Below, in pieces: positions 1 to 64,000 of a DNA stretch of 64,000 nucleotides (position 1 is its first letter; every line of letters starts with the position of its first letter). The DNA comes from Lumbricus terrestris (taxonomy: Eukaryota > Annelida > Clitellata > Crassiclitellata > Lumbricidae). The notes beneath the pieces were generated by a model. It ran no database searches and had not been told where the DNA came from. It worked only from the letters and a program-made list of their open reading frames with translations. The position numbers were made by a program, and so were the translations under genes. The stretch spans positions 23,831,682-23,895,681 of the forward strand of contig OX457053.1 of NCBI GenBank assembly GCA_949752735.1, in the 5' to 3' direction.

Positions 1-372
1 CTTTGTTACTTCATTCCTTTTATTTACTGTAATACTGTTGGGTTGGTGTCAGAAAGAGCATCCGGCCAGGCCATAAAACCCCCAAATCCCCCCATCACAA
101 ATTCCTGGCTATGCCACTGCTATGGTGCTATCATAATGAATGTGTCGTGGAAACTGGGTTATGTGCTCACAATGTCAAATAAGAAGTTAAGTTATGAACT
201 ATTGGATTTTTGTGTTCTTCATTTTCAAAAAATTTGCAAAAATTTCAGTAGCTTGGGAGGGCCACTTAAAATCAGTCGGCAGGCCACATGCAGACTGCAG
301 CACTGCCATGCTCAATGAGTCAGAAGGCGAAAGCTCCAACCAATCGGGATCCTTGAAGAAACTGCAACTCAC

Positions 373-471
373 AAGAACAGCAATGTTGTTTTCAAGTGAC
401 TCCCTCCAGTGCTGAAGAACATCCTCGCTTTCGTTGTGTAGAAGATAAACATCACCTTTCGATAAAGTTAA
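373..471 (-). CDS. ARHGAP exon 10: PH domain C-terminal helix
   Basis: 33 codons, phase 0, acceptor TTGTTGTAG, donor GTGAGT. It contains [20 protein letters not shown], which is the last PH strand and C-terminal helix with its conserved Trp. The next exon lies beyond the left edge. Confidence 0.9.
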
Positions 472-3400
472 CTACAACAAAAACGACATATCTGTGTATT
501 TCACACACAGTATTATGGCTCATGTATATGCTTGGTAACAATTATAATATTAAAACATGGATTCATAAAGCATCTATTCATTTCTCGCAATTGCGAAAGC
601 CCTCCTTCAAGCTTTATACTCAGAGGCACTCCCAACTACAGCATGAACACTGCATCGGACATTCACCCCAAAGCGCCCAAGCAATTGCTAGTGAAGGACT
701 TGCTCAAGGTCCCCACATGGCGGCTTTGAGGTGGATTCGAACCTGGTACCCTCCAGCTACAGGGCACCGAACTCATCACTATGCCACCGCACCACAAAAT
801 GGCAAGTTAGTAAAGTATTTCCATATCCTTATAATACCGATGAGCTATGGACAGAGGCATGTCATACACTGCTCATGAAAGGTTTGCGAGCGAACACTGG
901 TGTGTCCGTTCTGCAGTCGGGAGCGCCTCTGAGTAGAGGGCTAGAAGGGGTGCTATAACAAGTGCACATAAATACATATGACACCTGAGAGCGAGTGAGA
1001 TTAAGAGTGATAGAGAGAAAGAGGGATAATCATTATCGTCAGTATTAATTAACACCTTAACAGGATACATCTTATTCTTTAGGTCTGCTGCCTCCCGGCA
1101 GGTCCAGATGCCCAACGACGCCACTCTTCTCGGTGTTGTGCTTTTTCTTTTAGTTTTCCATATCCATCCTCCATCATCCAGTCCAAGAACTTTTCCCTAG
1201 GTCTTCCTCTTCCCCTCCATTTTGCCCTCCACTATGTCCCTTTGCAAGGAGTTGCCTCTCAGTACATGTCCTATCCAGTTCCTCTGCCTTGTTCTAATTG
1301 TATTCATCAAGGATCTTTCTTCTTCCACCTTCTTCAGGACTTCTTCATTTGATTTATGCTCTGTCCAGCTGACCCGTTTCATCCTTCTCCATATCCATAT
1401 CTCGAACGCTTCTATTCGTTTACAGGATACATAGAAGCCCCTAAAATGTGCTACATAAAATGACAACAATAGAATCATTGTTTCATAATTATATTCCACC
1501 TTAACATCTGGAGTTGAAGCGTTGGAGCAGCAACAGCAACAAAACCTCATGTGTTGAAACAAGCTCTCCCTCTGCCGGAAAAGAAACTCAAAAAGAAGCC
1601 TAGTAAATCATGTACTACAGAACTCTGACAACAGTTGATATATTATATTTAATGAACCGTAGTTACCACAAGAATCTGATTCTTCTTTTCGTCTGGTGAA
1701 GATGATATCTGAGCATCAACGAGATCCAATGTCAACTCCGATTTCCCCAAAGAATTAACCGATTTCTAAAAAAAATATATTCAAAAAATAAATTAAATAA
1801 CAAAACTGTGGAAGTCGGCAATTTGCTAACTAATGAAATCCAGGTTCTAGCCAACCTGTCGAGCTCAGACCATTATGTCATGTCGTTCCCGGCTAAAGAC
1901 TTGCGCTTCTCAGTCTGCATTTCTCCACCATAAGTTGCCTCACTGCTGTTGACTTTCTGGACATTTGCACAGTGGTCAGAGCATGGCCCATAACACGGAT
2001 AGTATGGGTTCGAGCCTCCACTCAGGCAGTTAATCACTATGCGAAGGACCTTCAACAAGTCCATCACTCACAATTGCCCTGCATCAATGATATCAATAAT
2101 AATAATAATAATAATAATAATTGTGACAATTTATATGGCGCCGTAGCACGGCCATGCCATGCCGTTATTAAGATGCCTTACAAAACAGCCGAAGAACCAT
2201 CGCAGAGTCACTCAAATTCCGTGAGCAGCCACAAGCGGCGAGCCTACTCTTTATCAAGATGTTCTACCTCATGATGGCAATGGCATGTGCCACTGAACTT
2301 TGGAAGGAGGGTAGGCCCTAACTTAAAACAAAGTTGTATTGCATATCGTATTCTGTTTACACAATTACACAATGTGGTCCTTCATGCACCATCAGTTGAT
2401 GTCTTGTGCAGTAGACACCAATGCGCAGAAAGTTACTAATTCGTAATCGTAATCTCCTAACTTCTAAACCGCTACCAGAGAGCCAAGCGCGGGGCACCAG
2501 CTTATTCACAAGCACTGCGTTGAGTCCGCCCATAAGTCCAAAGGTGGCCCTGGTCGTTATCTACCCAGTAATTAATTAGTAAAATTCATAGACACCCGAC
2601 CCACATCTGAAAAACTCTTACTGGTTTTGCTCCGGCCGACACCTTTTGATCCTTGTAGAAGAAGAGAAAGTTTTCCAGTAGCACAGCGTACGACTGTGAC
2701 CAAGTCGGTTTTCTAAACACAGGAATTTCATTTTAATCAGGCAAGTACAACTTTAATCTTGAAAATCATTTAGGCCACCCCAATATTTAGGATTATAGGG
2801 TACGTGTAGACCCTTTTGGGCACAGTGGCCGAATGGACATATGTATGTGCACTTGTTATAGCGCCCGTTCAAGCTCCCTACTTAGAGGCGCTCCCGACTA
2901 CAGAGCGGACATTGAATCGGAGTTTCACGCAGAAGCGCTGAGCAATTGCGAGTGAAGGACTTGCCCAGGGTCCTTATGAGGTGGCTTGAGGTGGATTCAA
3001 ACCTGCAACCCTTCAGCTGCAATGCAAAGAACATACCCACTACACCACACTGCACTCCACAATATACAGATATAGAACCCAGCCTATGAGTCTATGTGTG
3101 TATGAGTTTCAACTTCCACTTACTCAGTCACTGTGTTGCATACTGTATTATATCGTATCAAATGCATACTGTATCATCTTGCATTTTTACCAAATGAAGT
3201 TGCATCCTGCATTATATTGTATCAAATGAAGTTGCACACTGCATTACATAGTATCAAATGCGCACTGTATCGTATTGCATTTTACCAAATGCAGTTGCAT
3301 GCTGCACCACATACTGTACTGTATCATATTGTATGAAATGCATACTGCTTTGTAAGTATCAGAACACTCTTACTGCGCCACTCGTAAAATGACATGGGTG

Positions 3401-6400
3401 GTAGATAATTTAAGACAAATGTATTTAAAGTAGTAATTCATTCATTCATTTCAGGAACTTTGATAATTATAAAAAATTTAATAGTAAATGAGAAGATAGA
3501 AAAGTCAAGGCAAAGACAACTAGTAGTTAGTTATCTCAGAATCAAAACCTACTTGGCTTTCTTCCCTTGTTCAACCTTTGCCTTGCCAAGCTGTCCCTGC
3601 TTCTGGACCATCTTCAGGAAAAGGCACACACACACAAAATTACTACAGTACTTCAACTGAAATATTATGGCTCTCAAATAGATTGAGAATCATTTAATAC
3701 AGATGGTGGTGCTTATAACCCAAGAATCACATCTCCTTGGTCAACTTAACTGCAGAAGACATACATTGAATGGTTAATGATGGTATGAAAGAGGTAGGAA
3801 GACCGTGGAAGAATGGGCTGGGAACCATCAGAGACAGCCTCATATGCCTGGAGAAGTCTTGTGAGGATACGGAGAAGTCTTGGGAGGATACGGAGAAGAC
3901 TTGAGGATACGGAGAAGTCTTGTGAGTATACAGAGAAGTCTTGTGAGGATACGGAGAAGTCTTGTGAGTATACAGAGAAGTCTTGAGTATACGGAGAAGT
4001 CTTGTGAGGATATGGAGCAGCTGGCAATGGACAGAGATGAATGGAAATGTGTTGCCCGATGTGCAGTCCCACATGGAAAGAACTAAGCCTAAGGTCAGTC
4101 CAAGCTTAATAAATGCTCCATGTTAGCCTATGCGATCTCTGTCGCCCAGTCTCTCACGTTGAAGCACGTCGACCTCTTTGCTCTGCTATGAAGGGGCAAC
4201 TCCTAGTCAGGGCTTTTTTTAACGTGCAGTTCTACACAAAATGTGCAGTTCTAAATGGATTCGTGCAGTTGTAGAAGCACTTCCATCACGTTCCGTGCAG
4301 TTAAAACTAGTAAAAAAATAGGTAATTTTCCTCAGATTGGGAGTAATTTACCATGGAGGTTGAGAAACGAGAGAAGAGCTTTCTCGGTTGTAGGGCTGTC
4401 GATCTGGAATGACCTCCCTTCAAAGTTGCATATATCACATCTTAACAACTCAAATGCTGTTTCGTAAATCCCTCAAGTCTTTATTCTCCTAGATAGGCTG
4501 AGAGTGCTTCTGAGTAGCTTTCTTGAAGAGGCGCTATGTAAGTCCATATGAATGAATGAAATGCATAACATCAATGATGAATTTAGATAAAAGGGCAAAA
4601 GATGACACAAAGATGCAAATGCAATATATAAGAGAACATGATGAAATTTTAAAAAATTAGTAGAAGAGCAGATGCGAATGAACAAAGACCTTGATCGGTA
4701 ACGGTTCGAGAGAAGCAAATTCAGCCGCAGCCTCCGATGAATTCGGTTCCGCTTCAGCAGGCGCATCCTCGTACATCTTGCTGCCCTTCGCATTTAAAGC
4801 CTGTAATGTAAACAGCTGAAATTGTAGCTGCAAGAAAACATTTATGTTGCTCCTTTAGTGAATCGCTTGGGGTGATCCACGTACCACAGCAAGTCAAAAG
4901 AATTAAACCATCTTCACATCAACTTTTCCATCTGTATGGATACTGGTCCATATGCACGACTACTTTCCAACCTAAATGATGACTTTCCCATCTATAATTA
5001 ATCAGAATCGTTTTATCTCTATGGCAACGTGTTCACGTGTATGAAAAACATAACACAACTAAGACATCTTTCTCACTTGCATCACAACTATCTCACCACT
5101 GCAACACTTTCCAACATCTATGGCAACTTTCTCACCACAAAACACAACTTTCCTGTCTATATGGCAACTTTCTCAAGAGTATAGCACTTTACCACTTTTA
5201 TATGGCAATTTTCTCAAGAGTATAGCACTTTACCACTTTTATATGGCAATTTTATGAAGAGTATAGCACTTTACCACTTTTATATGGCAATTTTCTCAAG
5301 AGTATAGCACTTTACCACCTTTATATGGCAATTTTCTCAAGAGTATAGCACTTTACCACCTTTATATGGCAATTTTCTCAAGAGTATAGCACTTTACCAC
5401 CTTTATATGGCAATTTTCTCAAGAGTATAGCACTTTACCACCTTTATATGGCAATTTTCTCTCATCCATAAACATACCCACTACTATGTCTCTCATCTGT
5501 ATCACACATTCTAACCAGCATCACAACTTTCCAACATGCATGATGACTTTCCCACCTGAATGACACCTTGTCACCCGTATGACAACTCTCTCACCTATAT
5601 GATGACTTTCCACCTATGTTGACTTTCTCACCAAAATAACAACTTTAACACCTGTTAAGCTCCATTAAAAATTGCTACAGCAAGCTCTTAACTAAACTAG
5701 TCACAGCAATAGTTGGTCAAGAAATGCAGAAAGAAAATAATAGAAAGAACTACAGCAAACAGCTTACTACCAAATCCGACAGACTAAAAAAGATTCAAAC
5801 AACATAACTAGTGTTAGTAGCAAGTTCTTAATAAGACTCATAATGCTACCATACAACTAAAATTAATAATCTACTCAAATTAATATTCTCTAATTGCAAT
5901 CCCTAATTTTTTAACACTGAGTTATCATTTTATATGAGGGTAAAAAAAGACAATGACAACAACAACAAAATAATGCTGCCCTGATCAACTAAATTGATCA
6001 AACCCCAATTGTTTCAAATTCTTTCTTTGTTGCACTCAACTTTCATCGTGCCTTGCATAAGGAAATCCCAGATTTTAAAAGTTGACCAAAATTTTTCCAC
6101 ATGACCCGCAATGGTACATAAGTCGTTTTGTAATAAAAAATCCAAAACAATAGCCATCCAGCACAACACTGATCAAAATAATTTCTTCCCTATTGATCCA
6201 ATCCTAAGTTGTTAAGAATAATTCAAATTCTAATACAAACATTAAATGGCGATCTAATGAAAACGAAAATATCCATTCCCATCCCTTTTAGCATGCAGAT
6301 GCAAGCACAACAACAAAATAAATAAACAATGCCTCAAGAGAAAAGTAGGAAAGTTTTCGTAAGCAATACCAAGCCGGCTTTAATGAGCGCAAAAGAACGC

Positions 6401-9400
6401 GACCAATTGCTTTCGTTTCGGCCGAGTTCTGAAGACGCATTCAACGTTTGACGATTTTTGACCTTCGAAGAAGCAGCAGTGGAGGAATTCCTCTTTGACG
6501 AAGATGTCCCTCGTGATACTGATGAAGAAGAAGCTGGCATGGAAACCTGTTCATGGAGGTAAGGTAACGTAAGACCACATCTACGGTACAACATGACCCC
6601 ATCTGACCAGTAAACACTTTCCAACCTGCATGCCAAACTTCTAACCTGTATGACAACTTGCTCTCCTGCATGGCATTGTTCGAATCCAAATGATAACCTT
6701 TTCACCTTCATGACAATGTTCTCATTTGTATGATAACTTGCTCACTTGTACGACAACTTTCTCGCCTGTACGACAACTCTTCCAACTTACATGACAATTT
6801 ATTCTCGTCTGTATTTGCTCACCCATATGACAATTCTATCTGCTGACTTTCTCACTGAAATGACAATTTTCCAACCCGCATGATGACTATCTCACCTATA
6901 TGACAATTCTACCCCCTGTCTGCTGACTTTCTCACTGAAATGATAATTCTCCAACCCACATGATGACTATCTCACCTTATGACAAATCTACCACCTACAT
7001 GCACAGTTTCACACTCTTGTGACAATTTCTCCAAAAGTTTGCATGATGACTTTCTCACCTATGTGACAATTTTCCCACCTGCAAGCTGACTATCACACTC
7101 ACATGACAATTTTCCCACTTGCATAATGACTTTTTCAATCTGTTTGGCAATTCTACCACCTGTATGTCAACTTTCTCAGTTGTATCAAAATTTTCACACC
7201 TGTGCAGTGTGCAACAACTATATCAACTTCAATAATATGATAACTTTCCACCTTGCATGACAATTTATGCTCACCTCTATGACAATTTGCTTACACATAC
7301 GACAATCCTACCACCTGCATGCTGACTTTCTCGCCCATATGACTACTTCTCATGATAGATTTTCATTCAAGATTAGAAGCGGTTACAATAAAATACTTGA
7401 ATGAATTACTCTGTTTATGCAAGCTTAATAAATAAAATACTAGGTAAGAAAGTTTCAAAGCCAAGGTGCGATTTGCATACACACACACACCAATCCTGTC
7501 AGTTTATAAATCTTAGGTAATTGGTACGCAGCCAAATCTTTTATGATGTTTTCTCCAGTTAATAAGTTGACTCACAGCATTTTCTTTACATCCATCAGTT
7601 TTTTTCTACGTTTTCTTCATATCACCCAGTTTTTAGGATATTTATGTTTCATCTCTTCGGATTTTTACGATATTTCCTAATTCCTCAAGTCTGTACGATA
7701 GCTTTTATTTCTTCAGGTTTTATGTATTTTATTATTTCTACAGGTTTTTTATGATATATTTTATTTTATTTCCTCAGTTTTGATTCCACTTTTAGATATT
7801 CATTTTCGTATTTTTTCTGATTTTTTAAATCTTTCAAACTTTACCAGTTTTATGAGTCTCTTCTTTACAAGGAAAATACACCCTTCCCACAACTGTAATG
7901 CAGCTCAATGGCTTAGCCACAAACTGAGGGGGAAACATAATGGCACATATAGGAGGTTCATGGGTTACAATTCAAAATAAAGTATTGCCCAAAAAAATTT
8001 CAAAACTGACCCTGGTCTGCATCCTTGGGCCATATCCGATTGAAATCCACCCTCAAATGGAACCACCAAACCAAATTGTTTCCTAACTATGCCGCTGCAG
8101 TAGCCCAACCAAAACTATAATAACAATTTCTATAGCTCCATAGTAGAGATGCAGTTCCAGGCTGCTTTACGAAGTCAATCAACTTTCGGCACGAGTGAAT
8201 TTTAAACGAAAAATATCATCAGGAATTCGGTGAGACTAAGTGAGACTAAATAGATGGGACCATTTTTCAAGCATTAAACAACAGTGGTAAGGAGTTCAGA
8301 TCGCTATAAGTACAGGAATGGTTCTATATAAATTCTCATTTGTAAATAAGTAAATAACCATAAAGAGATACATTTCATCAGCCATTTAATAATTTTTCCA
8401 CCTTCTCATCCTTTTATAACAACAACATCTTATTTCATTTCAACAGGCTTTCGGACATATTTTATTTCCTCAAATTTTAACCAAGTCTTTTCATTTCCTC
8501 ATTTTTGCCAACATTTTCTTTAGCATTTTGTAACCATCTCCGCACAAATCGCAACTGCCAAGTCCATAAATACTCCTCTCCTCGAGCCCCAAATTGCACC
8601 TTGCTTCAAAGCCAAAAGAAAAACCATAGAGAAACCAGAAAGCTCAAAGTAAGCCCAAAGAGAAAATCAAACAATCAGCGTTGAAGAGACAAGATCGAAA
8701 CTTTTTCTCATACGTCAGCGAGACTCCAGACAGTTGCATGTGAGTCGACATTGTAGAAATAATTGCGACCGTCCTTATCAACGGCACTTGTCCACTGAAA
8801 GAAATCAAACAAGAATCTACAATCAAGGTTACTAGAAAGTGGTGTTGCAAACCAAAATCTCAAGGTGCTTACACAATGTGGTTGTGCTAAAAAAACTCAA
8901 ACAAGATTACTAAAAATGAACTTCTTCACAAAACTCAAGCAAGATTGCTAAAAATGGACTTCTTCACAAAACCCAAACAAGATTGCTAAAAATGGACTTC
9001 TTCACAAAACTCATGCAAGATCGCTAAAAATGGACTTCTTCACAAAACTCATGCAAGATTGCTAAAAATGGACTTCTTCACAAAACTCAAGCAAGATTGC
9101 TAAAAATGGACTTCTTCACAAAACTCATGCAAGATTGCTAAAAATGGACTTCTTCACAAAATCCAAACAAGATTACTAAAAATGGACTCTTTCACAAAAA
9201 CTCAACCAAGATTACCATACTAAAATCGGCTATGATCTCTTCAGTTTATTCAAACCGAGGTAGTGCATGTAAAAACTCAACCAATGTCAGCAAAAATGTG
9301 GTGGCCAGACAAAATGTCGCCGGACAAAATGTCACGGACAAAAACTGGCATAAGTATAAATGAGTAAATACTAGTCTATTTTAATAATTGGTGGTCTAAA

Positions 9401-12400
9401 TATCAATATCGACTGAACTGGTAAATAGTTGTGTAAAATGTCAAACAAAACACCATTTAATAAGAAAAAACCAAGAACAAAGCATGTCTTCTACATAATA
9501 CAACAAAGCTAAACAAATGTGTGTCTGTGTGTGTGTGTGCTTTTTAACTGTTCATACAACATTGATATTAAGAACAGCATGCTTGATCGAATTGTTCACA
9601 ACAATCGATATTAAGAACTCTTGCAATGTCTCCCAAATATGCAATGACGACAATTTCTATGGTGCCATAACACAGTACACGCTGCAACAAGGGTGCCTTG
9701 ACAAAGATAAGCACAGTCGGAGACAAGTAACGGACTCAAATAGTCAATGGGATCTCTGAGACTGAGATTGTTCTGGTCCAAGGTGTTACTTATATATGGG
9801 CAAGAGCTGCATTTGTCAGGTCAGACATGATTCTATACTTATTTCATGGTTCACTATCCTTTGTTCAGCATTTGCTTTGTCTTCCATGTCCACTGATCCC
9901 CTATCTTGAAGGGGCGTTATATAAATTTATGTGATTGATTGATTGATTGATCGATTGATTGATTATTACAGTGCCACCTACTCCGTGAACTTCGTGTTAT
10001 GTGCTAACCGACTTCTTTGAAGTCGGTTAATTGATTGGCATTCTATGTTGTAACATTTTTATCCGGGTAGTCTCACCCAGTACTGCACTTTTTGTTTACA
10101 TACGTTTCAAGATTCTTCTTTGCTCTTCGCATTAGTCACTATTCTCACAATCCTCTCTTCTGCATTTGCTTTCTCTTTGATGTCCATTGATCCTTTGTAG
10201 AGCTGTGTACTCTACAAACTTTGTGCTACGTGCGGCTTTTTTCATCCTGATTCCCTGACATACTCTACCTTCTCGTCTGGGCACACTTTAAACTTCGACC
10301 AAATTGATGTCATTTGTTGTAAGACATTTTGTCTGAACCATTTTGCCCATGACAATATGTCATGCGACATTTTGTTCGTACCATTTTGACGGTGACTTTT
10401 TTCAGGAAACATTTTGTCATGGACCCAAAGATGTGGCTGTGCATACAAAAAACTCAACCAAGATTGCTCAGGCCGGGACCACAGACAGATAAATTCAAAC
10501 ATGGTAAATACTAGGTGGGGATGTGCCTTAAAAATTAAAAATTCAATAGGTCACTGTACTGCAACCCTGTGCATCAGCGGCGCCCGCAGACGTACGCACT
10601 TACGCAAGTGCGTACAGCAGCGGCGCCCGCAGACGTACGCACATAGGTAAGTGCATACAGCGGCGGATAGAAAAGGTATGTTTTTGGTAAATTGCGTACA
10701 GCGGCGGATAATAGAAAAGGTATGTTTTTGGGAAATTCCAGGTCGATGACTAAAAAAAAAAAAAAAAGGTCATCAGTTTTTTGGCGGATAGAAAAGGTAT
10801 GTTTTTGGAAAATTTTAGGTTGATGACTAAAAAAAAAAAAAAAAGTCATCAGTTTTTTCGGCGGATAGAAAAGGTATTTTTTTGTGAAATTTTAGGTTGA
10901 TGACTAAAAAAAAAAAGTCATCAGTTTTTTCGGCGACCGAATTTTTTTTCCCCTGTTCGCCCCTCCATCGAAAATTTCTGTGCGTACAAGAAAAAAATCC
11001 TGCGGGCGCCGCTGCTGTGCATAAACACTTGACTTGAAGAAGAGTTGATGCATAACAAAAACAAACATCATAAACAGACATATTATTCAAAGATGCTATG
11101 AGGATAGATCATCCAAATAAAACTACAACTATCAAAAGAATTATGCCTATTGTTACGTCACACAATTATGTTAATTTAACTACCACAACTATTCCTTCAA
11201 GCCTCACATATTTTTTTCATTAATTAAATATAATATGTTAGACTGTTTAAAAACCGTTTGAGAATGCATCCATGGCACTGTCCTCCACTAGACTTAAAGA
11301 CTCTTGTTCCAATAAAAAACAATGCTAGCCATTGGAGCACGGTGCCTTAAGGTACCATAATTCTTTACAATACACACAACTTCAGGGAGGGGGAAAGGTA
11401 AAGTAAAATAATTATAAAAACATTATGGAGCCACTGTCACTTGAATAAATGTATGTATGTACTTACTCTGTGTGTTTGTGTGTGTGTGTGTGTGTGCATG
11501 TGTGTGTGTGTGGATGTATGCATGTATGAATACATGGACCATTGTTATAGCGCCCCTTCAAGCTCGCTACTCAGAGGCGCTCCCGACTACAGTGCAGACA
11601 TTGAATCGAAGCTTCATGCCGAAGCTCATGAGCATTTAGCGAGTGAAGGACTTGCTCAGGGTCTCTACGCGGCAGCTTGAGGTGGATTCAAAACCGCAAC
11701 CATTCCAGCTCCAATGCACCTAACATACCCCAACACCACCGCCCCCCATAAATGGTCTAAGAATGCTCGTGCCGCTAATCGTGACAAACCTTTTCACCCA
11801 TAGCGGCGTTCACAAACGTGCTGACCCCATCTTCCACATCCACCGTCCAACCAGGAGGAACCTCGATCGCTGGCGCCCCCTGCCAACGAAAAACAGCAAC
11901 GAACATCAGAAAAGGAGCAACATAATTAAACATGAACTCGCCCAAAACTGGTCAATTCATTGCCAGCACAATTGTACAGTTTAACAGCGACCTAATTTCA
12001 TCTAATGGCGTCTATAGCACCATTACCATGATGTGCTAGGACAACTGTTACAGTCGATGGTAAATTCAGCTGAAATCGTAGTCAAGAATCATAATCCATT
12101 TGTTCGAGAAGCATGGTTGATGTCCACGGGATGAGAAAACAAAAGCATGCGTCTGCCATGAAGCAGGGCTTTTTTAACATGTGCAGTTGTACACAAAATG
12201 TGCAGTTGTACACAAAATGTGCAGTTGTACACAAAATGTCCAGTTGTACACAAAATGTCCAGTTGTACACAAAATGTCCAGTTGTACACAAAATGTGCAG
12301 TTGTACACAAAATGTGCAGTTGTACACAAAATGTCCAGTTCTAAATGGATTTGTGAAGTTGTAGAAGCACTTCTGTACAGTTAAATGTAGCAAAAAAGGT

Positions 12401-15400
12401 CGTTGTCCTGTGATTGGAAGTAGTGATTTACCATGGAGGATGGGAAAGGAAAGAAGGGGTTGTGTAGTTCTAAAAATTTCTTAAAAACAGCCCTGCCCTG
12501 GAGGTAGCTGTGGTCATCATGGTAGCAGTTAATTTGCTGTGGCGACAATGATGGTGGTTGTCCTGCTGTTGGTGGTGGTGGACTGTGGTGGTCAAGGTGG
12601 TTGTCATTAAGATGGTGTCGTGGACTTGGGTGTGCTCATTTAAACCAGTTACATAGCACCACTGAAATCTGACAGTTAAAACTTAATGTAGCATTATAAG
12701 GCATTTGTAAGACAATGTAAGGTACGACAATAATTTTATTACACGAAAATGCAAAGAGTAGTTCAGATACTTACCACAACTGCGGTTTTTCCGTCGGCTG
12801 CGGCAGCTGCTGCCTGTCTTGCATGTATTGACTTTCGGATGTCTTCGATGTTGACGTATTCTGATGAGCCACCCTTCTGAAAAACAAACAACAAAAGAAC
12901 GTCAGAAGTTTTTGAAACAGATAAGTGTGTAGGAGTTATTGCTGCATGGCCTACAAAACAGTCAGAACTAGGACTACCTACCTTTACCCAATAGTTTCCC
13001 CATACATTCTACCCCACAGTCTGAGATCTAATCTAATCCAATCTAATATGAACATTTGTAAAGCGCTTCTCACAGCAGAGCTATTCAGATGCGCTCTCAG
13101 CATGACAGGCCAATGAAAATTTTTTCTTCAAGCGGTGGAGAGATGCAGGTGAATTAATTATCCACCAGAATCCTGCTACGAATTGCAAGTGAACGGTCAT
13201 TCCACACTGAGGGACCTACAAATAGCAAAAGCCTGATGCTGGGTTAAACCTTTAATGCCGGAGGGTATAGATAGGATTTCCCATACCATTTACTACCATC
13301 TTGACATTAAAGGGTTAATGCAATTTCGAGACCAAGGCCCCAATAGATCAAGGTGGTCAGCAGAAAGAAGAGGGCATGCAGATCGTGCAGAGAGCGTGTC
13401 TTGCACATCAAGTCACAGAGGTATTTATGCGCTAAGCAGGGACAGTAACTAGGAGCATGGCCTTGTATCTGAACCGGGTCTTCTGGTTGAGCCTCAGCAA
13501 GCTCATGGCCTCCCATGCATTCCGGGTTGCTGCCCCATGGAATGGAATCAAATCACATCAATGCAATCATTATTCTTGCAGTATGACAACAAACCATGCA
13601 CCATACGTGATATATCATATCATCATGTGGTAGAAATTTCTTGACGAGTTCTATGAAAAAATTTGTAAAATCCCCCAAAACAGAAGATTACCAAACAAAA
13701 TTACGATTGATTGATTGAACATGCCAAACATGATTCCAGTCTATTTCCAAAGACAATGAATGTTGATAATATGCTAGATTTCATTGTGTTTATTAAAGCT
13801 GCAGTTGCTATTAGGAACTTCTATCATCCTCCCATTGTAAAGTGCATAAGGCTTCAAAAGATGGTTCACCCAAGAGCACTGCAGAATTTCTCCAGTTTGG
13901 CATTTCCACCCAATCATTCAATGCAAACAGCATAAAAATTATTTTTCCAGGTGGACATTTTCCACCCAATCATTCAATGCATGCAGCAAAAAAATTCCAG
14001 TTGGGCATTTTCCACCCAATCACCAAGTGTTCCAGTTGGGCATTTTCCACCCAATCATTCAATGCATAAAAAAGAAATTTTCCAGTTGGGCATTTTCCAC
14101 CCAATCACCCAGTGCATCAGGCATCAATAAAAAATTTCCAGTTGGGCATTTTCCACTCAATCACCCAGTGCATCAGGCATCAATTAGGGCCCCCAGAAAT
14201 TTGCGCCAAAAAATTGAAAAAATTGCGCGCCAAAAACGATAAATTTGAGCGAATTTTGTGCAAGTTAAAAAATGATAATGTTCGTTATTTTTTCATTGAA
14301 TCAGTGTACCAAAGTATCTAACAGTGTTTTTTTTCATTTAGTGTAAAGCTTTGGCATTCTAGAAATTAGACAATCAAGCCAAAAATGCAGTTATAAAGTA
14401 CCTATAACCATAAGATTAATGTATTCAGATGATCGCAAATAATTTTAATTGTGCAAAATTTACGCCCACCAAAATCCACGCTCATTACAAATGTAACTTC
14501 AAAAATAGTATTATATATGCCTATTATAATGAATCACCAAGTTACACAACGTGCTGAGTACTACCCTTCCGTCTTTGTGTGCACGCCTGACGCCTATAGA
14601 TTAAATGCGTTCGTTCTGTCTCGATGTGACCGCTTTGAGAAACTTCGTCTAACACATTTTATTGTATGGCCGTGAAGTTCTGGAACTTTTTATAGTATAA
14701 GTTTGTGCGTTACTACCAAACATATCGATCTTTAACTAATAATTCATCTGTAGCAGTGCTGTCCAACCTTTTTGGTACCACGGGCCGCAAAAGCAAGATT
14801 CTTCAAGCCGAGGGCCGCAACAGTAAACTCAAATTTGTTTATATGCTAACATTGAAGCGAGTAGGCCTATTGAATTTAATATGGAATGATTCTAACCTAT
14901 CTATCAATCTAGCCTATAGCTATCTGTTATGAAATTTATATACATTCAGAGATGATCCCGACCCAGGAATGACCAAAGAAGAAAGTCTAGAGCAGTTTAT
15001 AGACACAGGAATAATATTAATCATAGATGTAAAAAACGATGGAAACGGAATAAAAAACGGTAAAAAACGTCGTTTTTTTCAAAAAAATAAAAAACGACAA
15101 AAAAACGATAAAAAACGGAAACGGTAAATAATTTGACTTTGCTACATCTAAAACCACATTTTAACCTTGAAAACATTGATTAGGAACCTACTACACGCAG
15201 GCTATCTCTTAAATGATGATGTTAAACGATGAAATAATGACTTTAGTTAGCTGAATCCTTGAGAGTTGGCGGAAAACATAAGGAATATCAGAAAAAATTA
15301 AAATTAAGGAAAATAATAACAGAAAGTAAATGAATAAATAAAGTTAAAGAAATAATAAAAAACGATAAAAAACGATGGGAAAAATAAAAAACGAAAAAAA

Positions 15401-17886
15401 CGACGTTTTTTGGGAGAGAATAAAAAACGGAAAAAAACGTTTTTTACAACTATGATATTAATGAATGATATCATGTAGGCTACAGCCGCTACACAAACGA
15501 CGATTGTCATGCTTCACAATAGTTGAGCACCAAACGTGCAAGATGGCGTTTAACCCTGCCTCATGCTCAGTTTCGTCGCCAGGACACAGTTTGGCCCGCT
15601 CAGCTCTTCATTACGTCGCCCAATCAATTTTTTTGGCTAAGACCCAATTTATGACGGGCGAATTCCATTCTCCTGCCCTGACTTTCATAAAAAAAATCGT
15701 CGAAGTCAGGGTTTCGGTCTAAAGAGCTAACACCATATTCGTCGGACCAGAAATAACCAAGACATTGACGTTCGTCATCCCTGGTCCCTGTGTCTCTTAG
15801 CGATGTTTCTTTCTAATCCTTAGGCCTATATTTAGACTTTCTCTCGAAAGGAATGGTCATAGTCACTTGCAGACGTTCTGGGACTCTGTAACCTACACAT
15901 CTTAGGGACTGACTAGATGTGAACGGTTAGGGATGGTTTGCAAAGTGAGTTTAATTGTGTACAGTAATAAGAGTCGTTAAAACCAGAAGTTGTGGGTCAA
16001 TCTCCAAGCATACTATACTGGAACCTAACCCCAGGAAAAGAAAGAAGAGAGTAATTTTAGTTTTTGGATTGACCTTCCTGGTAGCTGTCCAAATCGGTAA
16101 CTGTCACAAAATCAATAAAAAATAAAAGCTAAAGTCGATCAGTGGCTTTATCCTTTACTTCATTTTACACAATTAAAGTGCACAAATTTAGTGAGCCCTG
16201 GCGGGCCACTTGAAATCACCTCGCGGGCCGCATGCGGCCCGCGGGCCGCACGTTGGACAGCACTGATCTGTAGTTTCATCCCATTCGGCGGCCGCCATTT
16301 TGATTATCGCACATCGGTCGTCGTTGCTATGTTGAACTGTCATGGGCCGCGGTGATTTTAAGTCAATCAAAGCCCAATTTAGATAAATTAGCAAGATTTT
16401 GTCAAAATTTGCGCTAAAATCGCGCGGATTGCCAATTTTTGTGCTGTTGCGCTAAACCTGGAAATTTGCGCAAAATTTGCGCTGCGCAAGATCGCGAATT
16501 TCTGGGGGCCCCAATCAATAGACTTTTCCAGTTGGACATTGCGACACCATCAAATTGCCTCTGCATTAAATCACAGTGTATGACATTAGAGATCAGTATT
16601 TTGCTCCTACAGTAACTCACTTGCGCTTTGGGGGCTGGAGGCTTCGACTGCAATACCGGCGGTTCCCCTTTGGCTTTTCCAGCCGATTCCTCCACGATTG
16701 GAACTGGAGTCGTCACCTGCTCCACCTTTTCCAGTTCCTCTTTGGCGTCGATGCTGTCCGTGTCGCAGCTCTTTCCCTGACTGTCGCTGTCCAGGCTTTC
16801 CCTCGACCCGCCCTTCGAGTCGCCGCTCCGATAGTCGCTCGTCTCGCTCTCGGCGGGGTTGTCCCCGGCGACGGTCGTCAAGTCGGTCGTCATCTCGCTG
16901 TTGATCAGGTTGTCCCTGGCAACCGTCATCTGGGCGATGCGATCTCTCACCGTCTGCTGATACTCGTTGAGGTTGACGTAGTTGACCTCATCCGTCGGAG
17001 AAGTCAACGGCGTCAAGGCCAACGGTGCCGGGGAGGACGTCAACAAAGAAGAAGTGGGAAGACCAGATGGAGTAACCAGACCAGTCGAAGTTGGGAGGCC
17101 ACTGGAAGCAGCCACGGAGGGAAGACTCGGAAACGCCGGATGGACAGGTTTTACGGTCGGGTCAACGCTTGGAGACTTCGCCGACTCGTCAACCTTTGTT
17201 TTCTCCTTGTGCAGCTGAGTTTCGACGGGTTTACTCGGTAGTGTCGGATGGACAGGTTTTACGGTCGGGTCAACGCTTGGAGACTTCACCGACTCGCCAA
17301 CCTTTGTTTTCTCCTTCTGAGTTTCGACAGGTTTCTCTTCGGTGACAATTTCCGAAACTATTGAAAGCGGGTTCGCCTTGACCGCCTCGTCGTCACCGCG
17401 TTTCGCGTCCTGAACTTCACCGTCGTCTATCGCCGCATTCAGGACCTTGAGCGCCTCGTCCTCCGAGTTCCCCTTCGACACCCGCGGCTTTGGCTTTGGG
17501 GCAATCCTCGTCGGGGAAAGAACCGAAGGACTCGTCGGCGGAGGCACCGCGGGACTCGTCGGCTCCAGAAACTTGCCACTGGTCGCAACGTTCGGCGACT
17601 TGCCACCGCCACCACCAACAGCACCACCAATCACCAGTGTCTTGCCAGTTGTTCCAACATCGGACGGACCCTTCGGCACCACTTCAACATACTTGGCTGG
17701 AATGTAGAAGGGTGGTGAAGGTTGCTTCTGAACGTACCACCAATCATCGTTCACCTTCTTAATGAGTTGGTATTCGTCGCCAATCTTCAAGCTGATCGTC
17801 TCGCTCGAATCGTCCGGTTTGTACGAGTAGTCGCTCAACACGCGAACCATCTCCCGAACGTCCGGTTTCTTAGAACTTCCCGGCAT
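373..17886 (-). CDS. ARHGAP12/27-like: Rho GTPase-activating protein, ARHGAP12/15/27 family (SH3-WW-PH part; 3' end off window)
   Basis: Proteins of this family switch off Rho/Rac/Cdc42 GTPases at membranes and junctions. Ten coding exons join in compatible phases: 16621-17886, 12775-12876, 11790-11879, 8714-8794, 6370-6546, 4690-4800, 3553-3611, 2622-2712, 1667-1765, 373-471, giving about 725 residues. The order is an SH3 domain (about 12-70, with NDDWWYV and [10 protein letters not shown]), a Pro/Ser/Thr-rich linker to about 455, a WW region (about 460-513), a Ser/Glu-rich linker, then a complete PH domain (about 610-725) that starts KQGQLGKAK and ends around [10 protein letters not shown]. 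The family usually continues into RhoGAP, which would lie left of base 1. The ATG at 17886 sits two bases inside an exon with a good acceptor, so a 5' UTR exon should lie upstream. I cannot separate ARHGAP12 from ARHGAP27; it may be the single ancestral gene. Confidence 0.9.
582..797 (-). mobile_element. SINE-A copy (tRNA-derived head, L2-like tail)
   Basis: Full-length, read on the minus strand: a tRNA-like head with B-box GGTTCGAATCC, a body with AAGTCCTTCACT, and a tail of the GCGCCTCTGAGTA...CTTGAAGGGGCGCTATA type. Confidence 0.85.
893..980 (+). mobile_element. SINE-A 3' fragment
   Basis: Carries the GTCGGGAGCGCCTCTGAGTA tail only, ending in GCTATAACAAGTGCACATAAA. Confidence 0.8.
1085..1440 (-). 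mobile_element. Non-LTR retrotransposon ORF2 tail (GHV-type)
   Basis: The minus strand encodes [18 protein letters not shown], then [15 protein letters not shown] and EGKRKRGRP (one frameshift), ending HREEWRRW...GRQQT stop. This is the familiar C-terminal tail of many invertebrate LINE reverse transcriptases. Confidence 0.75.
1667..1765 (-). CDS. ARHGAP exon 9: PH domain centre
   Basis: 33 codons, phase 0, acceptor TTTTTTTAG, donor GTAACT. It contains [13 protein letters not shown] and ends DEKKNQILV, matching the family pattern PEFxVDLxGAxI...KKNVxxL. Confidence 0.9.
1955..2125 (+). mobile_element. tRNA-derived SINE with (AAT)n tail
   Basis: The head has CAGTGGTCAGAGCATGG and B-box GGGTTCGAGCC. 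The body shares the AAGGACCTT...AAGTCC...TCACTCACAATTGC segment with SINE-A, then ends in (AATAAT)n at 2092-2120. A different tail on a related body. Confidence 0.65.
2420..2575 (-). mobile_element. Dispersed repeat SINE-B copy
   Basis: Shares TCGTAATCGTAATCTCC, the CTAAGC/AGCCAAGC segment and CAGCTTATTCACAAGC with 27955-28095 and 35155-35285. A tRNA-like head is possible on the minus strand. Confidence 0.6.
2622..2712 (-). CDS. ARHGAP exon 8: PH domain strands 2-3
   Basis: One base completes the Lys codon from the previous exon, then 30 codons, donor GTAAGA. It reads [20 protein letters not shown]: Trp, then the xSYAVLxxxxLxFYKD strand pair typical of PH domains in this family. Confidence 0.9.
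2845..3061 (-). mobile_element. SINE-A copy
   Basis: Full-length copy with tRNA-like head at the right and tail at the left; B-box slightly changed (TGGATTCAAACC on the plus strand). Confidence 0.85.
3553..3611 (-). CDS. ARHGAP exon 7: start of PH domain
   Basis: 19 codons plus two bases (donor GTAGGT). It encodes [20 protein letters not shown]. The KxGxLxKxK pattern is the first PH strand and matches the family pattern before the Trp exon. Confidence 0.82.
3835..4020. repeat. Minisatellite, unit about 20 bp
   Basis: About nine copies of GAGAAGTCTTGTGAGGATAC and variants. ORFs reading through it are artefacts. Confidence 0.9.
4208..4357 (+). mobile_element. hAT-type MITE fragment, family CAGGGCTTTTT
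   Basis: The left end and about 150 bp match 29154. The right end is lost where an L2-type tail begins. Confidence 0.75.
4350..4545 (+). mobile_element. L2-type LINE 3' end
   Basis: Encodes [19 protein letters not shown], the L2/CR1-like ORF2 C-terminus, then GTGCTTCTGAGTAGCTTTCT and a (GAAT)n tail. Confidence 0.75.
4690..4800 (-). CDS. ARHGAP exon 6: acidic linker before PH
   Basis: 37 codons, phase 0, reading [20 protein letters not shown] and ending LEPLPIK. The acceptor is good (TTACAG). The donor GTCTTT is weak. It is supported mainly by an open, compositionally protein-like frame and the matching phase with the PH exon that follows. Confidence 0.7.
4930..5650. repeat. Degenerate minisatellite including a 41-bp array
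   Basis: 5157-5465 holds about seven copies of a 41-bp unit with TTTATATGGCAATTTTCTCA and AGAGTATAGCACTTTACCAC. On both sides are looser repeats around GACTTTCTCACCTGTATGA. Confidence 0.88.
6370..6546 (-). CDS. ARHGAP exon 5: Ser-rich linker between WW and PH
   Basis: Up to 59 codons, phase 0, beginning [13 protein letters not shown]. The acceptor CAG follows a pyrimidine-rich tract. The donor is uncertain: GTATTG at 6369 gives the full exon, while an in-frame GTCAAA near 6456 would shorten it after SSTAASSK. I first matched the tail of this exon to a PH domain, but the true PH start is exon 7. Confidence 0.7.
6590..7345. repeat. Degenerate minisatellite of the CATGACAACTTTCTCACC type
   Basis: Irregular 20-25-bp units with GACAACTTTCTCACCTGTAT variants. 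The same family as 4930-5650 on the other side of ARHGAP exon 5. Confidence 0.8.
7540..8560. other. Intron stretch, AT-rich with loose repeats
   Basis: 7540-7790 and 8400-8530 carry degenerate TTTCCTCAGTTTT...TACGATATTTT repeats. 8090-8190 resembles dispersed pieces at 2120-2200 and 9640-9700. Nothing else recognised. Confidence 0.6.
8714..8794 (-). CDS. ARHGAP exon 4: WW domain
   Basis: 27 codons, phase 0, acceptor CAG, donor GTATGA. It reads [15 protein letters not shown], then [11 protein letters not shown]: first Trp, GRxYFYN strand and second Trp of a WW fold, typical of the WW modules between SH3 and PH in ARHGAP12/27. Confidence 0.88.
8885..9235. repeat. Minisatellite, 37-bp unit, about nine copies
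   Basis: The unit contains AAAATGGACTTCTTCACAAA and ACTCAAGCAAGATTGCT. Confidence 0.93.
9820..9968 (+). mobile_element. L2-type 3' end with (GATT)n tail
   Basis: CTTGAAGGGGCGTTATATAA, then GATT repeats. A related, more decayed copy without the tail lies at 10110-10230. Confidence 0.7.
10006..10028. other. Perfect 10-bp stem hairpin
   Basis: AACCGACTTC, TTT, GAAGTCGGTT, in an ARHGAP intron. No T-run or other context gives it a function. Confidence 0.5.
10575..11014. mobile_element. hAT-type MITE, family CAGCGGCGCCCGCAG
   Basis: 440 bp with perfect 15-bp inverted ends CAGCGGCGCCCGCAG and a perfect 8-bp duplication CTGTGCAT (10567-10574, 11015-11022). The left end carries a second copy of the terminal sequence near 10617. 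Three internal GATGAC-A(n)-GTCATC units follow. Confidence 0.94.
11541..11747 (-). mobile_element. SINE-A copy
   Basis: Full-length copy in an ARHGAP intron, next to a (GT)n tract at 11468-11515. Confidence 0.85.
11790..11879 (-). CDS. ARHGAP exon 3: first half of a WW domain
   Basis: 30 codons, phase 0. It begins [11 protein letters not shown] and ends FVNAAMGEK: the LPPGW start and the YFVN-like strand of a WW domain. The second conserved Trp is not in this exon. Donor GTTTGT is acceptable but not strong. Confidence 0.85.
12164..12495 (+). mobile_element. hAT-type MITE with internal 19-bp expansion, family CAGGGCTTTTT
   Basis: The same family as 29154-29371. The unit GTTGTACACAAAATGTGCA, or the variant with GTCCA, is repeated about nine times at 12180-12335. 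Flanking 8-mers CCATGAAG and CCCTGGAG match at six of eight. Located in an ARHGAP intron. Confidence 0.88.
12775..12876 (-). CDS. ARHGAP exon 2: linker before WW
   Basis: 34 codons, phase 0 at both ends, acceptor CAG and donor GTAAGT. It reads [16 protein letters not shown], then an Ala run, DGKTAVV. The EYVNI motif resembles tyrosine-based motifs in the linker of this family. Confidence 0.85.
13880..14184. repeat. Minisatellite, about 55-60-bp unit, about five copies
   Basis: The unit has TTCCAGTTGGGCATTTTCCA and CCCAATCATTCAATGCAT. The outer MITE at 14185 inserted in this array, as one more partial unit follows it at 16526-16548. Confidence 0.88.
14754..16265. mobile_element. Middle hAT element of the nest (ends CAGTGCTGTCCAAC)
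   Basis: Inverted ends CAGTGCTGTCCAAC, followed at each end by GGGCCGC-rich sequence, with a perfect 8-bp duplication ATCTGTAG (14746-14753, 16266-16273). No intact transposase. Confidence 0.92.
15022..15454. mobile_element. Inner hAT-type MITE of the nest (ends CATAGATGTAAAAAACG)
   Basis: 433 bp. Inverted ends match at 16 of 17 positions, with a perfect 8-bp duplication ATATTAAT (15014-15021, 15455-15462). The interior is full of AAAAACG repeats on both strands. Confidence 0.92.
16621..17886 (-). CDS. ARHGAP exon 1 (coding): SH3 domain and long linker
   Basis: 422 codons, phase 0 at the end (CAA then donor GTGAGT). The acceptor tract ends at 17889. The SH3 core shows [20 protein letters not shown] and IPAKYVEV. 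The linker is rich in Pro, Ser and Glu and contains YVNLNEYQQ. It also contains an in-frame near-perfect duplication of 36 codons (108 bp offset, copies starting near 17141 and 17249 on the plus strand). GC content and codon use are clearly higher here than in the surrounding intron DNA. Confidence 0.93.
17141..17345 (-). repeat. In-frame 108-bp tandem duplication inside the ARHGAP linker
   Basis: The segment around 17141-17215 recurs at 17249-17320 with very few differences. The offset is 108 bp, or 36 codons. Each copy encodes a module containing [14 protein letters not shown], so the protein has two proline-rich modules, possible SH3 ligands. Confidence 0.85.
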
Positions 17887-18064
17887 CTCTGGCGACAAAC
17901 AAGACAAGAAAAAATTATCATAAGCACAGGCGAATTGTACATGTTTAACGACACTGCCATATCAAAGATGATTAGTGTCACCCTCCTCCTTTATCGAGGC
18001 TTGGGACTGGCACTGGCAGAGAACAACCAGTGGCGGAGTTTAGGTGAATTGTATTGCATCTATA

Positions 18065-18120
18065 CATTTATATAGCCTCTCGCAGAGCATACTAATCAGA
18101 GGTGCTCCCAGTGCAAGAGA
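18065..18120 (-). mobile_element. L2-type 3' end fragment
   Basis: ATTTATATAGCCTCTCGCAG with CAGAGGTGCTCCCAG. Confidence 0.6.
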
Positions 18121-18244
18121 CCAAGAGAGAGAAAATGGTCTTGAGATGGTGAGAAGAGGCACTTGGTTAACCAGTTAATAAGGAGGAATACATGTGTAAG
18201 AAGGAGGAAGCTGGTTTGACAGTGATTTCTATTTTCATTTAGCG

Positions 18245-18375
18245 GGTAAAGGGGGGGTAGCTGAATGGCAGAATAGCTGGTTGCGGGTTCGATGACTGCC
18301 AGCCCCCAAAAGATCGACTCAGCCTTCCACTCTCTAGGGGTGACTGCAAGTAGGGAAGATGGATGCCACCCTGCA
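18245..18375 (+). mobile_element. Possible tRNA-derived SINE, third type
   Basis: GTAGCTGAATGGCAGAATAG and GCGGGTTCGATGACTG look like A- and B-boxes about 40 bp apart. Only one copy was recognised here. Confidence 0.4.
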
Positions 18376-18519
18376 GCTACACACGTCGTTACCATTGATC
18401 ATTACTATAATATAATGCAATCTTATTGTTCACCAGTTTGAATAAAACAAATAACATAAGTAAGTATAAATTTTCTTTATTACTCCACTTGCAAACAAAC
18501 AAATGGGACATAGAACATC

Positions 18520-18790
18520 ATTCATTCATTCAAGTATTTATATAGCGCCTCTTCAAGAAAACTACTCAGAGGTGCTCCCGACTCCAGCACGGCTAAACAG
18601 AACAGTTTTAAGTGCTTATAGAATGTGTCAGAGAGTGATCAAGGGAACAGGCGCAGCTCAAGTTGGAGGGCATTCCATACAACCGGGTCAAACACAGAAA
18701 AAGCACGACTCTGCATGATGGAGGTACGGGCAAACGGGACCAAGAGCACTTCCCTATCAGACGAGCATATAACATAGAACATCGTCATAA
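18520..18790 (-). mobile_element. L2-type LINE 3' part
   Basis: Tail TATATAGCGCCTCTTCAAGA on the plus strand and ORF2-like C-terminus on the minus strand (RAFSVFDPVVWNALQLEL). Confidence 0.75.
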
Positions 18791-19334
18791 TACACTGACG
18801 TAATAATTGGTAATAAAACGTACAGAATAAATAACAAGTTGTATAAAATAACAAAAATATTAGCGTCAAACAAATCATCTACAACAGCATTTCGGTGATA
18901 AATCCTTTTCGAATCAACGAATCACAGCATGGCATCTCTAGATTACGTCAGTGAGACCTCAGCGAGTATATCCAGTTACTCGTTCTGGCGGGAGAAGATC
19001 GTGGATCACCACCCTTTTACTACACATATATAACAGCTAATGACCATCCAGGGTGCGCATCCTGGTGAAAACGAAAATTCAATAATTTAACAAACTGTAC
19101 TCATTTAATTTCAAACTTTCAAACTGGCACAACACAGAAAAATTATTCGTAGCATGAATGGATGATCACAAATTGTAACAGGAGTCGAGTTTAACTGTCG
19201 GCAGCCAGCAGGACACCCATCACGCCTTACTACTCATTTTACCAACGCCATCTGCTGATTGGAAGGTTGAGTGGACCTGTAGGAGGGTAGCGGGAAACAC
19301 TCCCATGTCCATGCATTCTTTGTGCCAGAGAGTT

Positions 19335-19720
19335 AATTGTAATTGTAATTGTACATTTATATAGCGCCACTTCAAGAGAACTTCTCAGAGGTGCTCCCGA
19401 CCTGACACCAAACCACAATCAAAGAGAATGGTTTTCAACGCTTGCGGAAGAGGGGCAAAGAAAGACAAAGAAGTTCATTGCGGAGACTAATAGGTAACTT
19501 ATTCCAGAAAGACGGACCAGCAAAGCTTCTATGTAGCACTGTCGAAGATCGAGTCTAGGGACAACCAGGTCACCATGCGTAGCAGAGCGAAGGAATCTAC
19601 GGCCTGGGATGGACAGCACAGGTACACAGAGTTCCATAAGATAGGTCAAAGCTTGGCCTGCTAGGCAATTACGCATGAACATTAAAATCTTAAACTTAAT
19701 CACTACCCTGCACCCCTTCC
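19335..19720 (-). mobile_element. L2-type LINE 3' part
   Basis: The minus strand encodes IKFKILMFMRNCLAGQALTY, RRFLRSATHGDLVVPRLDL and a tail of the CTCTGAGAAGTTCTCTTGAA type followed by (TTACAA)-like repeats. This is the best preserved L2-type ORF2 end here. Confidence 0.8.
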
Positions 19721-20033
19721 GCCCACACCAATATCACTCTGGAGACTTGCAATGAGTTGATACTAACTGGAAAACTGGATCCCAATGTTATGGAAAATGG
19801 CCTGAATCAGTGATGTTAAAGTACTCGTCAAATCTCCAGACCCTCAAGATCTCACCACTCACCAGAAGGAAAAACTGGCAAGTAGCCATTCGACACAGCT
19901 GCAAAGACCATTCAGTGCACTGCACAAAAAAGTGCACTGCACACAAAAGTGCACAGCTGCTTAATGATGCGGAACCCAATTCCAGACCTCAGACAAAGTT
20001 CATGGTCCAGAGAATTTAGCGTCACTAAGTACG

Positions 20034-20098
20034 ATACACACACACATACACACACTGATTATAATCAGTGTGTGTGCATGTGTGTGTGTGTGTATCTA
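20034..20098. repeat. Long palindrome of (AC)n and (GT)n around GATTATAATC
   Basis: (AC)-rich left arm, CACTGATTATAATCAGTG centre, (GT)-rich right arm; almost perfectly self-complementary over about 60 bp. Confidence 0.9.
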
Positions 20099-20579
20099 TG
20101 AGTATATATCATATGCAGCGTAATATAATTACACATGACCTGGTTTGAGAACTTACAATAATTAACGAATCATAAATGCAGGCACAATGGCACATACATA
20201 CAATGTCATACATGTATTCACATACAATAATACACATACATACACATGCTTACATACATACACACACGCATGCATTCAAGTATTAAACCCAACGATGTTC
20301 AACCATTTCCCAAGTCATTTTGCATATTATAAATACCGCATATGCTACATGGCCACCATTTTGTTGGCTTTGCCATTTGAAACCACTGAGGCGACACAGA
20401 GGCGTACATTAAAACTCATAAAGGCGAAAGGCCATGTGAACCTGGTACCAGTCTATGGAAATAAGTTATATCACTCGATCTGTTCCTAGTTCCCCAAACC
20501 GCTTTTCTCATTCAAACAGTTTGTACAAGTATTCTTGCATAATACACAGGGCTACCATTGCAGCTCCACATTTTGAGAG

Positions 20580-20945
20580 GTAAATTCATTCTGTCAGTGT
20601 GTGCGTGTTTGTGTGCACGAGTGTGCGTGCGTGTATGTGTGTGTGTGCAACTGTGCATGTGCACACTCACAAATGTAAAGCCCATTTCAAGTGTCTTGCC
20701 ATGACTCCTCAATCCTCACGCATGACTATCAAACAGTATTATACATAAATGTAAACAATATATATATATATATAAAATTATATATATATATATATATGTG
20801 TGCATACATTACAAATATTAGTGTGCATATACAATATATATAAGCGTGCATATATTATTATTATTATATATAAACATATAATTATATACACATAATATAT
20901 GTATGTATGTATATGTGTATATATGTATATATATATATATATTGA
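20580..20945. repeat. (GT)n and (TA)n microsatellite belt
   Basis: GT-rich 20597-20670, then TATATA-rich 20755-20940. Confidence 0.9.
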
Positions 20946-21429
20946 ATGACGGAAATGGGTCTATGGCCCATGTGAGAGTAGATCATCATGTTGTCAGTGG
21001 ACCATGTGTCAAACTGATTGTGATGCTTCAGCATAGTGGCTATGAGACTCAAGTAATTTTTGATATGAGGACTGATTGATTCATGGACCTCATAATAATG
21101 ACACTTCATGTCTGTCTGCCTGCCTGCCTGTCACACACACACAAACACACACACACACACACAAATGAACACACGCGTACTCACACACACATACACTAGT
21201 TGAGAGCGTATGCATAAGCTCTCGAAGCCTGGTTTATCCCCTATGATGATTAGTGATCACTATTATGTCACTTTAAAAGTCTAAAGTTCTAAACTCTCTT
21301 GTCAATCTCCTGCTTCCATGTATTTAAGTTTGTGGAGTGTCTTCTGCCACGTGTGCGTGTGTGTATTGAAGTGTCTGTGTGTAATACTGTTTACTGATCT
21401 GCCTGTGTGTCTGCGTACTGATTCATCCA

Positions 21430-21530
21430 TTCGTTTGGAAATCTATGTAGCGCCCCCTACAGGAAACTACTCAGAGGCGCTGCCGACTCCAGCACGCCAA
21501 AAAAGAACAGTTTTAAGATTTATAGTGAGG
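21430..21530 (-). mobile_element. L2-type 3' end
   Basis: Tail GTAGCGCCCCCTACAGGAAA and CTCAGAGGCGCTGCCGACTC. Confidence 0.7.
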
Positions 21531-21570
21531 AAGGATTCTGGTAAAGTTTCAGGGTTTGGTGTTTTTATGT

Positions 21571-21783
21571 ATGTGCACATGTTATAGCGCTCCTTCAAGC
21601 ACCCTACTCAGAGGCACTCCCGACTACAGAGTGGACACGGCATCGAAGTTTCACTCTGAAGCACTGAGCAATTGCGAGTGAAGGACTTGCCCAAGGTCCC
21701 TATGCGGCGACTTGAGGTGAATTTGAACCTACAACCCTTTGGCTGCAAGGTGACGAACATACCCACAACACCACCGCACCCCA
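21571..21783 (-). mobile_element. SINE-A copy
   Basis: Full-length copy ending GTTATAGCGCTCC at its tail (plus-strand left end). Confidence 0.85.
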
Positions 21784-21859
21784 CGATGTGTGTGGTTGCT
21801 AATAATAGGGTGTAATATAAAAAAGTGATATAAAAAGGAGATATAAAAAAGTGATATAA

Positions 21860-22040
21860 TAGGGTGTGGCACTGTGGGTGTAGCTCTAAAGGAAGGGCGT
21901 TCAAGCAGACCACTGGTCAATCACAGAGAACGCTTGACTTCATGGTTGAAGTAGGAGCAAAGGGAACTAAGAGGACTTCCTGTTTGACAGAGTGTAGGGG
22001 ATGACATCCTTTGATATCCAGCATAAGGCAGCATAGTTCT
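21860..22040 (-). mobile_element. L2-type ORF2 fragment
   Basis: Resembles 18660-18780 (GCGTTCAAGCAGACCACTGG, AATCACAGAG, AGGAGCAAAGGGAACTAAGA), without the tail. Confidence 0.6.
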
Positions 22041-22059
22041 TAGAGGTAAATTGAGGCAA

Positions 22060-22300
22060 GGAATGTATGCATGCATGCCAAGCAATGTATGTATGTATCA
22101 GTGTATGTATGTTATGTATGTATGTATGCATGCACGCATTATGTGTGTATGTATGTATGTATGTATGTATGTATGTATGTATGTATGTATGTATGTATGT
22201 ATGTATGTATGTATGTATGTATGTATGTATGTATGTATGTATCTATGTATGTATGTATGTATGTATGTATGTATGTATGTATGTATGTATGTATGTATTG
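22060..22300. repeat. (ATGT)n microsatellite
   Basis: Nearly pure from 22145 to 22297 with one CTATG interruption. All ORFs here are repeat artefacts. Confidence 0.98.
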
Positions 22301-22384
22301 ATGCATTGATGTTTGTAGCATGCATGAAAAATGTGCATGTGTCTGTGAATTATTGTTGCGGAAGTCAACGATCTATTATTTAAT

Positions 22385-24000
22385 TATTTGTCAGCTAATT
22401 TAACAATAAATCAAAGAATACTGGTCATATTCGTGCAAGACACTTTTAGCTCAGCTGGTTATATTTTCAAATAAACATGCAGCTCACTAGGATCTAGCAG
22501 TGCATCCTGGCTTGCTCATGTAATTGGTTGAAGGAAGACATTTGAACTGATAAACGTAAACAAGACTACTAACATGAACAAACAACTGCCTAGCAACTAC
22601 TAGCTATTAACAGGTGTTAGCAATACTGTTAAAATATAATAATCAACTAAAAATGCTAATTTTGTAGTTGTCATTATTAATTGGAAAACTACATTTAATC
22701 GCAAGAATGACGACTTAATTGTCAAGTTTAAAATAGTTAACTATTAAAAAGTTAACGGTTATTTAAATTATGTATGCAGGTGTTTGTAAATGCATGTATA
22801 TATGCAAGTATGTGCGCATGTATGCGCACATGCTTGCATGTATATATGAATGTATGTGTGCAACTGTGCATGTATGTGCATATATAATTATGTAGGTATG
22901 CATGTATGTATTTATTTATGTATGTATGTTGTGTGTGCATGTATGCATGTACGCATATGCGCACGTGTATGTAATGCATGCATCCATGCATGAAGCCACT
23001 TAAGTATGTCACAAAAGCCCTGCAAGTAAGACCAACAAGCAAGCGCATTGCATGTGCATTTAAAGAAACCTTGTAAATGTTTGCTGAACAGCACGCGTGT
23101 GATTGTATTGGATTGTTTCTTTGTGCTTCTGCATGTGTGTATTGCATTCACGAATGTTTGTACGTATACACTGCATGTAATGCCATGTATGCAGGTTAAG
23201 TATGTATGGATGCATACATATAAAGTAGTACGAATGTATGCACGATGGTGCAATGCTTGCACGTGTGTGTATAAATATATATAATTATATACATATAAAT
23301 TTAAATGAGAATGGGAGAATGGGAAGGGGCACATTCCCCCCCTCCCCCGCCCTTCCCAAGCCACATCCATGCTTGGCACTTCACATCTCGGCAATCGTCC
23401 TTTGGCCACTCTTTCGTCCCACACAGCTAGGACCAAGTCTCTACCCATGTTTAGTAGGTGTTTAAAGTATGACGTCACAAATGGTGGATCCAATGCTTTG
23501 ATGGTTTGTCTTTTAATCGAAATTTTTTAATCCAGTGTGGCTCTCATGAAGACATAGAAGGTTGATAAAGACATCTCTATTGATTCACAATTGTTTATCT
23601 GAAACTTCAATCCTGTTTTGAAAGATAATCCTGCATCACGCTAAATGACCAGAGTGCACAAAGATTCAGGTCATGGGTTGAGATATCATTTCATCTGCCG
23701 GTCTTTTCGACTGTATCCTTGTATAGTAGCAGATGCCACAAGTCCGTAACCACCGCGAACAGCAGACCTGATGGTTTTTGCGTGTCAAAACTCTTTGTAA
23801 TGGATGACCTCATGGGTTTGGACCCTCAAACTACGTGTTAAGACCAATCCTACAAAGTGGGTGTGAGCTGAAAAGGCTATTTAAAGTCACCAGATGTGGG
23901 TATAACATGCTGCTGGACAATACGGAAGGGAAGTGATCTCTTCAAGAGCTTCCTCAAGAGCTGATAAGAGGCAATCTGTGGGGTACGATGGCGTTGGAGG
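22385..24000. other. No gene recognised
   Basis: 22770-23000 is ATGT/CATG-rich. A minus-strand frame at 23320-23490 (RDLVLAVWDERVAKGRL) is open but without known relatives or splice context. One TGACGTCA occurs at 23470. Confidence 0.5.
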
Positions 24001-24044
24001 GTGATAGAGTCCACCGATAATCAATCCCTGCTTGACGGCTTTTA

Positions 24045-24218
24045 CCTTTATCCAAAGCAGTTCAATGCCTTGTTCATATTGCGTAACTGGGTTGGGTTTT
24101 ACCTTTATCCAAAGCAGTTCAATGCCTTGTTCATATTGCGTAACTGGGTTGGGTTTTACCTTTATCCAAAGCAGTTCAATGCCTTGTTCGTATTGCGTAA
24201 CTGGGCTGAAAATCTATG
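24045..24218. repeat. Three 57-bp tandem repeats
   Basis: The unit contains TTTTACCTTTATCCAAAGCA and TTGCGTAACTGGGTTGGG. It stays open as a 19-residue repeat leading into the LINE tail at 24240. Confidence 0.92.
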
Positions 24219-24239
24219 GCTTCAGACAAGCTTTACAGT

Positions 24240-24420
24240 AAGTTACTATCTCACGTCGTTCGGCCATATGAAAAGAATGGACGACAAAAGACTACCAACT
24301 GCAGCCCTGAATGGATATGTGGAGGGAACGAGAAGCAGTGGAAGACAGTCAAAGACCTAGATAGACAACATAATGGAAGACCTGAGAGAAAAAGAAAATG
24401 GATATTTCTATTTTTACTAG
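24240..24420 (+). mobile_element. Non-LTR retrotransposon ORF2 tail (GHV-type)
   Basis: Encodes SFGHMKRMDDKRLP, VEGTRSSGRQSKT, stop, IDNIMEDLREK. It follows three 57-bp repeats. A further tail piece (ISDREMWRRHVKAPS) lies at 24600-24650. Confidence 0.72.
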
Positions 24421-24879
24421 TTTATTAATCCCAAGAAACAAAGCAACTCAAATTCACAATAATAATTTGCACAAGTTGCACAAATGTAATCTTTGTAGTA
24501 ATCTGCTGTTGTTATACATATACAGGAGTAAAAGGCTCACCCAAATGGAGCAATCCCGCTAGATGGCGGGGGGCTAATATATGAGGAAGGCCATGGACAA
24601 CATCAGTGACAGAGAAATGTGGAGACGTCATGTAAAGGCCCCATCGTTAACGCAAAGAGGCAATCTGTGTGCTTGACGGAAATGAGAAAAGAAGAAGAGG
24701 AAGAAGACTATCCCACCTCCAATGCGACACTTCCTGTCACATGGACACGAGATATAGTTATGGGACGTCAAAGGATGCGTACAGACGATGTTCCTTCAGC
24801 TGGTAGTCTCTGTCGCAACATCCGGGTCAAAGGTGAGGAGGTCAGCAGTTATTTGCTCAATGGCATGAGATTTGGCTAG

Positions 24880-25112
24880 ACTTGTGGGGTTGCAGAGGAA
24901 CAGCAATGGTAACGATAGGCAGAACAGGGCATTTTCGGTCACTGGACCTTCCGCTTGGAATGACCTTCCCTCTAACCTGCGTTCCCACCCTCGGAACATG
25001 TCTGGCTCTTTCTATAGATTACTCAAGACTTTTCTTTTTGACCGGGCTTGGGTCGGGAGCGCCTCTGAGTAGACTCCTTGAAGGGGCGCTATATAAATTA
25101 CATAGATAGATA
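24880..25112 (+). mobile_element. L2-type LINE 3' end with (GATA)n tail
   Basis: Encodes NRAFSVTGPSAWNDLPSNLR and LLKTFLFDRAW, then GAGCGCCTCTGAGTAGACTC and GATAGATA, which grades into a 26-bp minisatellite. Confidence 0.8.
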
Positions 25113-25344
25113 GATAGATATGATAACGATAGCAAAGGTACCGATATGATAACGATAGCAATGGTAACGATATGATAACGATAGCAATGGTAACGATATG
25201 ATAACGATAGCAATGGTAACGATATGATAACGATAGCAATGGTAACGATATGATAACGATAGCAATGGTAACGATATGATAACGATAGCAATGGTAACGA
25301 TATGATAACGATAGCAATGGTAACGATATGATAACGATAGCCTT
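25113..25344. repeat. Minisatellite, 26-bp unit, about 8.5 copies
   Basis: Unit GATATGATAACGATAGCAAT then GGTAAC. It grew from the (GATA)n tail of the L2-type LINE at 24880-25112. Confidence 0.93.
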
Positions 25345-25515
25345 GGACTGGAGGGTTGCAGGTTCGAATCCCCCTCAAAATCGCTGCGTAGGGACCATGA
25401 GCAAGTCCTTCACTCCAATTGCTCGTGACTTTGGCGTGAAACTCCGATCCAATGTCCACGCTGTAGTCGGAAACGCCTCTGAGCAGAGCTTGAATGGGCA
25501 CTATAGCAAATGCGA
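25345..25515 (+). mobile_element. SINE-A copy, head truncated
   Basis: Begins within the tRNA-like head (GGTTGCAGGTTCGAATCCCC) right after a 26-bp minisatellite, and ends GGGCACTATAGCAAA. Confidence 0.82.
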
Positions 25516-25790
25516 GAAACAAACAAATAAATCAAGTATGCATTGCATGGATACATGCATGCATTGCATATATATCGTTTTCTATTGTTAAGTATCTCTG
25601 TGTATGACATGCATGCAGATTTGGTGGATATGAACTCACAGTAGTAAATGGATACAAAACAAAATTATTATAGCACCCTTAAAGAAAATGGGTCTGTCTG
25701 CTTGTATGTATGTCCGTCTGTGCGTACTGCATTTGTGCATGTGGTTATGCATGCATGCATGCTCAAGCAGTTGTGAGTGTGCATGTGTGG

Positions 25791-25895
<105 letters not shown>

Positions 25896-26859
25896 AGAGT
25901 GTGCGCATGCATGTTTGTTCATATACTGGGATCAATTTGCAAGTAACTGACTCAGGCCTTTGTAAACACGAAGTGATTGTCATGGGGTTTTTAGGGCAAG
26001 CATTGCTTCCTGTATCTTCCGATAAGCTTGGGGACAAAACGAAAGCAAGCATCCATCGCATGTTTGAATTTTGAATATTTGCCACAACACAGTACAATTT
26101 CGGACCGCAGTTTACTCAGAGTCACATTCAAACATTGACAAGCATCAGTTCTAAAATCAGTAGCAAAGCAGTAAAACAAATTGCCTTGACAACACTTTGA
26201 CACACCATGTGCATACAGCAATCACCAACAATAAAATATTATTATTTCTTTTCCCACAGTACATCTATGCGCATTCACGAGTTGAAAAACTATATGAAAA
26301 AGAAAAATTTTCTAGGCCGACTAAAACTCATAAAAATCACACTGCGAAAAATTGTCACAGAGGGCAACATTGGCGTTGCTATAACGATCATCATTATATA
26401 TATATACATATACGGTAATTATTATCGTCTTTATAATTCCCATTCACTTATAATAAATAATGAGAGCAATTATTATAAAAATAATGATTGGTTGCTGGAA
26501 CCTGACCACGTGAAATTGTTCGCTGGTTATTAATAATTACAATAACATCCCCTTGGTATCCAGTTTATTTTGGAGTACATAGGATAATAAAAAATAGTAA
26601 TAGCAACCAGAAGCAGAACAAGAAGAAGAAGCAGAACAAGAAGCAGAACAAGCGGCTGAAGAAGAAGCACAAAAAGCGGAATAAGAAAAAGCAGAGAAAG
26701 AAGAAGATGCAGAGTAATAAATTTAATAATAATAATAAAAATAATAATTAATAATAATATAGCATATGTAATAATAATAATATGTCATATAATATGTCAT
26801 ATACAGAGATACTGTCAGTGGTTACTGGAAACCCTCTCGAAACCACGCACCTTTTCCAA

Positions 26860-27260
26860 CGCCTCTCAATTTGTACGCAAAGATTTAACGCTGTGGCATT
26901 TCGAAGCACTTTCACGCAGTTGTACTGTGATGAGGGCCGTTAACTCTTGAACAAAGGACTTTTTGTGCTGCTTCTTGTAAAACTTGTTACGTTTAATAAA
27001 TGATTTATAATAATAATAATAATAAAAATAATAATAATAATGGTAGAGCTGGGGCGTCAAATTACCGCCGTCTCAGGTGACCCTCTGGATACCGTGCACT
27101 TGTTCCAGCAGCTATCCATTTGCACGCGCAAAGATTTAATGCAGTAGCAATCAGAGGCACTTTCGCACAACGCACCGAGGACCACGAACTACAGGAACTA
27201 CACTAGTTAACTACATAGAATAGATTCATAAATCCTGAGGGATCATAAATACCTTGGGTA
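26860..27260 (+). repeat. Pair of related pieces in tandem
   Basis: 26830-27020 and 27070-27220 both encode versions of GDPLDTVHLFQQLSICT and each is followed by (AAT)n-like sequence. Perhaps the end of a retroelement; family not recognised. Confidence 0.45.
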
Positions 27261-27474
27261 AAAATAATAATAATAATAACAGCAACAATGTCTCCAGACG
27301 ATCCCAAATTCCCCTGCAGCATAAAAATAAATGTATTTAGCAATAATTGATAATACTCAGAAAAAATAAGTGCACGATAATTGCACAAGAAATGTGATCA
27401 CTATTCTGATTACTGTATCGCATTTGTTATGCACACAAGGTCATTACATTTTACGTTCTGACATGAAGCAATTG

Positions 27475-27600
27475 AGAATTAAGCACTTCCGCCCTTTGCA
27501 GGAACCGCCTCAGAGGAGCCTCAAAACCGTATTCTCCATGTTACAAGTCGAGCACTCTAACCAGTGGGCCAACATGCCCTATGATCGGCTACAGCGCCTC
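27475..27600 (-). mobile_element. tRNA-like repeat (minus strand)
   Basis: On the minus strand CCCACTGGTTAGAGTGCTCG resembles an A-box region, with a weak B-box near GGTTTTGAGGC. Spacing and mismatches argue for a SINE head, not a working tRNA. Confidence 0.5.
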
Positions 27601-27954
27601 ACTTTTATTTCCATTTGATTTGGTTTAATATTATATGGGAAGCCTTGGTCAAATATTTACTGGGCAATGATAAACGTTGGGCAGTTTCAACTAAGTTATG
27701 AAATGGTGTTCTGTCCTTAGAACACTGCCCAAACGGGTACTATCCTTCGATTTAATGCGGGTTACAAGAATTCCCAGAATTATGTGGTCAGAAGAGTGCT
27801 TTGTCCATAAAATGGATTCAAGAGAATGGTGTATAAAAGGTACTCTGTTCTTAATATGCTGGGGCATGCATTGGCATTACAGCCTCAAAATTAGACAATT
27901 CAAAAATGCTTCTGGGACTTCCCTTGAATAAGTATGATTACTACCAGGACAACA

Positions 27955-28095
27955 ATTCTGAGGAGCCTCGTAATCGTAATCTCCAAATTTCTAAAGCACT
28001 GCTAGAAAGCCAAGCATCAGCTTATTCACGAGCGAGCCATCGAGTCATAAGGGTTGTCCGTAAGAGTAGTCCAAGGTGGTCCTTGTCGAGCTACC
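27955..28095 (-). mobile_element. Dispersed repeat SINE-B copy
   Basis: Related to 2420-2575 and 35155-35285 through TCGTAATCGTAATCTCC and GCCAAGCATCAGCTTATTC. Confidence 0.6.
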
Positions 28096-29153
28096 ATAGG
28101 ATCAGAGGAGGCGGAATAGCTACTAAGGCGGGTGTCGTCTGGGTCGGGAATTGGGAGGTGGATGGTGCTTGTATAAAGGTGTGTAAGCAAGTGTGTTACC
28201 GTAACCGTTTTGCTAGTGTAGTCTTTTAACTATCCATTAAATATGACTATTTAACATCTAAATCCTTTGATTGTTTTGGAAAAGATGTAGGCGTACAATA
28301 CCCAAACACATTTCTAACATTCAGAATGTTTCTGAACATTCTGAATAAACAATGTTCAGTTCCTTCAAGTCGCGAGAAGGAAGAAGAAGAGGCTCACCGA
28401 GAGTAGGCCTAGTCACTCGCTGGTCACTGCAAAGTGGGTGAGGCACACACACGCAGAGATCCGTTCCTTAACACCACGAAATTCACGAAAACGTTCAAAG
28501 TACTCCACCGAAAATATACAGAACAAGTCGATCGTCACCAGAAACAAATTTTCGGTCCTTTCTAATTATCAAAACGATCATAGAGGGCTGCCAATTACTG
28601 TTAAACAGATCGCAAAACTCTGGGTACGCTACACTGCCCATCTAGGGCAATAATGAAACACCGTCGATCAAAAAGTAGAAAACACTTCAACATTTTCTTC
28701 ATGACAACTGCTAACACATCGACTAACCGAATCCGCTTCGTTGCAGTGTATCATCCGATTGTTAAATACTAGAGAACGTCGCAAAATGAAGTAAGAAAGG
28801 GACAAAACTTGGATCACTCAACGCAAATAAACGTATAAAATCACGTCAGAGGGAGGGATGCGAGGGGGCAGAATTTTGACGGCTGCACAATATTTATCAT
28901 TGGAACATAATTTACAACTGAAGACTATAAATATTCAAGGCATCGATATTTTGTAAACATTACTTTAGCGCTATAAATTTTAACGGTGGTACCTTATTAA
29001 AAGTTTCAGATAAGAAGTTATGACAAATTTATTGATACATGATATTACCCGTAAAATACAGTGCTCATATTCTCAAAGATCACGATGTTATAGCCTACTC
29101 TTTGTATGCCTTCTAAAGAATATATAAACAATATACAATGCCGTTGTTAACTG

Positions 29154-29371
29154 CAGGGCTTTTTTAACGTGCAGTTGTACACAAAATATGCAGTTCTAGA
29201 TGGATTTGTGCAGCTGTAGAAGCAATTCTGTCACAAGTTATGTGCAGTCAAAATTAGCAAAAAGGTCATTGTCATCCGATTGGAAGTAATTTGCCATGGA
29301 GGATGTCACTCCTGGATGTGAAGGGAAAGTAGATGTTGTGCAGTTCTAAAAAATCCTTAAAAACAGCCCTG
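29154..29371 (+). mobile_element. hAT-type MITE, family CAGGGCTTTTT
   Basis: 218 bp with the same ends and internal GTGCAGTTCTA motifs. The flanking 8-mers GTTAACTG and GTTATCTG match at seven of eight positions. Confidence 0.9.
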
Positions 29372-29379
29372 GTTATCTG

Positions 29380-30959
29380 CATAATACTGTTAATGATAGT
29401 CAGTAAGGCTATAAGAATAGATTATTGATGCAAGTTAGATCGTCTTACCACAGCCGTAAACCAGGGTTGCATAATTACTTGCCTACTTGGAAATCCTACC
29501 CAATCATTTATTACGGTATGTACTGCTCTCAGTGCAGGATAGGCCCTATACAATCTGTGTGAAAACAGAAACATAAATTGCTGCTAAAACAAAAGGCCTG
29601 CTGAACATGGCTAAGATCATACCAGATGTGACTTCATACCAATCTGAAACTGGACTCGGTGGTTTTGTTACGAAACATGATTGTATTGCGTTATCTACCC
29701 ACCTGACTGGTTTGAGCTTGACCATTACAGTCATTCAATTCTGTTACTAAGATGGTTGCTGTAACTGCTTTTTTGTGTGCTGTCTAAACTTAGACTATGC
29801 ATTGAGTTAAGAAAGACTTCCAGGGCTTCATGCTATGCTTTTTTCTCTTATTAAAAACTTATTTCTTCACAGCTTACATGTACCGGTACATTTCTGCAAA
29901 ATACATTCAGATTTTGAAGCCATAAATCACGTAAAACAACCTAAGGTTTGAGAATCAAAAGCAGAAACCTGATCAGTCTTTATTGCCCATAACTCTTTTC
30001 TACTGTCTAGCACAGCACACATTATACTAGCATGAAATGGGGTATTGAAAGCACCAGAGGCGAAACAATGTTACAAACTTGATCAGATTTTTGTAGAGCT
30101 AGTAGATGGCAATTAACAGTAACCAGCTTTTCCACAGCCACTAAGGTCAATTTTGACTCCACGCTGGGATCGGAGTCCAGTCATTAGAGTAGATGGCCTC
30201 TAATGAAGGAACCGAAGTAAGGTTTGCAGTAGTTTCAGCCTCGAGTAAAAAGAACTGCACAGGAATTAAGAGATGATGGACATCTTGAATTGGCAAGAAG
30301 GATGAGAAAGTTACAACAGTAGAATTTATTTCTAAACCACTACTCAAAGATTTTATTTACTTATTGAATTTTGGATTGTCTCCTGTAAAACCTTTTCTTC
30401 CTTCCCAGCAATCCGTCCTCCAAGTTCTTCAAGATACACTTTAATTAGCATTGTTGCATTTTCAATGGATTAATGCAATAATGCAATTGAAGCTTGGAAG
30501 TTAAGCACGACGTTTTCTTTATCTTTCTTACTTATCTGACACTGTAAAAATAAATGTTGTTTGGCCATCCCAGTCCAACTGTAAACAATTCCACAGGGAA
30601 GAGGAAACCCTGTACCCAGCAGGTTCATTAACCCCTTAGGGTCGCCCTTTGACACCAACAGCAGATAATTTTTTTAACGTATATATGTTTGAGCCTCTTT
30701 CTGTTGTCTGGGACTCCCCTTTCCCTAGCCAGTGCACTGAAATGCACTACGATAACAAATGACAACAGTTTAAAAAAATTCAACTCTGCTCTTCCCAAAC
30801 TTCTGCGCAACGTAAATCAACTTCCTCGGAAATGTTCAATCATTTTCAGCAAGCAAATCAGCGAAATAATTTTAAACACAAACGAATAGAAGTCATGTCA
30901 GTCTGGAACAAATTGTACATATAGCGTGACGATCTGTCAAAACTATCGTCCTTGGATGA
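29380..30959. other. Region 3' of COPS8, nothing recognised
   Basis: AT-rich, no convincing ORF or repeat family; presumably includes the COPS8 3' UTR. Confidence 0.5.
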
Positions 30960-31039
30960 TTAGTTTTCAAGAAAGGAGACGTAATTGGTGAGGTTCGTAA
31001 GATGCTGCTCGCTTGGAACAACAACCTCGGATGTAGAGC
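30960..31039 (-). CDS. COPS8: COPS8 exon 7 (stop)
   Basis: Two bases, 25 codons and TAA. It contains [16 protein letters not shown], the conserved C-terminal helix. Acceptor CAG follows TTTCGTTTT. Confidence 0.95.
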
Positions 31040-34000
31040 CTGAAAACGAAATAGAACAACGTCAATTTCAGTAAACGACAATTCAAAACACTTTCTCAAT
31101 AATCACAGAGCTAAAAATTCAGAGGAAGAACTGGAGATGAACATTCAAAGAGAACAAGAAGCTATCACATGCATACCTACTCCATAACTATGCAATTATT
31201 ATCATGATTTGTATAGCACCAGTTAAAGAAAAACGCATATGAGGTGTTCCTTTTCTTATCACAGTACAACACCACAATAGAACAAAATGATCTTCAGCCA
31301 GCAGAGAAAGTAGCAAAAGCTTATTTTTACAGACTGCAAGGTGACATCCTGCATACCACTCCTTTCATGATTCTCACCACCACTGCACAGGCAACTATCT
31401 AATTGATTCCAACTACTGCAGTGTGCAATCGAAATAGATTGATAAACAGTTGCAAACGGACAAATGATAAGTAGCTTTAATATTTACTTCATTTTGTGAC
31501 ACTGCATTTACTGATCAAAATTTGTAAGCACATATTTGTGAGACCTAAACTTCTTCAAGAATACTCGTCACAAGTTAGAACCATGCAACACTATAACTTT
31601 TAGCCACACCAAAAAAGGTGCTGTAAAAATACCCTGTTACAAAACATGTTAGCAATTCGAGCATGTACCACGTCCACTTTGAAAACTCGGCCAAAATCGA
31701 TTAATAATAGCAACGACGATATATATGGTGCCGAAACATGGTTCATCAAACAGAATGCATGCCAAAGTGAGGAAGGCTTGAACCAACAATTCTCTGCACT
31801 CAGACGTAACCCTGCAACGCTACGAAGCTGTTGCCAATACTGAAGATTCTGTCGACAGTAATACTCCTCTCACGCCTCTTCCAATTTGTAAATGAACCCA
31901 CTAGCTCAATTCCCTAATTCATGTGATTTTCAATCTGCCTGTTCCAATAGGTTATTGGTCGTGATTTACTTGAAGCAGCTACTGAGTAACATCTTGGACA
32001 TTTATGATACAATGGAAGTCATTTAGATTTCAAACCCATTTTTTCATATCCAACATTTTCTAAATATCCGACGCATTAATAAAGCATTTCTAACCATCTG
32101 CGCAAGGTGTGAGCATGTTGGTAGCGGCGTCGTACTTCCATCCTTGCATCACAGCAGCTGCGAAAGTAAACAAAATCACAAATTAATCTTTTACCCGTTT
32201 ACCCCGAGAATATCCGCTGAAAACGGGCTTAAAATTTAAAAATGAACGGGTAAAGGGTTAAGCAGATGTAGTGCAGATTATTTTCTACTCAAGGCAAGTG
32301 TAGTTGCTTGGGAATAAAAAGTTACGCTAGGATCAGTCAACGGGTCCCTGAAAAATGCGGCTTCATCCTCTGCCACATCACTGAACTTGTCTCGAAATCC
32401 TATAGCACAAGGTATAAACGTATATCCGTGTATACCCTCGACTACAGCCCTGCTTACTCAAAATGCCTCTGGTGGCTGGACATATCTGTAAATGATTGTG
32501 ATGTAAGATAAAAGAAAATGATGAACATATGAGATTTCACACTGTGAGATGACAAAAGTAGGATGTGCACATCAAATTGCTCAGGTCTTTGGGTGACCCA
32601 GTGCTCCCTCGCCCATCAGCAAAACATTCCCCCACCATTCCTCAGATCCAGCAGTGGTGCTACAGCAGACTAAAATTCTCTGGTAGAAAGCCATACTTGT
32701 GTGAACGAGGATGCAGAGAGTAGGTAACATTCTAATATGGGAGGTAACAGAGGACCTAGGACATGGTTTGTTTGCTTGTTTACATGTACGTGCACTTGCT
32801 ATAGCGCCCCTTCAAGCTCTCTGCCACTCAGAGGCGCTCCCGACTAGAATGCGGACACTGCATCAAAGTCTCACGCTGAAGCAATTGCGAGTGAAGGACT
32901 TGCCCAAGGTCCTTCACTCACAATTCACATGCAGTGACTTGATGTAAATTCGAACCTGCAACCCTCCGGTTGCAAGGCAACGAACATACACACTACACCA
33001 TAGCGCCCCACACGGCTGGGGTACTAACGTACAAAAGTGAAAAGGGATGAATCAGCACACCCACGGAGGTCATCGAACGACTTCTGGTCGGCAGGCAGAA
33101 ACTTGAGCCGTACAATTTTGCGTACTATAGCATTAATACGCATGCAATGGCCAGTATTTATGAAGCCATGTAAATGTAGTTATTGTAGTATGGACATATA
33201 ATACTACATGTAAATGTAGTATGGACATGAACCTAATTAAAACAAAGTAAATAAGTTTATGCAGATGTTGCATGGATTTCTATTTAATAAAATTGAGCAA
33301 GGAAACTTCAATTCACCTTCGATGGCCTCGTTGACTGGCAAACCGGTAACTGAAGAGAAATCGCTGGCTCCAATGCATGAATAGGCGCGAGTGACCAAAG
33401 TGAACGCACGCTTCCTGGAGGCATCTATCATCAACAAACAATACATTATTATATATTGTTTTTAATTCTCTCATTTGCTATATAGCGCCCCTTCAAGCTT
33501 TCGACTCGGAGGCACACCCGACTACAGTGCGGACACCGCATCAGAGTTTCACACCAAAGTGCACGAGCAATTGCGAGTGAAGGACTTGCTCAAGGTCCCA
33601 ACACGGCGGCTTGAGGTGGATTTGAACCTGAGACCCTCCGGCATCAAGGCACTGAAACTACCACTACACCAGTACGTTCCACATGCATGCATCCTTTCTG
33701 CAGTTGTTATGTCAGACTTTAATAATAGTCAATAAACAGCACACGACGCAATATAGTAATTAACACACTAATTAAAACATAATATAAAATTAATTTATGC
33801 TTGCTATGCAGCTGCTCTGTCACAACAAATAATAATTAATATTAGGTAAACAAGGAAACAGTACTGGCCCCCACTTTTTTCTCTCCTAAATATCTTTACT
33901 GCAAAACAAACACAAGATTATCTAACATAAACTCCATCCTTACTTACTCGAAAATACTTCCTGAGACTAAAAAATTCGGGTATGGTTGCTGCTCAATTGT

Positions 34001-37000
34001 TCTACCAAACCTTTAGTTAAGTCACTAGTTAAGAGTTCTTTTTGTTTAACAGTAGGAGCCTTTGAAAATCGGTTTTTCTTGGGTGATTCCCTTAACAATC
34101 ACAACTTACATCCAAACATGAATACATTAATGAATAAAAAAAAATTAAGTTCCTCATCAATGTAAAATGTACAAAAGAGCACAAATGACCTTAAGCTGAG
34201 ACGACTTTGAGTAGATAATCTAGTAGTAGTAGTAGACTCTGAGTAGGTACCTTGAAGGGGTGCTATATAAATTACGATCGATTGATTGAAAATTATGATT
34301 GATTGATTGATTGATTGACTGACCTCTGATGGCATCCATGATCGGCTTCAGCTGTTCGCTCCACTCCTTCCGAAGGAACTCGTAGATGCCGGGGAAGTCC
34401 CTCTGCCAAATGCGTTGCCCCACGGCCCAGACAAGAGCCAGCTCGGGATAAGCCTGCAATTCACGAAATTGAAACCTAGAATAATAATTAAATTACTATT
34501 GTCATTACTATTGTAAATATCAATTGTTTTAACCCACAGACTGATGATCATTTGGGATTCCCAGACTTTCTAACAACCACCGACCAACCTTCTGGCAGTG
34601 GCGGCGCTAGGGCTAAGCCCCCCTACAAGAGGCTCACCCCCCCTAAAAAAAGGGCCATCCGAATTTTTTACATTGAAAAATCCACGATTTTCGGCTGATG
34701 ACTAAAAAAAAGGTCGTCAGAAATTTTGGCGGCAAAATTGGAAAATTTTCATGAGATTTCGGTCGATGACTAAAAAAAGTCGTCAGAAATTTTGGCGGCG
34801 AAAATGGAAAATTTCCATGAGATTTCGGTCGATGACTTTAAAAAAAAGTCATCAGAAATTTTGGCGGCGAAAATGGAAAATTTTCATAAGATTTCGGTTG
34901 ATGACTTAAAAAAAAAGGTCGTCAAAATTTTTGGCGGCGAAAATGGAAAATTTTCGCCGCGAGGCTACAGCCCCCCCAAACTGAAATCCTGGCGCCGCCA
35001 CTGCCTTCTGGATGTTAAACCGATCATGGCTTGGTTTTAGTGCACAATTTTAAACTTCCTGACAAAGATGACACAAACTATGCATACCCAAACACCCCAT
35101 AGACTACAACTTCTTGTCAATACCAATTTTATCCCAACTTCATGACACTATTTAACCTCGGTGATCACTGGACGTTATTGCAAGCTCCAAATTTCTAATG
35201 CGCCACTCGAAAGCTAAGCACACGGCAACGGCTTATCCACAAGCGCTCAGTCATATCAGATGGGTTGTCCACAGATATGGAGAATTAGTTGACAGAGAGC
35301 ACAAAGAAAGGTGACAACATTGGATCAGAAATGGCAGTTAGCACGTACGCTATATGAGCAATAAAATATATAATGTTAAAGTAAAGTCACATTACAGTAT
35401 GAAATGTAAAGTAAAAATCACGTTATAGTGAGAAATGTTTGTTTATCAAGACATGCCTACCGATTTTACACTATTAGGGATTCTCTTCCACAAGAACTTT
35501 GCATGAGCCCTGCAAAAAACATAAAAAGACAATTAAATATTTCAGATTTTTCTAACTATAGCCACTTTCTAATTACTTCCCAAGTACAGTACTGTAGTTA
35601 AACTAGTAGCTAGCAACTAGTCTTAGAAATTTAGGAGTTACCGTAAAAGCTACTTTTGCTCATCTATAGGTGAAGAGTTTATAAAAGCTTAAAAAACCGA
35701 AATCAACAAAACTTTATATTATAAACAATGTAGCTATGTACTACAATATTATCAGCGCAATAAGCATTCAGTGAAAAAACATAAATTTCCAAATTCTCTT
35801 GATACAGAAATGTGTGTGCTTTACAAAATACCTACACGTAAGAACAGCAATTTACAAATCAAACAGAATTCAAACAATCATTGGATAAATAACTACATGA
35901 CATCTATGAATTAAGATAAGACAAGAATATTCTTTAATTCACCAATTGCTAACCGCATTTTGGTTTACAGACATAGTACAATTAAATGAAATGTACATGA
36001 CATGTAATAGGCAGATACATATTAACGGAGTAATGGATAACAGAGTCTAGTTGATTTCCATGTTTTCCGACGAATTTATATTGTTGGAAGTCCATGAAGA
36101 AGATTTCAAAAAGTATTATTAATTTGATTCCGATGTAGATCCAGTTGAGAAGAGCATGGTCTAAAAACACGTGTATCAACAGGATACATGATAATTGTCC
36201 GAGAGAGGACCCACGATCCAGTACCAAAGTTGTAAAGTTTTGAAAAGTAGATACAACACAGTCGATCGATCATGGATCGATAACGTGGCATACATCTTTG
36301 CTTTTTGGTCCGATTAATTATAATTTTTTTAAAGAAACAGAGATGCGATGAAGAAAAGGATCTTACACTTCCTGTTTAAGTAAGTAAATTGCCAGCAGCT
36401 GGGCATAGACGTGAGGTTTCGTCACACATCCTGGCGACTGAAACATTGGAAAAAATCAAGTCATAATTTCTTCACAACTATATTTGTTCTTCATCTTCAA
36501 TCATGAAAAGACAACAATTTCGACAATAACGATTTAAAAACTGTCTCTTATTCCTACAAGTTATGATTTGGGTCAGTCACGCAAAATTCATTTGTCACAC
36601 AAGTTTTCAAACAGGAATATTTGCCCAAATTTAAAGATTAAATATCGCATAGATCTTTCAAATTGAAAAAACCAGCTTATGAACAAGTGCTCATATGGCG
36701 GATAAAGCCATATGGTTGAATATAGAACAGAGGCTCATTACAGGAGTTGTGACACAGTGGGTGCGGCCTGAATCCACGAATGGAGTATGTCATGGATCCC
36801 AGAATTCGATTTGTTCAATGTCTGCCTGTCACACACACACGCACACGGCACACACACACACGACCCAATGATCTATAGACACCAAACTGTATCATCAACA
36901 ACACTAATAGGATCAATAATTCATGCATTTAATTTAACTCTGAAAGGCTTAAATCTGGGAGTTTTGCCGCTATGCATAAAACTGTTTTAAGTAAACTGGC

Positions 37001-37468
37001 TTAGAATTGAGTATCTTCAGCATTTTCGGGGTTTCAGGTTGACCCAGACACAGTAGTGTCGCGAATCGACCACCGTATACATTGCAACCAATGTTGTCTC
37101 TTTCAGATTTAGTCCTATTATAGACTTGTATTAAACTGGTCAATAGTTTCGACATTACTTGCCGGGTACAGTCAGCATCCAGTAACTGGCCCTCAACACT
37201 TTCGTTAAATTGACTATTTTAAAAGAAAATAAAGCATGAAGATGCTCTTTATAAAGACCCTAACCGACCCTCACGACGCATAACCTGACCCTAACCGAAT
37301 TGGAAATTTCCAATGTTATAAACATCGGTCCCGGATACTATAGTTTCGCCGAAGATGCTCTTTATAAAGAAGGAAGTAACGCTGAAAATTGCTTACATCC
37401 AATTCTTCCGTTTCCAAATTGGTCGCTAACTGATCAAAATCGAACTTATCAGCCACAACCGCCGCCAT
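30960..37468 (-). CDS. COPS8: COP9 signalosome complex subunit 8 (complete)
   Basis: A core PCI-domain subunit of the COP9 signalosome, which removes NEDD8 from cullins and so tunes ubiquitin ligases in nucleus and cytosol. Seven exons join perfectly in phase: 37397-37468, 36367-36437, 35461-35509, 34324-34453, 33317-33424, 32095-32157, 30960-31039. They give 190 residues against about 209 in vertebrates. Diagnostic blocks are [69 protein letters not shown], and a C-terminus ending [10 protein letters not shown] before TAA at 30960-30962, close to the vertebrate ending. The start ATG at 37468 lies in ATATGGCGGC, a YY1-like context common at ATG codons of housekeeping genes. No broken exon or frameshift was seen. 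Confidence 0.96.
31205..31315 (-). mobile_element. Decayed L2/SINE 3' end
   Basis: TTTGTATAGCACC...AAAATGATCTTCAGCC, like the piece at 44525-44655. In COPS8 intron 6. Confidence 0.5.
32095..32157 (-). CDS. COPS8: COPS8 exon 6
   Basis: Two bases, 20 codons, one base. It contains [20 protein letters not shown], the winged-helix end of the PCI domain; donor GTTAGA. Confidence 0.92.
32786..33011 (-). mobile_element. SINE-A copy
   Basis: Full-length, in COPS8 intron 5; AAGGTCCTTCACTCACAATT is partly duplicated inside. Confidence 0.85.
33317..33424 (-). CDS. COPS8: COPS8 exon 5
   Basis: Two bases, 35 codons, one base. It contains [20 protein letters not shown] and GLPVNEAIE; donor GTGAAT. Confidence 0.95.
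33472..33684 (-). mobile_element. SINE-A copy
   Basis: Full-length, starting only about 48 bp upstream of COPS8 exon 5 in intron 4. Confidence 0.85.
34232..34320 (+). mobile_element. L2/SINE 3' end with (GATT)n tail abutting COPS8 exon 4 donor
   Basis: CTCTGAGTAGGTACCTTGAA then GCTATATAAATTACGAT and GATT repeats that run to 34320, next to the donor at 34318-34323. Confidence 0.8.
34324..34453 (-). CDS. COPS8: COPS8 exon 4
   Basis: 43 codons plus one base. It contains [17 protein letters not shown], the best conserved stretch of the protein. Its donor GTCAGT runs straight into the (CAAT)n tail of a retroposon at 34232-34320. Confidence 0.96.
34596..35003. mobile_element. hAT-type MITE, family CAGTGGCGGCGC
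   Basis: 408 bp in COPS8 intron 3. Ends CAGTGGCGGCGCTAGG match at 15 of 16 positions, with a perfect 8-bp duplication CCTTCTGG (34588-34595, 35004-35011). Four tandem GATGAC-A(n)-GTCGTC or GTCATC units alternate with TTTTGGCGGCGAAAATGG. Confidence 0.94.
35155..35285 (-). mobile_element. Dispersed repeat SINE-B copy
   Basis: In COPS8 intron 3. Shares AAGCTCCAAATTTCTAATGC and CGGCTTATCCACAAGC with the other copies. Confidence 0.6.
35461..35509 (-). CDS. COPS8: COPS8 exon 3
   Basis: One base plus 16 codons, donor GTAGGC. It contains [16 protein letters not shown]. Confidence 0.95.
36367..36437 (-). CDS. COPS8: COPS8 exon 2
   Basis: 23 codons plus two bases, donor GTAAGA. It begins [15 protein letters not shown] and ends LLKQE; the PxVYxQLLAIYL block is diagnostic. 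Confidence 0.95.
37397..37468 (-). CDS. COPS8: COPS8 exon 1 (start)
   Basis: 24 codons from ATG to donor GTAAGC, phase 0. It contains [18 protein letters not shown], the first helix of COPS8, directly continuous with exon 2. Confidence 0.92.
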
Positions 37469-37729
37469 ATTGTTATCCAACGACTAATAATGTGCACAGG
37501 AAGTTCAGTAACACAACTCTATGTTAAAAATAATTTGGTCGCAAACATTGAGATGTAAATTATATCTATAAATAATTAAATCCAGACAACTATAATAATA
37601 ATCGTTGTTTCGAAGACTTTGTAATTTTTGGTTTTACCGTCTACAAACGGATCAATACAGAAAAAAATGAATATTGAAATTGAAAAAATTAATTGTCCCA
37701 TTGAATTACTCATGAATTTACACATTCGG

Positions 37730-39248
37730 TGACGTCACAATGGGCCTAGTTTATACCACAGTATAAATAACCAACAGTACGTCGACTAGAATATCGCTGC
37801 TGTTGTCACTAGTTTTGCTGGTCACGTGATCATGACACAGCAAAACGCCTCCATTTTAAACAGGCAGACTTAAGTAAATGCCTGGAGAAAATGGCGGACG
37901 GTGGGCGGAGCTAGCCTCACTTTCAAAATCAATTATACAATTCGTGCGAATGATTTTTGAAAGTGAGGCTAGCCCCGCCTACCGTCCGCCATTTTCTTCA
38001 GGCTGGTATCGCGTCAACGACCTTATTTATCGCTAGCCTCACTTTCAAAATCAGTGACGCATTCTGACTTACACCCATTGAGATGCATTATTATGTATAA
38101 CATAACGCTAGAGAGAGTATGACGCATCTGCCCTGCAGTGAAATTTGAATTCGCAAATTTACGTTGCTCTGATTCAAACGATCTCTTATACCGCCTATGA
38201 TTGGTCGGAGCATTTAGACCTTATGATGTGATTGGTCGGAGCTAATTAGACCGACTTCAATATAGAGACTTGATACTCTCTCTAGTGTTATATATTCATT
38301 ATATAATACACCTCTATGCTTACACCAAAGACCTGAAGTCGACGTACTGTTTGTTATTTATACTGTGTTTATACCACAGTATAAATAATACTGTGTTTAT
38401 ACCAACGACCTCATATAATATTATATTACTTGGTTTATACTCTCAACATAGATCTGTATCATAATCGAAGTTAGTCACAATAGGCCTAGCTTATTCTCAA
38501 AATGAACTTCTTTAATAGTAGGTATGTATCATGATCGGAGTGACGTCACAATGGGCCTGGTATTATATTCTCAAGCTGAGCGTATATGAACGTATAATAA
38601 TAGATTTGTATCATAATCATAGCTAAATATGTTGCGTTTAAACAATTACACCAGTTTTGTATTATGAAAATGAAATAATATGACAGCAGATGCCAGATCT
38701 GTATTATAATCGAAATGACGCCACAACAGACCTAATTTCGTTTCCTCAGTGAATTTATTTATTAACAGAATTGTATCATAATCAAAGTGACGTCATAAAA
38801 GGCCCGCTTTATATTGGCAAACTGAACATAATATACTGGTATATCTGTAAATCGAAGTGACGTCACAATAGGCCTTGTTTATATTCTCAAAATGCACTTC
38901 TGTAATAGAACATTTGTATCATAATCGAAGTGACGTCACAATGGCCTTGTTTATATTTTCAAAATGCGCTTCTATTTTAGGCCTATTATAATCGAAGTGA
39001 CGTCACAATAGCCCTAGTCTCTTTAAGTTATCGAAGTGAACTTATAATATAATAGTAAAATTGTATCATAATCAGAGTGACGTTACAATAAGCATAGGCC
39101 TAGTTTTGCATTCTCAAAATTGATGAAATTAATAATATATGATAGTAGATCTGTATCCTGATCGAAGTGACGTCATAATAGACCTAATTTCGTTTATCTC
39201 AGTGAACTTATTTAATTGTAGAATTGTATAATAATCGAAGTGACGTCA
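37730..39248 (-). promoter_or_regulatory. Array of TGACGTCA (CRE-type) palindromes upstream of COPS8
   Basis: Perfect TGACGTCA at 37730, 38541, 38788, 38858, 38931, 38998, 39168 and 39241 (first base of each), plus near-matches around 38715 and 39078. From 38460 they sit in a degenerate 60-100-bp repeat of the form ATAATCGAAG-TGACGTCA-CAATAGGCC-TTTATATTCTCAAA. TGACGTCA is the consensus of CREB/ATF sites; promoter function is inferred from position, 0.26-1.8 kb before the ATG. Confidence 0.6.
37881..38002. repeat. 50-bp inverted repeat upstream of COPS8
   Basis: Left arm 37881-37930 and right arm 37952-38002 are near-perfect reverse complements containing AAAATGGCGGACGGT and GCTAGCCTCACTTTC, with a 21-bp loop. 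A third half-copy (GCTAGCCTCACTTTCAAAAT) starts at 38031. Confidence 0.9.
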
Positions 39249-39300
39249 TAAAAGGCACCGTTTTATATTCTCAAAATTAACATATGCGTGTATATATAGG
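38460..39300. repeat. Degenerate 60-100-bp repeat carrying TGACGTCA
   Basis: About ten diverged units of the form GTATCATAATCGAAGTGACG, CACAATAGGCCT, TTTATATTCTCAAAATGCAC. See the regulatory entry at 37730-39248. Confidence 0.8.
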
Positions 39301-39839
39301 CCTATAATAGTAGATCAGGCCTACTATAGCCAGCTACTGCATAGGCCTATCTGCCTTCAAAGTTGATCAGACTGTAGAGCAGACAGGATGTGCGGCCTAA
39401 GAGCCTATATAGGTTTAGTTTAAGGCTGCGGAACTGATGCTGCCATCATGCTCATTTAGGAGCGGATCCAAGGGGGGGGAATTCGGCCATGCCCTCGCCC
39501 CATTCAGCGATTTTCATAGAACTAGCAATATTTATCCTGAATTCTACACTTTTTTGGTTGCAAATCATATCAAATCATATTTGTCTTCCTCACACTCCTC
39601 CTCTGATGCATAAATAAGCTGCTGGTCTGCGCATGGCTTTAGTGGTCCCATAGAAGTTTGGAGATTATGATTACAGGATTGACCTGCGCAAGAGGCTGCC
39701 TGATTACAAAAATGCTAATGTAATCTGCATGTAATAATGGGACGTAATTGCAAAGACGACATCATGGATTGCCAGGTCAAAGAATGTCCTGGCCATACCA
39801 CGGCTGGCCATGACTCTGTTGGTTTGGCAATGCACGTTG

Positions 39840-40255
39840 CAGGGCTTTTTCTAACGTGCAGTTCTACACAAATTTGCAGTTGTAAATGAATTTGTGCAGC
39901 TGTAAAAGCAGTTATGTGCAGTGAAAATCATTAGAAATAGGTCATTTCAGCCGGTTCACCTTGGAAAAACGAAGGACCTGTGCAGTGAAAAATAAGCAGG
40001 AAGGCGAAAGGAAAAAATTTCAAGTGGATGACTAAAAAAGTCATCAGTTTTTTATGCTGCGACCTGCAACATTTCTGGCAAAACGTGGGACAAATTTTGA
40101 CAAACGATTAAAAAGGTCATCAATTTTTTCATCGCCGACTTGCGACATTTCTGGAGAAAATTTTCAGAAATGAAGAAAAAAATTTTGACAAGCAAAGCCA
40201 CACTAGAAAAACTTCCTGGTTGTGCAGTTCTACAAATTTCTTTAAAAAAGCCCTG
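39840..40255 (+). mobile_element. hAT-type MITE, family CAGGGCTTTTT
   Basis: 416 bp with ends CAGGGCTTTTT and AAAAAAGCCCTG and a perfect 8-bp duplication GCACGTTG (39832-39839, 40256-40263). It contains two GATGACTAAAAAAGTCATC-like hairpins. Confidence 0.92.
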
Positions 40256-40313
40256 GCACGTTGCTGTTGGCTGGAGTAAACAAACTCGATCGCTCTTCTA
40301 TAACATCCAGCTA

Positions 40314-40520
40314 AGTAAGTCATGTCATTCCGCCATCGTCGCTCTGCGACGGTTGGCTGCACGAATGGATGAGCATTTCCCACAGTTGTCTATCTCCTGC
40401 CATGTTCATTAACCACCTCCCCGAAAGTCCAATCCATTTCAAGATGTTGTCTATCCATGCCATTCTTGGTCTTCCTCTTCCCCTTTCTCCCTCCATCAGT
40501 CCCGTCATCAGGTTGTTTTC
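40314..40520 (-). mobile_element. Non-LTR retrotransposon ORF2 tail
   Basis: The minus strand encodes MEGERGRGRPRMAWIDNILK and then GDRQLWEMLIHSCSQPSQSD, a standard LINE ending. Confidence 0.78.
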
Positions 40521-40529
40521 TATGCTTTC

Positions 40530-41580
40530 CTTTTGCTAAGTAAGTAAGCAAGCAAAAAGATGTTGGGTATCTATTGACATTGTTCAATACTATTTTTGTA
40601 CACTGAAGTGCAGCAACAGGCACTTTTTACCGTTGTAGTTAAAAACAGTTATAACTATGTTCAAATAGTTAGCAAGAATTCGTAATTATATTTATTGCGA
40701 TCTTATACAATTAAACTTATTTGAATATACTGGTAATTACTTGCTTGGTTTGAAACACTGAACATTGTCACATACTTATGTATTTAAGCAGTTATATAAA
40801 ACCTCAAATAGCTGCCATATATTTCTAGGACGTGCTTATACTCAAACACTAAAACTACTTTATTCACCAGCGGTTAGGAAAGTTAATTTAACTGTTGCTG
40901 AATGGTCCTATAAGTTAAGTTTTGTTTAATTTTTGCATAGATGTGTGATCATTTTAATTCATGATTCATTCCTGTACGGCACTTTGGACTAAACGAGCAT
41001 GTTTTTGACAACATAACACCTACATTGTGGCATGGAGGTCTTTTACTCTTAAAAAAATTCATTCTTCAAGCAGTAATTCTGATGAAAAGCTTCAGGAAAA
41101 GCAATTGCAAATTTGCATAGAGCCACTATAAGAGGCACTCCCATTATAAACAATAAAAGTCGCAAAATGGTCTTCTGATTACCACTAAATTCTAGTCTCA
41201 AACCTCTTAAATCCTTGGGGGAAAAAAGATAGATTGTAATTATTAGTGTTCATGATAACAAAAGTCAACTCTTAGACATCATTAAACAGTCTCAAACGCA
41301 CTTTCTCGAATCAGTCAGTCATCTGTGCTGTACTTTCACGAGGTACTTCACAGGTACCATACTACATATCTTCAATCTGCAATTCTGCATGCACACATAC
41401 TTTTTACCTACAAAAACTGACGTCTTGCCATGAAGTTTCCTTTTGAGATCTTGACAACCAGCATCAGGCTATGCCAAAAGTCTTTACACCTGACCAACAA
41501 ATTCAGCATTAAACCCAACGTAAACAACCTCCCACATTCTATTTCTTCACAATTTTACTACCGCTTCCAGATTACGGTCC
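40530..41580. other. Between MRPL45 stop and the LINE tail; nothing recognised
   Basis: AT-rich, likely the MRPL45 3' UTR and flank. A decayed SINE/L2 tail is possible at 41118-41190. Confidence 0.4.
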
Positions 41581-41585
41581 TGCCT

Positions 41586-41873
41586 TCACGCCGCAGCAAC
41601 AGTCTTCTCTCCAGTCTCCTCCGATTCTGATTTCTTGGCTTCGTCGGATTTCTTTTCCGGGACTTCTGGAAGCGGACCAAAATCCGGTTTTCGCATCGTT
41701 CGAAGGAGCGGCTGACCAGGAGGCATCCAGTCCGGAATGATCTTTCCGTGAATCCTCCATGTGCCGTATTCATCGGCGAGGTGCTTTTCGAAGACGACGT
41801 ACTCGAGGCAGTCCTTAGCGAGTTTTTCACTTCCGAACATGAGACGACCGAAACGGTCGTAGATAGCAAGAAT
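41586..41873 (-). CDS. MRPL45: MRPL45 last exon
   Basis: 95 codons plus stop. It begins [20 protein letters not shown] and contains [10 protein letters not shown] and [19 protein letters not shown]. The tail is charged and Ala-rich. Confidence 0.95.
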
Positions 41874-44800
41874 CTGCAGCACAAATTTTATGTCTTAATA
41901 TCGTATCCAATTGTTTGTATGCGCACTTGTTAGAGCGCCCCTTCAAGCTCACTACTCAAGCTCACTACTCAGAGGCGCTCCCGACTGCAGAGCGGACACT
42001 GCATCGGAGTTTCACGCCGAAGCGCTGAGCAATTGCGAGTGAAGGACTTGAGGTGGATTCGAACCTCGAACCTTCCGGCTTCAAGGCAACGACGCAACCA
42101 CTACACCACCACGCCCCACAAATAATACACTAATAACAATAATGACTAATTCTCTAATACACCTGACTTGCCTAGGGTTCATAATGTGCAGAATGAATTT
42201 TTGATTTATTAGAGCTTTCAACGTCAGTTTTGAGAATGCTCTTGCATGGCTCTGAGACATGGCCAATGATGTTGGCAAAGAGGAGCAGACTGCAAGCAGC
42301 ACATAGGGTGTGGTGGTGTAGGGGTATGTTTGGTGCATTGGAGCTGGAAGGCTGCTGGTTCGAATCCACCTCAAGCCGCCGTGCAGGAACCCTGAGCAAG
42401 TCCTTCGCTCGCAATTGATCATGAATGCAGTTTGGCGTAAAACTCCAATTCAGTGTCCACGCTCTAGTCGGGAGCGCCTCAGAGTGGAAATCTTGAAGTA
42501 GTGCTATATAATAAGTGCTCAAACATAAATGCAACAAGTGGCCGAGAAGAATGCTGCATGTATTGTGACCCAACAAGATAGACAAAAAAAATAATAATGA
42601 AGTGATGGTGCAAGATATGGAAAACACCATTAGAAAGAGGAGATTGAAGTGGATAGGTCACGTTTGTCATAGGAATGAAGACAGAAGAGCCAAACAAATG
42701 ATATTCTGGAATTCTACATGAAGAAAGGAGAGAGCAAGACCATAGAAGAACTGCCCCATGATGGTTTCCAGTCAATTCTTCCAGGGTCTTCGTATCCTCC
42801 TTCTCTCTCCAGAATTCCAGAGCATCACTTGTTTGGCAATTGTGGGTACATCCTCGTGGAATAATCTTCCAGCACAACTTCAAGCGGAAATTTGGAGGTT
42901 GATTTATTCATTACGGTCTATCGCTTGAAAACTTTCCTGTGTCCTTGGAGTGGTCACACTGCGAGCATCTCTGAATAGGAATTACCGATAGAGGCACTCT
43001 ATAAATGCCCAGATACATATCAATAAATACCCAGATACAATCAACAAATACCCAGATGCAATCAACAAATGCCCAGATACAATCAATAAATGCCCATATA
43101 CAATCAATAAATGCCCAGATACAATCAATAAATGCCCAGATACAATCAATAAATGCCCAGATACAATCAATAAATGCCCAGATACAATCAATACGTTGTG
43201 TCCAGGATTGCTAGATAGATTTTCAATTGTGAATCCAGTCATGCCAACCTGTTTCGTCATGAACCTGACTGTGACTTGTGCATAGAGATTCTCTTTGCTC
43301 ATCATCTCCGTCGTTCGCACATGCACGACTCGAGGAGGCTCCAGCAACTCGACGTAGTTCCATCGGAAGCTCTTGTTCTCCAGTTTCCACGTCATCTCCT
43401 TGATTGGAAAACAAAACCCAAAAGAGCCGATTTATAATTTGGGATTGAGCGGATTACACAAGATTGCAGATCAGTTTTATTTTCGTTTCGAGGAGAGAGT
43501 ATGGGGAGAGTGTGATTTCATGGGGAGACAGTTACAATTCTCACATTGTGGGGAGATGATGATTTCCATGAGGTGTGATTTTTGTTGGAAGCTAGTGTGA
43601 TTTTCCTGGGAGGATGGTGTGATTTTCATGGAAGATAGTGATTGCAGGGAGGTGATTTCAAGGGAGAGGGTACGATATTTTAATGAGGGTGTGCTTTCAT
43701 GGAGAGAGGGTGAAATATTTTGTGGGGAGGAGTATGATTTTCACAAAGAGATGGTAGGATTTTCATGTGGGGAACGTGCAATTTCATGGGAGAGGATGCG
43801 ATATTCATGGGGGGAGGGGAGAGGTGAAGTGCATCATAACCAGCATGAGTAGCGTGGAAAATATTATCTAAATCCTGTACAGGAATACGACCTAAGTGTA
43901 CAAAAAACCCATTAGAATATGACCTTGTTACAGTAAAAGCTCATTAGACTATGATCCAATTAGAATACATCTAATTGGAATATAACCATATTAAAATCTG
44001 ACTTCATTAGACTATGGTCTCAAATTAATATAATTTCATTGGAAAAAGACCCCCATCAAATATGACCTTGCCAGAATATGGCATCATCAGAGTCCTACGA
44101 CCTCACTGGAATATGACCTAATTAGAATATGACATAATCAAAGTCAGGACTACAACCTCATTAGAATATGACCTCATTAGACTACAACCTCAGTAGAGTA
44201 CATAATTACATACAACCTCATTAAACACGACCTTATTAGAATATCAACTAGAGTGAAGAAGTCAAACTGATTACCGGATAGGCTTTCTCAGTGACAAGCT
44301 CATGAATTCGGTCTTCATTCTTCTTTATACTGCGGAATAAACAAACACTGTCCTCATCTCTAAGAATGACGTAGAGTTTTTATTGCGTAAACAAATACTT
44401 CACTTCAGTTTAATACAAACTCAGACTGATTATGATTAAAACATCCATCAATTATAGATGTGCTGTAAAGTAAGTATGGGAAAACTACAGTGCATCAATC
44501 CTCAAACAGATGAAAGGAAATGTAAAGTAATTTATGCTAATTTATATAGTGCCTCTAAAATGAATTATATCATAGGTGCTGCTGATCTGATCTCACAAGA
44601 CCACAATCGTACCAAAAGGTCTTCAGCCACTCATTGCAAAATGGAGCCATGACAAGTAGGAGCCAATAGGTTACCATAATTAAGCTGGTCTCCTATGTTG
44701 ACTATATATATATATATAGGTCACCCTAATAAAGTTGCAGTCCTATGTCTAAGATAAATAGCTTACCCTTATTAAACTGGAATCCTACTCCTATACATGT

Positions 44801-47800
44801 CTAGGATGAGTAGGTTACCCATAATTCCGCCACTGGTTGCACTCTGCCAGTGCCAAGCCTAGTTAAAGGAGGAGGGCGTCGCTAATGATCTTTGTAATCA
44901 CACAGTGACGTTAAACTGAAAAATCACCACCAGGTTACCCATATCAAACCGGACTCCTATATCTAAGATAAATAGGTTATCCCTTATTAAGGTGGAATCC
45001 TATGTCTAAGATTAAATAGGCTACCCTAATAAAAACTGGACTCCCGTTCCTTCAGTGTAAGCCCTTGCATCTCAATAAGCTGCACCATTTCCTTTGTGTG
45101 CAATGTCGATTTCAACGTCTCTGTACAAATAAATTATGGACTGATGCAAACTTCGATAAAAGGACAACCAATGTTTACCTTGTCATCAGGCTGCAAAAAT
45201 ATTTACCATAAAATTTCCCCATGGTAAAAGGCACAACTCTCTCTCTGCCTCTCTCTGTCTGTCTGTCTCTCTGTCTGTCTTTCTCTCTGTCTGTCTGTCA
45301 CTGTGTCTGTCTGTCACTGTCTCTGTCTGTCTCTCTCTATCTCTCCCTCCCTCCCTCTCCCTCCCTTCCTTCCTTCCTCTCCCTCCCGCCCACCCTCCCT
45401 CCCTCTCTCTCACACATATTTCATTTATTTCTCGCATTTGCTATATAGCGCCCATTCAGCTCTCTACTCAGAAGTGTCCTCGACTACAGCGCAGACAATG
45501 CATCAGAGTTTCATGCCGAAGCACACGAGCAATTGCAAGTAAAAGGCTTGACACACACACAGTGTCACACACACACAGTGTTACACACACACACAGTGTT
45601 ACACACACACAGTGTTACACACATGTGCACACACACAAAAGACAGACTCACTCTTCAAGGAGTTTGTGCGTCTCGATGTAAACCTGGAGTGCACTATCCG
45701 CAAATTCCTTCGTGTCGAAGGTCTCATCAAACTGGCGAATCTTGCGGACCTGGAGGAATGACTTTCCCTTCTTCTCCAGTTCGGTTAGTCTCTGCTTTGC
45801 ACCCTGAGATCAGTTCAAACACAAGAAGGTGAAACGCAGACAACCCAAAATTCATATAGCACCTTTAACTAGTCTCTGAAAAGGCGCCATATAAAGAAAC
45901 ATAAACATGGGATCCCCAAACCTACGTTACACGTGTCCAAAATTGCACTTGAAAATTTCTTTCGGACATGCGTTAAATTGAGATCATTCCCCCTCGAAAT
46001 TACAAACCTCGACATGTTTGCATGTTTGTTTGTTTGCAAGTGCACTTGTTATAGCGCCCCTAAAGCTCTCTTCTCAGAGGCACTCCCGACTGCAACGCGG
46101 ACACTGCATCGGAGTTTCACGCTGAAGCGCTGAGCAATTGCGAGTGGAGGACTTGCACAAAGTCCTTACGCGGCGACTTGAGGTGGATTCTAACCCGTAA
46201 CCCTCCGGCTGCAAGGAACATACCCACCACACAACGGCGCCCCTCCCCCATGCACATACATCGAGGAATTCACATTCCCTTTATGAAGGATTTTATTTCA
46301 ACACTTTCTAAATGCATTTTTGCATCAACATCTTTTACTTGAAATTTTAAGCTCTGTCATAATTTTATAAACTACATCAGAAAAGCAATTAAATAATATG
46401 CAAAATTCCAAGCGTATTCTAAGTGGCACTTATTGCATGCACTGATTTGTACTGTACATGAAACTTTATAATCGTTCTGAACAGAAATTCTGCAATGGGT
46501 GCTATGAAAGTCTATGAATAGGATACCCTTTGATCATGTGTGATGCAATTCTATATGCGTAAAACTGCACGTGCAAGTAGGTATGAATTGCTCTCTTCAG
46601 AGGCATGCAACAGCATAAATCTGCATACATTCTAATGAACCTTATCAAATGGGAAAAAAGGAATATGCTTTGTTAAAAATGTGAGTTAAAGCAACATCTA
46701 CAGAAGTTTACCTGTCCAGAGACGGGAGAAGCCAGGCCATCTCCCTCTGGTGGAACGTACTGCTCAAATATCGTGCCTACAAAAACAGCAACAATCCCGT
46801 AACGTAAATTAAGTTGTGTCGCACAACTTTAATTATTGTAATGTTGTATGGTAAGTTTGCGCATGACCATGCAATTTTTATTAGATGCCATATAATTTTC
46901 TTCACAGTATGGAAATTATGCAATGCTTTGTCTGTGTGGTTGTGTAATTTTCTGCATGATGATTTGATTGATGTATGGCGATAAAACTGCCTGTATGGCA
47001 AAGAAATGAATTGTGTGTAACTGTCAATGTCTTGGTATCATATACAAATCAATTTGAATGTCTTTAGTAGCTTAGTTTTCTTTGAATGCTACGATTGCTG
47101 CTGGGATCTCACTGAAAGACATGAAACAAAAAGAGGACATCAGAAAGAAGCTCAATAACTGACAAGGCACGAGAGATCAGACTGAGGTAGTATGAACATG
47201 TGATGAGAAAAGAAGAGGATAGTTGTGTCAAAAAGAATCATGCAAGCAGACGTATATGGTCGACGCAGCCAGGGACAACAGAAGAAAAGGTGGGAGGACG
47301 TGATACAACAAGACCTAAAGCTGCTCAAACTGAAGAAAGACATTGGAAACAAAGACAATTGGAAGAGAAGGATACGCCAGAGGGATTAATTCTAGTCTGA
47401 AGATAACTAAGAAGCAGCTTAGTTTTCTTATCACTCTGCAGCTCTGTCAAGTCTAATCCAATCTTTTTAAAGTTCTACAGCACACCAACTACAATACACA
47501 TTGTCAAGTTGATGGTCACTGCAAACTCACCACTGTGTGTGTAATGTGTATGCATAAATAAGTACATCGAAAGCTAAGTATGCAGCGAAGAGCATTTTCC
47601 GTGGTGGGTTCAGCTATCTGGAATGGCTTCCCTGCGGCTCTCCGTTCGCTTCCCCGTGACTCTGCTGGCTCTTTCTACCGTCTTCTCAGGCATTTCTTTT
47701 TGACCAGGCCTGGGTTGGGAGCGCCTCTGAGTAGAGATCTTGAAGGGGCGCTATATAAATTGATGTGATTAATTGATAAATCAATCCACTGAAATCACTA

Positions 47801-48453
47801 CCTGTGCTGGAGATGATGATGTTCCTGTCTTGAAAGGTTCTCGGCGGTGCAAGCCCTCGTCGTTTCAACTCTGCACGAAACTCGTCTGGCGCCATATTCG
47901 CCTCCCGTCTGATCTTATCAAAGTCTGGCAGATCGATCTACAAAAGCAATCAGCGTCTTCAAAATAACAAGACCGTATATTCCTTAAATAAATAAATAAA
48001 TATATATAAGGTTAGTCTATCTCGTTTAAAGTCTGTGCTCACTGCTGCTGCCAGACTGATTCTTCCCACGATTCTCTCACATCTCTGTAATCACGACTGA
48101 ACAACTTCCCTGGCTCCCTCTTTCTCTGCCGCATACAATTCAAAGTTCTTATTTTGGTTCCTAAGTCTCAATTGGGTCTCGCTCCGAGCGCCTCTGAGTA
48201 GTTTCTTGAAGGGGCGCTATATAAATGCTCTGAATGAATGAATGAATAATAGTCAGAAAGATACTTGATGACACAAAAACAAAACAAAAACAAAACTGAA
48301 AATGCATTTCTGGAATTTCTGAGGACAAAAATGCATACAACTGCTGACCTTGAAAACTTTAGCTGCCCTGAGTTTTCGCCATTTTGGATCCCAATGCTTT
48401 CCATTCAGGCTGCCGCCAGTGTGAATGGCAGCTGAATCAGTGACCAACAGGCT
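41586..48453 (-). CDS. MRPL45: Mitochondrial ribosomal protein L45 (mL45); N-terminal exon unresolved
   Basis: A large-subunit mitoribosome protein that sits near the peptide exit tunnel and helps tether ribosomes to the inner membrane; it contains a Tim44-like fold. Seven exons in matching phase: 48349-48453, 47802-47937, 46712-46776, 45652-45803, 44275-44329, 43249-43398, 41586-41873. They give about 316 residues, close to the usual length of roughly 300. Diagnostic blocks are [60 protein letters not shown] and [20 protein letters not shown], with a Lys/Glu/Ala-rich tail. The first identified exon opens [10 protein letters not shown] in phase 0, so a short upstream exon with the ATG is needed. 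A candidate ATG near 49245 does not match phase unless an alternative acceptor is used, so I leave the start open. Confidence 0.95.
41921..42119 (-). mobile_element. SINE-A copy
   Basis: In the last MRPL45 intron, close to the last-exon acceptor. AAGCTCACTACTC is tandemly doubled in its tail; part of the body is deleted. Confidence 0.85.
42305..42512 (+). mobile_element. SINE-A copy
   Basis: Plus-strand full-length copy with a clear A-box-like TGGTGTAGGGGTATG and B-box GGTTCGAATCC; the clearest tRNA-like head in the window. Confidence 0.88.
42610..42850. mobile_element. Two LINE tail copies in inverted orientation
   Basis: The plus strand at 42610-42725 reads [20 protein letters not shown]. 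The segment about 42695-42755 is repeated inverted at 42785-42840 with roughly three-quarters match by eye, forming a large imperfect hairpin. Confidence 0.65.
42855..43003 (+). mobile_element. L2-type LINE 3' end
   Basis: Encodes [14 protein letters not shown], then GAGCATCTCTGAATAGGAAT and CTCTATAAATGCCCAGATA, whose end seeds the 24-bp minisatellite that follows. Confidence 0.65.
43003..43195. repeat. Minisatellite, 24-bp unit, about eight copies
   Basis: The unit is AATACAATCAATAAATGCCC plus AGAT. It starts in an L2-type tail and stops about 50 bp before an MRPL45 exon. Confidence 0.92.
43249..43398 (-). CDS. MRPL45: MRPL45 exon
   Basis: 50 codons, phase 0, beginning [20 protein letters not shown] and ending [13 protein letters not shown]; donor GTTGGC. 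It abuts an L2-type tail and minisatellite at 43003-43195. Confidence 0.94.
44275..44329 (-). CDS. MRPL45: MRPL45 exon
   Basis: One base plus 18 codons, [18 protein letters not shown]; donor GTAATC, acceptor CCGCAG. Confidence 0.92.
44525..44655 (-). mobile_element. Decayed L2/SINE 3' end
   Basis: AATTTATATAGTGCCTCTAA with CATAGGTGCTGCTGATCTG. Confidence 0.5.
45235..45640. repeat. Polypyrimidine and (AC)n tracts
   Basis: 45238-45412 is CTCT/CTGT/CCCT-rich. 45550-45635 repeats ACACACACAGTGTT. A SINE-A piece lies between. Confidence 0.9.
45431..45550 (-). mobile_element. SINE-A 3' part
   Basis: Tail and body only; the head is replaced by an (AC)n-rich array at 45550-45640. Confidence 0.82.
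45652..45803 (-). CDS. MRPL45: MRPL45 exon
   Basis: 50 codons plus two bases. It contains [20 protein letters not shown] and [10 protein letters not shown]; donor GTGAGT. Confidence 0.95.
46027..46243 (-). mobile_element. SINE-A copy
   Basis: Full-length copy in an MRPL45 intron. Confidence 0.85.
46712..46776 (-). CDS. MRPL45: MRPL45 exon
   Basis: Two bases plus 21 codons, [20 protein letters not shown], which is diagnostic for mL45; donor GTAAAC. Confidence 0.95.
47130..47405 (+). mobile_element. Non-LTR retrotransposon ORF2 tail
   Basis: Read across frames: [61 protein letters not shown], stop. In an MRPL45 intron. Confidence 0.78.
47580..47775 (+). mobile_element. L2-type LINE 3' end
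   Basis: Encodes [39 protein letters not shown], then GAGCGCCTCTGAGTAGAGAT...GGGGCGCTATATAAATTGATG. It ends about 25 bp from the MRPL45 exon at 47802. Confidence 0.8.
47802..47937 (-). CDS. MRPL45: MRPL45 exon
   Basis: 45 codons plus one base. It contains [22 protein letters not shown] and DRNIIISST. Donor GTAGTG. Confidence 0.93.
48015..48245 (+). mobile_element. L2-type LINE 3' end with (GAAT)n tail
   Basis: Encodes [20 protein letters not shown], a reverse-transcriptase thumb-like motif, then CCGAGCGCCTCTGAGTAGTT and GAATGAATGAATGAAT. Confidence 0.75.
48349..48453 (-). CDS. MRPL45: MRPL45 exon (first identified)
   Basis: 35 codons, phase 0, acceptor GTTGTAG, donor GTCAGC. It reads [10 protein letters not shown], then [16 protein letters not shown], running into the next exon. 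An alternative acceptor CAG lies within it before CTGCC. Confidence 0.85.
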
Positions 48454-48459
48454 CTACAA

Positions 48460-49800
48460 CAAACCACATAACACAACATTATAACCTAACATAACAATAT
48501 TCTAAAATAGACCAATGGCCATACACCATTGATGGTGCACAGTAATGTTAATAAACATGTACACATAAATATCCAACAAGTTGATCAAAAGAGTCAACAA
48601 TTCTAAAATCACACATATTTTCCAGAATTCCATATATTATATAATGATAAAAGTTTCCCCATCAAGCCATCTAACACACGGATTGCAAATATATCTTGGA
48701 ACTTCTACAGCGCTCACAAAGCTATGTCACGGGAACCATACTTATTCCCAGGCACTCAATCAAAACAAAGTCGATACACACAGGGTAAAGATCCAGATAG
48801 TACGGCAAGGAGTCAGACAGTCGGCTAGGGTGGATGATGTTCAGAGTTGAAATGGCGTCGGATGTAGAGGGGGAAGTGGAAAAATCTGGACAAGATCTGT
48901 GACAAAGCAAAAGTTTTCAGTTTCGAGTAACAGACCTGTGGAGATATAGCGAAAGGTAGAGTTTTGGTGAGTACATATGATGGGCAATTGGGCATTCATA
49001 TAGACACATGGGCAGACGTGATAGAAGGCAACTTTGACCGGTGGGAGCAGCTGGTGCAGTAAATGGCTCCTGTCCACCAAGTCCACAATTAAGAGGCAGG
49101 AATCTGATTCAGCCCACAGCCGTCCAAACGAGGAAGTATTCTCAGTGAGAAAATGGACTCGAATAAGTGGCCGGCCTATGACACACTGGATGTCCAAATC
49201 ACCCTGACCAATACAGCTCCACCCAATTCGGCAGGCATATAGCATCCTGTGTTGTCAGTGTTGTGGCCGTCACCAAATTAAATTTATTGCTTCAAAAAAT
49301 TACATGCGTCATTGGCGTCATGCATTACACGATCAGATAAAATGATTAAATGCATTCATGAAATGTAATAAGAGGAGAAGGTGAGGAAACAATAGGATTA
49401 CCCAGAAGGGAAGATCCCACTGGGTAGAGGCCCTGGGTAACGAGTTGATGTAGCATGGATGATGGGTGAATGTACTTTAGCACTTTATTGCAAGATTGGA
49501 AATATGGAAGAATTAAACCAAGGTGAACATTAATAGGTGTGAGACAAGAAATTGAATAAGATCAACAGCAGATAATGACTATATAACATGCTTTAGTAAT
49601 GCATGTGCATGTATTAGTTGCATACACCATGCAAGGCAGTAGCAGTTTAATGTAACCTGGCTAGCTGTTCCAAATTAATGGTCCCTGGTATTTTTAATAG
49701 AAAATGTTTGCTAGTTCTAGGAGTGATGCTCATGTAATCACGTTTACTCCCAGTTGCATTGGGGTGTTCAACTGCATAGAAATGGGATATAAAAGCAGAC
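48460..49800. other. Region upstream of first MRPL45 exon found
   Basis: Should hold the MRPL45 first exon. A 134-codon minus frame (48841-49245) has no family signature. A short plus-strand start ATGGCGTCGGATG lies at 48852. Neither could be confirmed. Confidence 0.35.
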
Positions 49801-49814
49801 ACTTAATTACTTAG

Positions 49815-50150
49815 TACTTCCTATTCTGGTCTGCACATCGGGCAACACATCTCTGTCACTGTCCATCGCCAGCTCCATGGTTTCATCCCAAGATGCCTCC
49901 AAACACCCCAAGTCGTCTCTGATAGTAGTCTGCCAGTTCTTCTGTGGTCTTCCTCGCCTCCTTCTTCCACTGGTCAGTATTCCAGGACATCACCCGTTTG
50001 GCTTAGCGATCTTCGTTCATTCGAAATACATTCCCAAAACACCCCATTCTTCTCCTTATGATGATGTTTTCTATATCATCTTGCCCCGACCTGGAGAATT
50101 CTTCTCAACACTCAATACGCCCATTATGGCAGGTATTCAATTCAACTCTT
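49815..50150 (-). mobile_element. Non-LTR retrotransposon ORF2 tail
   Basis: The minus strand gives IRRRMGCFGNVFRMNEDR, AKRVMSWNTD, then WDETMELAMDSDRD. Small frameshifts. Confidence 0.72.
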
Positions 50151-50453
50151 AATAGTTCTTAAGGAATCGGACGTTTTCTATTCTAAAACAGTTTTCTGGA
50201 AATCGTGATATTTTGTGCATTGTTAGCCTTTTCAGGATTCGCGTTGACCTCTGAATAGGTCCAGGAAGATGTTTCCCCCGCTAATTGCTGTTCTTTTGAT
50301 CCATCCCAGTATGTCTGACGTATACAAGTCTCCGTCTCTCTCTCTCAGTTCTTTTAATTGCTTTCGGAACATCGGGCGACAAGTACATCAGAGATATTTA
50401 GCAGCGGTTATTGCATATCATCCGCTTATCAGCGGATTGAATGTAGTCTAGAG

Positions 50454-51670
50454 CAGCGGTTCTCAACCGGGGGTCCGCGGACCCCTGGGGGTCCGCGGCC
50501 ATCTGCCTGGGGGTCCGCGGGCAAGTCCTGAAAATTAAATATTTCTTAGTTAAAAACATAGAAACATATAACTTTTTGCCAATTTTTGCCGAAGTTCGCT
50601 TGTTATCAAGGGGAATTCAAGTATTTAACAGATTTTCTAGATTTCTGGATGCTTTTGAGAGTGTTTCTTAGAGAAAAAGTCCTCAGCCTGCAATTCATTT
50701 GAATAAGAACTCATCATCATGGGTTTCAACTCTGGCTTACATGCACCTGGCTGGCATTTTGAGCAGTTAAATACACTAGTTGAATTCCTCTAAGCAGGTG
50801 ATGCAGACAAATCCAATCACCATTAGGCCTATAGTGATAAAGTGTCTGCTGTTACAAAAAACTTGATCTCTGGTGCAAAACGGATATAGTACCGGTAGTA
50901 GGTAACTTTGACACATTTGGTCAATTGCATGAATTCACATTGAAATGAGCAAATGCACAGATCAATCAACCAAAATTTGTTAATTTAATTTCCGGACATA
51001 TTCAATCATAGCTGGATCAGTTCAACTTCTCGGTTACTTTGGTAATTTGAACGTTCACAGTTTTCGTGGGTCTCCAGTCCGTTTCTTGCAAACATTGATT
51101 CGTGGCATTTACCAACATCGGAATTGAACCAAATCATTGAACTGAAATAAAATAATAATTGATAATAGGTCTACATTGAAGATGTTGCATCCATGCAAGA
51201 GTTAGCTTGATGCATTATTTTGGATACAAGCTTCAAATGAATATCCAAAACTGTATGAGAAAGCTTTCAACATTATTTCACCTTTTGCAACATCATAATT
51301 ATCTCTGTGAATGTGGATATCGTTCATGGCTTGAGGTTTGAAATGAGTTCAGATTGAGTGTTTCGAGTATTAATTAAGGCCTACACTTCGAATAGATAAA
51401 CTGTGGTCGAATATGCGTGCTCAAAGCTTGTATTATAATAAAATATTTTTTTCTAATAAATTGCAAAGAAGCTTGCTAGTTAAATAAATTTGTATTACAG
51501 CAGTGCAGAGGAATATAGGCGATAACATAGGACTAATATTATATTGGATCATAGTCATAAGTCTACAGTCACGATAATGCGCCAGAGGCACCAGATTTCT
51601 GTGGGGGGTCCGTGACCGAGACCCAAAATTAGAAAGGGGTCCGTGAGTCTGAAAAGGTTGAGAACCGCTG
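50454..51670. mobile_element. hAT element, Charlie-type ends, 1.2 kb
   Basis: 15-bp perfect inverted ends CAGCGGTTCTCAACC and a perfect 8-bp target duplication GTCTAGAG (50446-50453, 51671-51678). GGGGTCCGCGG-type repeats sit at the left end. Inside there is only broken coding sequence. Confidence 0.92.
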
Positions 51671-52302
51671 GTCTAGAGACGTTCAGCCACAGTCAACCAA
51701 GTAAACCATACAACACGCTGGGATTTAAGAGTTATAATTAGTTATAAATTCTAACATAACTTTGCAGATGTACTTTAATTGCATCGAAAACTCGATTTTA
51801 TATATAAGTTCGCAATATTTAATTAATATAAAAACAAGAAACGACTTCTAAAATATACGAGTGTCATATAGAACAGTTTACAAAACCGAGCGATAATCAA
51901 GGTTTACTTCAATACCTTAAGTCCTGAGCACAACCGGCATGAAATCATTTTGTTCAAATAAAGAGCCATGCTTGCAGAAATATCCAACAAAACGTGAACT
52001 AGTTAAATATTGTTTATAATAACACAATTAATAAAAATTTAATTGATCATCCTAACTTCGAAAGCAACCTTCACTTTAATTTTACACCAAAGATGTTATA
52101 TGCGTCAAGATATTCTGCATAGATCTGCATGTTGTGCATACTCATTCATAGATTATATAGCGCCTTAGTTTTAGACTTAGCAAGCCACCTGTTGCCAGCG
52201 CCATCTGCCGAATGTAAGGCTGAGAGGACCTCTGGGAGATAGAGGGAATTAACCGATCCAGCGCCCGGATGATCTTCGTGCCGGAAGTTTGTTTGTAGCC
52301 TA

Positions 52303-52520
52303 TCTTGTTATAGAGCCCCTTCAAGCTCCCTGCTCAGAGGCGCTCCCGACTACAGAGCGGACACTGCATCGGAGTTTCACGCCGAACTTCCGAAGCGCTG
52401 GACAATTGGGAGTGAAGGACTTTCCCATGGTCCCTACGGAGCGACTTGAGGGGGATTCGAACCTGCGCAACCATTCGGCTGCAAGGCGACGAACATACCC
52501 ACTACACCCCAGCGCCCCAC
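52303..52520 (-). mobile_element. SINE-A copy
   Basis: Full-length, a few dozen bases left of another copy of the same orientation. Confidence 0.85.
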
Positions 52521-52572
52521 GAGTAGTTATCCAGTATCCGAAAAAGTCTCTCCTGAACATTGTTCTAATTGT

Positions 52573-52710
52573 TTGTGTGTGCACTTGTTATAGCGCCTCT
52601 TCAGGCACCCTACTCAGAGGCGCTCCCGACTGCAGAGCGGACACTGCATCGGAGTTTCACGCCGAACCGCTGAGCAATTGCAATTGAAGGACTTGCCCAA
52701 GGTCAATATA
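52573..52710 (-). mobile_element. SINE-A copy, head cut by Tc1-like element
   Basis: Tail and body; the head is missing where the CAGGGTGGGCC element begins. Confidence 0.82.
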
Positions 52711-53645
52711 CAGGGTGGGCCAAAAAAGTAATCCCCTACGATTTTTTGCTAATATCTTGGCCAGAAGTAAGAATTTCGAAATGAAATTTTACAGGCTTGT
52801 AGACAATTCATATTTACACATGATGGCCTGATTTCATCAAAATATTTCAAACACAACAACAGTTATATCACTTTTAGTGAGGCCACCCACCGTTTCTTGA
52901 CGATTCAAAAACGAAACGCAAAAAGTTTTAGCTTTTTTGCCAATATCGTGACCAGGAGTAAGAATTTCGAAATGAAATTTTGCAGGCTAAAAGACAATTC
53001 ATATTTACACATGATGGTCAGATTTTATCAAAATATTTAAAACAGAACAAAAGTTATACCACTTTTAGTGAGGCCACACACCATTTTTGACGATTCAAGG
53101 ACGAAACGCAACAAAAAGTAACAGGAACGCGATTTTATTAAGCCTCATCTCAAATAACTGTTATAAAATGAACTTGGTAGTGCTTTACAACTTGTGTTCA
53201 ATGTGCCCACCACCAGTGCCAAACTTCTTTTGAGTCTCTTTGCAAAGTTCTTGATGGACCTGTTGACTAATCTGACAGATTTCTTATTTACCAATTTGAT
53301 TGTCATCTTGCTAAGTGACTTCTCAGTGACGTGCAGCTACGCTGGTACCCTGTTCTTTTTTTAATAGTAATAATAATGATCATCTGGCATTATCAAAGCC
53401 TATTTGATAACAATTGTTTGAGATGAGACTCAATGAAATCGTGTTTTTGCTACTTTTTTGCTGCGTTACGTCTTTGAATCGTCAAAAAACGGTGGGTGGC
53501 CTCCTTAAAAGTGCCATAACTTTTATTCTGTTTGAAGTATGTTTATGAAATCTGGCCATCATGTGTAGATATGAATTTTCGTTTAGCCTGTAAAATTTCA
53601 TTTCGAAATTCGTATTTCCGGCCAAGATATTGGCCAGAATAATTG
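52711..53645. mobile_element. Tc1/mariner-like element with long terminal inverted repeats, truncated at right
   Basis: It starts CAGGGTGGGCC after TATA. About 150-200 bp at the left (52741-52920, partly duplicated at 52930-53110) recurs inverted at 53470-53640, including CTAATATCTTGGCCAGAAG. On the minus strand around 53180-53290 the frame reads QQVHQELCKETQKKF, then GGGHIEHKL before a stop, like the C-terminus of a Tc1/mariner transposase. The outer 30 bp of the right repeat are missing where 53646 begins. Confidence 0.65.
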
Positions 53646-55224
53646 TAGCGACGTATAACTACGCTACGGGTCGCTAATATTATTTTATTTAATTTTTGAT
53701 CGATTATGGGGTTTCAGGGATCTGATATATTTGTTTTATTTCTGTATTTTTGAGCTGCCTTGTGTGACCTATATTTTAATGTTGATTTGCGCTTGACACG
53801 GGTCACAGCGACCGCTGACGTAGGCAGCAGTCGTTGCTGTTTCATTAATTGGTATATTTTCACACGCTCTCAGCGATCGTCGGTCGCTGTCTTCAAAGGC
53901 CGCGCCGCTTGCAGTCGATGAGGGTAATTAAACTTTCGCACGCTCTCTGAGGTGGTCTGATGATCAGAGTGAGCGAGGAATACAGCCAGCCAGACAAGCA
54001 CAGGCAGGGACACGGATTGAGAAGGAAACACCGTTGGCGTGTGGGTCTGTGTACGTGTGTTTTCTCAAGGTTGAACTAGTGCATTTGATGCCTACGTGAT
54101 CAGCGGCAGATGGCGCTTTTCAGAAGGAGAGATAGAAGGAGAAAGACAGTGAGCTATAGACAGACGCGGAGATACACAGGAGAGGACGCAGCTGGCAGCT
54201 AATTCTTGCCGCCTTGAAACAGCTGCGTTGCTGCTGGGTTTGCGCGCGCGGCTCACTTGCTGGTCATGCGCAGAAAGGGGGACGCTCTCCTTGTCAGGCA
54301 GTAATAAAAGAGCAGCGCGACGCTGAGAGGCTCAGTTGCGCACAGGATCTCAGGGCGGTCGGATGTATTGCGGCGGTTGGTAGTTTTAGGCTCGATCAAG
54401 TTGGTGAAGCATGGCCAGGATAAGCGCCTGCTTGCACTAGTTGCGCATACACGGATTCTGTCGGCGATTCATTCTCTCTCGACATGGAGTCGAATTATTA
54501 AGAGAGTTAGTTTGTTGCGAGAAATACATCAGCGTCGCTGCAAGTTTTGTCTTCGCTCTCGCTTCGGATATATTCCTGGATTACTAATTCAAGGCCTCTC
54601 TTCGCCCTGTCACACGGAGTGATTTATCGTGGGCTTCGAATCGTCAGCGTTCTGAAATTGTGTTGCGAAGCGGTTGTTCGTATGGTTGCCTAAGGGCGTC
54701 TTTCTCAAACGGCTTGGATAAATAGCCGAAATTGTTGTTCATTGCGAGAAATCAGCATCGGATTTAGCTGATCTTTTCGGGCGTTTCAAACTCGACGCCT
54801 TTCTGTGTGTTTCGTCGCATCTCTTGGATATCGTCTTCGTCGCTGTTCTTCGCACGCGATCGGCTTTGTCCCTTGTCTTCGGACATAAGGTACGCTTTAT
54901 TGGGGAATTAATACGATCGGTTATTAAGACATTTTGGGCTGAACTGAAATTGGCTGTGGGACTTGAGAGTCAATCGGGAGTTAAGTTAGGCATACTCCGG
55001 TTGATAGGTGTTTGCATTGAATTGTTGCATTTGATTTTCATTGAATGTCTTTACAAAGGATAGGAACTGATAATTGAACTTACTGACTTTTATGTTTGAT
55101 TGCTTCGAGCATAATTGATGTCAATTGAAGATTCAAGTGATTGTGAATAATAAGAAATATTAATTAAACTTCTGACTTTGATCATTGATGGCATTGAATG
55201 CAACTGACGTTGAATGAATACTTG
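53646..55224 (+). mobile_element. Probable LTR/leader of the element interrupted by the Gmr1-like insertion
   Basis: 1.6 kb without a convincing ORF, GC-richer than its surroundings. It begins TGTAGCGACG inside the right end of a Tc1-like element. Near its start TAGCGAC and GTCGCTA form a short inverted pair. An AATAAAAG box lies near 54303. It continues after the LTR element into the ORF at 62715. I infer a 5' LTR plus untranslated leader but cannot place the LTR end. Confidence 0.45.
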
Positions 55225-55807
55225 TGTCAACACCCAATTGACCTTCAAAGTTTTCTCCCGTTTTTTCCCTTGTGTTCAGTAGCGTAGCCTACACCTAGCC
55301 TAGTCACTGTATTTCGATATCTAAAGCTAGGGTATAAATCTCTAAAGTTCTTAACTTGTTCAATTACAACAAAGCTCTGTTTCTTGTATTTTCTTCTTCT
55401 TCGTTCATAACACACGCAGATAACACAACAATAGATCAACGACGACAAACGCTTGAATTCTACGACAGCAACGCAACTATTATTATCTAAACTCCACTGT
55501 TCTCTAAAACGTCTTCTACTCTCTCTCTACTATCAACGCCTTCTTCTACTAACTCTTACACTGTCTGGGCGTACACTCTTCCCCTGGCCGCTCTGTCCTT
55601 CTCTCTGCCTCTCTTCGTGTATCTGTCCGTCTGTCTGTCTGTCTCTCTCGCTCTCTCGCGCGCTTCGGCGACGGTCGGCCGAGCCGCGCTAATTTTCCCG
55701 CCAGTCTGGCACCTGCAGGCCTAACTGTCTAGACGCTGACCTTGAGCTGGTCTAGTCGTACGCCTAAACATCAACTGACTAAATAGACTATACAAAATTA
55801 GCTCACA
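55225..55807 (-). repeat. 3' LTR of the Gmr1-like element
   Basis: 583 bp, the same sequence as 62084-62666 as far as I can compare by eye. It begins TGTCAACACCC and ends AGCTCACA on the plus strand. It includes a CT/GTCT-rich stretch near 55610-55660. Confidence 0.96.
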
Positions 55808-55810
55808 TTA

Positions 55811-55827
55811 CCTCCTTCCTTTCTTTT
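55811..55827 (-). other. Polypurine tract of the Gmr1-like element
   Basis: On the minus strand AAAAGAAAGGAAGGAGG, three bases from the 3' LTR, where plus-strand priming is expected. Confidence 0.8.
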
Positions 55828-55920
55828 AAAGAGAGCTAATTACCTATAAAAATTAGCGAACGTATCTTAACTAAACAATGCAAATAGTCCATAACATAAT
55901 ACATCATAAAATATCTTATA

Positions 55921-58900
55921 CTACAATCTAGACAGACAATCGGCTACTACATTCAATTTACCTTTCTTATAGTTCAATAGAATGTCAAAATTTTGCAATG
56001 ATAAAGACCATCTGACTAATTTAGCAGATTTCGACATTGATTCAGTCAAATAAACTAAAGGGTTATGGTCCGTAAACACATTGATTTTAGAACCAATAAG
56101 AATTTCTTTCAACTTGTTTAAAGCCCATATGATCGCATAGGCTTCCTTCTCAATCGTCGCCCACCTCCTCTGAGTATCTGTCAGCTTCTGACTGATAAAT
56201 GAAACGGGACGTTCTATCCCTTCCTCGTCCACCTGAGACAGGACCGCTCCCACAGCAAAATCACTGCTATCACAGTACAAATTAAATGGTTTCCCAACCT
56301 CAAACATATATAGAATCACATTTGACAAGACAATCTGCTTAAGGGAATCAAAGGCTTTCTGATGTACATCAGTCCAAACAATGTTATCAGGTACTTTCTT
56401 GCTAGTCAAGTCTGTTAATGGTTTAGCAATTTCAGCAAAATTACAAATAAACTGTCTGTAAAATCCAAAAAATCCTAAGACTTGCTTCACTTCCTTTCTG
56501 GTTTCAGGTTTCTTCAAATTAATTAAACTGTCAATCCTGTCTGGATTCATCATCTTCTTCCCTGATCCTATGAGGTGACCGATGAACTTCACCTCACTCT
56601 TACCAAACACACATTTCTTCAAGTTCAATGTTACATTATGCAGTCTTATTTGTTTCAAAAATAATTCCAAATGTTTCAAATGAATGTCCCAATCATTAGA
56701 ATGCACTGCAATGTCATCAACATAAGGTTCAGTAAAATCATGAATCGGTTGCAAAATCATATTTATCGCTTTTACAAAAGTCCGTCCTGAGTTAATCATT
56801 CCAAAAGGAACACGCGTAAATTCATACAGTCCATTATGTGTAACGAACGCAGTCTTCCATTGGTCACTCTTTTTCACAGGACAAGTCCAATATGCACTGC
56901 GACAGTCCAGAACAGAAATGAACTTGGATTTTCCAACTTTGCTCAAGACATCGTTGACGATTGGCATAGGATATCGACAATTTTCAGTAAAAGAGTTAAT
57001 GTATCTGTAGTCACAAGCCAATCTCAAGGATCCATTCTTCTTTTTGACAATGACAAGTGGACTTGCCATTCTGCTTGACGATGGTTGAATAATGTTTTCT
57101 TTCAGCATCTCTTGTATTTGTTTTTCCACTTCTGCTCGGTATATTAATGGTATTCGATATGCCATGAATTCTTTTTCGCGAAAGTCTGGCCTCAGCACCA
57201 CTTCGTGTTCTATCAACGTACATAATCCAGGTTTGTCTGAGAATCTGTCAGCGTATCGATTCAGTACATCCAGTAATTGTTTCTGTTGCTCGCTGGTCAG
57301 ATGTCCAATTTGTTCGTAATCCAATTGAAGTGACTTCTGTTTTGTCTCTGAATAATCTTCCTTCAGCGGTATTTCTACCACTGATCCAAATTCGTCATCC
57401 TCTTCCACGATCAGACCACAAGACAATGTTCTCGTAATGAACTTCCTCATCTTGTTAGCATGAATAATCCGTCGACCGTTTTCGTTCATGTCCACCAGAT
57501 ACGAATATTTGGATCTTCTTTGCAGGACCTTGCATGGACCATGCCATCGTGAGATCAATTTATTGGTTGACGTTGGATACAGCACGATGACGTTCTCTCC
57601 TGGCTCGAATTCTTTATCTTTTGCTCTTTTGTTGTATTGACTGGCGTACTGTTTTTGCTTTTCTCCAGCACAGCTCTCGGCGAATGTCAAGGCCTTTTCC
57701 ATGTCGGCTCTTAAATTTTTCAGGTATTTTGCCGGTTGCACTCCAATGTTCGGTGGTAGATTTATTTCTTTGGTCCAGCTTTCTTTAAGGATGGTGAGTG
57801 GCCCTCTCGGCAACTTTCCATAGACCAGCAAATACGGTGCCACTCCTGTAGTTGCGTTAGGCACTTCTCTCAATGCCCATACTGTAAATGGAATAATTTT
57901 ATGCCACTGTCTCGGATTTTCCACAACGACATGATGAATCATTTTCTTGAACGTTTGATTCCATCTCTCCACCAATCCTGCCGCTTCTGGATGTCCTGGC
58001 GAATCGAATCGAGGACAACATCCCATCAGTTTCAGAAATTCTCTTGTTAGACTGGCTGTAAAATTCGTCCCTCTGTCGCTCGTGATCACTGACGGAACTC
58101 CCACATCCATGAACAGCTTCATCAAAGCTTCGCATACAGCCTTCGCGGTCAATGACTTCATCAAGAATATTGTCGGCCATCTTGTACATGAGTCCACGAT
58201 GCACAAACAATACTTATGCCCTGCTGCTGAAGTTGGTTCGATCGGTCCTACGACGTCCATGGTCATTCTTCTGAACGGCACATCCTCTCTTGGTATTGGT
58301 GTAATCGGCACTCGATCCATCACCAAACTCCGTGCTTTCAGCTGACACTTCTCACAGGACTTGCAGAACTTCACCACATCTCTACGCATCCTTGGCCACA
58401 CAAAGGACAACTTGATACGTTCCCTTGTCTTCTCTTCTCCCAAGTGTCCGCCAAATACTGACTCATGTGCTAATTCCATCACCTGAATTCTTCTTTCCTT
58501 CGGCAACACCAACTGATACACCAACTGGTCCAACATTTGATGCTTCTTATACATCAACCCATTCACCACACTAAACTCTGATCCTTTGTCTTCAGCTATC
58601 TTCCACCACGACTTCAGTGACTCGTCATTTCTCTGCTGCTCTTCAAATTTCATTGCGTCTGCCAATTGTCTTTCATCACTCGTATTCTCGGCAAACAAAT
58701 CCCTCATACTCGTGTCCATTTCACCATCACTTCCAGAATCATCATAATCATTATCACGTTCACATGCAACCATCTCTTCTTCAATTTCATTGTTTCCGGA
58801 TGTTATTCCTTCTTCTTCTTGAATGCTTTGTTCATCATCGCTTTCTGTATCCTCATCTAGCAAACTTTCATTTGACTTTTCCTCTTCTCCTTCTTCCACT

Positions 58901-61506
58901 TCATTTCTCCGACTCTGTGCTCTTGTAGTCACATTCGCTTGCAACTCTCCTTGTAATACATTCACTGGTGGAACCTCTTTCAGTTCTGCGATTATCTCCG
59001 GATGCAGCAAGAATTTCTCTTTGTTATCTTTGCACAAGACTGCCGGAATGCTGGCACACACTAAGGTTAAATATGGCGCGATATTTACTCCCTTGTCTTT
59101 CCAATCTCCTCCTTCGTTATGACAACTCATCCGCACTTCGATTTTCACCAACTTAGCTGGAATGGGTTCTCCAGCCACACATTGCAAATGTACTCTGCCA
59201 ATTTCTTCCACTGTCGCTCCTTTCAACAATTCCTCATTGATTACTGGAATCTCTGTACCAGAGTCGATCAGCGCTCTGACTTGCACGGGATGACAACTGT
59301 CATCATTTCCACGTATCTCTACATTGACATGCTGTAGTAAAGACTTCTTTGTACGTTGACACTCATCTTTGCTTTCTGTTTCTCGACCAGCATCTTTAAT
59401 TGGAGCAGAATTTACTATTTCTCTCTGTATAGCAAATTGAGGCGTGCACTTCATCACTGACTTCACTTCCGTTTCGCGGTTGTCTTGTTCTTCATACTGA
59501 TTCGGTGCATTCCTTACTTGTATCTGATTTACTCTGAGATTTTCTGCACTTCGAGTAAATCTATTTCTCAGATTTGTCGTTCTTGGTGGTGCTTTGCAAT
59601 CCTTTATCAGATGTCGGTCTGACTGACAATTATGGCAACGTTTCTTAATAATCCCTCTCTGTTCAGTGTTCTCCCGCCTGTAATTGTACGCTGTATTGTT
59701 TTCTCTTTGGCGTCCCATCACTGGAATTCGACTGTACATTTGTCTGTCACCCGTTGCTTCTCTTCTATCTTGACCAAACTGTCTTCCAGGAGCACCATCA
59801 TTCCTCGCTTCGTTATTTCTGGCTTGGTTTCCTGTTTCTTTGTTATTACTATTCCACCTGGGTTGCTTCGAACTATTACCCCATGCTTCATATCTCGGTT
59901 TGTCTTGAAACATTAGACCAATTCGATTATTCACGTGTACGTCTGCGAGTTCTGCAACATTACTGGCTTCCAAGCATTCAGTACCCTCTTTTGCTAGTAC
60001 GAACTGTAGTGGACCCGGTGGTAGACATTCTTTCAATTTATCCGCCACCAACAGATCAAATAACTTCTCGTAGCTTTTACCCACTCGCCTACTTCTGACA
60101 TAATAGTTCAACAGGTTCTTTAATCTTGCTGTAAACATCGTGTATGTTTCTTCCGCCGTTTTCCTCGCATCTCCAAATCGTGATCGATATTCTCTCGCTG
60201 TCAATTTGAATTCTTTCAGTAAATGTTCTTTCACTATGTCGTAATCGTCTAGATCATCGAAAGACAATCGATTCAACACCGTTCTTGCTCTTGGCGTCAT
60301 TAGTGGCAACAGCAATTTGACCCAAAACTGCTTTTCCACCGTAAAACTGTTGAATGCATTCTCAACTGTCTCAAAATATAATGGCACCTCCATCATATCA
60401 TATGGCATCTTAGGTAATACGTGTTTCATTGCATCACCTATCTTTTTAATCTTGGACACCATTGTCTCACTTTCTCTGACCCTGGTTCGTTCTGACTCTT
60501 CACGACTTCTTCTTTCGTCTTCATTTCGTTCCCTCAGTCTATTTTGATCTTCTACCCTACGCAGTTCTTCTTGTTCTATCATTTGCTGCAACAATTCTAA
60601 CTGTCTTCTACGTTCCTCCTTTTCTATAGCCATTTCTCGAAGCTGAGCTTCCTTAAGAGCGAGTTTCTTTTGTTCTAATTCTAATTGTTCTTCCCTTTCT
60701 CTTTCCGCTTTTTCCAAATTTTCTTTCTCCATTTTCAATTCTTCCTGTCGAATCTCTTCGGCTCTTTGTAATTCTGCCAAACGCATGGCTTCTTTGTCTT
60801 CCTCACGCATCTTTTGCTCTTCGATCTGTTGTTTTCGTATTTCTTCATCACTTTTCCTTGCCCTCTCGTATTCTATCATCAATTCCATTCTTCTTCGTTC
60901 TGCTTCGTCACGATCTTTTTTCATTTGTTCTAGCTGAAGCTGGAACTGCTGCTTCTGCATCTGTATCTCTTCTTGTCTCATCCTTTCTGCTTGTTCTGCT
61001 CTTACTTTTTCCTCTTGTCTCCGTTCTTTCTCTTCTTGTTTCCTTTGTTCCTCTTTCTCTTTCTCCTCCTGTCTCCGTTGCTCTTCTTTCTCTTTCTCCT
61101 CCTGTCTCCGTTTCTCTTCTTTCTCTTTCTCCTCCTGTCTCCGTTTCTCTTCTTTCTCTTTCTCTTCTTGTTTTTGTTCTTTCTCCTCTCGTCTGCGTTG
61201 CTCCTCTTTTTCTTTCTCTTCTTGTTTCCGTTCTTTCTCTTCTTGTCTGCGTTGCTCCTCCTTCATCATCATAAATTGCATCAACGCCTCCATAGACATA
61301 GCCTGTGGTTTCTCCTCAACGCCACCTACAGCGCCTTTCTCTTCAGCTTCCTTTAGCCACACCTCTGCTAGGGCTCTCATCAAATTTTCCCTTGACATCT
61401 CTTCGACTTCTTCTATGTCGAGACCCTCTTCAATTAATAACTTTATTAATCGAGCAGACGACATCTTCTTTATACTCGCTTGCTTTTGTTCCGTAAGTTT
61501 CTCCAT
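55921..61506 (-). CDS. Gag-pol polyprotein: gag - protease - integrase - RT - RNase H
   Basis: 1861 codons without stop or frameshift. Residues 1-340 open with a short helical head and then a Glu/Lys/Arg/Gln-rich coiled coil made of repeats such as RRQEEKEKEEK. A capsid-like region follows to about 550. A CX2CX4HX4C zinc knuckle (CHNCQSDRHLIKDC) lies near 622-637 and an aspartic protease with ALIDSGTEIPVI near 748. The integrase has an HHCC finger (about 1010-1060, ending CKSCEKC) and D,D,E residues in MTMDVVGP, SDRGTNF and GLVERWN (about 1083, 1143, 1178). A GPY/F-like module WHGPCKVLQ follows near 1323. The reverse transcriptase (about 1470-1650) has YVDD near 1596. RNase H (CDSSDFAVGAVLS, EKEAYAIIWAL, TDHNPL) runs to the stop. 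All catalytic residues I looked for are present. No envelope ORF is seen. Confidence 0.95.
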   Translation of the reverse strand: MEKLTEQKQASIKKMSSARLIKLLIEEGLDIEEVEEMSRENLMRALAEVWLKEAEEKGAVGGVEEKPQAMSMEALMQFMMMKEEQRRQEEKERKQEEKEKEEQRRREEKEQKQEEKEKEEKRRQEEKEKEEKRRQEEKEKEEQRRQEEKEKEEQRKQEEKERRQEEKVRAEQAERMRQEEIQMQKQQFQLQLEQMKKDRDEAERRRMELMIEYERARKSDEEIRKQQIEEQKMREEDKEAMRLAELQRAEEIRQEELKMEKENLEKAEREREEQLELEQKKLALKEAQLREMAIEKEERRRQLELLQQMIEQEELRRVEDQNRLRERNEDERRSREESERTRVRESETMVSKIKKIGDAMKHVLPKMPYDMMEVPLYFETVENAFNSFTVEKQFWVKLLLPLMTPRARTVLNRLSFDDLDDYDIVKEHLLKEFKLTAREYRSRFGDARKTAEETYTMFTARLKNLLNYYVRSRRVGKSYEKLFDLLVADKLKECLPPGPLQFVLAKEGTECLEASNVAELADVHVNNRIGLMFQDKPRYEAWGNSSKQPRWNSNNKETGNQARNNEARNDGAPGRQFGQDRREATGDRQMYSRIPVMGRQRENNTAYNYRRENTEQRGIIKKRCHNCQSDRHLIKDCKAPPRTTNLRNRFTRSAENLRVNQIQVRNAPNQYEEQDNRETEVKSVMKCTPQFAIQREIVNSAPIKDAGRETESKDECQRTKKSLLQHVNVEIRGNDDSCHPVQVRALIDSGTEIPVINEELLKGATVEEIGRVHLQCVAGEPIPAKLVKIEVRMSCHNEGGDWKDKGVNIAPYLTLVCASIPAVLCKDNKEKFLLHPEIIAELKEVPPVNVLQGELQANVTTRAQSRRNEVEEGEEEKSNESLLDEDTESDDEQSIQEEEGITSGNNEIEEEMVACERDNDYDDSGSDGEMDTSMRDLFAENTSDERQLADAMKFEEQQRNDESLKSWWKIAEDKGSEFSVVNGLMYKKHQMLDQLVYQLVLPKERRIQVMELAHESVFGGHLGEEKTRERIKLSFVWPRMRRDVVKFCKSCEKCQLKARSLVMDRVPITPIPREDVPFRRMTMDVVGPIEPTSAAGHKYCLCIVDSCTRWPTIFLMKSLTAKAVCEALMKLFMDVGVPSVITSDRGTNFTASLTREFLKLMGCCPRFDSPGHPEAAGLVERWNQTFKKMIHHVVVENPRQWHKIIPFTVWALREVPNATTGVAPYLLVYGKLPRGPLTILKESWTKEINLPPNIGVQPAKYLKNLRADMEKALTFAESCAGEKQKQYASQYNKRAKDKEFEPGENVIVLYPTSTNKLISRWHGPCKVLQRRSKYSYLVDMNENGRRIIHANKMRKFITRTLSCGLIVEEDDEFGSVVEIPLKEDYSETKQKSLQLDYEQIGHLTSEQQKQLLDVLNRYADRFSDKPGLCTLIEHEVVLRPDFREKEFMAYRIPLIYRAEVEKQIQEMLKENIIQPSSSRMASPLVIVKKKNGSLRLACDYRYINSFTENCRYPMPIVNDVLSKVGKSKFISVLDCRSAYWTCPVKKSDQWKTAFVTHNGLYEFTRVPFGMINSGRTFVKAINMILQPIHDFTEPYVDDIAVHSNDWDIHLKHLELFLKQIRLHNVTLNLKKCVFGKSEVKFIGHLIGSGKKMMNPDRIDSLINLKKPETRKEVKQVLGFFGFYRQFICNFAEIAKPLTDLTSKKVPDNIVWTDVHQKAFDSLKQIVLSNVILYMFEVGKPFNLYCDSSDFAVGAVLSQVDEEGIERPVSFISQKLTDTQRRWATIEKEAYAIIWALNKLKEILIGSKINVFTDHNPLVYLTESMSKSAKLVRWSLSLQNFDILLNYKKGKLNVVADCLSRL

Positions 61507-61807
61507 CTTACTTTCTTACTTCAACTGATTTGCGTGAAGAAATCGAGGGAGTGACTATGCTTTCTGCAATTAGCTGACTTTACTTCTTATGGCTTGTTTA
61601 TACAAGGAGCGAGTTTTGTATACCTCTCTCTGGCGTTGTCGTAATGTTATTCGTATACCCGTTGTATCTTCTCACCAGTTGTTCGGATGCTCCGTTTCCT
61701 TCTCCCGTTTGGTCGGCTCCTCAGATTAATTCGATATTCACCTTCAATTTACGGACGGTGAATATTCCGAAAATTGACGTCGACAATGCTTCGTAAGCAA
61801 AATCCAC

Positions 61808-62033
61808 CGTAGATATTCCTCCGACTGAAAATATTCCTCCGATTGAAAATATTCCTCCAAATGAAAATATTCCTCCAATTGAAAATATTCCTCCGATTGA
61901 AAATATTCCTCCGATTGAAAATGTTGCTCCAATTGAAAATATTCCTCCGATTGAAAATATTCCTCCAAATGAAAATATTCCTTCAATTGAAAATGTTGCT
62001 CCGATTGAAAATATTCCTCCGACTGAGTTCACT
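61808..62033 (-). repeat. 12-copy 18-bp minisatellite in the retrotransposon leader
   Basis: The unit ATTCCTCCGATTGAAAAT (plus strand) repeats about 12 times with few changes. Because 18 is a multiple of three, all copies stay in frame. A 103-codon upstream ORF (61721-62032, minus) reads GGIFSI hexapeptides through it, before the gag start at 61506. Confidence 0.9.
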
Positions 62034-62061
62034 ATCCCAACGTCCGTTGCTTGAATTCAGT

Positions 62062-62079
62062 ATCTCACCGCTGTCACCA
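62062..62079 (-). other. Putative tRNA primer-binding site
   Basis: Four bases inside the 5' LTR the minus strand reads TGGTGACAGCGGTGAGAT. It starts with TGG, as a site pairing with a tRNA 3' CCA end should. I cannot assign the tRNA. Confidence 0.55.
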
Positions 62080-62083
62080 AAAA

Positions 62084-62666
62084 TGTCAACACCCAATTGA
62101 CCTTCAAAGTTTTCTCCCGTTTTTTCCCTTGTGTTCAGTAGCGTAGCCTACACCTAGCCTAGTCACTGTATTTCGATATCTAAAGCTAGGGTATAAATCT
62201 CTAAAGTTCTTAACTTGTTCAATTACAACAAAGCTCTGTTTCTTGTATTTTCTTCTTCTTCGTTCATAACACACGCAGATAACACAACAATAGATCAACG
62301 ACGACAAACGCTTGAATTCTACGACAGCAACGCAACTATTATTATCTAAACTCCACTGTTCTCTAAAACGTCTTCTACTCTCTCTCTACTATCAACGCCT
62401 TCTTCTACTAACTCTTACACTGTCTGGGCGTACACTCTTCCCCTGGCCGCTCTGTCCTTCTCTCTGCCTCTCTTCGTGTATCTGTCCGTCTGTCTGTCTG
62501 TCTCTCTCGCTCTCTCGCGCGCTTCGGCGACGGTCGGCCGAGCCGCGCTAATTTTCCCGCCAGTCTGGCACCTGCAGGCCTAACTGTCTAGACGCTGACC
62601 TTGAGCTGGTCTAGTCGTACGCCTAAACATCAACTGACTAAATAGACTATACAAAATTAGCTCACA
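62084..62666 (-). repeat. 5' LTR of the Gmr1-like element
   Basis: 583 bp, pair of 55225-55807. The short ORFs inside both LTRs are identical shadows and not genes. Confidence 0.96.
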
Positions 62667-62714
62667 ACTTGATTGATTGTGAGCTCTAAAGATAGAAGTC
62701 ATTTCTATAGCGCT

Positions 62715-64000
62715 ATGGAGGAATCTAGGCCAGTCACCCCTGCTCAGCCTTCACGGCCCCCTTCTTCTATGGAGGTATTGCTCGAGGCAATACAGACTAA
62801 TGCTAAGTCAACTCATGATGCTATGACTTCTATACAGTCGTCGTTGCAACTGAATGCCAGAGACACGCAAGAGGCGATTGCCACGGTGGAGTTTAATGTC
62901 CTGGCAGTGCAATCAAATGTTAGCGATGCTATTTCCTCAGTGCAATCAAATGTAAGAGAGGAAATCTCTTCTGTAAAATCTTATGTCAGAGATACGCAGG
63001 ATGCAATCACCTCAGAGCAATTAAATGTCAGGGAAGCGCTGACGGAAGTTGTATCACGATTGGAAAGGCTAGAGGCATCGCCGGTACCCAAGCCTGCTGT
63101 GGATTTGAACCCTGGTTACCTCACCGCTATTACCACTGCGGACGCGCCATACCACTCGACCATCGGCCTGGAGGAAACTTTGGGTGCTAGGCCTAAAGAT
63201 TTCACGCAACCTGGTATATTGCGAAGAAGTGATAGATTGGCTGGTAGGCCGCTAATTTCATATAGGGAGTACGGTAGTCGAAAAGACTGGCCGCCTTTCC
63301 TGGGTTGGGATTCGAACCCAGAAGTCACCTCCTCCTGTCCTCCCTCTATCTCTAGAGCTCGTCCACAGCAGCACGCGGTCCCATCAGGCGAGGATCCGGA
63401 AGTGGCGACTCCGGGGATGCCGATAGGGGCGGGCGTTACAATTGGTCCCAGCCAGTGGGGTCAAATTAGTTCTAGAGATTTTGGCGATGATAGGTTAGAA
63501 GAGGAAACTGACTATGCTAGAACAGGCGAAATGGCAATTTCTTTTGAAAGAAGGAAGGAAAGGGAATTTGCGGATATTGTGGATATAATGTCTGATGATG
63601 GTAGTGTAGACATTGAAATCAGCAAGATAATGGAATCTAGACCTAAAACTGTTAAAATAATTGATAACAGAATGCATGCAGCACGGCAACCGGAGTTTAG
63701 AAATTTTGAAGTGAATAAACCGATCGCTAATAAATTGTCATGGGAGGGGGGTGATAAGGTCAACCCAGTCCCTTTGGCCTCTTCGTCCCTTCCTCTCGTC
63801 GAGTATCCTCGACCGGATCCACAACGGAGAATTCAAGCGTCGCTCGCAAAGGTCGATCAACAAAGAGTGGAAATAGCACCGAGTCGGGCCGACATTCCAC
63901 AACCAGCGCCGGCAATGCCGACCTACCAGGCCGTGACTGATTATGTCCTCGACGGCCGTGCAACGTCGACCATGGTTGGTCGAGATTACGCTCGACCCGA
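62715..64000 (+). CDS. Long ORF of unknown family, open at window end; probably a gag-like protein of another mobile element
   Basis: 428 codons plus two bases from ATG at 62715 with no stop; an in-frame TGA lies at 62670-62672. Residues about 20-125 are a helical, likely coiled-coil region of roughly 20-residue repeats containing QSNV, SSVQSNVREEISSV and a final SRLERLEASP. The rest is Pro/Arg-rich and acidic, with no domain I recognise and no Cys-His knuckle in view. The GC-rich leader-like sequence at 53646-55224 was joined to it before the LTR element inserted. It could instead be a host gene exon, but the setting favours an element. Confidence 0.6.
   Translation, partial: MEESRPVTPAQPSRPPSSMEVLLEAIQTNAKSTHDAMTSIQSSLQLNARDTQEAIATVEFNVLAVQSNVSDAISSVQSNVREEISSVKSYVRDTQDAITSEQLNVREALTEVVSRLERLEASPVPKPAVDLNPGYLTAITTADAPYHSTIGLEETLGARPKDFTQPGILRRSDRLAGRPLISYREYGSRKDWPPFLGWDSNPEVTSSCPPSISRARPQQHAVPSGEDPEVATPGMPIGAGVTIGPSQWGQISSRDFGDDRLEEETDYARTGEMAISFERRKEREFADIVDIMSDDGSVDIEISKIMESRPKTVKIIDNRMHAARQPEFRNFEVNKPIANKLSWEGGDKVNPVPLASSSLPLVEYPRPDPQRRIQASLAKVDQQRVEIAPSRADIPQPAPAMPTYQAVTDYVLDGRATSTMVGRDYARP

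What the first reader, a model, noticed from the sequence alone, without database searches (positions are those of the whole stretch)
55225..62666. Apparently intact Gmr1-like retrotransposon: gypsy-type proteins in copia-type order
The single 1861-aa ORF carries gag, protease, then integrase, then reverse transcriptase and RNase H. In ordinary Ty3/gypsy elements integrase comes last. The LTRs look identical by eye, the ORF is unbroken, catalytic motifs (DSG, D-D-E, YVDD) are present and the 5-bp target duplication is perfect. It therefore looks very young and possibly still active. The domain order and repeats are read directly; the Gmr1 assignment is established knowledge of that group; activity is inference.
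Basis: partly seen in the sequence, partly recalled or inferred. Interest (0 to 1): 0.88.

Follow-up and report, generated by a model that had tools for sequence, protein, structure and literature searches.

The report
Young earthworm jumping gene, integrase first
This is a complete, recently copied LTR retrotransposon of the common earthworm with its enzymes in an unusual but known order, and its near-identical copies appear to record which transfer RNAs primed their making.

Summary
Confirmed. Window 55225-62666 (minus strand) is a complete LTR retrotransposon of the earthworm Lumbricus terrestris: identical 583-bp LTRs, target duplication ACTTG, and one open 1861-codon frame ordered Gag, protease, integrase, RT, RNase H. 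Both enzymes are of Ty3/gypsy type. RT and integrase trees each separate integrase-first from standard-order elements by one branch, so the order looks old and inherited. This is the known Gmr1-like arrangement, already reported in an annelid: a new member of a known kind. No sequence labelled Gmr1 was held for comparison.

The copies are more interesting. Of 113 scored integrase matches, 93 score like the window's own and 96 lie in open frames of at least 1835 codons. In 89 of 100 listed copies the primer-binding site matches a tRNA-Leu gene class found in the genome; 9 match none and look mosaic; 2 are odd. Another 27 junctions carry a longer tRNA-Leu piece, 21 beginning at base 38, though 14 share one ambiguous junction. 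One such copy has a target duplication. Reverse transcription may sometimes pass position 58, stop at 37, and transfer elsewhere. Present activity was not tested.

The parts
55225..62666 (-). whole element, 7442 bp
   Evidence: LTRs and target duplication
55220..55224 (.). target duplication ACTTG, low side
55225..55807 (-). 3' LTR, 583 bp
   Evidence: identical to 62084-62666
55808..55827 (-). purine-rich tract directly before the 3' LTR, taken as the polypurine tract
   Evidence: read from sequence; function inferred
55921..61506 (-). single gag-pol ORF, 1861 aa, no break
55924..57219 (-). reverse transcriptase and RNase H (residues 1430-1861)
   Evidence: Pfam; Ty3 4ol8 E 2.9e-73
57427..58509 (-). 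integrase: H2C2 zinc-binding, DD35E core, WHGP motif (residues 1000-1360)
58702..59289 (-). protease region around DSG (residues 740-935; limits approximate)
   Evidence: motif at 59257-59271; no Pfam protease match
59596..59637 (-). Gag CCHC zinc knuckle
59902..60384 (-). Gag capsid-like region, SCAN-like (residues 375-535)
60931..61284 (-). Gag N-terminal charged repeats, 7- and 11-residue units, coiled-coil-like
   Evidence: coil inferred, not predicted
61673..61679 (+). CACCAGT in the leader, where 14 of 27 tRNA-extended junctions join
61813..62026 (.). 18-bp tandem array in the leader (12 units here; 10-17 in 16 copies read)
62062..62079 (-). 18-nt primer-binding site for tRNA-Leu
62084..62666 (-). 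5' LTR, 583 bp
62667..62671 (.). target duplication ACTTG, high side

Best explanation
A recently inserted, complete copy of an autonomous Gmr1-like Ty3/gypsy retrotransposon family of Lumbricus terrestris. Shown from sequence: LTRs, target duplication, PBS, purine tract, open gag-pol frame, near-identical copies, and an integrase-first order shared by a lineage in which RT and integrase have travelled together. Inferred: transcription from the 5' LTR, one Gag-Pol precursor cut by the protease, minus-strand synthesis primed by tRNA-Leu, plus-strand strong-stop DNA copying the tRNA end up to position 59 and so rewriting the PBS, then integration with a 5-bp duplication. In some copies the plus strand seems to have run past position 58 to base 38 and transferred at another place instead of the PBS.
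For: LTRs and duplication. Domain order, opposite in Ty3. 119 of 120 listed relatives integrase-first. RT tree one change of order, 94/96; integrase tree one change, 91/94; RT and integrase distances correlated, r 0.86 over 112 proteins, 0 of 999 permutations as high. Copies: the 28 non-window LTRs among 30 loci are identical to each other, and 12 of 13 pairs have matching flanks; of 113 integrase matches scored out of 5267 candidates, 93 are listed at 100% with the window's own score and 20 at 99%, no stops inside, 96 in frames of at least 1835 codons. PBS: 148 junctions in the genome, 0 in the reversed control, first 100 listed: 52, 23, 9 and 5 are of four classes that also occur as tRNA-Leu genes. 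Extended junctions: 27 of 27 carry CCA after the tRNA end, against 0 of 13 tRNA genes. The C12 extended copy has ACTAC on both sides and an integrase in an open frame of 1893 between its LTRs.
Against: No RNA or polymorphism data. The near-identical copies are the best-scoring ones, so the family's age spread is unknown; 17 of 113 lie in shorter frames and one LTR pair has no matching flanks. 9 of 100 PBS copies match no tRNA gene found, 2 are odd, and the window's own PBS has one base no gene found explains. The tRNA search pattern was written after the first copies had been seen and allowed changes at five sites only, so the comparison of sites describes and does not prove. The first 300 nt of gag also vary (50 of 4800 cells, compared without gaps). 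The 14 leader junctions share a 7-nt homology, so their tRNA boundary is ambiguous and some may be inherited. SCAN match is below Pfam's cut-off and a PDB profile search found no SCAN structure.
Confidence: 0.9

Rival explanations
1. A gypsy element that captured a Ty1/copia integrase or was rebuilt recently by recombination.
For: The order resembles copia.
Against: Integrase is of Ty3/retroviral type (Ty3 E 2e-30; 7z0h, recalled as Ty1, 0.0013); RT and integrase trees agree on the split by order and distances correlate.
Confidence: 0.02
2. Assembly artefact or two nested elements.
For: None found.
Against: One unbroken frame, one pair of LTRs, a target duplication, and many other copies in long open frames on other contigs.
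Confidence: 0.01
3. PBS variants and tRNA-extended junctions are inherited subfamily variants or tRNA pseudogenes, not a record of priming in each copy.
For: 14 of 27 extended junctions share one site; 9 of 100 PBS types have no matching gene.
Against: CCA in 27 of 27 and in 0 of 13 genes; four PBS classes equal four tRNA-Leu gene classes; 13 of 27 junctions lie elsewhere.
Confidence: 0.2
4. Recently mobile but now silenced family.
For: No activity data were available; identity only dates past copying.
Against: Many open frames and identical LTRs among the copies scored.
Confidence: 0.4

Closest known systems
Gmr1-like Ty3/gypsy clade (Gmr1 of cod; Goodwin and Poulter 2002, seen only as cited in passages of PMC8220671, PMC3587641 and PMC6238403)
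   Same: Integrase upstream of RT, gypsy-type enzymes; single long gag-pol frame as in the Gmr elements of PMC11117352 (table passage). The other ORFs of 80 aa or more listed over the element are at most 138 aa long.
   Different: 7442 bp against consensus lengths of 6058-6465 bp for Gmr1-4 of tetraodontiform fish (PMC11117352, table passage); repeat-rich Gag N-terminus and leader array; oligochaete host. The type element was not compared directly.
LGF3 Gmr1 family of the annelid Lamellibrachia luymesi (PMC8220671, passages)
   Same: Annelid host; placed in Gmr1 by its authors.
Ty3 of yeast (PDB 7q5b, 4ol8)
   Same: Homologous RT, RNase H and integrase.
   Different: Opposite domain order; its tRNA-Met primer is recalled, not checked.
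HIV-1 plus-strand strong-stop products P2 and P5 (PMC13191261, passages)
   Same: Main stop before m1A58, minor stop at modified base 37.
   Different: [quoted passage not shown] here a product ending by base 38 seems to have led to inserted copies by transfer at another site.

Membership tests
LTR retrotransposon | paired LTRs, target duplication, PBS and purine tract | tested here: met
Gmr1-like Ty3/gypsy | integrase upstream of RT in one polyprotein | tested here: met
Gmr1-like Ty3/gypsy | RT of Ty3/gypsy type | tested here: met
Gmr1-like Ty3/gypsy | integrase of Ty3/gypsy type (H2C2, DD35E) | tested here: met
Gmr1-like Ty3/gypsy | RT and integrase on the side of the other integrase-first elements | tested here: met
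   one change each, 94/96 and 91/94 (not starred); five standard-order rows only, long-branch warnings for Ty3 and L070, no AU test run
Gmr1-like Ty3/gypsy | grouping with the cod Gmr1 itself | not testable with these tools
   no sequence labelled Gmr1 in the listings
Gmr1-like Ty3/gypsy | Gag capsid related to the SCAN domain (PMC3424704, PMC4592553, passages) | tested here: inconclusive
   SCAN E 0.0053, 17 bits against cut-off 27; 5 of 30 members match at E 0.05; profile match to an alignment of three SCAN-bearing relatives, probability 98.7; no PDB SCAN hit
Ty1/copia | copia-type integrase | tested here: not met
   (7z0h recalled as Ty1); no copia RT was compared
active element | transcripts or new insertions | not testable with these tools
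   no RNA or population data

The most novel reading that the evidence does not exclude
The family is a genome-wide record of reverse transcription: each copy's primer-binding site is rewritten by the tRNA-Leu species that primed it (at least four classes), and some copies arose when plus-strand synthesis passed position 58, stopped beside position 37 (probably m1G37) and made the second strand transfer at another homology, producing inserted elements.
Probability: 0.6. Interest if true: 0.7.

Novelty: new member of a known kind. Interest (0 to 1): 0.52.

Why it matters
It places a young, multicopy integrase-first gypsy family in the common earthworm, beside standard-order gypsy families in the same genome. 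More widely, its near-identical copies may allow primer choice and tRNA modification stops during retrotransposition to be read from a genome.

Tried and rejected
Copia capture, nesting and misassembly were rejected. Viral contig scans gave no relatives. Structure prediction of the capsid was not accepted, so the SCAN link rests on sequence profiles. The idea that the leader stretch after CACCAGT is an old tRNA relic is weak: 32 of 2000 shuffles and 11 of 200 window tiles score as high. The prediction that the two mixed PBS types have their own tRNA genes failed: 0 hits. Naming the host by the SH3 gene failed; genome size and chromosome lengths settled it. A genome count of the leader junction did not complete.

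Full report
What is there. The element occupies 55225-62666 on the minus strand. Its LTRs are 583 bp and identical, with TG...CA ends and ACTTG outside both. In sense direction: 5' LTR; 577 nt to the start codon, made of four T, an 18-nt PBS and a leader with an 18-bp array; one ORF of 1861 codons; a purine tract; 3' LTR. Pfam finds integrase H2C2 and rve before RVT_1 and RNase H. The protease was recognised only by its DSG motif, since Pfam gave no protease match. Catalytic motifs are in place.

Host. The window lies in a genome of 1,056,305,194 bases in 331 contigs. Contigs of 98.9, 84.43, 77.17, 72.47, 69.63, 46.28, 45.14 and 36.07 Mb match Table 2 of the Lumbricus terrestris genome note (PMC10799228, passages). 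That note gives 1,056,547,181 bp in 361 scaffolds, slightly more than is held here, and chromosome GC of 40.5-41.5 against 40.6 in the window. The element's contig corresponds to its chromosome 18.

Type. RT matches Ty3 at E 9e-73. Integrase matches Ty3 at 2e-30, foamy virus integrase at 1e-30, and 7z0h_W, recalled to be Ty1 integrase, at 0.0013. A search with residues 990-1861 found 316 proteins at E 1e-5, best 120 listed; 119 of these have integrase before RT and one has no RT match. The query holds both domains in this order, so the sample leans towards it. In the same genome, of 30 loci cut out by an RNase H profile (150 matches scored of 4154 candidates), 16 are integrase-first, 13 standard and one undetermined; three more fetched are standard. 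Trees with 38 RT rows and 40 integrase rows, each with five standard-order rows, need one change of order, with support 94/96 and 91/94, and 93% and 90% of 200 bootstrap trees agree. The programme warned of long branches (Ty3 and L070 in both, P0104 in the integrase tree), and no AU test was run. Relatives were a chosen subset of the 120. Distances in the two domains correlate (r 0.86, 112 proteins). One old rearrangement followed by joint descent is the simplest reading. The order as such is known: Goodwin and Poulter 2002, seen here only as cited in passages of PMC8220671, PMC3587641, PMC6238403 and PMC2774666. Gmr1 elements have been reported in an annelid (PMC8220671, passages) and related ones in crustaceans (PMC3587641, passages). 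A search for earthworm, retrotransposon, gypsy and LTR listed four papers and one for Lumbricus terrestris with transposon terms listed twelve; no listed title or abstract start described this family, but these papers were not read through.

Gag. The capsid region scores 17 bits against SCAN, under the cut-off of 27; 5 of 30 alignment members match SCAN at E 0.05. An alignment of the region with ten relatives matches, with probability 98.7, an alignment of three relatives that all match SCAN, best E 2e-20. SCAN is said to come from the Gag of a Gmr1-like element (PMC3424704, PMC4592553, passages). A PDB profile search gave no SCAN hit. This is support, not proof.

Age and copies. A DNA probe (58000-58600, mostly integrase) had 1010 first-look candidates, of which 40 were scored, all at 99% or more; the LTR had 2002 candidates, 40 scored. 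Among 30 LTR loci cut out, the 28 outside the window are identical to each other and differ from both window LTRs at the same four positions; 12 of 13 pairs, the window's included, have matching 5-bp flanks, one of them in an AT run and so weak; the pair at C9:43.78 Mb has none. Of 113 integrase matches scored out of 5267 candidates, 93 are listed at 100% with the window's own score, 20 at 99%, none with a stop inside, and 96 lie in frames of at least 1835 codons. These are the best matches, so they describe the young end of the family. No mutation rate was measured, so no age in years is claimed.

Primer record. The PBS equals the complement of tRNA bases 59-76 (numbering recalled). In 16 copies it differs from the commonest form in five, the window's among them: 7 of 288 cells, against 3 of 608 in the next 38 nt (all in one copy), 6 of 4000 in the last 250 nt of the leader and 50 of 4800 in the first 300 nt of gag, the last two compared without gaps. 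A junction pattern with 11 free positions has 148 hits and none in the reversed control; the first 100 were listed. Counts: CCCACCGCTGC 52, CCCACCGCTGT 23, CCCACCGCTAT 9, CCCGCCGCTGC 5, CCCGCCGCTGT 5, CCCGCCGCTAT 4, others 2 (from my reading). The first four classes occur as tRNA-Leu genes: of 55 tRNA-end hits, 40 were read and 13 are genes, all 13 called tRNA-Leu with anticodon AAG or TAG; the 15 unread ones belong to one cluster on C5 whose two read members are genes. The two mixed types have no gene in a further search and may be mosaics of tRNA-copied and RNA-copied PBS. Differences from the commonest form are 71 of 300 cells at the three sites where these gene classes differ and 2 of 800 at the other eight; since the tRNA pattern was written after the first copies were seen, this describes and does not prove. 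The window's own PBS is of the second class with one further change.

Readthrough junctions. The other 27 read hits are not genes. Each has a 3' part of tRNA-Leu, then CCA and A's running into a sequence that is the window family's LTR end in three (L100, L101, L103) and looks like related LTR ends in the others (not aligned). The sequence on the other side matches this element in 26 of 27. Strict matching puts the 5'-most tRNA base at 38 in 18 of 27; allowing tRNA differences it is 21, the others being 33, 37, 39, 41, 45 and 52. Of the 21, 14 join the leader at CACCAGT (window 61673-61679), where 7 nt are shared with the tRNA, so their boundary is ambiguous. Seven lie at other places: two share 3 and 5 nt, one shares none, and for four the unbroken sequence was not found by exact match. 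The L100 copy on C12 runs 395950-403120, has ACTAC on both sides, and the first 151 nt read of its LTRs agree; an integrase in an open frame of 1893 lies between. Its middle was not read. PMC13191261 (passages) describes HIV strong-stop products that end before m1A58 (main) and at modified base 37 (minor, not among those said to be active templates), and, citing Salmonella, m1G37 in tRNAs reading codons that begin with C, CAN codons excepted, which would include these tRNA-Leu. The earthworm junctions look like the minor product used through another transfer site. Modification of earthworm tRNA is inferred. Paper searches on this point listed 15 of 75, 12 of 26, 0 and 12 of 14 papers; no listed title or abstract start described it in a retrotransposon's genomic copies. 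Only open-licence papers are held.

Verdict. The finding is right and the arrangement is known. The copies' primer record is the part worth following.

Noticed in passing
G000 places; 16 loci: Gag N-terminus differs between near-identical copies by 7- and 11-residue steps; 72 of 96 long frames fall in two of eleven length classes. Both steps would keep a coiled coil.
   Followed up: partly
window 61813-62026; 16 copies: The 18-bp leader array has 10-17 units in copies whose LTRs (window apart) are identical, so it seems to change faster than point mutation.
   Followed up: partly
G000 C1:40822535-40881665, C12:42804774-42829181, C13:5829080-5876006: Evenly spaced integrase hits (six about 11.7-11.9 kb apart, three about 12.1 kb, three about 23.3 kb) suggest tandem arrays containing such elements.
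   Followed up: no
G000 C5:10411452-10432251: Seventeen tRNA-Leu ends of one class within 21 kb, an apparent tRNA gene cluster; the two read are genes.
   Followed up: partly
   Followed up: partly
L039, L049, L068 against L054/L055, L072 and L070: A second, distant integrase-first lineage and three standard-order gypsy lineages share the genome.
   Followed up: partly
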